Source: Ascidia mentula
Taxonomy: Eukaryota > Chordata > Ascidiacea > Phlebobranchia > Ascidiidae
Assembly: GCA_947561715.1 (NCBI GenBank)
Contig: OX387200.1
Span: 1,490,501-1,554,500 of the forward strand
Direction of reading: 5' to 3'
DNA length: 64,000 nt
The position numbers were made by a program, and so were the translations under genes. Of this stretch, positions 1 through 64,000 are shown in pieces; the stretch's first letter is position 1, and each line of letters begins with the position of its first letter. The notes below the pieces were generated by a model. The model worked only from the letters and a program-made list of their open reading frames with translations, was not told where the DNA came from and searched no databases.

Positions 1-3000
1 CAATTTTCATGGGAATATAAGGTATTGCATTGTAGCAGTAGTGCCTTGCTTCTTTTTAAAAACATTGGTTTCAAGTAAACATTTTTTACATAGATTTGTT
101 TTACCTATGATACAGCATAAGTCAAAATCCTACCATTTTCAGTGCATCTAGCCTGCCCACCTACAGTTACTTTATTTATGGTACTAAGGTGCAATTTGAA
201 AAGTATGGTTTGTTGTATTTAGAAATGTTAATATTTGATTTTTACTTATTTTCGGAATATTCCCCAATAATGCGACACATTCTTTAAATTTATTGTTGCT
301 GTTACTTGTAAATTTTACCAATTCAATGTGTGTTTATTAGCATGAAACAGATTTTTTTACACACAGCAATGTAATCTTAAAATATTTTGGTCTCCCATCA
401 GCTGTTGGCTAATTAATGTCAGATTATAACAAACGAAAATATAAAATGGAAGATTTTGGGCATCTAAAACATATTAATTATAAAACGTTACTCATTTCTT
501 GCAGGGATATTTTTTATGTGTTTCAGTTGTACCAACACATCAGGAGTTACAAACGTAGTTTTCACCTTTTTTAATGTGCTGTCCAATTATTCCACTGCCA
601 CTTGGAGTATTGGAATAAATTCATTGATTAAGACGGCTGATTTTTCAGTGCAAGGTAAAAATACAAAAGTCTAATGTTAATAACAATATCGAATTTTACT
701 TTACGTATTTACAACAAGAAACTTGCTTCAGTTGTTGATATTTTCTTTAAACTACCTTTGAATGAATGTCTTTATCCTGGTAACACAATTTTCATTGTAA
801 CACAACCATTATTGAATTACATTTAAAACAGTATATATATTATTGGGGATAGTGTTTTACGCTTTGAAATTATTTGAACAGTGGTTACTGAAATGACTTG
901 CATTTACTTTCTGCTGGACCTAAGTGCAACCATTAAACTTTATAGTTTTTTTCGAGGATTTTTAAGAGAAAAATATAAAATTTGTAGAACAAACTTGATT
1001 AGTCATTTATTTACAAAACTAGCTAAGCAATAAGAACCACCTTAGGCTGTTTTAGGTACTTAAATTAAACATTATATTAGGCTTAACATTTTTTATGTGT
1101 TTAGATTGTCCGAATGACACTTTACCTTCCAGACCATTTATCGAAGCACTCAAACTTAATTATAAGTCACCAGGTCAGTTCAAATGTCCAGCAGGTCAAG
1201 AGTTGTTTTACTGTAACTCAACTCCTGGTATTGTAAATACAACTTGTAAAAATGATGCAACATGGTTTGGAGCTAATGGATTAGAATGTTGGTCAGGTAA
1301 ACTTGCTAAATTTAGTTTAGCTAAATACAAAAATAAAGTTTGTGCTAGAAAACATTTACAGAAATAGAAACATTTTATTATTATGGTGATGAACTGCAGA
1401 TGTCCAATGCACTAAATTAGTTATGTGAAATTGTTAGATAATTATATAAAGTTTTTTTTGACAAAAATTATTGTACTATTGTTGTTAAAAATACTTCATA
1501 AAAACTCTTACTTCAAATAAAGTGTGTTGCTAGTGGTAAATATATTGGTATAATTTTGTTGCCAATGGTGAGTGTTTGTAAATCAATAGTAGATGAACAT
1601 GTTAATGATTGCAAACGATCACAGATTTTATGTAAAATATTGTCTCGGCCGCTATATATTTTTACTAGATCCAACACCACAGCTTTCTGGAAACTTTACT
1701 GGGATAGAAAAAACTGTGGTGGTAATAAAGTGTTGTGTCACATCACATGTGTTTCCGCCTGTTACAAGCTACTCCATCTATATTGGAAATGTTGTTTATA
1801 TACAACAGGTTTGTTAGTTAATTACCGGGAAAAAACTATTACCATTGCTAATACCATAAATGTACTATAAAAATTACTCTGTTCTTGGCCAATAAATGAC
1901 AAAACACAATCAGTAGCACTGGTGAATTTTCTGTGTAAAATGTACCCCTAAACAGCATGTGGAAGGTCAACAAAGTCTTTTGATAAATAGTGATTTGCTT
2001 GCAGCTAAAAAGGTAAGTATATGTGGTTATGCTACTGAATTTATAATATGATACATGGCAGTGACAAATCTTTTACAATTTAGATCCATGTAAGTTTATA
2101 TTTGCAGGATTCGCAAGACTTCAGTTTTCTACTGAAAAGAGAAATGAACAATCAAATGGTTCATTGTCAGGTCACCTCAAACTACACAAAGTTGAAAAAT
2201 ATTTCAGGAAATTCTTCTGACCATCAACTTATAGTACACTGTAAGTTTTGTTATCTTAGTATTGCACAGGTTATTTGTTTTTTAGAATTGTCAATACAAA
2301 ATCCAGTTCCATTTATTGTTGCTTTTTTTTACCAAAATGTTGAACAACCAGGGGGGCAAATGCCACCAGGGGGATGGCTAAACCTCTAAGGTCCATTGTG
2401 TAGGCCTTGGGAAGTTCCCACCACCGAAACTTATTTTCATTGAAATACCAATATACGTCCTTTAGTAAAACAAAATGTTTTCCTTATCCCTGTTTCACAA
2501 GAGATCCTGACTAAGTGACCACATCACACAACAAAAAAAAATGGCATATTTGAAAAACCCTAACCTGGCCAAGTGCTTTTGTTTTGAGTGAACTTGAGTT
2601 CCATAAATATTTTTGTGATGTGATCAGTCAGTCAGGAACTCTTGTGAAAAACGGATATGCCTTTAACAATTAATGTTTATTCTGATTTTTCATGTCGGTC
2701 AAAGTGGACCGTAAAGTGTGGTTTTATATACTTAAAAGCTGAATTGAACATAAATTAGTGTCTTTGTTAAAAAATACAAATTTTACGTTTGATGTGTATT
2801 GATGTTAATGCCAGTATAAGTTACCAAGTTCTATGTATGCACAAAAAAAGTCATAATGATTGAGAGCTGCAGACAGGTTGTACATGCACTGTTTCAACCT
2901 GTAAGGTCTCATCAGTGCAGATGTTGACTGTGGCACTGTACTAGCTTTTACACTAGTAGGCACACTGATTTCCACTTTGTGGTGACTTTCGGCCAACGTC

Positions 3001-6000
3001 GATCCATTGGTTACCCTATACTGAGTACCGAACAAAAGAGACGAACCACTGTGGGGCGCACTATGGCCAAATGAAACTGTTTGGTAACCGAAGTGCTAAA
3101 AGCTGAAACCCAATTCAATATATCTGCATAAAAGTCATAATAATTAGGAGCTGCAGACAGGGTGTACACGCACCGTTTCAACAATAATAATTGAAAGCTA
3201 ACACAGTGTCACAGTCAACAACTGCACTGATGAGAACCTCACACGTTGAAACAGTGCATGTATACACCCTGTCTGCAGCTTTCAATTAAAAAGTTCTCTC
3301 ATGCAAAAATGAAGTTTAAATTCCAACTTTCAAATTTCAATTAAATGCATTTTGAGATGAAGGGTTACTAGCACATATTTTACAGAATTTTGTTGATTGT
3401 TTTTTGTTTGTTGTATTCAGATCCACCATCAATTCCCAACATTACTATACAGGGGTTATTTCAACAAACTGAAAACCAATATATTATTCTGCAAAACACC
3501 AGTATAAGCTTAAATTGCTCTGTGGATTCAAACCCCCAATCTCAATGTGTTTGGTCATATAATAACTTGAATGAAAGAAACAATTCATGCAACATAAGCA
3601 GATCATTTAGTAATTCAACAAATGCAACTTGTCAAGCCAATAATGGTATTGGTAATTCTAGCAGAACAACCATTTCAATTGTTTCTGTTCCAACATTTAG
3701 TAAGTCAGTTTTGAAGTTTCTTTTTGAATTTAGACATTTCTTTCTTTAAAACATTATCCAGGACAACCAAAGATAACAGTTAATGGTGAAACAGTTAATA
3801 ACAATGCAACAAAGCTTCTCAATGAAAGCAATGCTGTTAAATTTAAATGTACTGTTGACTACCAAAGTTATCTTGGTACAATCTTTAAATGGACAAAAGA
3901 TGGGATTGATGTGAATAGTGATAGCATTTTATCCCAAAATGTTACACCAAATGACAGTGGTACATATGTATGCAAGTCTTCTGATGTGTTTGGGAGTTTC
4001 CAAACAAGGATTAACATTGATGTTCAGTGTAAGTTTGCACCATAGAAAGTTTGCATGTGGTGATAATTTGAAATAGTTTATCCATTCAAATCTGCATGTT
4101 TTCGTATTTCTCTTAAAAACAGAGTGTTTTTTGACATGTTGCGTAAATAATTTGTTTTGGAAACTATTGCAAAATGTAGCATTCAGTAGAAATCTTAACT
4201 GACCCAAATTGTTCTGTTTAAGATTAACTACACCTTTGTTTGTATTGATGGATAACTGTGCTAGTGTATGGTATCTGGTGAATGAATTAATTATCATTAA
4301 ATAATTTGTTTTGTGTTTTATGTCTTGCTTAACCTGTTAATACCTGGGTGTTTTGTGGAGGTTTCTATTGGTTGCATTAGTTCTATTCCAAACACAAGTT
4401 CATATTTTTTGCAACTTACTTCTGTATTCCAAGCATAACTGTAGACATTTCATCGTGGAACAGGTTTTTTTCAAAAATTACTGCAACTGTTTCTTTATCT
4501 TTTTTTCCCTTTAAAAACTTTTACATTTAAACCTTTACCTTGTGTAGCAATTACTTATCACAACACTCAGGACATAGCCACTAATAATGTATTAGGATGA
4601 TTTTTCTTCTGTTTTAGTGTTTATTTTCAGTTCTATAAATCTGAAAACATAAAATGACACCCGAGGATGTCACTGAACATGAATAATATTAAATTTTGCA
4701 AAAATTCCATTACTTGCTTTACAATCAGAAAAAGCTAGACACTCTTTTGGTACAAGTTGCAGATTTTTCCTCAAACCATTTTTTACTATATGTGCATTAA
4801 AGCCAATGAATGATTGACCACTTAGCACAATGCTAATGATAACAATTAGACAATCGATAAATCATGTGTCAATTAACATTTGTTTAAACTATTTGAAATG
4901 ATAATTGTATATTTTTTGTAATTGTGCTAATGTTATCTTTGCAAGTTAAATTATTTTCATAGACCAACCATACACTGACAGCAATTTGAACTGCCAACCA
5001 AACCAACCATGTGATATTACTGTGTATTCAAATCCTCCACCTTCTGCATCTGTTTTAATGTCACCAGGTTTGTAATGCTTGAATCTTGCCATATCTTAAC
5101 ATTTGATTTATAAATATACTTTTTTAGGAGGTGGAAATGAAACTCTTTCACTGTTGTTAAGTACTCCACCGGTTTACACATATCAAATTAAGGTAAATTA
5201 TGTTGTTAAACAGTAGGGAATCATTTATTTGTTCTTGCAAGTTGCATTAAAGGTAGTATAATATTAAATGAAGGTTAACCTTTAATCCCATAATGGTTGG
5301 TTTACTTTAGTTGAGGCCGGTTACCAATACTTTTTTGGTGTGAAATGTGCCCATAAGGTTGACTTAAATAATAGATGTTGGAAAATATGATAAAAATGCA
5401 ATTTAGAATATATTCCATTAAAAGAAACCATTTATCTCTATGGGCATTAGTCAGGTGTCAAAGCAAAATATTTTGCATCTGTGGCAATATTATTTTAAAT
5501 ATAGTTTTATTGCTGCATGTCAAAAGTAATGCAACAAACTATGCACAGTGAGTTCTTTGTAATCCTAGTTTGGTTATTTATCTGTAGAAGCCAGCAGGAA
5601 CCTACACATTGCATGTCACAAATGCAATTGGAACAAGCTTGATTACAATAATGATATCTGCAATCACTACCAGCCAACTGGGATTGATTATTGGAATATC
5701 TGTTGCCGCTGTTGTTGTTGTGATTCTTGCAATAATACTTGCAGTATTTTGTTTCAAAAGATCAACAGGTTAGTGTGAAATTGTAACATGTTTCATGATG
5801 TTAAATTATTAAACCCAAAGTTTTGTTTCATATTAATGTTGTTATCTAGCAGATAACAAAATGAAAGGAACACCTGCAAAGGTTTCACAGGAAGCACCTG
5901 TTTATTTAGACACACATGTGTATGAAAACACACCTCCACAACCTAATACACCCACATATGAAAACACACCTGAGTATCAGAATGTGGCAACTTATCAAAC

Positions 6001-6052
6001 CACAACTGCAAACCAAAGTGCATCAGCATATGAAACATTTGGTTCCAGTTAA
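1..6052 (+). CDS. Gene A, 5'-partial: sushi/multi-Ig transmembrane receptor
   Basis: Likely a cell-surface receptor; ligand unknown. Exons are 1-21, 527-654, 1105-1296, 1669-1808, 2108-2240, 3421-3699, 3762-4028, 4963-5067, 5128-5192, 5588-5768 and 5853-6052, all with GT-AG introns and compatible phases. From the second base of the window the sum is 570 codons including the stop. Modules in order: end of an N-terminal domain; sushi-like module (exon 1105) with its four expected cysteines plus one extra; Ig split over exons 1669 and 2108; Ig (3421) with C, W and C; canonical I-set Ig (3762) ending NDSGTYVC; degenerate Ig over three exons; TM helix in exon 5588; tail with YENT twice and YQNV. 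Many N-x-S/T sites. Exon 3762 lacks four codons found in B to D. The signal peptide lies left of the window. D is its closest relative. Confidence 0.8.
2867..2920 (-). ncRNA. Type I hammerhead ribozyme motif, intron of gene A
   Basis: Read on the minus strand: stem I CTGCA pairing with TGCAG; core CTGATGA; stem II GACCT-TAC-AGGTT; core GAA; stem III ACAG pairing with CTGT across a 12-nt loop; then C as the cleavage-site base (GTC triplet). All core bases are present; the 10.1-11.1 pair is a G-U wobble. Predicted cleavage lies between 2872 and 2871. Farther out, AGTCA and TGACT can extend stem I beyond an internal loop. Small hammerheads of this type occur in Penelope-like elements and metazoan retrozymes. 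Confidence 0.6.
3151..3185 (-). ncRNA. Half hammerhead motif, 284 bases from the full one
   Basis: Same orientation as 2867-2920. It keeps GTTGAA, stem III (ACGG with CTGT), the GTC site and TGCAG, but lacks CTGATGA and half of stem II. Together with 2867-2920 it bounds one 284-bp repeat, as if an insertion began inside a ribozyme. Confidence 0.5.
3222..3278 (+). ncRNA. Hammerhead ribozyme motif, opposite orientation
   Basis: Stem I is CTGCA with TGCAG; CTGATGA at 3227-3233; stem II is weak (AAC with GTT); GAA at 3248-3250; stem III is ACAG with CTGT; C at 3273. All core bases are present. It faces the pair at 2867 and 3151 head to head. Confidence 0.5.
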
Positions 6053-7654
6053 AAGCACTTTAACTACTGATTTTAGAAAGAATGCGAATGTACTGACCAC
6101 TACTATGTATTTGAAACATGTATTTGGTTTAAGTTGATTTAAACTTAAGGTTAGTCAACATTATGACAAAAATTATTACAGTGCAATGTTTTTGTAAAAG
6201 TATTTTGTATTACATACGATCATCCATCATTTCGAGACAGAATGCGAATGTACTTTATTTGGTTTAAATTTGTTTAAACTTAAGGTTGGCCAACGTTGTG
6301 ATAACTTTCCTGGTAAAACCGCTGGTTCAAGTTTTTGCAGTGCGGTGTTCTTGTTAAACTTTTAGTTTCTCTTTGATTTTGAAGCTTATTCGAAAACGTA
6401 AAGTCGCCCAATGTAAATACCGGATAAGTTCAACCAATCAAGTACGGCTCCATTTACTTTCTTGTATTGCTGGGGTTAATGTTTTACCAGACTTTAGAGA
6501 ACACCTTCCTTTTGTTTGCCAGGGTATTGAGTATTACAGGAAGGTTGACTTCAAATGACTTTGTGTTCAACTTCCCTGTGTAAATTTACAATGTTGTAAG
6601 AACTGTGACCACTGTTTGTTCTCTATTCGTGTTTCCCTGACAGTGAAAATAACGTTTTCACTTAATGTCAATCACTGTGTGTTTTTAATATTTTATAAAT
6701 GAATGTGATCTTCGTTGCGTATTGGCTTTCATTTATGTGAAATTGTGCATCACTTACTTTTGTGATCAAACTAAGGTGATCAATATTACGTAGGGTTTTT
6801 ACGTAAAACAACATGCTTGGTGACGAATACGCGGAAGGCGGTTCACAGGCAAGACTCCTTTACAGAACTTCCGTGTTGGCAGGAAAGCTAATATGCGAAA
6901 TGTGTGTTTTGCTCTCTTCTCTATCCACCACCTTCTTTACTTACGAATAACCGATGCAATAAGTTTAACGAGAACACGGAACATGACCTTAGGAAGTTGC
7001 ACAAACATAGTTTTTTGAATGTTCTGTGATGAAATTCATCCGACCGCATTATGAAATAAATGGCCTTACTTTTGGGACAAGACACAATATTGCGTGAAAA
7101 CACTTTTCTGTTTGTAGGAAAACGAGGCGTGTCTTCAACCATAAATATGTTTGTTGTCGTTTTATAAATTCCTACATTTGATTTAACGACAGTGACCACT
7201 AAATTGAGTTTAAATCATTGTTATAACACAGCTTTTAATGGCGTCGCACTGCTGTAATTAATACTTTGCCACCGGAAAGTTCGATAGGTTACTGTGCGCT
7301 GGTGAACCCAACATATGTCTTGATATTAAAGCAAACCAGGAAGTAATTCTATGATGTTACAAGGAGTGCATGGGTGCCACGGCTTTATCATATTGCACAA
7401 TAGGTGCAGAAATATGGAGCACATTTTCACCGAAGTTTATTGATAAATGATTTTTGTCCGAAAAACAAAATTCACAGGTAGCACCTAAACAGATAATGCG
7501 AATTTCATCATTCAAGTTAGTGATCCTGAGAAAAAAGTACTTTTAAATCAGTTGCTTGACATCATAATGTCACATATACTGCATACTTACAGAAATATGG
7601 TCATACATAACCTTTAGTGTTATTTGCAATGGTGTAAGGGATGAGGTGTTGTGT

Positions 7655-9125
7655 GCAATGGTAGTGCAAACAAACCCTCGTAATATCCTGTTCGCGTACT
7701 AGGGTGGATATGTGTGTTCAAACAATCGTCTACTTTCACTTTCTTTGTTAGGATTATTAGACTTTAGGGTTATCATATTTGTCACCGCACAATTGCGAGT
7801 TATATCAGTCACGTAGACAAATTTCTAGTCCCAAATCTTAAACATCTGAACACTTTTTTCCCATTAGAACCGTTTTTCCCCCAGAATTAAACCAGGAGAA
7901 TACATTTGTGACTTGCTTCTTGCCATTTTGAATCAGACGAAAATCCCCCCAAAAAATAAATCGTGTTATCATATGCAAACCTTACGTTTATTGATCGTTT
8001 TGTATCTCAGAGCCGAAAATTCTAAATCCAAAAATAGCTTGCTTGAAAGCTGACCATGACGGTCTCCTGAACTAAATACAATCTTTATCACCCTCTTGCG
8101 GAGAAAAAGATATCTGGCCCAAATACACGCACCCCTAAAAATATATGAAATTTCTCAATTGTATAGAACGTAAATTCCTCTTCGTGGCTGTTGTCAGGAT
8201 TTATATACGTTTTAGAAGTATATTTTGGCACTAAGCAAAGTGGTGTAGGATATTCCAATGGCAAACACGACTTTTACATAACACAAAATCACATTAGAGA
8301 CCTGTACGCTATAAATAAAGCAATCATTTTTAGTGATGTTGTTTTCAACAAATTGTTGTTTCCATTCTGAAAAAAAACTAGGTCTTGACAAAATAAATTC
8401 AGTTTAGGGACTTTACCTAAAACATTTTGGCGATAGAGGGCGTTAGAATTTTACATAAAACCTTGAATGAGATTCGTTACCAGTCCAGGAAAAACTTTGT
8501 TCGGTTGTGGTAAACAATCCGGCAGTCTATTGATCATCAAAACTTTCAGCTGATATGTCAGGCCATAAAGTTGAACAGCGAAGCAATCTTTTGAATGAAG
8601 ATTGTTGTCGTCAAACTGTATTATCTTTTTCCACTTGTTTTATTGTAATGTACGTGTGTAAGAGTGTATCATGTGAATGAGGTTAGCGCATAATAAGCTT
8701 TTCCTATTGCTTTACCCGACTTCCTGATCGTTTGTGTTACGGCCGTGTATGCAAACAACTCTCAAATACTTACAAATATTACGTGTGTGTACATAGGCTA
8801 ATGCGTTGAAAGATGTGCATTCACTGATAAGTTGTTCCCAACTCTAGGATTCGGTCAATTTATCGAAAACTAACTTGGTCAGCCAATTCACAAACTAGAT
8901 TGAAAGTAAATGAATTTTTTGCAAAGTTATCGTGCGAGAAAGAAAACGTGCATAAATAAAAGTATTCTTTACAGTTTAAGACCATATTCAATTTGGCTCA
9001 TTTACATTTTATTGAACTTTGTTCTGGTGATGCATCTACGCGCATGGTTGGTTGACGCGTTTAGATTTGAATAGGAAATAAGGAAGGATATAAACATCAC
9101 ACGCTGTCCTGATCACATTGCGAGC
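7655..9125 (+). repeat. Internal direct repeat, left copy (unit 1)
   Basis: Similar to 10370-12030 in the same unit. Both begin at a block reading GTGCAAACAAACCCTCG and end near a block reading GCATGGTTGGTTGACG. The matching pair in unit 2 is at 27750-28795 and 30040-31350. A 4-base deletion near 7797 breaks an open frame that is intact in the right copy. Confidence 0.65.
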
Positions 9126-9746
9126 GACTTATTCCTTACACGACGCAGACAAAAATCTTAACCAAGTTTTTGATAATTAAGTTCGCTTGCGTAGCTGAAA
9201 TGGTTTGTTGCAACGTCAGTCTCGTAGTAATGATATGCCAACAGGTACTTGTTGGTTTCATCGCACACCGAACAAAATTACACAGCTACATAAGTAGACT
9301 AGAAACGTTGTTCGTTTTTCCTGTAGTAAGTGCAGGCTACTTTGGCAATAATGCTAGTTGTCATTCGACATAATTAAAAAAATATATTTTGATTGTATAG
9401 TTGCTGTACTTTACGATGTACGCCTGGACTAGAGCGCCGAACGTAATTTCTTGTTTTGAATGTAGTTACGTTATGCTACGTGTAAAATTTATACCTGCTG
9501 TGAGGGAGTCGGAAAATGCGCCGTCAGTTCGACGGGTTTCGCGGTTCACAAGCGTGACGACTGAGTTCCATTGTTTGCAATTTGCGTTAAATTGACGCTC
9601 CATTGAATCTCTGTTGCGCTTTGTTTGCATCACACACAATATAACAATAAAACAGGTGTCACGGTCGTGGGTCGTTTAACATTTTTGTGCAGCTTCAGGT
9701 TCCAGGGTAGCTGAGATATTTGTTGTGTAAAAGATTTTGTTTTACC

Positions 9747-9807
9747 ATGATCGTGAAACCATTACTTCAAGTTGCATTTGTTCTCTTATCTGGATGCTTC
9801 AGTAAAG
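9747..9807 (+). CDS. Orphan signal-peptide exon between A and B
   Basis: ATG opens a 20-codon stretch reading MIVKPLLQVAFVLLSGCFSK. It ends in phase 1 at a good donor (G|GTTAGT), the same phase as the first exons of B, C and D. The sequence has a basic start, a hydrophobic core and small residues, as in a secretory signal. No matching second exon follows before gene B's own signal exon at 16131. It could be an alternative first exon for B, since phase 1 fits exon 17009, or the remnant of a lost paralogue. The copy at 29419 keeps the frame and the donor with one replacement. Confidence 0.5.
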
Positions 9808-9950
9808 GTTAGTAAATGTTTGTCAATACTGCACTTTTTAGCTGTTTGCAACTTATAGAAGATTATCAGATAAACCAACATGTTACAATTGGCATCCAGG
9901 ATATTTTAAAGGTGGCGAGGTTTCAAAGTTTTTGGGGAAAATCTAATAAA

Positions 9951-10012
9951 CCTCCCCCCCAAATCTTACACTTGGTGACCCCGACGTGATCCAAGTGTAA
10001 GATTTGAGGGGG
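9951..10012 (+). mobile_element. LTR-element fossil: possible LTR end, primer-site-like and LTR start junction
   Basis: CCAAATCTTACA is followed by CTTGGTGACCCCGACGTGAT and then TGTAAGATTTG. The flanks are inverted repeats, as LTR ends (TG...CA) often are, and the middle resembles a Ty3/Gypsy-type primer-binding site. If so, this is a small broken fossil, and 9994 to about 10330 could be LTR-derived. The same structure is at 29624-29687, so it predates the unit duplication. Confidence 0.3.
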
Positions 10013-11053
10013 AATGTTTACTAGTTGACTGCGTGTTCACTGCGACTGACGTTTCCTGACTCCGCTTCAGTAACAAACAAAACTTGGGTTAGTTTGTTTT
10101 ATTCAGTTGACACCAAGATACGAACGAATATGTGCAGAATAGTGCGATTCCACACAACATGGCAAGCCCAAATGTAAAATGATTCTCACCACAAAAAAAC
10201 ACAGAATATATACACAATCAAGTATGCAATCGCGTGAGCCCACGACTCTTGTCATTTTGTCATTACGGTCAATTCTCATATACTTGTCTCAGACAGTTCC
10301 AAGAACTGTGGTATTTACCTGGGCGGTTAAGACTGCAAGTCATTACATCATAGCATAAACGTTACAGTGCAAACAAACCCTCGCAATATCCTGTTCGCGT
10401 ACTAGGGTGGATATGTGTGTTCAAACAATCGTCTACTTTCGCTTTCTTTGTTAGGACTATTAGGCTTTCGGGTTATCATATTTGTCACCGCACAATTGCG
10501 ACAGAGTTATATCAGTCACGTAGACAAATTTCTATTCCCAAATCTTAAACATCTGGACACTTTTTCCCATCAAGACTGTTTTTCCCCAGAATTAAACCAG
10601 GAGATTACATTTGTGACTTGCTTCTTGCTATTTTGTATCAGACGAAAAAAAACTCAAAAAATAAAATCTTGTGATCATATGCAAACCTTACGTTTATTGA
10701 TCGTTTTGTTTCTCAGAGCAAAAAACTCTAAACCCAAAAATAGCTTGCTTGAAAGCCGACCATGAACAGTCTCCTGAACTAAATACAATCTTTATCGCCC
10801 TCTTGCGGAGAACAAGATATCTGGCCCGTGTAAAATACACGCACCCCTCAATATATTTGAAACCACTGGTTTCTCAATTGTATAGAGCGTAAATTCTTAT
10901 TCTTGGCTGTTGGCAGGATTTATATGTGTTTTGCAGTATATTTTGGCACTGAGTAAAGTGGTGTAGGATATTCGAATTGGAAACACGGCTTTTCAATAAA
11001 ACAAAATCATATCAGAGACCTGTGCGGTGAAAAAAAGCAATCATTTTTGAGTG

Positions 11054-11391
11054 TAAGGTTCACAGGCTTCGCAGCCAAGGCATTGCAGCCAAGCTGGATC
11101 AGCCACTTTTCCCGACAAGTCGGAGCGAGATCTGAAAAATCAAGCTCCCGCTGAGGTTTGAACTCACGACCCTGGGCTAACCAGGCCCAACGCTCTACCA
11201 ACTGAGCTACAGGAGCTCACTGGTTTCACGGGGTATATTGTGGCCAAGGTACACTGGTGCGCAAGCGCACAACTTGTCAGGCGACCTTCACAACGTAGAG
11301 GATCTCCACCACCGTAATCAGACAACGCAGAAGTAATACCACGCTTTCGCATGCCTTGATGCTTATGCGAAAGCATGGCATTACTTCTGCG
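11054..11391 (-). mobile_element. tRNA-derived composite SINE, copy 1
   Basis: The insertion is flanked by the 13-base target duplication TCATTTTTGAGTG (11041-11053 and 11392-11404). Units 2 and 3 show the empty site (around 30717 and 44158). On the minus strand, 11216-11144 folds as a 73-nt tRNA-like cloverleaf with a 7-bp acceptor stem, an A box (TAGCTCAGTTGG) and a B box (GAGTTCAAACC). The anticodon arm is irregular, so it is not a working tRNA. The insertion ends in a foldback: 27-base arms 11326-11352 and 11365-11391 match at 25 positions. Ciona SINEs of composite type are known, but I cannot assign this one to a named family. Confidence 0.75.
11144..11216 (-). other. tRNA-like region inside SINE copy 1 (not a functional tRNA)
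   Basis: The acceptor stem (GCTCCTG with CGGGAGC), D arm and T arm are recognisable. The anticodon arm has an extra base pair, and the T stem has one mismatch. The loop would read GGT. It lies inside a SINE with target duplications, so I take it as an internal Pol III promoter. Confidence 0.6.
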
Positions 11392-14087
11392 TCATTTTTG
11401 AGTGTTGTTGTTTTCAACAAATTGTTGTTTCCCTTCTCAAAAAAAACTAGACTGAACAAAATAAATTTACTATAGGGACTTTCCCAATTACACTCTGGCG
11501 ATAGATGGCGCTAAAATTATACATAAAAGCCTTAAATGGAATTCGTTAGCTGGCCAGGAAAAACTGTGTTCGGTTATGGAAAACAATCCGGCGGTCTATT
11601 GATCATCAAAACGTTCTGCTCACATGTCAGGCCGTGAGGTTAAACAGCGAAGCAATCTTTTGAATGAAGGTTGTTATCGGTCAACTGTATTGTCTTTTTC
11701 CACATGTGTTATTGTCTTTTTCCAAATATAATGTGAATAAGGTGAGCACATAGTGAGTTTCTTATTGCCTTGCCCGACTTCAAATATTACGTGTATGTGT
11801 GTGTATGTATATGATGAGTTGAAAGATGTGCAATCACTGATAATAGGCCTAGTTATTCATAATTAAAAGTTTCCTTTTGGATCATGCTCAATTTGGTTTA
11901 TTGCATATAATTGGACATTGTCATGGTGATACATCTACACGCATGGTTGGTTGACGTGTGTTGATGTGAATTGGAAATAAGACAGGATGTAATCATCATT
12001 TGCTGCCCTGATCATATTGCAAATTGTTAATGTTTCCTATACTAAAGCACTGCGGGATATCAGATTGCACCTTCCCACTTAACTACATCCTAGTTAATAT
12101 TCGTGACAAGAATTGACGTGTTTGGGCAGTCGAGAGTGATACTTTGGTCACAAAAACTGCGAAATATTTAAAATTCACTCAAGTCCCGTATATTATTCCA
12201 GTTAAATTGTTTCTTCAACCACATTCAAAACATGACATTGTTAGACACATTCAGTAGCAAGTATAGTGGAGTCTACACTTGTTAATGTGACGAGACCAAC
12301 ATTATTAACAGGAGCAGGCCTACCTTATAATCTAGAAACGAAATTGGAATTTTTTGAATTATCTACGTGCCTCATTTGCGGCAATGTTCAATTGCTTGCA
12401 AATATTGAAGACGGAATGAAACTGTAAACGCAGCAGGACGATTTTGGTGATTTTTTTTGGCTTAATTTTGGTCACATTTTTAACTTCTTCAATGCCGGAC
12501 GCCGTTGCTCATAGAAACATAGGCAAGGTCAGTACTTTCCAACATCCGAACTGGTGCGGAAGTGAAAATTTATTGTGCGAATGACAATTGTCCAAAAAGT
12601 AGTCGTTTGTTATCCTTTTCACATTCGTTACCGAAACTCAAAACATTCTTTATAAATACAATGGTACTAGAATTACATGTACCAGGGGAGTGTGACCCGC
12701 GTTTAGGAATTTTATTAGCGCGTGCAACAATAATTCTGCTACGCATATAGAAGTCCTTTTTGTGTGTATGCAGCGTTGTTTCACGGCACTAAATGCTACA
12801 TAAACCTTGAGTATTGTACGAACTGCACAAAACATATTTCAGTCTACGGAACGTTCGACCCTTATCATGTTGTACAAACGAATTTAACAATATTCTCTGT
12901 AACATTCCGATACATAAAGACTAAGTAAATTGACAATTTTGTGCGCATTGTGACAAAAAAAATTTGTCTCCAGTTCTATAGAAAGTTTGGAATCGTTATT
13001 CACAGCATTTGGACATTATATAATGTAACATGTTAATATGTCTAATCAGCGCGTGGGTTTTTGCTGTGACCAAACCGGGAAACCTAACTTATATAAAGGC
13101 CTGCCGTTTTGTCGCATTTATGTCGTAGACCGCACAAAATCATAATGCTGGCCGTATTTTGGGGCCTATGTCTGGCTTTTCGGGTCTGACTCGGGCTTAT
13201 GGTTAAAAAAAAACGTTTTCGGGCTAGCATCGGGCTTTGCAAAAATTTTTACAACTAACTCTTCAGAGCGGTTTACCATAAAACTACCGCCAAGGAATAC
13301 TCTGACCTGATAGTTCATGAGTTGTAAAGTGAGTTGTAATCGGGACCAACACTTCCACATAAACTAAATTTCCTCTGCGGAAATGCAAAAAAAACACTCA
13401 ACTTACAGCTAAGGCGAATGTTCTGATCTGAACATGTTCTCGAAATCCTGCCACGCTTAAACATTTAACTTTTATTTAACGTTATTTGGCCAATATTCGG
13501 CCAAATATTCTCATTACAACCTTAAAATTTAACTTACTCGTTTGCCTTTAGATTGATTTAAATCTTGATACAATTTCTAATTTGTTTGTGACGTTACAAT
13601 GTTGTGTATATCGTTGTTATATTTGCACCAGCTGGTGTCGCACAAGCGCAGTAAATCTTCAAACAGTAACTCTTTTAACTTTATTGTAAAGTAGAGGGAT
13701 AGACGTTTCTAAGGATGGCACAATGGTCTCAATTGGATCAATGGTATTTGTTCAAAGATCCTGGCAATATGTGGGACTAAGAGTACTTGTTGTTCGTTGA
13801 GTTTTTTTCGTGCCAACTGCGGGCTACTTTGGCGTGTTTCCTTTAGGCGTTTAACAGAGAAGCAAAAGTCACAAGGCGCAATGCAGGTTACTTGTGAGGC
13901 GCGGTAAATTTGCACAAAATAACATTTTGGTTTTGTGGCTGTTGTACCCTACAGAGTAAGCCACTAAAGTTCGTTGGCGGGCGTAACGCGGATGGATGCC
14001 AAAACTCTTGTAAATTTCGTTACGTCATACATGATGACGTAAAATTTGTCATAGTATGTTGTAGTGTCATTTAACATTAGTGTGAAA

Positions 14088-15239
14088 TTTTAGGTTTGTT
14101 TTGTGAAGTTTTAGTGGGTCAAACGAAACAACAACTCTGTCTGAATGATTTGGTATCCATAATTGTAAGGAGGTTCCCCCGCCCTTAACCATTTGACCAA
14201 AAACCTATTAAAAGCGATATAATCCCATCACGTTTACATTTAATAAACAACTCCTATATTTCTTGATTCGATTGAATTGAAGCAATATAATTTTCATCTA
14301 GAAAAGGTGCCAATCGTAGCAACCTTTAGACCGCATGTTAGTATTCCTACCCTATGTTCCTCTGCCACAAAGAAAGACGGCACGTAGCAAAGCAACCGTG
14401 ATGCATAAAGGTCTAATTAAGGGTTGAATGAGCAGAGACGTATGTGCTGCATACCAGGGCGATTTTCAACTGCTTTGGTGCGTTTTTTTTTTTTTCAGGG
14501 ATTTGGTGCTGGGTGTGGTCAAAAACTTAGTTGATAAAGCATAAAAATGTTCAATAAAATGAAGCTGCAGGGACGTTTGCAAAAGGAAAACACTCTGTGT
14601 ATCACGACTCCTATGACTATCAAAACATTTGCTTTAATTAGAATAAAAACGAACAATAACAGATACTTTGTCGATTTAATTATTGAACCCAAAACCGATT
14701 TTCCATATATCAGATATTTACCCACATGTCAGGGAGAAGCGAAGCGATCAACCCAAAATACCATATGCGCATGTACACGACGTAATTACAATTTAACTCA
14801 AAATAAAACAAACAATAACGAAGTTTGATGCAAAGCTAAAGATTGAATCACAGAAGTATAACTTCATTTGTCATTTTGTGTCAGGCCCGCCTCATGTTCA
14901 AGCGTACGAGGTGAGGTTGTAAACAATGAGAACAAAGTGACAATAAATCGTTTTTGTTTTAGGCACCACTAGGTGTCGCAGAAACACAGTAGGTACTTAA
15001 ATTTCGGTCGATGTTAAAGTAAGGTTGCTGCAAGCTGAAATTTGACATACTTTGTCACAAAGGACATGTCTTTCGATCGATGCAAGTTTCGATTTCGAAT
15101 TTGCTTCAGACATCACAATGTTGCGATTATCGTTCTTGCTCTAAACATAAAAGTCACTCGACGCAATGCAGGTTACGACGTGTAAATTTTCGTAAATTAT
15201 TATTTTGATTTTGTAGCTGTTGTAACTAAAAGAGGTGCT
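14088..15239. other. Unit-1-specific spacer without a recognised gene
   Basis: Sequence between repeat unit 1 and the minisatellite, absent between B and C or C and D. The open frames here (for example 14547-14828) are basic or low in complexity, without homology I recognise. Confidence 0.4.
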
Positions 15240-15431
15240 GTCTCTGAAATACCATTATAGGCATCGTAGGCATTGAGCCCAGGCATCGTAGGCATTGTAC
15301 GCATGGAGTCTAGGCATCGTAGGTATTGTAGGCATTGAGTCTAGGCATTGTACGCATAGAGTCTAGGCATAGTAGGCATTGTGCGCATAGATTTGAGTAG
15401 AGTCTAGGCATTGTTGGCATTGAGTGTAGGC

Positions 15432-15529
15432 CAGGGGCGCACAGCCGTTTTATTAATGCCGGCCGCATCGCACAAACTTAATTTACCAACGGCCGCATGA
15501 AGCTGTACGGCCGCAGGTTGTACACCCTG
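15432..15529. mobile_element. Tiny hAT-type MITE inside the minisatellite, copy 1
   Basis: A 98-bp element with imperfect terminal inverted repeats, CAGGGGCGCACAGCC and, reversed, CAGGGTGTACAACC. The flanks GTGTAGGC and GTCTAGGC form an 8-bp target duplication with one mismatch, as expected of hAT elements. It has no coding capacity. Confidence 0.6.
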
Positions 15530-15622
15530 GTCTAGGCATTGTACGCATAGAATCTAGGCATTGTAGGCATTGTGCGCATAGATTTAAGTAGAGTCTAGGC
15601 ATTGTTGGCATTGAGTGTAGGC

Positions 15623-15720
15623 CAGGGGCGCACAGCCCTTTTATTAATGCCGACCGCATCGCACAGACTTAATTTACCAACGGCCGCATGAAGCTGTACG
15701 GCCGCAGGTTGTACACCCTG
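15623..15720. mobile_element. Tiny hAT-type MITE inside the minisatellite, copy 2
   Basis: Near-identical to 15432-15529, exactly 191 bases downstream, with the same flanking minisatellite sequence. It therefore arose by tandem duplication of the array rather than by a second insertion. Confidence 0.6.
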
Positions 15721-15876
15721 GTCTAGGCATTGTACGCATAGAATCTAGGCATTGTAGGTATAGAATCTAGGCATTGTAGGCATGGTAGGCATCGCAGGCA
15801 TTCAGTCTAGGCATTGTAGGTGTCGCAGGCACTGTGTGTATTCAGTCTACGCATCGACTCAATGCAGAAATGGCAA

Positions 15877-15998
15877 TGACGTCATTTTTGGCATTGTAAC
15901 TCGTAAGGTGTCATTTAACATTCGTGTTGTTGTTGTTGTGCCTTCTGTCGATAATAAGAGACAATTACGTCACAATTAACATTTGAACCGTGACGTCA
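15877..15998 (+). promoter_or_regulatory. Two CRE-like palindromes upstream of gene B
   Basis: TGACGTCA occurs at 15877-15884 and 15991-15998, within about 210 bases of the first in-frame ATG of B (16086). A near match, TGATGTCA, lies at 16023-16030. CREB/ATF factors bind this 8-mer in animals. A promoter role is inferred from position only. No TATA box was recognised. Confidence 0.3.
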
Positions 15999-16130
15999 CA
16001 GTAACGTTTTGTAGTTTTTGTATGATGTCACAGATTACGATGGCGTAATTTGGGTTAACCTTTCTTTAGAACATATTTTGTTACAATGAATTTGTATCAT
16101 GTTGGCTTTCCAAACAGAATTAGACCGAAC

Positions 16131-19100
16131 ATGCTGTTGTTTTGGAAATTATCTCAAGTGTATTCTGGTTTTGTCCTTTTGATGACTGCAGGTGGTATAA
16201 GCGAAGGTGAGCATTAAATTAAACTACCTGTGCACAGTGCTCTGAAACTTTTTTTGGTACCAAGTTCGTAATGCTTGAACAATGTTATGTTTTTCCTATG
16301 TTAATACATTAGTTACTTAATTTTGGGATTATCAGTGAAATTTTACAAATTATGCATCAAAACATTCATTTAATAGAGGCACCATCAAACCCTATATTTC
16401 CGCACATGAGTGCATTTTCCCACAGAATATTTCTGTGTAACGTAGTTTAGTATTTAATGATTTATTACTTGGCACAGGAAGCTTTTGTTAATCACTAATA
16501 CATTAAAAACACAATCCTTGTTGTTGTTGGACATAATCACGCGCATGGTAGTATATTTTCCTGACATTGGTAGAATTCCTTCTTAACTTACACCTGAAGG
16601 AACCACTGCAGTACTCTTACAACTTCTAAATGAACTGCTATGAGTGTTTTCCAGAATGCTACAATTCCGAGAAAGTAGTAAATGGCCCTAAATATTGTCA
16701 TTACAATATGCTGCCTGACTTAATAACTCAAATCTTATTATTTATTTCGTGCCCTTAATATTTTATGTTTCATGTGCATAGAAACCTTTTATGCAAAACG
16801 AAAATAAATTGATTTAACTGGCAATGACTTTATATGTCAACCTTAACCCAAAACTAATATGGAAGTTTGTGTCACATCTTAACTGGTAGGGTGCTAATGG
16901 TTTTGCATTAATTTTTTTGAGCTAAATAAATTAGTCCTTTCTGTTTTTACAGGATTGGATTGTTTTGTTGTGTGTAGGAAGTGGTATTATAAAAGCTTTA
17001 ATATTCAGGTCAACAAATTCTTCTTTCACCGTACCCCAATCAAGCAACTGGTGCAAATGTGTTTGTCACAATCACTGTCATTGAGAGTGCAAGTTTCTTT
17101 TTTAATGATGCAAATTTGACAAGCAATGTAAGTATTACCTTGAAATAGTTTTACATAAAGGTTTTTTCTTAACTGAGTGCAGAAAATAATTGATCAGGGC
17201 AATGAGTGTAATTTTTTTTGTCAATGAATTGTTTTTTAAGTAAAGAGACGTGGATCAGGTTTTTTTATGTTCTACCCCAAACAGTCACATTTCACCCTTG
17301 AAAATTGCTGATTTTATGTGATCTGGTTTCATGCAATGTTGTCAAAGGGTGGTTCAAAATCCTGTTAAGTTTGTGATCATCTGCAGTGCTATAACACAGG
17401 TACAAAGTTTTCGCAGTCACGGTGTTCCAGTGCCATTGCAAATTCCAAACCAATGTTGGTTGCATTTGTTTTGTATCCAACTAACATTATCTGTTGTCAA
17501 CGTTCATAACGGGATTTGTCTCTTACCTTTGAAATCATTATCGTTAAAGGCAGTTAAGTTATTAAACCACAATACAATGTGTAACATTGTGAATAAAGTT
17601 GCAAACTTCTGTTGAGATAAATCTTTCCAAAAATAAGTTGAGAACCACTACACTTATGGTTATTTCATCATGTTAAAGTTTTAGAGGTAAATATATGCTT
17701 ACTTTTTGTTGTGTCTAACAATGAGAGTATTCTTTTTACTGAAATGCAAAAATTGGTTTTACTAAAGAAACTGCATTTCCATTTAACAACCAGCTTTTTT
17801 TAGGTGAATACCAGTTACGCCAACATGTAAAAGTAGATTGGGTTTTGCAAGCACATATCATCTCTAAAGTGTAATATAAAAAAATGTTTCGGAGGCCCTT
17901 TCCCAGATCTGTCCCCTCACTAATGGTTGTTATGCCCTGTACATTTAAGCCTATTTATTAGAGTGGAAAGTAATTACGTATACTCTTAAAATGATGTTAG
18001 CTCAGCTAAAAGAGCAGTGTTGTCTCAACTTGCAACTGAATAATCTGAATAACTGTTTCATGTATAGTTGTGGGAGTCAAGTTAGGTCTAACATCCTTTT
18101 GTTTAGAATCTTGCAACATATATCCCAACTCGTTGGATTTGTTCATCAAACTTGCCTCATATATTACGGAGGTATGGTAAATTTTATTTAATATCTGCAG
18201 TAATGTGTAAATAAAATATATACTATGCTGTGTTAGAAATCAGACATATTTGTTTATTGTGTTTCATGAAAACTGATATTTTTGTGTAAATGGAATAAAC
18301 ATACTCTTGCATGATTATTATTAAAAATGATCAAAGGTTTTTTTAGTTTTCCATTGTTACATATGTAGATCTACTAATTGCCACAAACTTTTCATATACT
18401 TTCCACATTTACACCTTGTGTTCCAATTGCAAGCAATATTGTTACTGGTATAAAAAAGATGAAATGTACAGATTGTTCCAACCATTTGTGTTTTACATTT
18501 TACTATTATGGTTTGGAGAAACTTTGTTAAATTTAAGTTATCCCATTATATGTTCGTTTTCTTTGCACAGTTCATGCCAAATATTTGCAAGTAAAATGTG
18601 CAAAAAAATGCTCCCCATTAATTTTGATAATGATCCTCCGAAATCGTCTAACCATGTGTTTTGTTAACAATAGGGTGCTCATATTTTGCATAGTTGGCCA
18701 GTTGGTATATGTGAACAGACATAATATTGCAAAATTGTATTTAAATTAACTAGTTGTGCTGAAAATATTGAAAGTCCTAAACTATTAGCAGCATGTGTAG
18801 TGAGTTTAAATGTTTGTATATTTGTGGCAGCTAATTATAAAACATTTTATGATATCTTAGCCTGATATTGTTCATTTTGTCACTTTCAGCAACAATTGTT
18901 CTTATCTTTTTAGTTGCACCACTAGTAGGGGAGTTACAGTTTTTTATAATGTTTCATCCGAGTACTCTAAGCTGTCTTTGATTGTTGGACAAGTTACATA
19001 TGTGACCAAGTTTACTGTTAAAGGTAAATTAAGCCAGTAGCTTTACTTGAATATTTTGGGTAATTGTAACTCATGACTTATACACTTAGATTGCCCGAGT

Positions 19101-22100
19101 ACTGTAAATAATGGACCAAATATTGCAGCTGATAAATATCAGTTTAATGGACATGGACAGTTCCTATGTCCAAATGGACAGGAGTTGTTTTACAGCAACT
19201 CAACTCCTGCTATCAGGGATACAATTTGTCAAAATGATGCAACATGGTTAGGAGGTGATGGGTTGGAATGTTGGTCAGGTAACTGTTACAATTTGTTTTA
19301 ATCCTCTTATCGATATCAGATAATATCCAATATGTGTTAAATCTTACGTGTGTTAAATCTTACCCATTACTTGCAGGTAGTATCAAATCAGAAATGATAA
19401 TTTTTACCACAGACCAATAATGTGCTGCTTGCAGTAAGTTAAATGAAGGCACAATTTGTAATATTGTGACAGAATGTTTGCACTAGAATGCACATGCTGA
19501 TGATAAAGACAATCACAACTTTAAAGATTAAAGTTTTGTGTGCAATAAAGGAACATGTTTGTGTTTCAATAATGCAGAATTGTTCACAAACAACCTCTGA
19601 AATGTTCGCTTCTTGATAAGTTAGCTGTGAATGTGACACCTTGTCTACAGCCCTCATTGATAATTATGGCTCTCGCACATATAATATGAAACTTCATGTA
19701 ACAATTTTGCATGTACTTTTGCAGCACTTTAGAAGTATCGATATCACAGTACTTCTTATGAAAAATATTAGGTGTTGTTATCGGGTGAAAAACAACAGTA
19801 TGGGACAACCTTAAGTGCTATGTGTCATATTTTAATCAAGAGCTACTAATGCCCATACTTATATGACTTATTTGAAAGCACATGTGTAACTCAATATTCC
19901 CCAACAAAAGCAGGTGTTTTCATCTAGATCCTCAGCCTTACTTGACTGGAAATTTTTCTAGCAATGAAGGAACAACAACTAATATATTCTGCAACACATC
20001 ACCATCTGCTTACCCTCCAGTAAATAATGTTTCCTTTTATATTGGAAAAACACTGACACAACAGGTAGGCCCTTGCATAAATTTTGTTGAAAGCATGATA
20101 AAATGAGAATTGTGGACAACCCAAATAAGGATACATGTCAAAATATTTTATACCTGGGTTCCACAAATATTGGACTGTGAGTCGTTAGTAACTGGCCTGT
20201 ACAGAAAAAACAAATTCTTGGTCTTAATTTAAGGATGTCATGCACTTCATGCATGCACCATCGAAAGCCTTGGCACGCCGAATCCAGTCACCCACTTGCA
20301 TTGTTATCACAATGTTTAGCAAAACTGTTGCCTTTAGTATACGCTTTCAGTAATTTATTCACAATACACCAAAAACTGTGAACATATTTTCTCTTTACTT
20401 GTACTAACTTGTTTTTCACATCTAATTGGTAATATTTTTCAATCCCCCTTTTTGCATGGTTTTACCTGGAAGTACTGCAAAACTATGGTCAGTTGTAATA
20501 AAAGGCATGGAAGTCAGTTATGAGATAATTTTGTAGATGTGTCATTCTCTTAACATGGGCGTGCCAAATTGTTCTGTGTTATTCAACCCTCCCTGTGATA
20601 TGAAATTATTCAAGTAAACATGCCTTGGTGCATTTACACTAATGGTATATGTCACGACAAATGATAAGTGATGTAGGTCATGCACAATTAACGCTAAATT
20701 TCATGGACATTTGTTATACATTATTCAACAGTTCAACAACTTGTTTTCTGCAACATATAAAGGCCAAAATTTTTTTTGTTGGTGTTATTTTTATTTCTGA
20801 ATTGCATTACATGACAAATTTAAAATTTGCAACATTGCAAGTTAAGAAAAAATAGACGAGTAAACATAAAATAATCCTATGATAGGCCAAGTGGAGCCAA
20901 ATCTTTACTTCATTTTTGGTAAGCAAAGTTATCTGATAGTCACACCAACAGCACTGATGAGACCTTTTGGGTCAAAACAGTGGCCATCTGTCTGCAACTT
21001 ACACATAAAATAATCAACTAGGTTGTGCATGTAAATTTTTACTGATTTGTACTGAATATCTTTGCCAAAGTTTAGGTAAGTAGTTGACAGTATATGTGAT
21101 ACAAACAGTTGTTTTTGATCATCACCGTTTGCGCGGCCAAGAAACAAATCAACTGTGGAGATGAACACTTAGTATTCATTCCTGCATAGCAGAAAAATAA
21201 TCACACTTAAAACAATGTGCAAATTTTCAGAAGAGGGGGGGGGGGGGGGGGGTTATGATGCACGTGAACACACTTGACCACTGATGAGTTATATTGCTAT
21301 TGGTCCAAACATTAGTGATGCTTTTTTTTGTTTTACAAGGGAAGACAACAGACATATATTGTAACTCTCCAGCGACAAATGAATGGGAAAGAGGTGACTT
21401 GCAAAGCAAACACCAAGTACACAATTCTCAATACTAGTTTGGGAATATCAACACCAAAGACATTAAATGTCAAATGTAAGTAACAAATTGTACAATACAA
21501 ATATAATGAGCTAATACACTGCACATGTTCTTTTTTTATTAATTTTAGTGGTGTGTCATTTTGTGATTTTATTGCTGCTAAAAGTATTCAACTCAACTAA
21601 ATGTGACATAAAATAACACATGTGCCATTTTATACAGTTTTTGTGGACAAAATAACCTGGCATTTGTGACATCATACACACACAGTAATAAAGATGGTAG
21701 CCAGTAATTATGATATTGTGAACAATTCACGTAACTGATCTTAAAAAGTTGTATTGAATAAAAATGTCTCTGAAACCTGGGTTGATGAATGAATGAATGA
21801 ATGAATGAATGAATGGTTGAGGCACGAAAATCCACCCAAATCTGGATTACAAAAATAAATCTGAATAGAAAACTACTTACTTTCAATATCTTTCAAATTT
21901 TGAATGCAGAAGTGGTGATGTTCCAAGTTGTGCGCTGCCTATCAAATAATTTGTCAACTTGTTTTGTTAAAGTTGTGTCATATTGTGGGGATTGAAATGT
22001 TAACATTTGTTTTTAGTTAAGTGATTTAAAATCGTACATCTACTGTCTGGGTTTGCTATCTACTTGTGCCGCTTAATGCTTAAAAAATGACATATCTGCG

Positions 22101-25100
22101 AGCTTACAAACAAGATGGAACCAATTCCATGTGAACCAATGTATTTTGTTAAAAAATTGGAACCGGCCTGGTAATCCAGGTATTTAAATGTTTGATTTGT
22201 GAAAGGCTGAAAGTTGTTACATATGTCTTTCAACACCATCAACCTGACAATTTTTGCTTAATTACAGAGTTTTATTTTATTTAATTGACCAGTTGGTGTA
22301 TGTGAAGAGGCAGAAAACTGCAAAATATTTTTTTCAATGTGAAAACATATGATGATCTTGGATTCACATTGAAAAACTACTTGAGGCCAATTTCTTTAGG
22401 TTGCATTATTTGTGCATTGTAAATTTGTCCTTCTTTAAGCAACTTGAAGTACTTTGCTAAGGAGTTCCTTGGCTTAGTTGTTGCTTACATATGTAGTTTG
22501 TCTAGATTTGTACCCTTAATTATTGATGTGAAAATACTACATGTATCAGGAATCTATTGTCTGTTAACTTCTCTTGTCCCAATAAAAACACATTAGTTGT
22601 GTAAATTTATGTTAATTCTGATTTATTATGTATGTCAAAATGGACCATGAAACTGTAGTTTTATTTGACAATCTTAAATTATAAAGTTTGATTATGTCTG
22701 ACAAACATAGGCGCCTAGTCCGGGGGGTAACGTTCGAAGAAAAAAGACCTAAAAACAATGTGTTTCTTACGCGACGCACACAAAACATGTTGACCTAGTT
22801 TCGTTTGCATAGCTGCCATCAGTTGTTGCAACGTCAGTCTCGCAGTATACTATGCCAACAGGTACAGGTTTATTGGTTGTGTCGTAGACCGATCTCTTGT
22901 GTTTATCGTTAACGCCGCCCTTTTGGCTAATACTCCCCATGCATTAAAATTCAAACACAGTTTTTCGATCCTTGATGATGTCATAGTAACAAATTATGAC
23001 GTCATAACATAGCCGCTCCCCTGGAAAAATGGAAACTAGGCGCCTATGCTGACAAATGACATATGTCATAAAAACAATGGTGACTTTTAATGTTTTATCG
23101 ATTTAAATGTCAGTGTAAGTTGCAATACAAATTAACAAGTTCTTTCATGCAATAATGTTCTGTAAGACAAACTTAAAAACTAAAGTTTAATTGTGTGTGA
23201 AAAATGTGTTGAATTGAACGTGAATTTGTTTGTTTGTTAAAAAAAAAATTGATACAAATTAACAAGTTCTCTCGTGCAAAAGAATTGTTTAAATTCTCAA
23301 CTTCTAAATAGCAATTAAATGCGTTTTAAGATGAATGGGTACCACTACATATTTCACAGAATTTTGTTTGTTGATTGTTTTTTGTTTGTTGTATTCAGAT
23401 CCACCTTCAATTCCCAACATCACTGTACAGGGGTTACAAACTGAAAACCAATATATTATTTTGCAAAACACCAGTATAAGCTTAATTTGCTCTGTGGATT
23501 CAAATCCCCAATCTCAATGTGTTTGGTCATATGATAACTTGAATGAAAGCAATGATTCATGCAACGTCAGCAGAAAATTTATTAGTTCAACAAATGCAAC
23601 TTGTAAAGCCACTAATGGCATTGGTAATTCTACAAGTCAAACCATTTTAATTGTTTCAGTTCCCACAATGAGTGAGTTAGTTTTGAAGTTTGTTTTTGAA
23701 TTTATACATTTTTTCTTTTAAAACATTCTTATTCAGGACAACCAAAGATAACAGTTAATGGTGAAACAGTTGATAACAATACAATAAAGCTTCTCAATGA
23801 AAGCAATGCTGTTAAATTTAAATGCACTGTTGATTACCAAAGTTATCTTGGTTCAATCTTTAAATGGACAAAAGATGGGATTGATGTTGAGATAGATGTT
23901 AATAATGATAGCATTTTGCCAAAAAATGTTACACCAAATGACACTGGTACATATGTATGCAAGTCTTCTGATGAGTTTGGAAGTTTTCAAACAAGGGTTA
24001 ACATTGATGTTCAGTGTAAGTTTGCACCATAGAAAGTTTGCATGTGGTGTTAATTTGAAATAGTTTGTCCATTCAAATCTGCATGTTTCCATATTTCTCT
24101 TAAAAACAGAGTGTTGTTTGACATGTTGCGTAAATAATTTGTTTTGGAAGCTATTGCAAAATGTAGAATTTGGTAGAAATCTTAACCGACCCAAATTTGT
24201 TCTGTTTAAGATTAACTACACCTTTGAGTGTATTAATAGAATACCTTAACTGTGCTAGTGAATGAATTAATTATCATTAAATTTGTTTTGTGTTTTATGT
24301 CTTGCTTAACCTGTTAATAAGTGGGTGTTTTGTGACGGTTTCTATTGGTTGCATTAGTTCTATTCCAAAAACATGTTCATATTTTTTACAACCTACTCCT
24401 GTAGTCCAAGCATAACTGTAGACATTTCATCATAGAACAGGTCTTTTGTAAAATTACTGCAACTGTTTCTTTTATCTTTATATCCATTATTTAAACCTTT
24501 ACACCTCATGTAGAAATTACCTGGTTTTTAAGATTGGTTATATAATGTAATTACAAGTATTAGAAATGTTTCCAACTATATGTGTAGCATGTGGAAAGTT
24601 TCATTGCAACTAATAATCTATTAGGAGGATTTTTCTTCTGCTTGTGATTATTTTCAGTTTCATAAATCTGAAAACGTGAAATAACACACGAGGACGTCAT
24701 GTAACATGTATAATATTAAAATTTGCAAAAATACCATTACTTGCTTTATAATCAGAAAAAGCTAGAAACTCTATTGGTACAAGTTGCAGATTTTTCTCCA
24801 TTAAACAATTTTTGCTATATGTGCATTAAAGCCAATGAATGATTGAGCACTTAGCACAATGCTAATGATTACAATTAGACATTTTATGAATCATGTGTGA
24901 ATTTACATTTGGTTTACACTATTTCAAATGATAATTGTATATATTTTGTTATTGTGCTAATGTTGGCTTTACAAGTTAATTAATTTTATAGACCAACCAT
25001 ACACTGTCGGCAATGTGAACTGCCAACCAAACCAACCATGTGATATTACTGTGTATTCAAATCCTCCACCTAATGCATCTGTTTTAATGTCACCAGGTTT

Positions 25101-26007
25101 GTAATGCTTGAATCTTGCCATATCTTAACATTTGATTTATAAATATATTTTTTAGGAGGTGGAAATGAAACTCTTGCATGGTTGTCTAGTACTCCACCAG
25201 TTTACACATATCAAATTAAGGTAAATTATGTTGTTAAACAGTAGGGAATCATTTATTTGTTCTTGTAAGTCACATTAAAGGTAGTATAACATTAAACAAA
25301 CGATTACCTTTAATCCAAAAATGGTTGGTTTACTTTAGTTGATGCCAGTTACCAATACCTATTTAATACAAAATGTGCCCGTAAGTTTGACTTAAATAAT
25401 AGATGCAGGAAAATGTGATAATTAAACATATATCCCAAAATAAATTTAAAATAATATAGTTTCATTGCTGTATGTTGAAAGTAATGTAACAAACTATGCA
25501 CAGTGAGTTCTTTGTAATCCTAGTTTGGTTATTTTACTGTAGAAGCCTGCAGGAACCTACACTTTGCATGTTACAAATTCAATTGGAACAAGCTCGATTA
25601 CAATAACAGTATCTGCAATCACTACCAGCCAACTGGGAATGATTATTGGAATATCTGTTGCAGCTGCTGTTGTTGTGATTCTTGCAATAATACTTGCCGT
25701 ATTTTGTTTCAAAAGATCAACAGGTAAGTGTGAAATTCTAACATGTTTTAGAATGTTGGGTTATTAAACCCAAAGGTTTGTTTCATATTAATGTTGTTAT
25801 CTTGCAGGTAACAAAATGAAAGGAACACCTACAAAGGGTTCACTGGGAGCACCTGCTTATTTAGACACACATGTGTATGAAAACACACCTCCACAACCTA
25901 ATACACCCACATATGAAAACACACCTGAGTATCAGAATGTGGCAACTTATCAAACCACAACTGCAAACCAAAGTGCATCAGCATATGAAACATTTGGTTC
26001 CAGTTAA
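16131..26007 (+). CDS. Gene B: sushi/multi-Ig transmembrane receptor, full length
   Basis: Paralogue of A, C and D, predicted 656 aa. Exons: 16131-16206 (signal peptide, donor GTGAGC, phase 1), 17009-17127, 18347-18447 (least certain), 18914-19023 (could start at 18890), 19090-19278 (sushi-like), 19928-20064 and 21340-21475 (split Ig), 23399-23671 (Ig), 23737-24015 (I-set Ig), 24992-25096, 25156-25220, 25543-25723 (degenerate Ig plus TM) and 25808-26007 (tail). The sum is divisible by three. I chose ATG 16131 because a hydrophobic core follows directly. An in-frame ATG at 16086 would add 15 residues. The third exon was picked by phase (0 to 2), open frame and splice sites; its similarity to D is weak. 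The extra sushi cysteine of A and D is Ser here. The tail keeps six tyrosines, including three YxN motifs. Large introns hold a hAT element, a hammerhead relic and microsatellites. Confidence 0.75.
20949..20995 (+). ncRNA. Degenerate hammerhead motif in a gene B intron
   Basis: CTGATGA at 20954-20960; stem II GACC-TTTT-GGGTC; stem III ACAG with CTGT; GTC-like site TGTC. The core GAA reads AAA (first G changed), and stem I is only about 3 bp, so activity is unlikely. Confidence 0.45.
21235..21252. repeat. Run of 18 G
   Basis: A homopolymer in a gene B intron, about 90 bases before exon 21340. It may form a G-quadruplex and its length is prone to sequencing error. Confidence 0.9.
21784..21815. 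repeat. (TGAA)n microsatellite
   Basis: About seven GAAT units in the intron of gene B between exons 21340 and 23399. Confidence 0.9.
22706..23048. mobile_element. Non-autonomous hAT element in a gene B intron
   Basis: A 343-bp element with perfect 14-bp terminal inverted repeats (CATAGGCGCCTAGT) and an exact 8-bp target duplication, CTGACAAA (22698-22705 and 23049-23056). Introns of A, C and D at the matching place lack it. Its interior, about 22766-22865, resembles 9134-9250 of the intergenic unit. Confidence 0.8.
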
Positions 26008-29000
26008 AAGCACTTTAACTACTTATTTTAGAAAGAATGCGAATGTACTGACCACTACTATGTATTTGAAACATGTATTTGGTTTGATTTAAACTTAAGG
26101 TTAGTCAACATTGTGATAAAAATTATTACAGTGCACTGTTGTTGTAAAAGTATTTTGTATTACATTCATCTATGATTTCGAGACAGAATGCGAATGTATT
26201 TTATTTGGTTTAAATTTATTTAAACTTAAGGTTGGCCAACATTATGATAACTTTTCCCGCTGGTACATGTTATTACAGTGCGGTGTTCTTCTGTAACTTT
26301 AAGTTTCTTATTGGTTTTGAAGCCGATTCGACAACGTAAAGTCGCCCAGTGCAAATACCTGATTAGTTCAAGCAATCAAGTACACCTCCATTTACTCCCT
26401 TGTATTGCTGGGTAATGTTTTATTCTGACTTAATCCTTTTGTTTGCCAGGGTATTGAGTATTACAGGAAAGTTGATTTTAAATGACTTTGTGTTCAACTT
26501 CCCTGTGTAAATTTACAATGCTGTAAGAACTGTGACCACTGTTTGTTCTCTATTCGTGTTTCATAACGTTTTCACTTAATGTCAATCACTGTGTGTTTCT
26601 AATATTTTATAAATGAATGTGATCTTCGTTGCGTTGAGTTTCTATTGCAAGGATTTTTCTACCGCCAACCTATAGTAAGCAATAGGAGAATAGGCGGTAA
26701 TTAAGTGATTCATTACAAAGAGTCATTTAAACCTTTTTTGGACGATTTGAACTTTGTATGTATAAAAGTTCTGCCGTTTACACCCTGTAAATTGGTTGAT
26801 TTGACGGCTTTGGCTTTAATTCCGTGAAATTGTGCATCACTTACTTTTGTGATCAAACTAAGGTGATCAATATATTGTAGGGTTTTTTACGTGAAACAAC
26901 ATGCTCGGTGACGAATACGCGGAAGGCGGTTTACAGGCAAGGACTCCTTTCCTTTACAGAACTTCCGTGTTGGCAGGAAAGCTAATATGCGAAATGTGTG
27001 TTTTGCTCTCTTCTCTATCTACCACCTTCTTTACTTACGAATAACCGATGTAATAAGTTTAACGAGAACACTGAACAAGACCTAAGGAAGTTGCACAAAC
27101 ATAGTTTTTTGAATGTTTTGTTATGAAATTCATCTGACCGCATTATGAAATAAATGGCCTTACTTTTGGGACAAGACACAATATAGCGTGAAAATACTTT
27201 CTGTTTGTAAGAAAACAAGTCGTGTCTTCAACCATAAATATCTTAGTTGTCGTTTTATAAATTCCTACATGTGATTTAAGGACAGTGATCACTAAGCTGA
27301 GTTTGAATCATTGTTATAACGCAGCTTTTCATTGCGTCGCACTGATGTAACTAATACTTTGTCACCGGATAGTTCGATAGGTTACTGTGCTATGGTGAAC
27401 CCAAGATATGTCTCGATGTTAAAGCCAACCAGGAAGTAATTATATAAAGTTAAAAGGAGTGCATGGGTGCCACGGCTTTATCTTATTGCACAATAAGTTC
27501 AGAAATATGGAGCACATACATTTTCACCGAAGTTTGTTGATAAATGATTTTTTTCCGAAAAACAAACTTCGCAGCTTACACCTAAACAGATAATGCGAAT
27601 TTCATCATTCAAGTTATTGATCCTGAGAAAAATATAATTTTAATCAGTTGCTTGACGTCATAATGTCACATATACTGCACACTGACGGAAAATGGTCGTA
27701 TATAACCTTTAGTGTTGTTTGCAGTGGTGTAAGAGATGAGGTGTTGTGTGCAATGGTAGTGCAAACAAACCCTCGTAATATCCTGTTCGCGTACTAGGGT
27801 GGATATGTGTGTTCAAATAATCGTCTACTTTCACTTTCTTTGTTAGGATTATTAGACTTTAGGGTTATCATATATTTGTCACAGCACAATTGCGACAGAG
27901 TTATATCAGTCACGTAGACAATTTTCTAGTCCCAAATCTTAAACATCGGAACACTTTTACAAATTAGGACCGTTTTTTTCCCCCAGAATGAAACCAGGAA
28001 ATTACATCCCTTCTCAAAAAAATCTAGGTCCCTTCTCAAAAAAATCTAGGTCTTGACAAAATAAATTCAATTTAGGGACTTTCCCAAAAACATTTTGGCG
28101 ATAGAGGGCGCTAGAATTATACAAGAAACCTTAAATGTGATTCGTTACCAGGCCAGGATAAACTGTGTTCGGTTGTGGTAAACAATCCGGCGGTCTATTG
28201 ATCATCAAAACTTTCAGCTGATATGTCAGGCCATAAAGTTGAACAGCGAAGCAATCTTTCAAATGAAGATTGCTGTCGTCAAACTGTATTATCTTTTTCC
28301 ACTTGTTTTTTTGTAATGTAGCCTACGTGTGTAAGAGTGTATCATGTGAATGAGATTAGCGCATAATGAGCTTTTCACTATTGCTTTACCCGACTTCCTG
28401 ATCGTTTGTGTTACGGCCGTGTGTGCGAACAACTCTCAAATACTTACAAATATTTCGTGTGTGTACTAGGATAATGCGTTGAAAGATGTGCATTCACTGA
28501 TAAGTTGTTCTCAACTCTAGGATTCGGTCAATTTATCGAAAACTAACTTGTTCAGCCAACTCAAAAACTAGATTGAAAGTAAATGAATTTTTTGCAAAGT
28601 TATCGTGCGAGAGAAAAAACGTGCAGAAATAAAAATATTCTTTACAATTTAAGACCATGTTCAATTTGGCTCATTTACATATTATTGAACTTTGTTCTGG
28701 TGATGCATCTACACGCATGGTTGGTTGACGCGTTTAGATTTGAATAGGAAATAAGGAAGGATATAAACATCACACGCTGCCCTGATCATATTGCGAGCGA
28801 CTTATTCCTTACACGACGCAGACAACAATCTTAACCAAGTTTTTGATAATTAAGTTCGCTTGCGTAGCTGAAATGGTTTGCTGCAACCTCAGTCTCGTAG
28901 TATGATATGCCAACAGGTACTTGTTGGTTTCGTCGCACACCGAACAAAATTACACAGCTACATAAGTAGACTAGAAACGTCGTTCGTTTTTCCTGTAGTA

Positions 29001-29418
29001 AGTGCAGGCTACTTTGGCAATAATGCTAGTTGTGATTCGACATCATTAAAAAAATATATTATGATTGTATAGTTGCTGTACTTTACGATGTACGCCTGGA
29101 CTAGAGCGCCGAACGTAATTTCTTGTTTTGAATGTAGTTACGTTATGCTACGAGTAAAATTTATACCTGCTGTGAGGGAGTCGGAAAATGCGCCGTCAGT
29201 TCGACGGGTTTCGCGGTTCACAAGCATGACGACTGAGTTCCATTGTTTGCAATTTGCGTTAAATTGACGTTCCATTGAATCTCTGTTGCGCTTTGTTGAC
29301 ATCACACACAATATAACAATAAAACAGGTGTCACGGTCGTGGGTCGTTTAACATTTTTGTGCAGCTTCAGGTTCCAGGGTAGCTGAGATATTTGTTGTGT
29401 AAAAGAGTTTGTTTTACC

Positions 29419-29479
29419 ATGATCGTGAAACTATTACTTCAAGTTGCATTTGTTCTCTTATCTGGATGCTTCAGTAAAG
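29419..29479 (+). CDS. Orphan signal-peptide exon between B and C (copy of 9747)
   Basis: Same as the exon at 9747 except Pro5 is Leu (MIVKLLLQ...). It has the same donor (GTTAGT) and phase 1 end. It lies in the repeated intergenic unit upstream of C, whose own signal exon is at 34204. It could be spliced in phase to C exon 36132. The third unit, between C and D, has lost this exon. Confidence 0.5.
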
Positions 29480-32400
29480 GTTAGTAAATTTTTGTCAATA
29501 CTGCACTTTTTAGCTGTTTGCAACTTATAGAAGATTATCAGATAAACCAACATGTTACAATTGGCATCCAGGATATTTTAAAGGTGGCGAGGTTTCAAAG
29601 TTTTTGGGAAAATCTAATAAACCTCCCCCCCAAATCTTACACTTGGTGACCCCGACGTGATCCCAGTGTAAGATTTGAGGGGGAATGTTTACTAGTTGAC
29701 TGCGTGTTCACTGCGACTGACGTTTCCTGACTCCGCTTCAGTAACAAACGAAACTTGGGTTAGTTTGTTTTATTCAATTGACACCAAGATACGAACGAAT
29801 ATGTGCAGAATAGGGCGATTCCACACAATATGGCAAGCCCAAATGTAAAATGATTCTCACCACAAAAAAACACAGAATATATACACAATCAAGTATGCAA
29901 TCGCGTGAGCCCACGACTCTTGTCATTTTGTCATTACGGTCAATTCTCATATACTTGTCTCAGACAGTTCCAAGAACTGTGGTATTTACCTGGGCGGTTA
30001 AGACTGCAAGTCATTACATCATAGCATAAACGTTACAGTGCAAACAAACCCTCGTAATATCCTGTTCGCGTACTAGGGTGGATATGTGTGTTCAAACAAT
30101 CGTCTACTTTCACTTTCTTTGTTAGGATTATTAGACTTTAGGGTTATCATATTTGTCACCGCACAATTGCGACAGAGTTATATCAATCACGTAGACAAAT
30201 TTCTAGTCCCAAATCTTAAACATCTGGATACTTTTTCCCATTAAGACTGTTTTTCCCCAGAATCAAACCAGAAGATTACATTTGTGACTTGCTTCTTACT
30301 ATTTTGTATCAGACGAAAAAAAAAACAAAAAAATAAAATCTTGTGATCATATGCAAACCTTACGTTTATTGATCGTTTTGTTTCTCAGAGCAAAAAACTC
30401 TAAACCCAAAAATAGCCTGCTTGGAAGCTGGCCATGAACAGTCTCCTGAACTGAATACAATCTTTATCGCCCTCTTGCGGAGAACAAGATATCTGGCCCG
30501 TGTAAAATACACGCACCCCTAAATATATTTGAAACCACTGGTTTCTCAATTGTATAGAACGTAAAGTCTTATTCGTGGCTGTTGGCACGATTTATATATG
30601 TTTTGCAGTATATTTTGGCACTGAGTGAAGTGGTGTAGGATATTCGAATTGGAAACACGGCTTTTCAATAAAACAAAATCACATCAGAGACCTGTGCGGT
30701 GAAAAAAAGCAATCATTTTTGAGTGTTGTTGTTTTCAACAAATTGTTGTTTCCCTTCTCAAAAAAAACTAGACTTGAACAACAAAATAAATTTACTATAG
30801 GGACTTTCCCAATTACATTCTGGCGATAGATGGCGCTAAAATTATACATAAAAGCCTTAAATGGAATTCGTTACCATGCCAGGAAAAACTGTGTTCGGTT
30901 ATGGAAAACAATCCGGAGGTTTTTTGATCACCAAAACGTTCAGCTCACATGTCAGGCCATGAAGTTAAACAGCGAAGCAATCTTTTGAATGAAGGTTGTT
31001 ATCGGTCAAAATGTATTGTCTTTTTCCTCATGTGTTATTGTCTTTTTCCAAATATAATGTCAATAAGGTGAGCACATAGTGAGTTTCTTATTGCCTTGCC
31101 CGACTTTAAATATTACGTGTATGCGCGTGTATGTATATGATGAGTTGAAAGATGTGCAATCACTGATCACTGAAGTCATTCATAATTAAGAGTTTCCTTT
31201 GCAATTTAGACCATGCTCAATTTGCTTTTTTTGCATGTAATTGGACATTGTCATGGTGATACATCTACACGCAAGGTTGGTTAATTTAGATGTGCATAGA
31301 AATTAAGGCAGAATGTAATCATTATATGCCCTGATCATATTGCAAATTGTTAATGTTTCCTATACTAAAGCACTGTGGGATATCAGATTGCACCTTCCCA
31401 CTTAACTACATCCTAGTTAATATTCGTGACAAGAATTGACGTGTTCGGGCTTTGGACGCAAAAAACTGCAAAATATTTAAAATTCACTCAAGTCCCGTAT
31501 ATTATTCCAGTTAAATTGTTTCTTCAACCACATTCAAAACATGACATTGTTAGACACATTCAGTAGCAAGTATAGTGGAGTCTACACTTGTTAATGTGAC
31601 GAGACCAACATTATTAACAGGAGCAGCCCTACCTTATAAGCTAGAAACGAAATTGGAATTTTTTGAATTATCTACGTGCCTCATTTGCGGCAATGTTCAA
31701 TTGCTTGCAAATATCAAAGACGGAATGAAACCGTAAACGCAGCAGAACGATTAATTTTGGACACATTTTTAACTTCTTCAATGCCGGACGCCGTTGCTCA
31801 TAGAAACATAGGCAAGGTCAGTACTTTCCAACATGTGAGACCATCCGAACTGCTGCGGATGTGAAAATATGTTGTGCGAATGACAAGCACGGTGCCGATA
31901 AGTGCGAATGACCATTGTCCGATAAGTAGTCGTTTGTTATCCTTTTTTCCTTTTTGTTTCCTAAATTCAAAACATTGTCTATGAATACAATGGTAGAAGA
32001 ATTGCATGTACCAGTGGTGCCCAAAGAGTGTGAGCCGCATTTAAGAATTTTATTAGCGCGTGCCTCAATAATTCTGCTACGCTATAGAAGTCCATTTTTG
32101 TGTGTATGCAGCGTAGTTTCATGCAACCAAACGCTACATAAGGCTAAACCTTGAGTATTGTACGAACTGCACAAAATATATTTCAGTCTACTGGAACGTT
32201 CGACCCTTATCATGTTGTACAAACGAATTTAATAATATTCTCTGTAACATTCCGGTTCATAAAGACTAAGTAAATTGACAATTTTGTGCGCATCGTGACA
32301 AAATTTTGTCACTATAGAAAGTTTGGAATCGTTATTCACGGCATTTGGATGTTATATAATGTAATATGTTAATATGTTTAATCAGCGCATGGGTTTTTGC

Positions 32401-33056
32401 TGTGGCCAAACCGGGAAACCTAACTTATATAAAGGCCTGCCGTTTTGTCGCATTTATGTCGCAGACCGCACAAAATCATAATGCTGGCCGTATTTTGGTC
32501 ACCTCTGACGTATACCCTATTTATTCGATACAAGATGATGCAATTTTTCAAAATGGTGAAGAGTATTGGGCCTATGTCTGGCTTCTCGGGTCAGATTCGG
32601 GCTTATTAAAAAGTATCACATATTTTGTCAATTTCAAAAATGTTATAAATTCCGCATTGGCCTTAAGCCAAGATGGAGAGGGGGAGAAGAAAAAGATACA
32701 CAAACAAAGCATAGATCTCGTCGCTGCTTTGAGCGCTTACATGTTGTGATATAAGGTATGTGTCATGTTCGTCATTTGTTTGTATTCTAAGTTGATATGT
32801 TTTCAATTTTTTTTTTTATTAGTTTAAGTCAGATAAAACGGAGTGTTCTATTTTGCACACGTGTCAAACACGTCCCTGCAACTTCACCTTGAAATTTAAG
32901 TTACTTCGTCTGCCTTGATTTAAATCTTGAAACGATTTCTAATTTGTTTGTGACGTCACAATGTTGTGTAAATCGTTGTTATGTTTGCACCAGCTGGTGT
33001 CGCACTGGCGCAGTAAATCTTTTAACATTGGCTTTATTGTGAAGTAGAGGGTTAGG

Positions 33057-33187
33057 CCGGGTCCACACTCACGCTTTGCGCCGGCGGATTCTTTGTTTGT
33101 TTCAATGTCCCAAGCTTACGCCCGCACGCCGGCGTATAATGAAACAAACAAAGAATCCGCCGGCGCAAAGCGTGAGTGTGGACCCGG
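33057..33187. mobile_element. Foldback element with perfect 48-bp arms
   Basis: Arms 33057-33104 and 33140-33187 are exact reverse complements over 48 bases, with a 35-base spacer. The element is GC-rich against an AT-rich background. Units 1 and 3 lack it at the matching place (near 13700 and 46285), so it arrived in unit 2 after the duplication. The target duplication is unclear (TTAG and ATAG on the two sides). Confidence 0.75.
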
Positions 33188-33556
33188 ACATAGTTTCTGA
33201 GGATGCCACAATGGTCTCAATTGGATCTGTGGTTTTTGCTCTAGGATCCTGGCAACATAAGAGTACATGTTGTTCGTTAGGTTTTTGCTCGTAGTACCTG
33301 CGGGCTACTTTGGCGTGTTTATTTAAGGCGTTCAACAGTCACACGACGCAATGCAGGTTACTTGTCAGACGTGGTCAATTTCCACAAAATAACATTTTGG
33401 TTTTGTGGATGTGGTACCTTACGAAGTATGCCATTGAAGTTCGTTGGCCGTCGTAACGCGTATGGAGGGCAAAACTCTTGTAAATTTCGTTACGTCATAC
33501 ATGATGACGTAAAATTTGTCATGGTATGTTGTAGTGTCAATTAACATTAGTGTGAA

Positions 33557-34203
33557 GTGTGAAGTATATAGACTTCCAAAAAGTGTTTAGGCTAGTTATG
33601 AGCTAGTTAGACTGTTATATTGTATGAATGTACATTATGTGTTTGGTGGTAATTTAAATTTAATAAAACTTAAGGGTAATAAAGATTGGTTTTCCTGATT
33701 TTTTCACAACAAAGAAAAATCTTTGCAAGCTGCAATGGCTCTTTCTTACACAAAAGCAAAAATTTTATCTCTATTGCATTGCATCCCCTTTAACACACCA
33801 AAGAGACGCTAGTTGACAAAACTTTTTTTCCAGTCGACAAAACTTGTGCGAGATTTCATGGGGGCTGTTAGTTTACCGACCGAATATTAAATATGACCGT
33901 CATAAAAAAATCAGTCTTTCACTTATAGCAAAGCTTACACAATTACCTTTCCAATGATACCAACTTGTCTTCTCAGTTTTGTCGAATAGCGTCTCTTTCG
34001 TATTTTCTTTTAATAATGAACCTTTCCATAAACTGACTATTAAAATGTTTGTTGTTGTGAATATTGTTTTTTGATGTACCAAAACAGTGTAATGGCTTCT
34101 ATGTAGAAATACAGTAGTTTAGCAGTTTGCTTAACAAATTACTGCAAATGTTTATTACAGACAAAATACTACAAACTAGTAATGTTTTAGCATAATTGAA
34201 AAT
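33557..34203. other. Spacer upstream of gene C
   Basis: AT-rich sequence between repeat unit 2 and the signal exon of C. It presumably contains the promoter of C. No clear motif was recognised. Confidence 0.4.
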
Positions 34204-37200
34204 ATGACTGTGGTTCAAACAACGAGAAAGCCATTTGGTAAAACACTGCTGATGCTCTTTGCTTGCTACCAATATACGGCAGGTAAGCCTTAAAATTGTT
34301 GTAAAAGTTATATGTGTAGAAATGTCCGAATCCCATGCAATACATAGTGTTAAGTGTACAGCAAGTCTGCACCACCAGGCGTTTTTTTTTCATCTTCCCT
34401 TGACTGACTTTTACAGAGAAAAGGAAACCGAAATTTATAATGTAATAAAATAATCTGATTTATGGAGCGTAAATCACAATATGTAGCCTTTGTTTCATAA
34501 AGAAAATTCTCTGGTTAATCATAAATGCTTATTCGCATAATCCCATAGCGCCCTCTATAACAGGTCTGTACACCTGTCATGCTCGTTTCCAAACTGCAGC
34601 CTGCAGGCATAGGTGTTTCAACTGGTTTCTGTAGTTGTGCGAGATGTGTAGATAGTTTGTGCTGTGTTATTAATAAGATGATACACAGAAGACTATGCTG
34701 TCTGATTATAGTGGTAGAGATCCCCCACATATATGTGAAGATTGCCTGGCAAGTTGTGCACTTACGCACCAGCGTACCTTGACCACAATATACCCCATGA
34801 AAGTGCTGAGCTCATGTAGCTCAGTTGGTCAGTCCAGGGTCGTAAGTTCCCACTTGTCAAAGAAAGTGGCTGATCCAGCTGGGTGCAAAGCCTGTAATCC
34901 TAATGCTTTTTAACATTGACAAATTTCCAGTATTTGACAAATATTTTAAGAAAACCTGGTGCCTATGTTATCACAACCAGCAACTGCACTTTGAGTTTTC
35001 TATGTGACTAATTTCAACACAAAACACCCTCAAACATGTTTGTGCATGCTTAATGGGTCAAGAGAAGTGTGAAATCAATTCAACTTTGATCTGCCAAATT
35101 ATTTTTTACTATTTTTAACTTTGGGCTTGTCAGTAGTCGCCCTAGACCTGTTACAGAAAGTATGGTTATACCTTTTCGCCTTCACATACAATGGCGGTTA
35201 CATTTATCCGATAAAACCATAAGGGTTATCAAGTCAGGCATCTGTTGATATTGAAATCAAGAAATTTAATAAGCATGTGGCAAAAACTCACACTTGGCCT
35301 ATGGCTGGACAAGTACTACAGCACACCACAGAAACAATTGTTCCTATCACTGTCTGTACCTTGAAATAAGCATATTTTACTGATTTAAACAATATTTGTT
35401 TATTATGTGTAATTGTATATGGTACATAGCATATGAGTTCGTCGACAAAGGCCAACAAAGAATGTGATTTACCAGATCTTACAACCGAGTTTTGTTGTTT
35501 TTAAAAAAAGTAGTGCATAGTTTTGGGGATCATTAGGTTTAAAGGCTTCACAGCCCAGGCATTGCAGCCTAGCTGGATCAGCCACTTTTTCCTGACAAGT
35601 CGGAGAGAGATGTTTGAGTCTAAGTGAATAATCAAGCTCCTAGTAAGGTTTGAACTCCTAAACCTGGGCTAACCAGGCCTAACGCTCTACCGAATGAGCT
35701 TCTGCAGGTCAGTGGTTGCACGTATATAACTTGTCAGGCAACCTTTACAAATATGTAGGGGATCCCTGCTACTGTAAACAGATAATGCAGTGATGTTTCA
35801 TGCAATCATATTTTAGTTTTTGAGAATTACAAGAATATATCCAAAAAATCTCATATATTGATTCATTTACAGTGTAGTGACTGAAAACATTTAGCATATT
35901 TTGATTGGCACTTAGCCTTCAAAAAACCCTGGTTTAACTCATTCTGACACTCACTGTGAACTTAAATTTTCTCCAGAACGTCTGCTTTTTTTTTTTTAAC
36001 TTGCCTAAAAATTAACTTGGCTGCAGACTGTTTCGTACGTTTTTGGTCTGTGGTTGGTAAACAGCCTGTGCCTGATGCTGATGCAGTTGCAAACTCCCAA
36101 AGCACAATACTAAACACTTGTATTGTTACAGGTATAACCATCACTTTTCCATTTCCACCCAACAACACAGATGTGGTTGTTAACGGCAATATCCCAGTTG
36201 TAAATGGACAAGTTGAGAATTATTCTGGGTATTCTAGTTGTGTCTGGAACAATATTGCAGGGCTGTCTTTCTTTGCTGGTTCCATGTGCAGAAACACTGA
36301 CAGCATAACTTGCACTATGACTGACAAACTCATTAATACCACTTACACTCTCACTGACAAACCTATTTCCAATATGAATTTTATGATAAGTTGTTCAGGT
36401 AACTCTGTATCTCTACATTCACAACTTCTACTAATAAATGTCAAAGGTAAATATCTGCTAAACATTTTTAAAATATGATTTCAGAATATGTGTAAACTCG
36501 TTGTAACAAAGGTTTTTAATATTCTGTACTATATTGTAACATATCTTACCTTATGTAACACAAAAAGTGCTGTAATGAAATGGTATGAACAAAATGCTAT
36601 TTATTGCTGAACATTTCCCTTCTGATAAATTTTATTGTATCAACATTTCTCAATGATGAAATGGGAATCAAGCAATGTGGACAAGGTTGTGGCACATAAA
36701 CAAAGAAAAAACACTACAATAGAAGGGAAGAAGTGAAAAGACTATAAGGAAGGGCGAACGCACCTGAACTATACAATTATCAGCAAAAACACTAATGGTT
36801 TTTGGAGTGCGCAATGTTTAACGGCAAAAAATCCTGGTGTCGGTACACTGGGGGAAATAAAGCATATGCATTAATGATCAATGATTCCAAAAACATCCTC
36901 TTGTACCTTTCGAACTCAGTTTCAAAATCATCGTTCTGGTAAGTCCACTGTATGTCTGTTTGGGTCGCATGCTGAGAATCAGCAGTTTTCTCTTTCAACC
37001 TCGTTCTCAGCGCGATGCCAGTTTCCCCAATGTACACGCCGATGCACCCACCAACACAGATAAGATAAAATTTGCCAGAAGAGCAGAATTCAGCAATAAA
37101 ATGCTAGTATTGCTACAATATGTAGCATTTTCTTAAACTAATAAAATATACGTTATTACAGAATGTCCACGTACACTTGCTACCTTGCAACCAGTTGTAA

Positions 37201-40200
37201 AACCAGCAGTTCATGCAACCCATTACACATACAATGCACCTGGTCAGCTTGACTGTGGTTTAGCAAAACTTTTTTACAAAAATGAAACCCATGGTATCAA
37301 TAAAACCACTTGCCTAAATGATGCCACTTGGGATGGTGGATCTGTATTGGAATGTTGGACAGGTAAATATACAAAGATGACACATTATTTTTTTCAGGAC
37401 ATAAAAAAATGTGCAAAAAAGAGTATCCATTTCACATAAGGCTTAATTTTATAAACTTTTACGAGAATAAAGTTTGGGTATTTGATTAGTGTAAAATTTC
37501 CATGTGTCCATTGTGCTATGTATGTTGGAACAGCGAGGCAAGCTGGTACCCATTTTATCTTATTGTAAAATGCACTATTTTATTTCAGTCTTTATTCAAT
37601 ACAATTACCTATACCAAAGGTTTTAGTGTGAAAGTAAGTAAGTTGTTTCTGCAGTACCTCATACAACTCTGCAAGGCAATTTTTCTGGGTTTGTTGTGAA
37701 TATGTTGATAATGAACTGTTTTTATAATCAAAGCATTTATCCTAGTGGAAGTCAGTATTACTTGGAAAAAAATGGAAAAGTGCTATTAACAGGACTTGTG
37801 GTGAGCAAATGTTATTTGTTTTTTTTTTTTGACTCAGCTTTGTTCAAATTTAAGGCATTATAGATTCATTATTAATTTAGCACACTTTTAAGAAACCAAA
37901 CAAAAGTTTAAAGAAAACTCTTGTTCCACATGGAACCGACAGCAAGCAATTTGAAACGCTATTGCATTTAAAGTAGTGACTGAAATGATTTATAGCTTTA
38001 TAAGTAACATGCCCCAAACACAAAATCAAAATATCAAACAAAAATGTGTTGCATACAGTATGTCTAAATAACATACATATGGAACCTGGTGTAATGCCTA
38101 AGTCCCATTTTTTGCATGGTTACAAACAATAGTAGTTGCCTTAAAAATTGAATGTTAATCGAGCTTGCATGAACAAAAAGCACTTGCTTCAAAAACAGGA
38201 TCAGCCTGTATGCTTAAAAGGAATATAAATTTCACCCTGCAACATCATCAGTTCCTGTATAGAAAACACATATTAAATTATAAAACATGTTATGATGTAC
38301 AAAAATGCATTGTTGTATTTAGTTGTTAGAGCTATGGTAACATAACTTTATCATTACATGTACTGTTTGTGTGTGTATCCTTTTTGTTAGGGCAGTTAAA
38401 ACCTTTGTCTGCAGTTTATACTTATGATCCTTTATTCGATAAATACTAGAGTACAATTTAAAGAAAAGTTTTTGGCAATTTATGTTTATAGCACAATACC
38501 ATGCATATGTTTACTATTTGACCAGAACAAACCTTATGAAGTTGTTCTCACTAAAGTCATGAATGGAGATGAATATAGATGTCAGGCTGTTACAAACTAC
38601 ACTGAATTCAACCCATCAGAAGGATGGTCTTCCACACAAAAAGTTAATGTTGCTTGTAGGTATGTTTGTTTACACTCACTGTTTGAAATATATGCTGCTG
38701 TTGTTTATTATGCAAATAATCCTTTAATCTCATTTGAAATTTTCTTATGTGATAAATGGGAATATAAAGTAGTATAAACTTACAGAGATGCTAATTTACA
38801 ATCTATGACAACAAAGATATTCTTTCTTCCATAGGCAGGTATGTCCCAAATAAAATATGTGCATGTCATCTCATGTTGACCAAAAACCAAATAATATGAA
38901 AGCATCTGTGACATTTGCTGTGCTATGCAGATAAATGATCATAAAAGTAGCAGAGACATTGCTATTGTATTGTTAAAGCACAACAAAAGCATTCTTATTG
39001 TTTTTAAACAATTAAAATTTGTTGTTAGTGATTGCATAATAATACCAATCTACTTGATTTTTGTTAGGTCCATGCAATGAAAATAAGCAAAAAACAGGAC
39101 TGTCTTTAAAGTAATAGCATCGCCTCTTTTTACTCAAAATCCCTATGCAACAAAATGGCTATATGCTTTATAAATGATTTGATTTAAATGTGTGTCTTTG
39201 ATCCCATGTCAATGTATTACATAGTTGTCAGATGTCAAAGTTCTCTCTATTGTTCAAATTCCAAACTTCTAAATTGCAATTAAGTGCGTTTTAAGATGAA
39301 TGGGTACTACTACATATGTCACAGGATTTTGTTTGTTGTATTTAGATCCACCATCAATTTCAATCCACATCATTGTACAGGGGTTATTTCAACAAACTGA
39401 AAGCCAATATATTATTTTGCAAAATGACAGTATAATCCTAAATTGCTCTGTGGATTCAAACCCCCAATCCCAATGTGTTTGGTCATATGATAACTTGAAT
39501 GAACGCAATGATTCATGCAACATAAACAGAAAATTTATTAGTTCAACAAATGCAACTTGTCAAGCCAATAATGGCATTGGTAATTCTAACAGTAAAACCA
39601 TTTTAATTGTTTCAGTTCCAACATCAAGTTAGTTTTAAAGTTTGTTTTTGAATTTAGACATTTTTCCCTTTAAATCATTCTAATTCAGGACAACCAAAGA
39701 TAACAGTTAATGGTGAAACAGTTGATAACAATACAACAAAGCTTCTCAATGTAAGCAATGCTGTTAAATTTAAATGTACTGTTGACTACCAAAGTTATCT
39801 TGGTACGATCTTAAAATGGACAAAAGATGGGATTGATGTTGAGATAGATGTTAATAATGATAGCATTTTGTTCAAAATGTTACACCAAATGACACTGGTA
39901 CTTATGTATGCAAGTCTTCTGATGTGTTTGGGAGTTTTCAAACAAGGATTAACATTGATGTTCTGTGTAAGTTTGCACCATAGAAATTTTGCATGTGGTG
40001 TTAATTTAAAATAGTTTGTCCTTTCAAATCGGCCTGTTTCCGTATAGTTTTGGAAACTATTGCAAAATGTAGCATTCAGTAAAAACTGACCCAAAATGTT
40101 CTGTATAAGATTAACTACACCTTTGTGTGTATTATTGGATTATCTTAATTGTGCTAGTGTATGGTATCTGGTGAATGAATTAATTATCATTTAATTTGTT

Positions 40201-41715
40201 TTGTGTGATATGTCTTGCTTAACCTGTTAATAACTGGGTGTTTAGTGAAGGTTTCTGTTGGTTGCATTAGGTCTATTCCAAAAACAATTTCATATTTTTT
40301 GCAACCTACTTTTGTATTCCAAACATAACAGTAAACAGTTCATTGAGGAACAGGTCTTTTGTAAAATTATAGCATCTGTTTTTTTATCTTTATATCCCTT
40401 ACGTTTAAAACTTTACACACATCGTGTAGCAATTGCCTGCGTTTTAAGCTAGTAATAGGTTTTAACGCTTAGTTTTTAGGCTGTTTTGTGATTATTTTAA
40501 GTTTCATAAATCTGAAACCATGAATATTTGACCACTTTGCACAATGCTAATGTTTACAATGAGACATTTCATAAATCATGTGTCAATTTACATTTGGTTT
40601 ACACTATTTCAAACAATAATTGCACATATTTTGTAGTTGTGCTAATGTTGGTTTACAATATAATTAATTTTATAGACCAACCATACACTGTCGGTAATGT
40701 GAACTGCCAACCAAACCAACCATGTGATATTAGTGTGTATTCGAATCCTCCACCTTATGCCTCTGTTTTAATGTCACCAGGTTTGTAATGCTTAGATCAT
40801 TTTAAGATTAAAACAAGTTGTTTTATGAAATTATTTGGTTTAGGAGGTGGGAATAAAAATCTTACATGGATGTCAAATAATCAGCAGGGGTACACATATC
40901 AAATTAATGTAAGATATGTTGTTGAACAATAAGTATTAGTTTTTTGCTTTCTTCTAAGTCACATGGAAGATCATATAATACCAGATTCTAATACATTTTT
41001 GACCGTGACCAAAAGGTTGACTGAAGTAATAGAAGCAGAAATTGTTGAAAAAATAGATGCAGAAAAAATAAAATTACCCAACATTAAAATTAACTATCGA
41101 TCTCTATGGCCAATTATCAAAGTGTCAGCAAATATATTTTTTACAAGTAGCAATATTGTTTTTAATATATTTTAATTGCTGTGTATCAAAATTAATTTTA
41201 CAAAATATGCGAAGTGAGTTGTTTATAATACCAGTTTGGTTTTGCTATAGGAGCCTACAGGAACCTACACTTTGGAAGTTACAAATTCAATTGGAACAAG
41301 CTCGATTACAATAACGTTATCTGCAAACTCTACCAGCGAACTGGGATTGATTATTGGAATATCTGTAGCTGCTGTTGTTGTTGTGATTCTTGCAATAATA
41401 CTTGCATTATTTTGTTTCAAAAGATCAACAGGTGAGTGTGAAATTGTAACATGTTTCATAATGTTCGGTTATTAAACCCAAAGTTTTGTTTCATATTAAT
41501 GTTGTTAACTTGCAGGCAACAAAATGAAAGGAACACATGCAAAGGTTTCACTGGAAGTACCTGCTTATTTAGACACACATGTGTATGAAAACACACCTCC
41601 ACAACTTAATACACCCACATATGAAAACACACCTGAGTATCAGAATGTGGCAACTTGTCAAAACACAACTGGAAACCCAAGTGCATCAGCATATGAAACA
41701 TTTGGTCCCAGTTAA
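34204..41715 (+). CDS. Gene C: sushi/multi-Ig receptor with a one-base frameshift in an Ig exon
   Basis: Exons: 34204-34282 (signal peptide, donor GTAAGC), 36132-36446 (whole N-terminal domain), 37162-37362 (sushi-like), 37655-37800 and 38526-38655 (split Ig), 39346-39627 (Ig), 39689-39966 (I-set Ig), 40676-40780, 40844-40908, 41251-41431 (degenerate Ig plus TM) and 41516-41715 (tail). The N-terminal domain is one exon here but three in B and D. Exon 39689 is 278 nt instead of 279, with one base missing near 39868-39880, so the frame is lost before the NDTGTYVC part. The exon has phase 1 at both ends, so skipping it would restore the frame. C may therefore be a pseudogene, an exon-skipped receptor, or carry an assembly error. 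In the tail, one tyrosine of A and B (TYQ) is Cys. The open frame of exon 36132 extends upstream to about 36017, but acceptor 36131 matches the start of the domain in B. Confidence 0.7.
34694..34900 (+). mobile_element. tRNA-derived SINE, copy 2 (degraded)
   Basis: Same family as 11054-11391 in the opposite orientation. It keeps the head (TGTCTGATTATAGTGGTAGAG), the A-box part (TGTAGCTCAGTTGG) and the tail (AAGTGGCTGATCCAGCT). Parts of the tRNA-like region and tail are missing, and no foldback is present. It lies in intron 1 of gene C. Confidence 0.65.
35536..35795 (-). mobile_element. tRNA-derived SINE, copy 3
   Basis: Same family and orientation as 11054-11391. The tRNA-like part lies near 35637-35710 with a tail near 35541-35635, and the length is close to full. 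It is diverged and lacks the terminal foldback. It sits in intron 1 of gene C, about 640 bases from copy 2 and in the opposite orientation. Confidence 0.65.
36795..37075 (-). mobile_element. Penelope-like element fragment (GIY-YIG endonuclease end)
   Basis: The minus-strand frame reads CVGGCIGVYIGETG, then LRTRLKEK, a variable part, and LESLIINAYALFPPVYRHQDFLP before a stop. This matches the C-terminal GIY-YIG nuclease that Penelope-like retroelements carry behind the reverse transcriptase: the YIG motif, the catalytic R region, the E in FLESLIIN and an NR-like tail. No reverse transcriptase was seen upstream. The fragment lies in the intron before the sushi exon of gene C. Confidence 0.6.
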
Positions 41716-44700
41716 AAGCACTTTAACTACTGATTTTAGAAAGAATGCGAATGTACTAACCGCTACTATGTATTTGGTTGATTTCAACTTAAGGTTGGTC
41801 AACATTGTGATAAAAATTATTACATTGCACTGCTTTTGTAAAAGTATTTTGTATTACATACGATCATCTATCATTTCGAGACAGAATGCGAATGTATTTT
41901 ATTTGGTTTAAATTTGTTTAAACTTAAGGTTGGCCAACATTATGATAACTTTCCTGGTAAAACGGCTGGTACAAGTTATTACAGTGCGGTGTTCTTGAAC
42001 ATCTGCAACTTTTAGTTTCTCTTTAATTTTGAAGCTGATTCGACAACGTAAAGTCGCCCAGTGCAAATACCTGAAGTTCAAGCAATCAAGTACGGTTCCA
42101 TTTACTTCCTTGTATTGCTGGGGTTAATGTTTTACCTGACTTAATAGAACACCTTCCTTTTGTTTGCCAGGGTATTGAGTATTACAGGAAGGTTGACTTT
42201 AAATGACTTTGTGTTCAACTTCCCTGTGTAAATTTACAATGTTGTCAGAAAACTGTGACCACTGTTTGTTCTCTATTCGTGTTTCATAATATTTCACTTA
42301 ATGTCCATCACTGTGTGTTTCTCATATTTTATAAATGAATGTGATCTTCGTTGAGTTGAGTTTCTATTGCAAGGATTTTTCTATCGCCAACCTATAGTAA
42401 GCAATAGGAGAATAGGCGGTAATTACGTGATTCATTACAAAGAGCCAATTAAACCTTTTTTGGACGATTTGAACTTTGTATGTACAAAAGTTCTGCCGTT
42501 TACACCCTATAAATTGGTTGATTTGACGGCTTTGGCTTTAATTCCGTGAAATTGTGCATCACTTACTTTTGTGATCAAACTAAGGTGATCAATATATTGT
42601 AGGGGGTTTTACGTGAAACAACATGCTCGGTGACGAATACGCGGAAGGCGGTTTACAGGCAAGGACTCCTTTCCTTTACAGAACTTCCGTGTTGGCAGGA
42701 AAGCTAATATGCGAAATGTGTGTTTTGCTCTCTTCTCTATCTACCACCTTCTTTACTTACGAATAACCGATGTAATAAGTTTAACGAGAACACGGAACAA
42801 GACCTTAGGAAGTTGCACAAACATAGTTTTTTGAATGTTTTGTGATGAAATTCATCCGACCGCATTATGAAATAAATGGCCTTACTTTTGGGACAAGACA
42901 CAATATAGAGTGAAAATACTTTCTGTTTGTAAGAAAACGAGGTGTGTCTTCAACCATAAATATCTTAGTTGTCGTTTTATAAATTCCTACATGTGATTTA
43001 AGGACAGTGACCACTAAGCTAAGTTTGAATCATTGTTATAACGCAGATTTTCATTGCGTCGCACTGATGTAACTAATACTTTGTCACCGGATAGTTCGAT
43101 AGGTTACTGTGCTATGGTGAACCCAAGATATGTCTCGATGTTAAAGCCAACCAGGAAGTAATTATATAAAGTTACAAGGAGTGCATGGGTGCCACGGCTT
43201 TATCTTATTGCACAATAAGTTCAGAAATATGGAGCACATACATTTTCACCGAAGTTTATTGATAAATGATTTTTTTCCGAAAAACAAAATTCGCAAGCCA
43301 CACCTAAACAGATAATGCAAATTTCATCATTCAAGTTGATGAGCCTGAGAAAAAAGTACTTTTAATCAGTTGCTTGACATCATAATGTCACATATACTGC
43401 ATACTTACAGAAATATGGTCATACATAACCTTTAGTGTTGTTTGCAATGGTGTAAGGGATGAGGTGTTGTGTGCAATGGTAGTGCAAACAAACCCTCGTA
43501 ATATCGTGTTTGCGTACTAGGGTGGATATGTGTGTTCAAACAATCGTCAACTTTCACTTTCTTTGTTAGGATTATTAGACTTTAGGGTTATCATATTTGT
43601 CACCGCACAATTGGGACAGAGTTATATCAGTCACGTAGACAAATTTTTAGTGCTAAATCTTAAACATCTGAACACTTTTTTCCCATTAGAACCGTTTTTC
43701 CCAAAGTTAAACCAGGAGATTACATTTGTGACTTGCTTCTTGCCATTTTGAATCAAACGGAAACCTCCCAAAAATTAAATCGTGTTATCATATGCAAACC
43801 TTACGTTTATTGATCGTTATTTATCTCAGTGTTGAAAATTCTGAACCCAAAAATAGCTTGATTGGAAGCTGGTCATGAACGGTCTCCAGAACTAAATACA
43901 ATCTTTATCGCCCTCTTGCGGAGAACAAGATATCTGGCCCGTGTGAAATACACGCACCCCTCAATATATTTGAAACCGCTGGTTTCTCAATTGTATAGAG
44001 CGTAAAGTCTTATTCGTGGCTGTTGGCACGATTTATATATGTTTTAACAGTATGTTTTGGCACTAAGCAAAGTGGTGTAGGATATTCCAATTTGACACAC
44101 CGTTTTTACATGACACGAAATCGCATCAGAGACCTGTACACTATAAATAAAGCAATCATTTTTTAGTGTTGTTGATTTCAACAAATTGTTGTTTCCCTTC
44201 TCAAAAAAGAACTAGACTTAAACAAAATAAATCTACTTTAGGGACTTTCCCAATTACATTCTTGCGATAGATGGCGCTAAAAAATACATAAAAGCCTTAA
44301 ATGAGATTCGTTACCATGCCAGGAAAAACTGTGTTCGGTTATGGAAAACAATCCGGCGATCTATTGATCACCAAAACGTTCAGCTCACATGTCAAGCCAT
44401 GAAGTTAAACAGAGAAGCAATCTTTTGAATGAAGGTTGTTATCGGTCAAACTGAATTGTCTTTTTCTACTTGTGTTATTGTAATAATGTACGTGTAGGGT
44501 AATAGCATATAATGTAAAAAAGGTGAGCACATTATGAGTTTCTTATTTGCCTTGCTGTCCTAATCTTATTGCAAGTTGTTAATGTTTCCTATACTAAAGC
44601 ACTGCGGGATATCAGATTGCTCCTTCCCACTTAACTACAGCATCCTAGTTAATATTCGTGACAAGAATTGACGTGTTCGGGCTTTGGACGCAAAAAACAC

Positions 44701-46559
44701 GAAATATTTAAAATTCCATCAAGTCCCGTATATTCCAGTTAATTGTTTCTTCAACCACATTCAAAACATGACATTGTTAGACACATTTAGTAGCAAGTAT
44801 AGTGGAGTCTACAATTGATAATGTGACAAGACCAACATTATTAACAGGAGCAGGCCTACCTTATAATCTAGAAACGAAATTGGAATATTTCGATTTATCT
44901 ACGTGCCTCATTTGCGGCAATGTTCAATTGCTTGCAAATATCAAAGGCGGAATGAAACTGTAAACGTAGCAGGACGATTAATTTTGGTCACATTTTTAAC
45001 TTCTTCAATGCCGGACGCCGTTGCTCATAGAAACATAGGCAAGGTCAGTACTTTTTAACATGTGGGACCATCCGAACTGGTGCGGAAGTGAAAATTTATT
45101 GTGCGAATGACAAGCACGGTGCGAACAAGTGCGAATGACAATTGTCCGATAAGTAGACGTTTGTTATCCTTTTCACATTTGTTACCGAAACTCAAAATAT
45201 TCTCTATGTATACAATGGTAGAAGAATTATATGTACCAGCAGAGTGTGACCCGCATTTAGGAATTTTATTAGCGCGTGCAACAATAATTTTGGTACGCAT
45301 ATAGAAGTCCTTTTTGTGTATGAAGCGTAGTTTCATGCAACCAAATGCTACATAAACTTAACTACTGTACCAACTGCTCAAAATGTATTCCAGTCTACGG
45401 GAACGTTCGACCCTTATCATGTTGTACAAACGAATTTAACAAAATTCTCTGTAACATTCCGATACATAAAGACTAAGTAAATTGACAATTTTGTGCGCAT
45501 TGTGACAAAAAAATTTTGTCTCCAGTTCTATAGAAAGTTTGGAATCGTTACTCACAGCATTTGGATATTATATAATGTAATATGTTAATATGTCTAATCA
45601 GCGCATGGGTTTTTGCTGTGACCAAACCGGGAATCCTAACTTATATAAAGGCCTGCCGTTTTATCGCATTTATGTCGCAGACCGCACAAAATCATAATGC
45701 TGGCCGTACTTTGGGCCTTTGTCTGGCTTTTCGGGTCTGGCTCGGGCTTATGGTTAAAAAAACGTTTTCGGGCTAGCATCGGGCTTGGCAAAAATTTTTA
45801 CAACTAACTCTTCAGAGCGGTTTACCATAACTACCACCAAGGAGTACTCTGACCTGATAGTTCATGAGTTGTAGAGTGAGTTGTAATCGGGACCAACACT
45901 TCCACATAAACTAAATTTCCTCTGCGGAAATGAAGCAGACAGCGCAGGTTATTAGCGAATTATACACCAGGGCTTAAAAAACATCTAATTTCAAATACAG
46001 CTAAGGCGAATGTTCTGATCTGTACATGTTCTCGAAATCCCGCCACGCTCAAACATTTGACTTTTATTTAACGTTATTTGGCCAATATTCGGCCAAATAT
46101 TCTCATTACAACCTTAAAATTTAACTAACTCGTTTGCCTTTAGATTGATTTAAATCTAGATACCATTTCTAATTTGTTTGTGACGTCAGGTTGTGTAAAT
46201 CGTTGTTATATTTGCACCAGCTGATGTCGCACAAGCGCAGTAAATCTTTAAACAGTAACTCTTTTAACTTTATTGTAAAGTAGAGGGATAGACGTTTCTA
46301 AGGATGCCACAATGTTCTCAATTGGATCAATGGTATTTGTTCAAAGATCCTGACAATATGTGAGACTAAGAGTACTTCTTGTTCATTAGTTTTTTTTTTG
46401 TACTAACTGCAGGCTACTTCGGCGTGTTTATTTAAGGCGTTTAACAGAGAAGTAAAAGTCACACGACGCAATGCAGGTTACTTGTGAGACGTGGTCAATT
46501 TCCACAAAATAACATTTTGGTTTTGCGGCTGTTGTATCCTCCAGAGTAAGCCACTAAAG
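41716..46559 (+). repeat. Intergenic repeat unit 3 (between C and D), internally deleted
   Basis: Third copy of the unit. The two internal direct repeats of units 1 and 2 are reduced to one mosaic copy (43475-44580), and everything between them, including the orphan signal exon, is absent. Downstream of the fusion it again follows units 1 and 2 up to about 46559. Confidence 0.8.
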
Positions 46560-47727
46560 TGGCCATGGCATCCAATCGCGTTGTATGGCGGTATGGCTAA
46601 TATTTGTCAAATCTAAGAAGGTGCGCGTTTTTTTAGAAGGCCAAGTTTGATTTTATTGGTTAGCAGGAGAGTGAGGATTTCTACGGCATACGTTTGTGTA
46701 AGGTTTTATGGCCGAAATGTGTTCGAATCACTTACCTTCTTATTGACAAATTTACTCCTTTTTCTTGTTTATTTCAAACTTATGTTGGTTTCTGGTCTTT
46801 TCTTCATGTTATTTGATACCCATTTATACAGCTAACTTTCCACACGGGCTACAGGCAAATTAGGGGTTCACAGATTTTAAAATGGGCCTGTGACTACAAA
46901 AGGGTTGGGAACCAAAAACAACATTTTACATATCATATAATTTAACAAAATAGGTTGTTGCTGTTTAGAGAATTGGTAACTTTGCCGCACAATGACATTT
47001 AATTATATCTGAACAAATAATTATCTCTTTGGCATTTTTATTGGTTTTACTTTTATGTGAGTTGAATTCTACTGAAATAATATACACTGTCTATGTGTTG
47101 TCTCAATATGACTCACATGAATCATTTAAACAATGTTATGACTAAAATTTCATGTATGAGCCACTACAATTTTGGTTGCTGACTAGTTTGAACAAGGACT
47201 TTAAAATGAAATATGAAGTGAAACGTTAAAAGAGTACAGTTAAGTGATGTTTCATGTCGTCGACGGATATGCATTTTTTCCAAACATCAGGACATGTCCC
47301 CCAAAAGGAGGGTTTGTGGTTGTCTTGAACCACACAAAATTGAAAAACTTATCCATATAGCTAAGTAAGAAATAATTGTTACATGAAACTACACGAAGTA
47401 ATTATCTTAACATATTGCATGACATTTTGCAGATTGTGCACAAACAACATTATAGGAAATTATGTGTTCTGGGTAAAAATTTATTCACTTTCATGTGAGA
47501 CAAATCTATTTCGCAATAAAGCATCTACAGTGTTTTATTGAAACAGATCCCAAAAAAACATTTTTTCCCACAAACATTTTTTTTGTCATTAAAAGCAATG
47601 GGTGGAAGTCATTGCAACCATTAGTCAGAAATGGGGAGTGAGTCCCAGAATCGGTTATCAGGATTGTGCACAAACACTTTCTTTTAATACAGGATAATTT
47701 AAAAGTCTTTAAAGTTGTGTTTATGCA
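46560..47727. other. Spacer upstream of gene D
   Basis: AT-rich sequence between the end of unit 3 and the signal exon of D. It contains a short hAT relic at 46863-46913 and nothing else I can name. Confidence 0.4.
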
Positions 47728-50700
47728 ATGTGTCAAACTGGCTTTTATAGCATTTTTGAAACAAATTCATTCCAAACCTTGATTGTGATTTTATATCTTG
47801 CAATTGGCTTCACCTCTGCTGGTAAGTCTCATGGATCCTGTTTGTGTTGTCTAGTTTATTTATACTAGTTTTGTAGTGAATGGTGAAATATATACTGTCA
47901 AGATATAAACAGGCAATGTTGTTGAATTGTTACCAAACAATTGCATTTTTCATTAAATTTAAGCCTAGGAGGCATAGCTGGACACTGTATGCAAAGATGA
48001 AACCTGTAATCAATACCAGTATAATCTATAGTGAAGTTTTATCGAATGCAATATCTTTATAAAAAATACACCCGGCCATTCTCTTGCGTTGGTTACCAGG
48101 CATCTCCTTTGTTATTCAATGGGCAGCATGTTTTTTTTTTTTCAACATTCGATGCACAATAAAAAATTGTACAATAAAAAAAAAAATTGACACCGTGGCT
48201 TCTATCAGTGCATGTTTCAAGTACGAATGAGCAGAGAAATTATCAAACTTTATGTCAAGGATAAATAGATGCGCAAATATGGCCCCTAAATTATAATAGA
48301 CTTCACAATGTTGTATCACCATTTGAACCAATTCACCACTGTGACACTGACCAAAAAAATGAAGTCATTTGTGTTGCTACAGTTTATGTTTAAGATCATA
48401 AACAACATCAAAACAAATTGTTTTCATAATATTTGATAAACTTTCAAGTTTAAAAATTACTTTTTGACAGAAATCGTTTCCAATGTTACTCTTTTTCCTG
48501 TACCCAATCAAGCAACCAATGCAGATGTTACACTTTTTTCCACATTTTCTGGTTCCTCATTTGCCTTCTTATACCTGAATAATCTGAACATCAGTAATGT
48601 GAGTATGGCAGTTTTTCCCAAGTTAAAAAGGTAGTTTTTAAAATTTGGTTTATATCTGCAGCTTTTCTAAACACAATATCACCAAGCTGGTAGAGTTGCA
48701 TATTACTTATTTTTATTTTCAATTAAACACATTTTTTGTGTTGCTAGAAATCTTATTTAAATGATTGAACACAATTAAGTGGTTGTGTATTTACAATTTT
48801 GGGCATTTTATGCTCCTGTCCAAAAAATTAAGCCTCAGAAAATTACTAGTTAAAAGTTACAGTTGTGCCAGGGGTTCACAACTGGGGTACTCATACCTCT
48901 TGGGGAGATTGAGCATCAAGGGGTAGGAAGATCCTTTGGCCACAGAGCAGCTTTTCAAACAGATTTCACAGCACAGTTTTATTTTGGAATTATAAATGAT
49001 ATTATGCCATTACGGTCTTTGCTTTGAAAAAAAACATTTGTCCACAAATAATTGTTGTTATTTATTGAGAAGCCTCATTGTCTCATAACAAAAAGTGATT
49101 TTTGCATTTTTGTGTGAAATACTGGTTTAACGTTTAATTGATCAATAAAAGCAATTTAATTTAGCAGTATATATCTGAAAAATTCAATCAGAATTTTTTG
49201 GGGGGTACTAAGAATGCTCTGACCTGACAAGGGGGTACGAGCAACAAAAAAGGTTGGGAACACCTGGTTGTGCCCATCTTTACAATTTGGCAGATAGATA
49301 AGTTTATATTTGTAAAAGTTTTTAATGCTACTCTAGCACAATAAAAACAAAAGCATTTTAATGTTTTTAGGTTGTAGCATCAGTTCAATTTCAGAATAAT
49401 CTGCAATGTTCAGTGCTAAACAATTTTCATGGGAATATAAGGTATTGCATTGTAGCAGTAGTGCCTTGCTTCTTTTTAAAAACATTGCTTTCAAGTAAAA
49501 TTTTTTATATAGATTTGTTTTACCTATGATACAGCATAAGTCAAAATCCTACCATTTTCAGTGCATCTAGTCTGCCCACCTACAGTTTTACTTTATTTAT
49601 GGTACTAAGGTACAATTTGAAAAGTATGGTTTGTTGTATTAAGAAATGTTAATATTTGATTTTAACTTATTTTCGGAATATTCCCCAATAATGCGACACA
49701 TTCTTAAAATTTATTGTTGCTGTTACTTGTAAATTTTACCAATTCAATGTGTGTTTATTAGCTTGAAACAGACTTTTTTACACACAGTAATGTAATCTTA
49801 AAATATTTTAGTCTCCCATCAGCTGTTGGCTAATTAATGTCAGATAACAAACAAAAATATATAAAATGGAAGATTTTGGACATCTAAAACACATTAATTA
49901 TAAAATGTTACTCATTTGATGCAGAAATATTTTTTATGTGTTTCAGTTGTACCAACACATCAGGAGTTACAAACGTAGTTTTCATCTTTTTTAATGTGCT
50001 GTCCAATTATTCCACTGCCACTTGGACTATTGGAACAAGTTCATTGATTAAGATGGCAAATTTTTCAGTACAAGGTAAAAATACAAAAGTCTAATGTTAA
50101 TAACAATATCGAATTTTACTTTACGTATTTATAACAAGAAACCTGCTTCAGTTGTTATCAATATTTCTTTAAACTACCTTTGAATGAAAGTCTTTATCCT
50201 GGTAACACAATTTTAATTGTAACACAACCATTATTAAATTACATTCAAAACAGTATATATATTATTGGGAATAGTGTTTTGTGCTTTGAAATTATTTGAA
50301 CAGTGGTTACTGAAATGACTTGCATTTACTTTCTGCTGGACCTAAGTGCCACCATTTATCTTTGTAGTTTTTTTGAGGATTTTTAAGAGAAAAATATAAA
50401 ATTTGTAGAACAACCTGGTTAGTCATTTATTTACAAAACTAGCTAAGCAATAAGAACCACCTTAGGCTGTTTTAGGTACTTAAATTAAACATTATATTAG
50501 GCTTAACATTTTTTATATGTTTAGATTGTCCGAATGACACTTTACCTTCCAGACCATTTATCGAAGCACTCAAACTTAATTATAAGTCACCAGGTCAGTT
50601 CAAATGTCCAGCAGGTCAAGAGTTGTTTTACTGTAACTCAACTCCTGGTATTGTAAATACAACTTGTCAAAATGATGCAACATGGTTTGGAGCTAATGGA

Positions 50701-53700
50701 TTAGAATGTTGGTCAGGTAAACTTGCTAAATTTAGTGTAGCTAAATTCAAAAATAAAGTTTGTGCTAAATAGAAACATTTCATGATTATGGTGATGAACT
50801 GCAGATGTCCAATGCACTAAATTAGTTATGGCATGGAAATTGTTAGATAATTATATAAAGTTTTTTTTGACAAAAATTCTTGTACTATTGTTGTAAAAAT
50901 ACTTCATAAAAACTTTTACTTCAAAAAAAGCGTGTTGCTAGTGGTAATTATATTGGTATTATTTCACTGCCAATGGTGAGTGTTTGTAAATCAATAGTAG
51001 ATGAACATGTCGATGATTGCAAACGATCACAGATTTTATGAAAAATATTGTCTCGGCCATAAATTCTGATGTAATACGATGCGCTATATATTTTTACTAG
51101 ATCCAACACCACAGCTTTCTGGAAACTTTACTGGGGTAGAAAAAACTGTGGTTGTGATAAAGTGTTGTGTTGCATCACATGTGTTTCCGCCTGTTACAAG
51201 CTACTCCATCTATATTGGAAATGTTGTTTATATACAACAGGTTTGTTAGTTAATTACCTGGAAAAAACTATTACCATTGCTAATACCATAAATGTACTAT
51301 AAAAATTACTCTGTCCTTGGCCAATAAATGACAAAACACAATCAGTAGCTCTGGTGAATTTTCTGTGTAAAATGTACCCCTAAACAGCATGTGGAAGGTC
51401 AACAAAGTCTTTTGATAAATAGTGATTTGCTTGCAGCTAAAAAGGTAAGTATATGTGGTTATGCTACTGAATTTATAATATGATACATGGCAGTGACAAA
51501 TCTTTTACAATTTAGATCCATGTAAGTTTATATTTGCAGGATTCGCAAAACTTCAGTTTTCAACTGAAAAGAGAAATGAACAATCAAATGGTTCATTGTC
51601 AGGTCACCTCAAACTACACAAAGTTGAAAAATATTTCAGGAAATTCTTCTGACCATCAACTTATGGTATACTGTAAGTTTTGTTATCTTAATATTGCACA
51701 GGTTATTTGTTTTTTAGAATCGTCAAAACAAAATCCAGTTCCATTTTTTGTTGCTGTTTTGACCAAAATCATGAATAACCAGGGGGCAAGTGCCACCAGG
51801 GGGATGGCTAAACCTCTAAGGTCCACTTTGAAGGTCTTGGGCAGTTCCCACCACCAAAACTTGTTTTCATTGAAATACCAATATACGTCCTTTAGTAAAA
51901 CAAAATGTTTCCCTTATCTCTCTTTCACAAGAGATCCTGACTAAGTGACCACATCACAAAACAAAAAAATGGCATATTTGAAATACCCAAACCTGGCCAA
52001 GTGCTTTTGTTTTTAGTGAACTTGAGTTCCATAAATATTTTTGTGATATGATCAGTCAGTCAGGAACTCTTGTGAAAAAGGGATATGCCTTTAACAATTA
52101 ATGTTTATTCTGATTTTTTGTGTCTGTCAAAGTGGGCCGTAAAGTGTTGTTTTTTTATACTAAAAAGCTGTATTGAACATAAATTAGTGTCTTTGCAAAA
52201 GCACTGATGAGACCTCACATGTTGAAACAGTGCATGTACACACCCTGTCTGCAGCTCTCAATTAACAAGTACTCTTATGCAAAAATGAAGTTTAAATTCC
52301 AAACTTTCAAATTTCAATTAAATGCATTTTAAGATGAAGGGTTACTAACACATATTTTACAGAATTTTGTTGATTGCTTTTTGTTTGTTTCATTCAGATC
52401 CACCTTCAATTCCCAACATTACTATACAGGGGTTATTTCAGCAAACTGAAAACCAATATATTATTCTGCAAAACACCAGTATAGGCTTAAATTGCTCTGT
52501 GGATTCAAACCCCCAATCTCAATGTGTTTGGTTATATGATAACTTGAATGAATGCAACAATTCGTGCAACATAAGCAGAAAATTTAGTAATTCAACAAAT
52601 GCAACTTGTCAAGCCAATAATGGCATTGGTAATTCTACCAGTACAATCATTTCAATTGTTTCTGTTCCAACAATGAGTAAGTTAGTTTTAAAGTTTGTTT
52701 TTGTATTTAGACATATTTTTCTTCAAAACATACTTATTCAGGACACCCAAAAATAACAGTTAATGGTGAAACAGTTGTTAACAATGCAACAAAGCTTCTC
52801 AATGAAAGCAATGCTGTTAAATTTAAATGCACTGTTGATTACCAAAGTTATCTTGGTACAATCTTAAAATTTACAAAAGATGGGATTGATGTTGAGATAG
52901 ATGTTAATAATGATAGCATTTTGTCAAAAAATGTTACACCAAATGACACTGGTACATATGTATGCAAGTCTTCTGATATGTTTGGGAGTTTTCAAACAAA
53001 GATTAACATTGATGTTCAGTGTAAGTTTGCACTATAGAAAGTTTGCGTGTGGTGATAATTTGAAATAGTTTATCCATTCAAATCTGCATGTTTTCGTATT
53101 TCTCTTAAAAACAGAGTGTTTTTTGACACGTTGCGTAAATAATTTGTTTTGGAAACTATTGAAAAATGTAGCATTCAGTAGAAATCTTAACTGACCCAAA
53201 TTGTTGTGTATAAGATTTACTACGCCTTTGTTTGTATTGATGGATTACCTTAATTGTGCTATGTATGATATCTGGTGAATGATTGGCTTATCATTAATTT
53301 TGTTTTGTGTTTTATGTCTTGCTTAACCTGTTACTAACTGGGTGTTTTGTGAAGGTTTCTGTTGGTTGCATTAGTTCTATTCCAAACACAAGTTCATATT
53401 TTTTGCAACCTATTCTGTATTCCAAGCATAACATTAGACATTTCATCGTGGAACAAAAACTTTTACATTTAAACCTTTACCTTGTGTAGCAATTACTTTT
53501 CACAACACTCAGGGAATAGCAACTAATAATGTATTAGGATGATTTTTCTTCTGTTTTAGTGTTTATTTTCAGTTCTATAAATCTGAAAACATGAAATGAC
53601 ACCCAAGGATGTCACCTAACATGTATAATATTAAAATTTGCAAAAATACCATTACATGTTTTACAATCAGAAAAAGCTAGACACTCTTTTGGTACAAATT

Positions 53701-54867
53701 TAAGAAACTATTTGTGCTATATGTGCATTAAAGCCAATGAATGATTGAGCACTTAGCACAATGCTAATGATTACAATTTAACATTTTATGAATCATATGT
53801 GAATTTACATTTGGTTTACACTATTTCAAATGATAGTTGTATATTTTTTGTAATTGTGCTAGTGTTAGCTTTGCAAGTTAAATTATATTCATAGACCAAC
53901 CATACACTGACAGAAATGTGAACTGCCAACCAAACCAACCATGTGATATTATTGTGTATTCAAATCCTCCACCTAATGCATCTGTTTTAATGTCACCAGG
54001 TTTGTAATGCTTGAATACTTGCCATATTTTAACATTTGATTTATAAAATTATTTTTAGGAGGTGGAAATGAAACTCTTGCACTGTTCTCAAGTACTCCAC
54101 CGGTTTACACATATCAAATTAAGGTAAATTATGTTGTTAAACAGTAGGAAACCATTTTCTGTTCTTGTAAGTCGCATTAACGGTAGTATAATATTAAATG
54201 AAGGTTAACCTTTAATCCCATAATGGTTGGTTTACTTTAGTTGGTGCCAGTTACCGATACTTTTTTAATACAAAATGTGCCCATACTTAAATATATCCCA
54301 AAATAAATTTAGAGCAATATAGTTTCATTGCTGCATGTTGAAAGTAGTGTAACAAACTATGCACAGTGAGTTCTTTCTAATCCTAGTTTGGTTATTTTGC
54401 TGTAGAAGCCAGCAGGAACCTACACTTTGGAAGTTACAAATTCAATTGGAACAAGCTCGATCACAATAACAGTATCTGCAATCACTACCAGCCAATTGGG
54501 AATGATTATTGGAATATCTGTAGCAGCTGCTGTTGTGATTCTTGCAATAATACTTGCAGTAATTTGTTTCAAAAGATCAACAGGTAAGTGTGAAATTGTA
54601 ACATGTTTTATAATGTTGGGTTATTAAACCCAGAGTTTTGTTTCATATTAATGTTGTTAACTTGTAGGTAACAAAATGAAAGGAACACCTGCAAACATTT
54701 CACTGAGGGCACCTGCTTATTTAGACACACATGTGTATGAAAACACACCTCCACGACCTAATACACCCACATATGAAAACACACCTGAGTATCATAATGT
54801 GGCAACTTGTCAAACCACAACTGCAAACCAAAGTGCATCAGCATATGAAACATTTGGTCCCAGTTAA
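47728..54867 (+). CDS. Gene D: sushi/multi-Ig transmembrane receptor, full length
   Basis: The clearest complete model, 663 aa. Exons: 47728-47821 (signal peptide), 48471-48598, 49371-49441, 49947-50074 (N-terminal domain), 50525-50716 (sushi-like), 51101-51240, 51540-51672 (split Ig), 52398-52676, 52742-53020 (two Ig), 53895-53999, 54059-54123, 54406-54583 (degenerate Ig and TM) and 54668-54867 (tail). Approximate residues: signal 1-31, N-terminal domain 32-140, sushi 141-204, Ig 205-295, Ig 296-388, Ig 389-481, degenerate Ig 482-568, TM 569-592, tail 593-663. In the I-set Ig the core Trp of A to C is Phe (LKFTKDG). The TM exon is one codon shorter than in the others. Tail tyrosines are as in C. 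A matches D closely in exons and introns over 49421-52190. The degenerate Ig keeps GTYTLEVTN where an F-strand Cys would normally sit. Confidence 0.8.
48870..49266. mobile_element. Non-autonomous hAT element in a gene D intron
   Basis: About 397 bp, flanked by the 8-bp duplication GTTGTGCC (48862-48869 and 49267-49274). The termini AGGGGTTCACAACTGG and GGTTGGGAACACCTG are inverted repeats of the common hAT type. It has no open frame of note. A short relic of a similar element (GGGGTTCACAG ... GGGTTGGGAACC) is at 46863-46913. Confidence 0.7.
52198..52254 (+). ncRNA. Hammerhead motif in a gene D intron
   Basis: Matches the motif at 3222-3278, with CTGATGA at 52204-52210, GAA at 52224-52226 and stem III ACAG with CTGT. 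Stem I is shortened on its 5' side (AAAAGCA against TGCAG) because upstream sequence is missing relative to gene A. Confidence 0.45.
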
Positions 54868-57750
54868 GAAACACTTTAACTGCAGATTTAAGAAAGAATG
54901 CGAATGTACTGACCACTACTGCATTGGAATTATGATTGGATTGAGTGGATTTAAACTTTGTGTTTAACTTCTCTGCTAAAGGTTTTGTGCAAGTTTTTAC
55001 AGTGCACTGTTTTTGTAAAAGTGTTTTGTATTATATGTGATCATCCATTTTTTGAGTGATAAACTTTAGCATCTTTTCATTTCTGATTGAGTTTAAAGCT
55101 GGTTTAAAAACTAATGGAAAGTCGTAGATTGGAAATTCCCGAAGTCCGAGCAAAACCATTTACTTCCTTATACTGCTAGGGTTAAAGGTTTACCCCACGG
55201 AAGAGAACACTCTCCTTTTGTTTTCATATTAACTTCCCTGTGTAAACTTACAATGTTGTAAAGAAAACAGTGTCCAGACTGTGCTTCCCAAAAGAAATTT
55301 ATGTTGATTCTCGTTTGAAATAATCCCCGATCGGTTTGTTTTCTATCCATGTTATTTTTACAGTTTGTAATGTGTTCACTTATTGTCCATCACTGTGTGT
55401 TTTTAATAATGTCATTAAATGAATGTGATCTTCGCTGCGTAGAGTTTCTATTGCAAGGATTTTTCTTTTGCCAACCTAGTAAGCATCAGGAGAATAGGCG
55501 GAAATTAAGTGATTCATTACAAAGAGGTTTTGAAACCAGGAACACTTCCTTGTTAAGAGGAAAACTGTTCTCAGATAAATGACCAACAATTTAGAAATTT
55601 AAACAGCACCCGACGGATTTACAACTGAAAATTATAGCGATATCGAAAACATATTCTTACTTTGTAGCAGATTTTTTTTATTTAGATTTCTTTGTAACGT
55701 TCATATCCCTAAAACGTTGTATGCAAGAATCACATGTGACGCCGTAAGTGTACAATATCCCTAGTTTGGGGTTCAAGTCCGCACCAACAAGGGTGTCTGA
55801 TAATCCTTACCAACTTAACTTGCCCAGTTTCTTCTGACGATTTATTAGAAACAGTTTTCCCGAAACCAACCACTCCAAAAATCCACACAAAGGTCGATAC
55901 GCAATACAAATTTTTATAATACTCCTGTACTCACTCAAGGTTATTGTCCAAATATTGAATCAAATGCAGTGTCAAAATGTAGACTGTTTGCTACACTGAC
56001 GCCGAAATTTCTATAGATTACGCAACGTGATACAACGAACGTGTGTATAGAGTTTTAATGTTTGTGCAGTCGTTTCATTTTCGTTCTTTCCCATATTTAA
56101 AAGAATTTTGGACAATTTTATAACCTATACTGTATTGTATAAAAATTCCGTTTTATTTGCCTCTTACACGTCATAAATTGTTTGGTGTGACAGCTTTGGC
56201 TTTAATTTCTTGAAATTGTGTAGCCCTACACTGTTGTAATTTTCCCGGATTTATGGCGATTTAATCCATTGCTACAATCACTGTGCCGCTTACTTAGTGA
56301 TTAAACTAATGTGATCAATATGAAGTAGCGTTTCTACGTTAAAACAACATGCGTGGTGACGAATACGCGGAAGGCGGTGGTTTACAGGCAAGGATTTCTT
56401 TCCTTTATAGCACTTTCGTGTTGGCCAGAAAGCATGCGCATTGCTTCACTTTTGGCACAAGAAACAGTATAGTGTCACAAATACCTTTTAGTTTGCAAAA
56501 AAACAGGGTGTGCAATTAGACTAAAACGACTTAGTTGTCGTTTATTAAATTCCTGCATGTGAAGGACTGTGATGACAATGCCGAGTTTGAATCATTGTCA
56601 TAACGCAGCTTTTAATTGCCTTGATTAATACTTGGTTGTCACTGGATAGTTCAATAGGTTACTGTGCGCTGATGCAACCAAGATATGCCTCGATATAACA
56701 GTCAACCAGGAAGCATTTCTATTAAATGTTGACGCCTCTCAAAGCGTTACAAGGAGTGCATTGATGGCAGGCTTTATCATATTGCACGGTGGTCACACAA
56801 ATATATAGTACGCACATATTCACCCCAGTTTATTATTAAATTGTTTTCTCTCAAAGAAATCTCCCAAAGACTTAAATAAATAAAATATATTGCGTCATTT
56901 TTAAGCCACAAAGTTTGGTTAACCATTTTTATCCGAAAAAATTGGTTTTAATTAATTGCTTGATGTAATAATGTCACATATATAGTACATGTACGGGAAA
57001 ACTAGGAAATGGTCATACATACGTTTATGTGTTGTTTGCTAAGGCATATGGGATGATGGGTTGTGTAAAATGCTCATGATACACATGGTTCGTGTACAGG
57101 GTGGATATGGGTGTTTAAACAATCGACTACTTTCACTTTCTTTGTTAGGATTCATGGTCACCGCATTAGTCACTGCACAATCGCCACAGAGTTATTTCAG
57201 TCACGTAGACAATTTTTTAGACCCTAATCCGGAATATCTAGGCACTTTTTCCCATTTACCGTACGCGAATTTTAACACCAAATTCAGGACATATCCGGCA
57301 AAATCTTGCCAACCAAACATTGTTTCAGGTTGAATAACCCGTAATTTATTGTGGATGAAGGATAACTCGCCTCCAAGGATTGTTTCAACTGAAGCAAATT
57401 TTCGTGAAAAATTCCCACTAAACACAGCTTTCAAACTGAACTAGCAGAGTTCATCTTTTTTAAAAACAAACAGGAATAGTTGTGAAACCAAGTGGAACGT
57501 AACTAATGTATGGTTTGTTGTGATACTAAAAGCTGTTTCATTGTCATTATATCTCCCTTATATATATCCCAGAACCCAATAAATCTCATCGCCGTCTAGC
57601 GGACCAATAATATTCGCCAAAGTCACACTTTGCTAAGCGAGACACAGAGGAAGCCAAGTTAGGAATTTTTTTTTCACAGCCGACCAGTTGATGGCTTATT
57701 TGTTATAAGCGAACAAACCATCACAACAGGTTTAGGCTATTTGCATTAAA
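54868..57750 (+). repeat. Diverged intergenic unit 4 (after D)
   Basis: The sequence after the stop of D resembles the other units at lower identity. Shared blocks lie near 56340-56400 (the block that matches 26895-26940) and 57100-57240 (matching 10405-10560). It lacks the orphan signal exon and ends without a recognisable following paralogue, so it probably marks the 3' edge of the cluster. Confidence 0.6.
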
Positions 57751-59540
57751 AAAAAGCCTCTTGAGACCAACAGATATTTAGCCTACCTGGTAAGAAAAGA
57801 CCATTATTTTATACATATTTTGTTACGCCTTATTTGGAGTCGGTTTACTATATAAAGATTCGGTTTTTGCCGCTTTCCTAGTTCTGGAGTTAACCTAAGT
57901 CAGATAGCATATTAGTATTCCATTAAGGCAACATCACGAACTGTTCTGTAGTGATTCTCTTTCCGTCATTTTTGCCGGCCTTTTCTCTAAATTTTCAGAA
58001 CCAGCCAGCAATGCTAGCAATCTTCCTCTCGCAATGAAACAGTGTTTTTTCCGGGGCAAGTTACCAAATCTGTTCCAACCTGGTGGTGCAAGTTAGACTC
58101 TCGGCAAGAAAAAACAGTGGCCAATATTGCCCGATTGTCCTCCCAAGTATGTTACTGTGCAGTAATCAGTGATATGCAGTTCTATTCGAACAGGCAGTTT
58201 ATTAATCCAGGCTTATGAAAATAAATCTCAAGCCGGCAAATAGCATTAACTCTCTGGGCAAATACAAGTGTTTTGTAGGAGCGACAGATTTAGAAACAGA
58301 CATGTTATACATTTACAATAGAAAGATTTAACAATAAAAATCACTTGGTTTTAAAGCAAACAATGGTGTTTATGGACTGACCCCCCTATACTGACATGGG
58401 CCCTGAGGCGCCACACCTATTGCACCCCCTTCGCGTAGGCTCTGGCATGTGACGTGGTGTACTTAAGGTCCGCTAATTAACTAAATTAAATGGGTTGCGG
58501 TACGAATAGATTAAAAACCACTTTACAAGCTTGTGTTTTATGTCTGTTTACCAGTGCTGCAAGTAATTAAGTCGGAGCTCCGTTCCGATTCTTACCGGAA
58601 AACGACATAAATTGATCATGAAGTAACATAATTTATGCTGAGCAATTCTACTTGGCCCCATGAATATATAGGAGATCCTACTGGAGGCTCCTCAGATCCT
58701 TACTGTGTTTTGTCCAATGCAGCTCAATCAATTTTTCCCCTTTTGAATAGTAGGCTACTAGTGGGTCTTCATGTGTCACAAGCCGTAGCGATTAGTTTGG
58801 GCAAAAAAGTGAATTTAATCACATGTTAAAAACTATGTCTCTATGCTTGCACGTGTGTACAGCAAAGTTACTGCCTTTTAATTTAGTTGGTGCGTGAATT
58901 AGATACAGGTATTCCAGGCAAAATACATTGTTAAGTTCGGTCATGTGGAATCAGAGGCAAAAAGCCCATGGCACTTTTGTCCACACTAAATGGCGCATTG
59001 GAGCACAAATTTACTTCTTGAATCTCTGTTTTGGGCGCGGTCACTTACGTCATTTCCAGACTAGACAGCTGAACGTGGGCGAAGCCAGACGAAAGAAAAA
59101 AGGCAATTCTGTGCTAGGCAACCGGTAAACATTGCGCGGGAAACTCAGAAATTTGATCGTAACCGAAACCTATTGTGTGGTTATATTTGGGACCGGGTGG
59201 TTTCCATCACGTACACAAACCCTGTGCCGAAAAGTTACGCTAACTTTACAAACAGTGGTAACAAAGGCTAGTGAAAGTAAGTGACTTAGTCTCGTCCCAA
59301 AAAATTTCCTATTCAAGACACTGAAGCAATCAAAGCGTCAAAAGCACATGACCTATGAATGTGGTGCTCTTAGCAACAACCGCGTATTGCGACACAACAA
59401 GGAAGTTGGATGTAACCGGGTTATTTCATACGACGGTAAATAAAGAACAAAGCATTCAATGAAACAACCTTAAAAAACCGTGTAACATCCAATGTAAAAA
59501 AAATTTCACATAATACTCGTTTATTGTAACCTGTTGTATA

Positions 59541-60540
59541 TCCCAGATTCGTTTTTTTTACCATGCCGGGTTCATTCTCCACGCTTTGCAAGAGACAGAA
59601 AACAGCACAAAGCCATTTGCATTTAATTGTAAGTGGAGTGACTCTATACGCGGAAGTAAACCGTTCACGTATCGACAGCAAAGAGGTGATATGACGTAAC
59701 CCCAAGCCTGCGCAACACAACGAGAATGCATTATTCATTCTGCCCAAAAATACGTCACAGGACGCCCTGTTGAGCGCATCCTTTCACATTTTACCGAGGT
59801 TGCGATATGCTGGTAATGCGAAGTACGCAGGCCTGGACGCTTGCAATGCCTGGGGCAATGCTAAAAACGACTTAGTCTACTCAATGGACGTATCACAAAT
59901 TGCCAGCAGTGCCCAAATTAAGCTTGTACTGACGAACAGTATTTGCATGTAGGTGTAAACGGTTTGTTAATCATGCTAGGTATATGCCAATTGCTGTTGT
60001 TTTACGACCTTCGGCATACGCGCATGTGTGCATGATTAAGTAGGCTCGGTTATTGTATGACGTCACGCACTATTCTTTCCAGTGTCAGGGTATATCGATA
60101 AGCCAAACAATGAATAATAGGATGACGAATTCGGGAAACTTTGGCCAAGCGAATATACTTTTTTCAGCGACAATTTGATTCTCACGACATAAACAAACAC
60201 AGTACGTTAACATAAGTTTGCAGTAGGAAAACTTGCACTCGAACAAACTTGGGTGTTTAAAACTATACATGTGTAACAGCAGCGGGCACTCCAACGTCAT
60301 TGTGGTGTAAGAAAACTGGTTTGGTTTAAATTTGATCAGTTTTACTGCTACCTGTTTTCTCAGACAAGCGAACCAGGCAAGCGGAACCAAGCACACATCC
60401 ACCAAACACTGAAGCGGGCGCGACAGCAGCCTGCTCGCTGTTTGCTGTTTATCTTTCCTGGGAAACATGGGGATGTTTTGACTCTACGTCACTACTGAGA
60501 GGCAGCCACAGGGAAAACTGTCACCACTACTAAAATGTGC
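59541..60540. repeat. Imperfect segmental duplication, copy 1
   Basis: Blocks near 59590-59740, 60060-60200 and 60440-60530 recur in the same order at 62195-62350, 62505-62670 and 62910-62990. Shared words include GATATGACGTAAC, TATTCTTTCCAGTG and CACGACAT. No coding frame is conserved between the copies. Confidence 0.5.
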
Positions 60541-62150
60541 ATAGCATAAAGCCTAGCTTCTACTAATATGAAACACTTCGGGTACAATTAAAATATGTAG
60601 CTGTAAACAACAATTCAAATTCCACAAACATTCGTTGATAAATTGAAATTTGTCATTAATTCGATACAGTGTTTCTATACCTTAAAGTAAACCAAGAAGC
60701 TATTGTCTTGAAGCAATTAGGTAACAAATCCACAACAATATCACAAAAGAGACACAGTTAACGTAAATCACATGATCCAGCAAACCGTTGAAATCACAAA
60801 GGATTCTACCACAAACAACGAACAAAGCGAGGGGATTTTGTTCTTTTGTGGGGAAACCATCCAATCACGGGATAGCACAAAATAAAGGGACGTTTCCATT
60901 CATTGGCAGTGGGAGTTGGAAAAATATTGTTGTTGTTTGAAAACGCGGGAATTGCAACAAAACTACAAAATGCGACCTATTGGAAAAACGATACCGTGTT
61001 TATGGCCACGGTTAAACCGTTTTAAACAGGCGAAACAGGGGTTTATTTGCAGTTCTCGCGAAACTACTAACGACCGTGACAAAGCTTCGAACAACACGGA
61101 CCCGTGACGAAAAGACAATAAACCCAGCTTCGTCATTTGTGTGACAACGAGTTTGCGTAATTCAAACAAGTGCAATTCACGAGATTAGACTTGCGCAAAT
61201 TCACAAAGGCCAATGTAACAGCGGATAACCAATGTCACGTTAATGTTTAACGAAACAACGCGCAGTGCGGGTTCCGCATACCGAGTTTTCATAAGTGGTC
61301 CCAGCCGAAGCAAAACGCTCTGCTCGAAATTTTGTCCCGGAACAGTGGCGCGTATCGCGACAGCAGGCTGCTGTTTGCCTTTTCTACAAAACAGGCGGAT
61401 ATGTTCCTACGCTACAACCGATAAGACAGTTATTCTAGTAAAACGTCACTGTTATCTGACATGGTTTTACAAAATACACCGATATTAAGCAGCAAAAACA
61501 CACATCGCAATCCAAGATCCTACGCAAATAAGAATGTATAGATTGATCAATGATGGGTGATAACAAAATACAACCAACCAACAACGCACGTCAGAGCCCA
61601 GCATATTTCTTTGAAATCAACCGACAAAGCGTCTCTTTTGGCCTTAGCGAACTACACACAAAACAGCACAGCACAAAAAGACCCAGTAATATATTATCAA
61701 TACATGGTTGACAAAATTTAGCCACTTGAGTTTCTTGTGATGAGAGTAAGAAAAGCTACGTTCACATTGTTGCGTCGGTTTTGGAATGACAATATTACAC
61801 TTTTCATATTAACATTACACTGTGTTCGCTACAACATCAAGCAACGAAAACGAATGCATGAAACAAGTCAGACATTTCTATTCGCACCATCCATCATATC
61901 AAGGAACTTAAAGAGTAAACCCCGATAACACAATGTGGTTTGTACACAATAGTAACAAGCAACAACCAACAGAAAGTAATTGCTAAGTATGAAATCAAGC
62001 AATTTTACACAAAAAAATTGTTTTGGAACATGTAGGTACACAGCACATAGAGATTCTTTTAGGTCTTGGCATTGTAGGTAAGCTGAAGACATGTGGGTGA
62101 AGTCAAACGTGTTCGAATGTAAACATTTCGAAAAACAATTTTCTATATTT

Positions 62151-62990
62151 AGTTGTGAGTGGGTTTAAAACCGTGACGTGTTCAACCGGCCCACTCTGCA
62201 AACGGCGGAAAACAGCGTCAAGCCTTCATTTGTGTTTAATTAAGTGTAGGTAGAATAACTCTGCACACGGAAGTAAACTTATTTCAGCTTGATTGTTGCA
62301 TAGTGACGATATGACGTAACGCCGAAACTGCAAAACACAGCAAGCACAACGAAAATACAATATGTATGGACTAAAAAAAAACCGTCCGGCCTAAATCAAC
62401 CTTCCACTGACGCTGATTTGAATTAGCATTGGTAATTGTTTTGTACTTCGGTGAAAGTGCGCACATGTGGAGGATATGATTTAGTACGACCATAACTATT
62501 GCCTGACGCAATATTCTTTCCAGTGCCAGAGTCAATCAAGTTGCCCTATCAACGCCAAACAAAGAAATAGCAGGACGGCGAATTGGGGAAACCTAGGTCA
62601 CGTGTGTAAGTGCGATTATATTTGTTTTTCCAACGATTATTTGCGATTCCCACGACATGAAGTTGTTGACCGACCTGACGGAGTTAAATGAAAGGGCGAG
62701 GATGTGAAAGGACGGAGAATCAAACTGGGGTAACAAAACACAAGTTACACTTGGGCAGACCTGGATTTAAAACACTATCTGGGTAAAAACAAAACAGGAG
62801 TCGGGTTTTTAGTTCACATATATCTACCACCAGTTACAGCAAACATGTTCCGTTAAAACTATGACCCAAGCGAAAATCACCGAGTGACGAATTGACAATT
62901 ACTTCTCGTGTTTCATGTAAAACTTGCGGATGTGTGGCTCTAACGCGCTTCAGAAAACCACAAGGGAAAAGCGTCGCCACCACACGATAC
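62151..62990. repeat. Imperfect segmental duplication, copy 2
   Basis: Partner of 59541-60540, diverged and somewhat shorter. No gene seen. Confidence 0.5.
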
Positions 62991-63308
62991 GCATATATTA
63001 CTAGGAGCACAATAGTAGCGTGCACAAAATGTAGCGTTTTTTAAGGGTTAGACATCACGCATGGACCAGTTGTTACTTTGGGGTTAAACAGCAAATCAGA
63101 GTATGTGAACTACAAAGACTTAATAAAAGTAAGTTCTTTTTAATTTTACAACAAGTAGCAGTGTAAATTTGGTGAGATGCCAATATACTTACACAATAAG
63201 CGCTAAAACTGACAAAGCAGGAAGCACAACCAAAGGTTGACAAAACACCTCCACAAAATAAATGTGCCAACAGCTGAAATACCTTTTACAAAACATTTAA
63301 CAAAGAAT

Positions 63309-63400
63309 TATGAATCTGGCGTTCTCCTGGTGAAAAACAACAAATATCACCTTTTGTTTAAAAAAGATTGTATTTTCACCGGAAGAATGTCAGATTCATA
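63309..63400. other. 92-nt hairpin with 28-bp imperfect stem
   Basis: Arms 63309-63336 and 63373-63400 match at 24 of 28 positions. Three of the four differences give G-U pairs in a + strand RNA, leaving one true mismatch. The loop is 36 nt. It could be a small MITE or a microRNA-like precursor. No target duplication was identified. Confidence 0.35.
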
Positions 63401-64000
63401 ATACATTATTTATGATACCTGGTGGTCACAACCTATTTTCAGTTTTCAACATTTAACAAAACCATTTAAAAGAGTTTACAAGCAAAATATTATGTACACT
63501 TATAAGACAGAAGTCTTGTACAATAAAATATCAATGGAAACCGTCCAGCCAAACATTATATTCTGGATACAAAGAGACATTTTAAAAACAATGCACCAAA
63601 GTTCCTGTGTTTTCATGGTGTCGACAAGCCAAACACATGACTGTAATCCATGAAAGGAAGCTACCAGTTATAAAGGGCAAAATTCAACAACAAGGAAGTG
63701 GGTGTTTGTAGAACTAAAGACGTCAAAACAAAATGATGTTTAACCAAATTTTGCAATTGTGAAATGTTGTGTGTGACTGGAAATTTAAACACACCAAATT
63801 GGAAGTGTATCTTGTAAGGTTACCTCAAATAGAGGAAAACTCAAGGAGGAGATTTTTGGGCAAAACATGATTTAGCTGCAATAACCTCCTGGATTATACA
63901 CATATTAGTAGGTAATGAAAAAAACTTATTTATTTGCAATCGCAAGGCCCAAACATAACCTTGCTTTTAAACAATGTAAAGCCAAAAACAACAAACAGCA

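What the first reader, a model, noticed from the sequence alone, without database searches (positions are those of the whole stretch)
2867..3278. Tandem hammerhead ribozymes bounding a 284-bp repeat in an intron of gene A
On the minus strand one complete type I hammerhead (2867-2920) and one truncated copy (3151-3185) lie 284 bases apart in the same orientation, and a third motif (3222-3278) lies inverted beside them. This is the layout expected of a dimeric retrozyme or a Penelope-like terminal repeat, where the ribozyme cuts monomers. D keeps only the + strand copy.
Basis: partly seen in the sequence, partly recalled or inferred. Interest (0 to 1): 0.75.

Follow-up and report, generated by a model that had tools for sequence, protein, structure and literature searches.

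The report
Decayed two-armed hammerhead ribozyme retrotransposon
This is an old, broken copy of a small ribozyme-carrying jumping element (a retrozyme) in an intron, and relatives sampled across the genome carry the insertion marks of Penelope-type retrotransposons, which bears on the open question of what moves such elements in animals.

Summary
The motifs are real. Window 2833-3285 is one insertion of a non-coding hammerhead (HHR) element of ~290-bp units in an intron of an Ig-like gene: a minus-strand left arm (one 284-bp unit plus a truncated second) and a plus-strand right arm, ribozyme 3' ends outwards, with an aged 12-bp target-site duplication (TSD).

The genome has 2,426 matches to an intact-core HHR pattern (reversed control: 4). 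Of 67 non-redundant sampled insertions, the 25 two-armed ones are minus-then-plus. Outer ends cluster about 8-24 or 27-52 nt past the cleavage site; 19 of 22 readable two-armed copies have one of each. TSDs, mostly 12 bp, are clear in 13 of 22 (mismatched flanks: 2 of 462). Penelope-like elements (PLEs) in this genome show the same anatomy in 5 of 5 readable head-to-head pairs.

So this is an animal retrozyme with the PLE "tail" signature, which published in vitro work ties to two internal start sites of PLE reverse transcription. Cleavage, circular RNA and the enzyme were not tested, and Rfam scores stay below threshold.

The parts
2821..2832 (.). left copy of the target-site duplication, TTACCAAGTTCT
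   Evidence: 10 of 12 bases match the right copy; one base from TTAACAAGTTCT in paralogue B
2833..3182 (-). left arm: outer (long) end 39 nt past the cleavage point, one full 284-bp unit and part of a second
2867..2920 (-). complete type I hammerhead; predicted cut between 2872 and 2871; closing pair of stem II is G-U where 25 of 26 aligned copies have G-C
   Evidence: Rfam below gathering score
3151..3182 (-). truncated ribozyme of the second unit (GAAAC..GUC|UGCAG half only, no CUGAUGA)
3183..3193 (.). inner junction of the two arms, 11 nt assigned to neither arm
3194..3285 (+). right arm, 5' truncated; outer (short) end 12 nt past the cleavage point
3221..3278 (+). hammerhead of the right arm with damaged stem II; predicted cut between 3273 and 3274
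3286..3297 (.). right copy of the target-site duplication, TTAAAAAGTTCT
52201..52261 (+). the same insertion in gene D, right arm only; right duplication copy TTAACAAGTACT at 52262-52273
20865..21015 (.). second retrozyme insertion (family RZ2): minus arm from about 20877 (long end), plus arm 20915-21003 (short end), 12-bp duplication CATAAAATAATC at 20865-20876 and 21004-21015
63292..63460 (.). fragment of a Penelope-like element with the same plan: minus arm 63305-63377 (short end), plus arm 63377-63447 (long end), 13-bp duplication AACATTTAACAAA at 63292-63304 and 63448-63460
   Evidence: about 91% identical to L078 over 74-77 nt

Best explanation
The feature is an old, degraded insertion of a small non-coding hammerhead retrozyme, put there by Penelope-type (PLE) machinery. 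Proposed steps: a multimeric retrozyme RNA is cut by its type I HHRs and joined into circles of about 290 nt (inferred, from published retrozymes). A PLE RT-endonuclease cuts both strands of the target about 12 bp apart (stagger shown by the duplications; enzyme inferred). Both target 3' ends prime reverse transcription at two fixed internal places just past the ribozyme cleavage site, about +8 to +24 and +27 to +52 (end positions shown). Each cDNA runs upstream, sometimes several times round the unit, and the two are joined head to head at a variable inner junction (anatomy shown, order of steps inferred). This copy was later duplicated with its host gene and decayed.
For: Family of 285-291-bp units with HHRs. 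25 of 25 non-redundant two-armed insertions, the window copy among them, are minus-then-plus; 9 against 0 among the first 100 listed HHR cores. Two-class outer ends, 19 of 22 with one short and one long. Duplications at score >= 9 in 13 of 22 two-armed copies against 2 of 462 mismatched pairs; 10 of the 13 are 12 long. Same plan in 5 of 5 readable PLE pairs, ends 31-42 nt apart, duplications with a 12-bp core; neighbouring opposite GIY-YIG matches are minus-then-plus 17 times and never the reverse. RVT_1 and GIY-YIG in both PLE frames tested. A PLE fragment and an RZ2 copy in the window itself show it. PMC11167929 (parts 1-3 of 4 read): a purified lizard PLE protein cuts and extends both strands, and reverse transcription starts at two adjacent internal sites that match the genomic 'tail'.
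Against: No RNA or cleavage data. Rfam hammerhead scores stay below gathering, and none was listed for the four PLE loci L077-L080. Minimum-energy folds favour a competing hairpin. No covariation in the stems. Nine of 22 two-armed and 28 of 40 one-armed copies show no clear duplication; the automatic scan also missed it in the window copy. 2 of 22 have two long ends and 1 an end outside both classes. Two mixed groups (L066, L067, overlapping pieces of one place) have a plus piece left of a minus arm. No PLE family was tied to the retrozymes by sequence. LINEs were not examined.
Confidence: 0.78

Rival explanations
1. Same PLE-type insertion, but the template is an uncut linear multimer transcribed from a genomic array, not a ribozyme-made circle; the HHR plays no part in copying.
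For: In PMC11167929 HHR mutants did not affect insertion in vitro. Start sites lie past the cleavage point, so the template must be continuous there, joined or uncut. The two full units of L016 differ at 22 positions.
Against: Units within L009 (11 full units, both arms), L015 and L041 are identical apart from one poly-T length change in L009; L010 units differ by 3 and L109 units by 0-4. This fits one small circle copied repeatedly, but a homogeneous source array is not excluded.
Confidence: 0.35
2. The retrozymes are moved by a LINE whose twin priming makes the head-to-head arms.
For: L1 twin priming gives inverted, truncated copies flanked by duplications (PMC2837659, abstract start in the listing).
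Against: Both outer ends fall in two fixed places, usually one of each, and PLE copies of the same genome share this and the 12-bp length; PMC11167929 calls the tail unique to PLEs. LINEs here were not examined.
Confidence: 0.08
3. A DNA transposon with inverted terminal repeats, or satellite DNA reshaped by recombination and inversion; the HHR is incidental.
For: The arms are inverted repeats; tandem arrays exist (L009, L109).
Against: Unit numbers per arm and inner junctions vary between loci, the two ends differ by about 30 nt in one fixed way, and 26 + 26 of 95 groups are one-armed. Recombination alone does not predict 12-bp duplications at the ends.
Confidence: 0.05

Closest known systems
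Metazoan non-LTR retrozymes (Cervera and de la Pena 2020, PMC7229834; parts 1-4 of 6 read)
   Same: Type I HHR in units of about 170-400 bp, from dimers to arrays, no coding capacity, duplications larger than 4 bp when present, co-existing with PLEs that carry minimal HHRs
   Different: In the parts read the elements are described as tandem repeats; head-to-head arms, two fixed outer ends and a 12-bp duplication are not described there ('inverted' and 'head-to-head' occur 0 times in that paper). This copy has only 1.26 units in its longer arm.
Penelope-like elements with GIY-YIG endonuclease (PMC3846280, passages; PMC11167929, parts 1-3 of 4)
   Same: Head-to-head inverted parts, optional ~31-bp tail on one end, short duplications, partial tandems, HHR motifs
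   Different: No RT-endonuclease frame in the retrozyme; rotifer duplications are 8-10 bp, here mostly 12; the HHR here has a full stem III region while PLE ones look minimal
Plant LTR retrozymes (as described in PMC7229834)
   Same: Non-autonomous HHR elements thought to spread through circular RNA
   Different: Type III HHRs in LTRs, circles of 600-800 nt, 4-bp duplications, likely moved by Gypsy elements
L1 twin-primed insertions (PMC2837659, listing only)
   Same: Inverted head-to-head structure with a duplication
   Different: By general knowledge one end is the RNA 3' end and the second priming site is not fixed; here both ends fall in two fixed internal places

Membership tests
Metazoan non-LTR retrozyme | type I hammerhead with intact core | tested here: met
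   Core and three stems present in the minus arm (98.2% of cells paired in 26 copies); 2,426 pattern matches against 4. Rfam gathering score not reached.
Metazoan non-LTR retrozyme | tandem units of about 170-400 bp | tested here: met
   291-bp (L009) and 285-bp (L109) arrays; the window copy itself has one full unit and a part
Metazoan non-LTR retrozyme | low GC (below 45% in the figure, below 50% in the text of PMC7229834) | tested here: inconclusive
   RZ1 unit 47.8%, RZ2 unit 47.4%, window element 42.8%
Metazoan non-LTR retrozyme | self-cleavage and circular RNA of unit length | not testable with these tools
   No RNA data; folds favour a competing hairpin
Metazoan non-LTR retrozyme | insertion with target-site duplication | tested here: met
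   13 of 22 two-armed copies against 2 of 462; window copy 10 of 12 bases by hand
Metazoan non-LTR retrozyme | unoccupied target with one copy of the duplicated sequence | tested here: inconclusive
   Paralogue B aligns on both sides without the element (left side better than 475 of 475 random pieces), but holds the 12-mer twice, at 23132 and 23259, in a stretch duplicated within B; the left side of C does not align
Penelope-like element | RT plus GIY-YIG open reading frame | tested here: not met
   The element is 453 bp and only 1 open frame of 150 aa or more lies in the window, at 36017-36478. So it is not a PLE.
Penelope-like element | insertion signature: head-to-head parts, ~30-nt tail on one end, short duplication | tested here: met
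   the signature is shared, which supports being moved by a PLE and not membership

The most novel reading that the evidence does not exclude
Animal retrozymes are to Penelope-like elements what SINEs are to LINEs. A PLE complex loads the ribozyme-made RNA circle on both cut ends of the target and copies it by rolling reverse transcription in both directions from two fixed start sites beside the ribozyme, so the HHR's role is to supply an endless template that makes the tandem arms.
Probability: 0.45. Interest if true: 0.82.

Novelty: new variant of a known kind. Interest (0 to 1): 0.62.

Why it matters
What moves animal retrozymes is open: PMC7229834 and PMC7761336 (passages) name PLEs only as likely candidates, from co-existence, tandem copies and shared HHRs. 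The insertion anatomy here is physical evidence for it and gives exact predictions (two start regions near +12 and +40, about 12-bp stagger, both strands primed) that an in vitro assay of the published kind can test. It also suggests that inverted hammerhead pairs in animal genomes can be insertion products and not chance. The window copy itself is an ordinary decayed member.

Tried and rejected
Rfam over the whole window and the short stretch: hammerhead absent in the first, weak in the second; the V_AS5 match (24.3 bits, gathering 96) overlaps the inverted repeat and is well below threshold. A first duplication scan used loose anchors that often hit unrelated TGCAG and is superseded. One search stopped with an error after two loci; one search repeats it. 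Minimum-energy folding does not give the HHR. Covariation is uninformative because the pairs hardly vary. A search for a partner PLE by sequence found none; one retrozyme piece lies next to a PLE in L088. That both arms come from one RNA molecule is not supported in general: the other arm is the closest relative in 7 of 16 loci. A stem enclosing the short start (window AGUCA/UGACU; RZ1 GCCA/UGGC) was seen by eye only; the alignment does not line it up in RZ2. Species was not identified; that the host is an animal is inferred from the Ig-like exon.

Rows dropped before counts: 95 insertion groups; 2 of mixed orientation set aside, 93 reduced to 67 by flank similarity. Of the 25 two-armed ones only 22 had both ends read; of 41 one-armed copies with an end read, 40 entered the duplication test. 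L028 and L029 share one inner junction and may be one event counted twice. L009-L046 were chosen from the best matches, L047-L076 and L097-L116 from the head of the list on contig C1, passing over some local duplicates, so the sample is not random over the genome. The automatic ends of the window copy (28 and 15; score 7, not a hit) were corrected by hand to 39 and 12; the counts were not changed.
Full report
What is there. Window 2833-3285 is one insertion in an intron just before an Ig-like exon (from 3421; Pfam Ig_3 21.0 bits, below its cut-off of 30). Its left arm lies on the minus strand: a complete hammerhead (2867-2920), a full 284-bp unit, and a second unit cut off inside its ribozyme. 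An 11-nt junction follows, then a short plus-strand arm with a third, damaged hammerhead. The arms are 88% identical as an inverted repeat, and both ribozyme 3' ends point outwards. A 12-bp duplication flanks the element: TTACCAAGTTCT at 2821-2832 and TTAAAAAGTTCT at 3286-3297, 10 of 12 matching. The outer ends lie 39 nt (left) and 12 nt (right) past the predicted cleavage points.

Age. The same insertion is in a locus about 225 kb away (L002/L024, 93% identical over 458 nt) and, without its left arm, in gene D (52201-52261), so it seems to predate these duplications. Paralogue B has no element at the corresponding place. Its left side aligns to A's left flank better than 475 of 475 random pieces, and it has TTAACAAGTTCT, one base from each copy of the duplication. 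B holds this 12-mer twice (23132 and 23259), so the empty site is supportive but not clean. The left flank of C does not align (40 of 500 random pieces score as well).

The family. The 461-bp query gave 193 matches from 1,851 first-look candidates, 40 of them scored, in the 195.8-Mb genome. CTGATGAGN{4,14}CGAAAC occurs 1,201 times forward and 1,225 reverse, against 2 and 2 for the pattern read backwards. Two sequence families were read: RZ1, 291 bp (L009), and RZ2, 285 bp (L109), 65% identical over 194 aligned columns. L009 has HHR cores for 8 minus and 5 plus units; its 11 full units are identical across both arms except one with two extra T. Over all arms, units within an arm differ by a median of 0 (41 pairs) and units of different loci by a median of 10.5% (495 pairs).

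Insertion anatomy. I segmented 88 genome loci plus the window copy, giving 95 insertion groups: 41 minus-then-plus, 26 plus only, 26 minus only and 2 mixed (plus-minus-plus; L066 and L067, overlapping pieces of one place). None is plain plus-then-minus. After merging copies with similar flanks 67 remain, 25 of them two-armed. Outer ends cluster at 8-24 and 27-52 nt past the cleavage site. Of 22 two-armed copies with both ends read, 19 have one short and one long end, 2 two long ends, 1 a short end with an end outside both classes, and none two short ends; of 41 one-armed copies, 21 end long, 15 short and 5 outside. Inner junctions vary from locus to locus, L028 and L029 excepted. Duplications score >= 9 in 13 of 22 two-armed copies against 2 of 462 mismatched flank pairs, and >= 12 in 10 of 22 against 1 of 462; 10 of the 13 are 12 long. 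Of 40 one-armed copies 12 score >= 9 (null 25 of 1,560), so most one-armed copies show no clear duplication.

The Penelope link. At least 121 GIY-YIG matches lie in the genome (150 of 382 candidates scored), some in open frames of 730-892 aa. The two frames tested carry RVT_1 and GIY-YIG. Neighbouring opposite matches within 7 kb are minus-then-plus 17 times and never the reverse. One array (L077) repeats a 2,870-bp unit in both orientations at 99.9-100% identity. Of six PLE pairs examined five could be read: all have one shorter and one longer end, 31-42 nt apart, and an exact repeat of 12-15 bp at the ends; L080 could not be read. HHR-like motifs (CTGANGA..GAAA) occur in 14 of the 16 further PLE 3' regions and in the L077, L078 and L080 regions. 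These regions belong to a few families, so they are not independent; their short stems I were matched by eye; and Rfam listed no hammerhead in L077-L080. Inside the window a PLE fragment (63292-63460) and an RZ2 copy (20865-21015) show the same plan.

Mechanism. [quoted passage not shown] PMC3846280 (passages) describes inverted pLTRs, an optional 31-bp tail, 8-10-bp duplications and a mostly head-to-head arrangement in rotifer PLEs. The retrozymes here carry this signature. Shown: anatomy, ends, duplications, orientation, unit identity. Inferred: that a PLE enzyme did it, that the template was a circle, and the order of steps. Since both start regions lie past the cleavage point, the template was continuous there, either a circle or an uncut multimer; the same paper found that HHR mutants did not affect insertion in vitro, which leaves the second possible.

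Results against. No cleavage or RNA data exist here. Rfam scores stay below gathering for this copy and for intact relatives, and some core-bearing loci gave no match. A competing hairpin wins in minimum-energy folds: -16.8 against -7.7 kcal/mol for this copy, -20.9 against -15.1 for RZ1, -17.0 against -15.6 for RZ2. Stem pairs are 98.2% formed in 26 copies with no change on both sides, so covariation gives no support. In only 7 of 16 comparable loci is a copy's other arm its closest relative (medians 0.948 within, 0.890 between), and the two units of L016 differ at 22 positions, so one circle per insertion is not general. No partner PLE family was found by sequence, and LINEs were not examined.

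Novelty. In the listings I saw no title or abstract start that describes head-to-head arms or the PLE tail in animal retrozymes; I did not read most of those papers. Most subscription papers and all bioRxiv preprints are not held, and two PLE papers asked for (PMC8557442, PMC4209133) were not available. Retrozymes as a class are known and the window copy is a broken member; the insertion signature is what adds to knowledge.

Noticed in passing
window 20865-21015: A second retrozyme (family RZ2) with a short minus arm, a plus arm and a 12-bp duplication; its core has GAAAC changed to AAAAC.
   Followed up: partly
window 63292-63460: A 143-bp fragment of a Penelope-like element (family of L078), itself head-to-head with a short and a long end and a 13-bp duplication.
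   Followed up: partly
L077 (G000:C67:6133000-6142000): A Penelope-like element in 2,870-bp tandem units in both orientations, arms 99.9-100% identical.
   Followed up: partly
L059-L065, L070, L071 (G000:C1, about 1.18-1.77 Mb): A run of local repeats tens of kb apart carries the same two-armed HHR insertion, apparently copied with its surroundings.
   Followed up: no
window 11142-11217, with similar stretches at 34699-34829 and 35535-35722: The tRNA-Thr(GGT) call has two related stretches in the window and may be part of a tRNA-derived SINE and not a tRNA gene.
   Followed up: no
window 11327-11390 and 9954-10012: Near-perfect palindromes that match microRNA models below gathering score on both strands; probably small inverted-repeat elements.
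   Followed up: no
window 15258-15866: Tandem repeats of TAGGCATTG-like units with a 191-bp higher period.
   Followed up: no
window 2867-2945 minus strand; L009, L109, L078, L091: By eye, a stem outside HHR stem I (AGUCA/UGACU in the window, GCCA/UGGC in RZ1) encloses the short start, and PLE ends have a similar stem (CCAG/CUGG) around theirs; a shared RNA mark for the enzyme is possible but untested.
   Followed up: no
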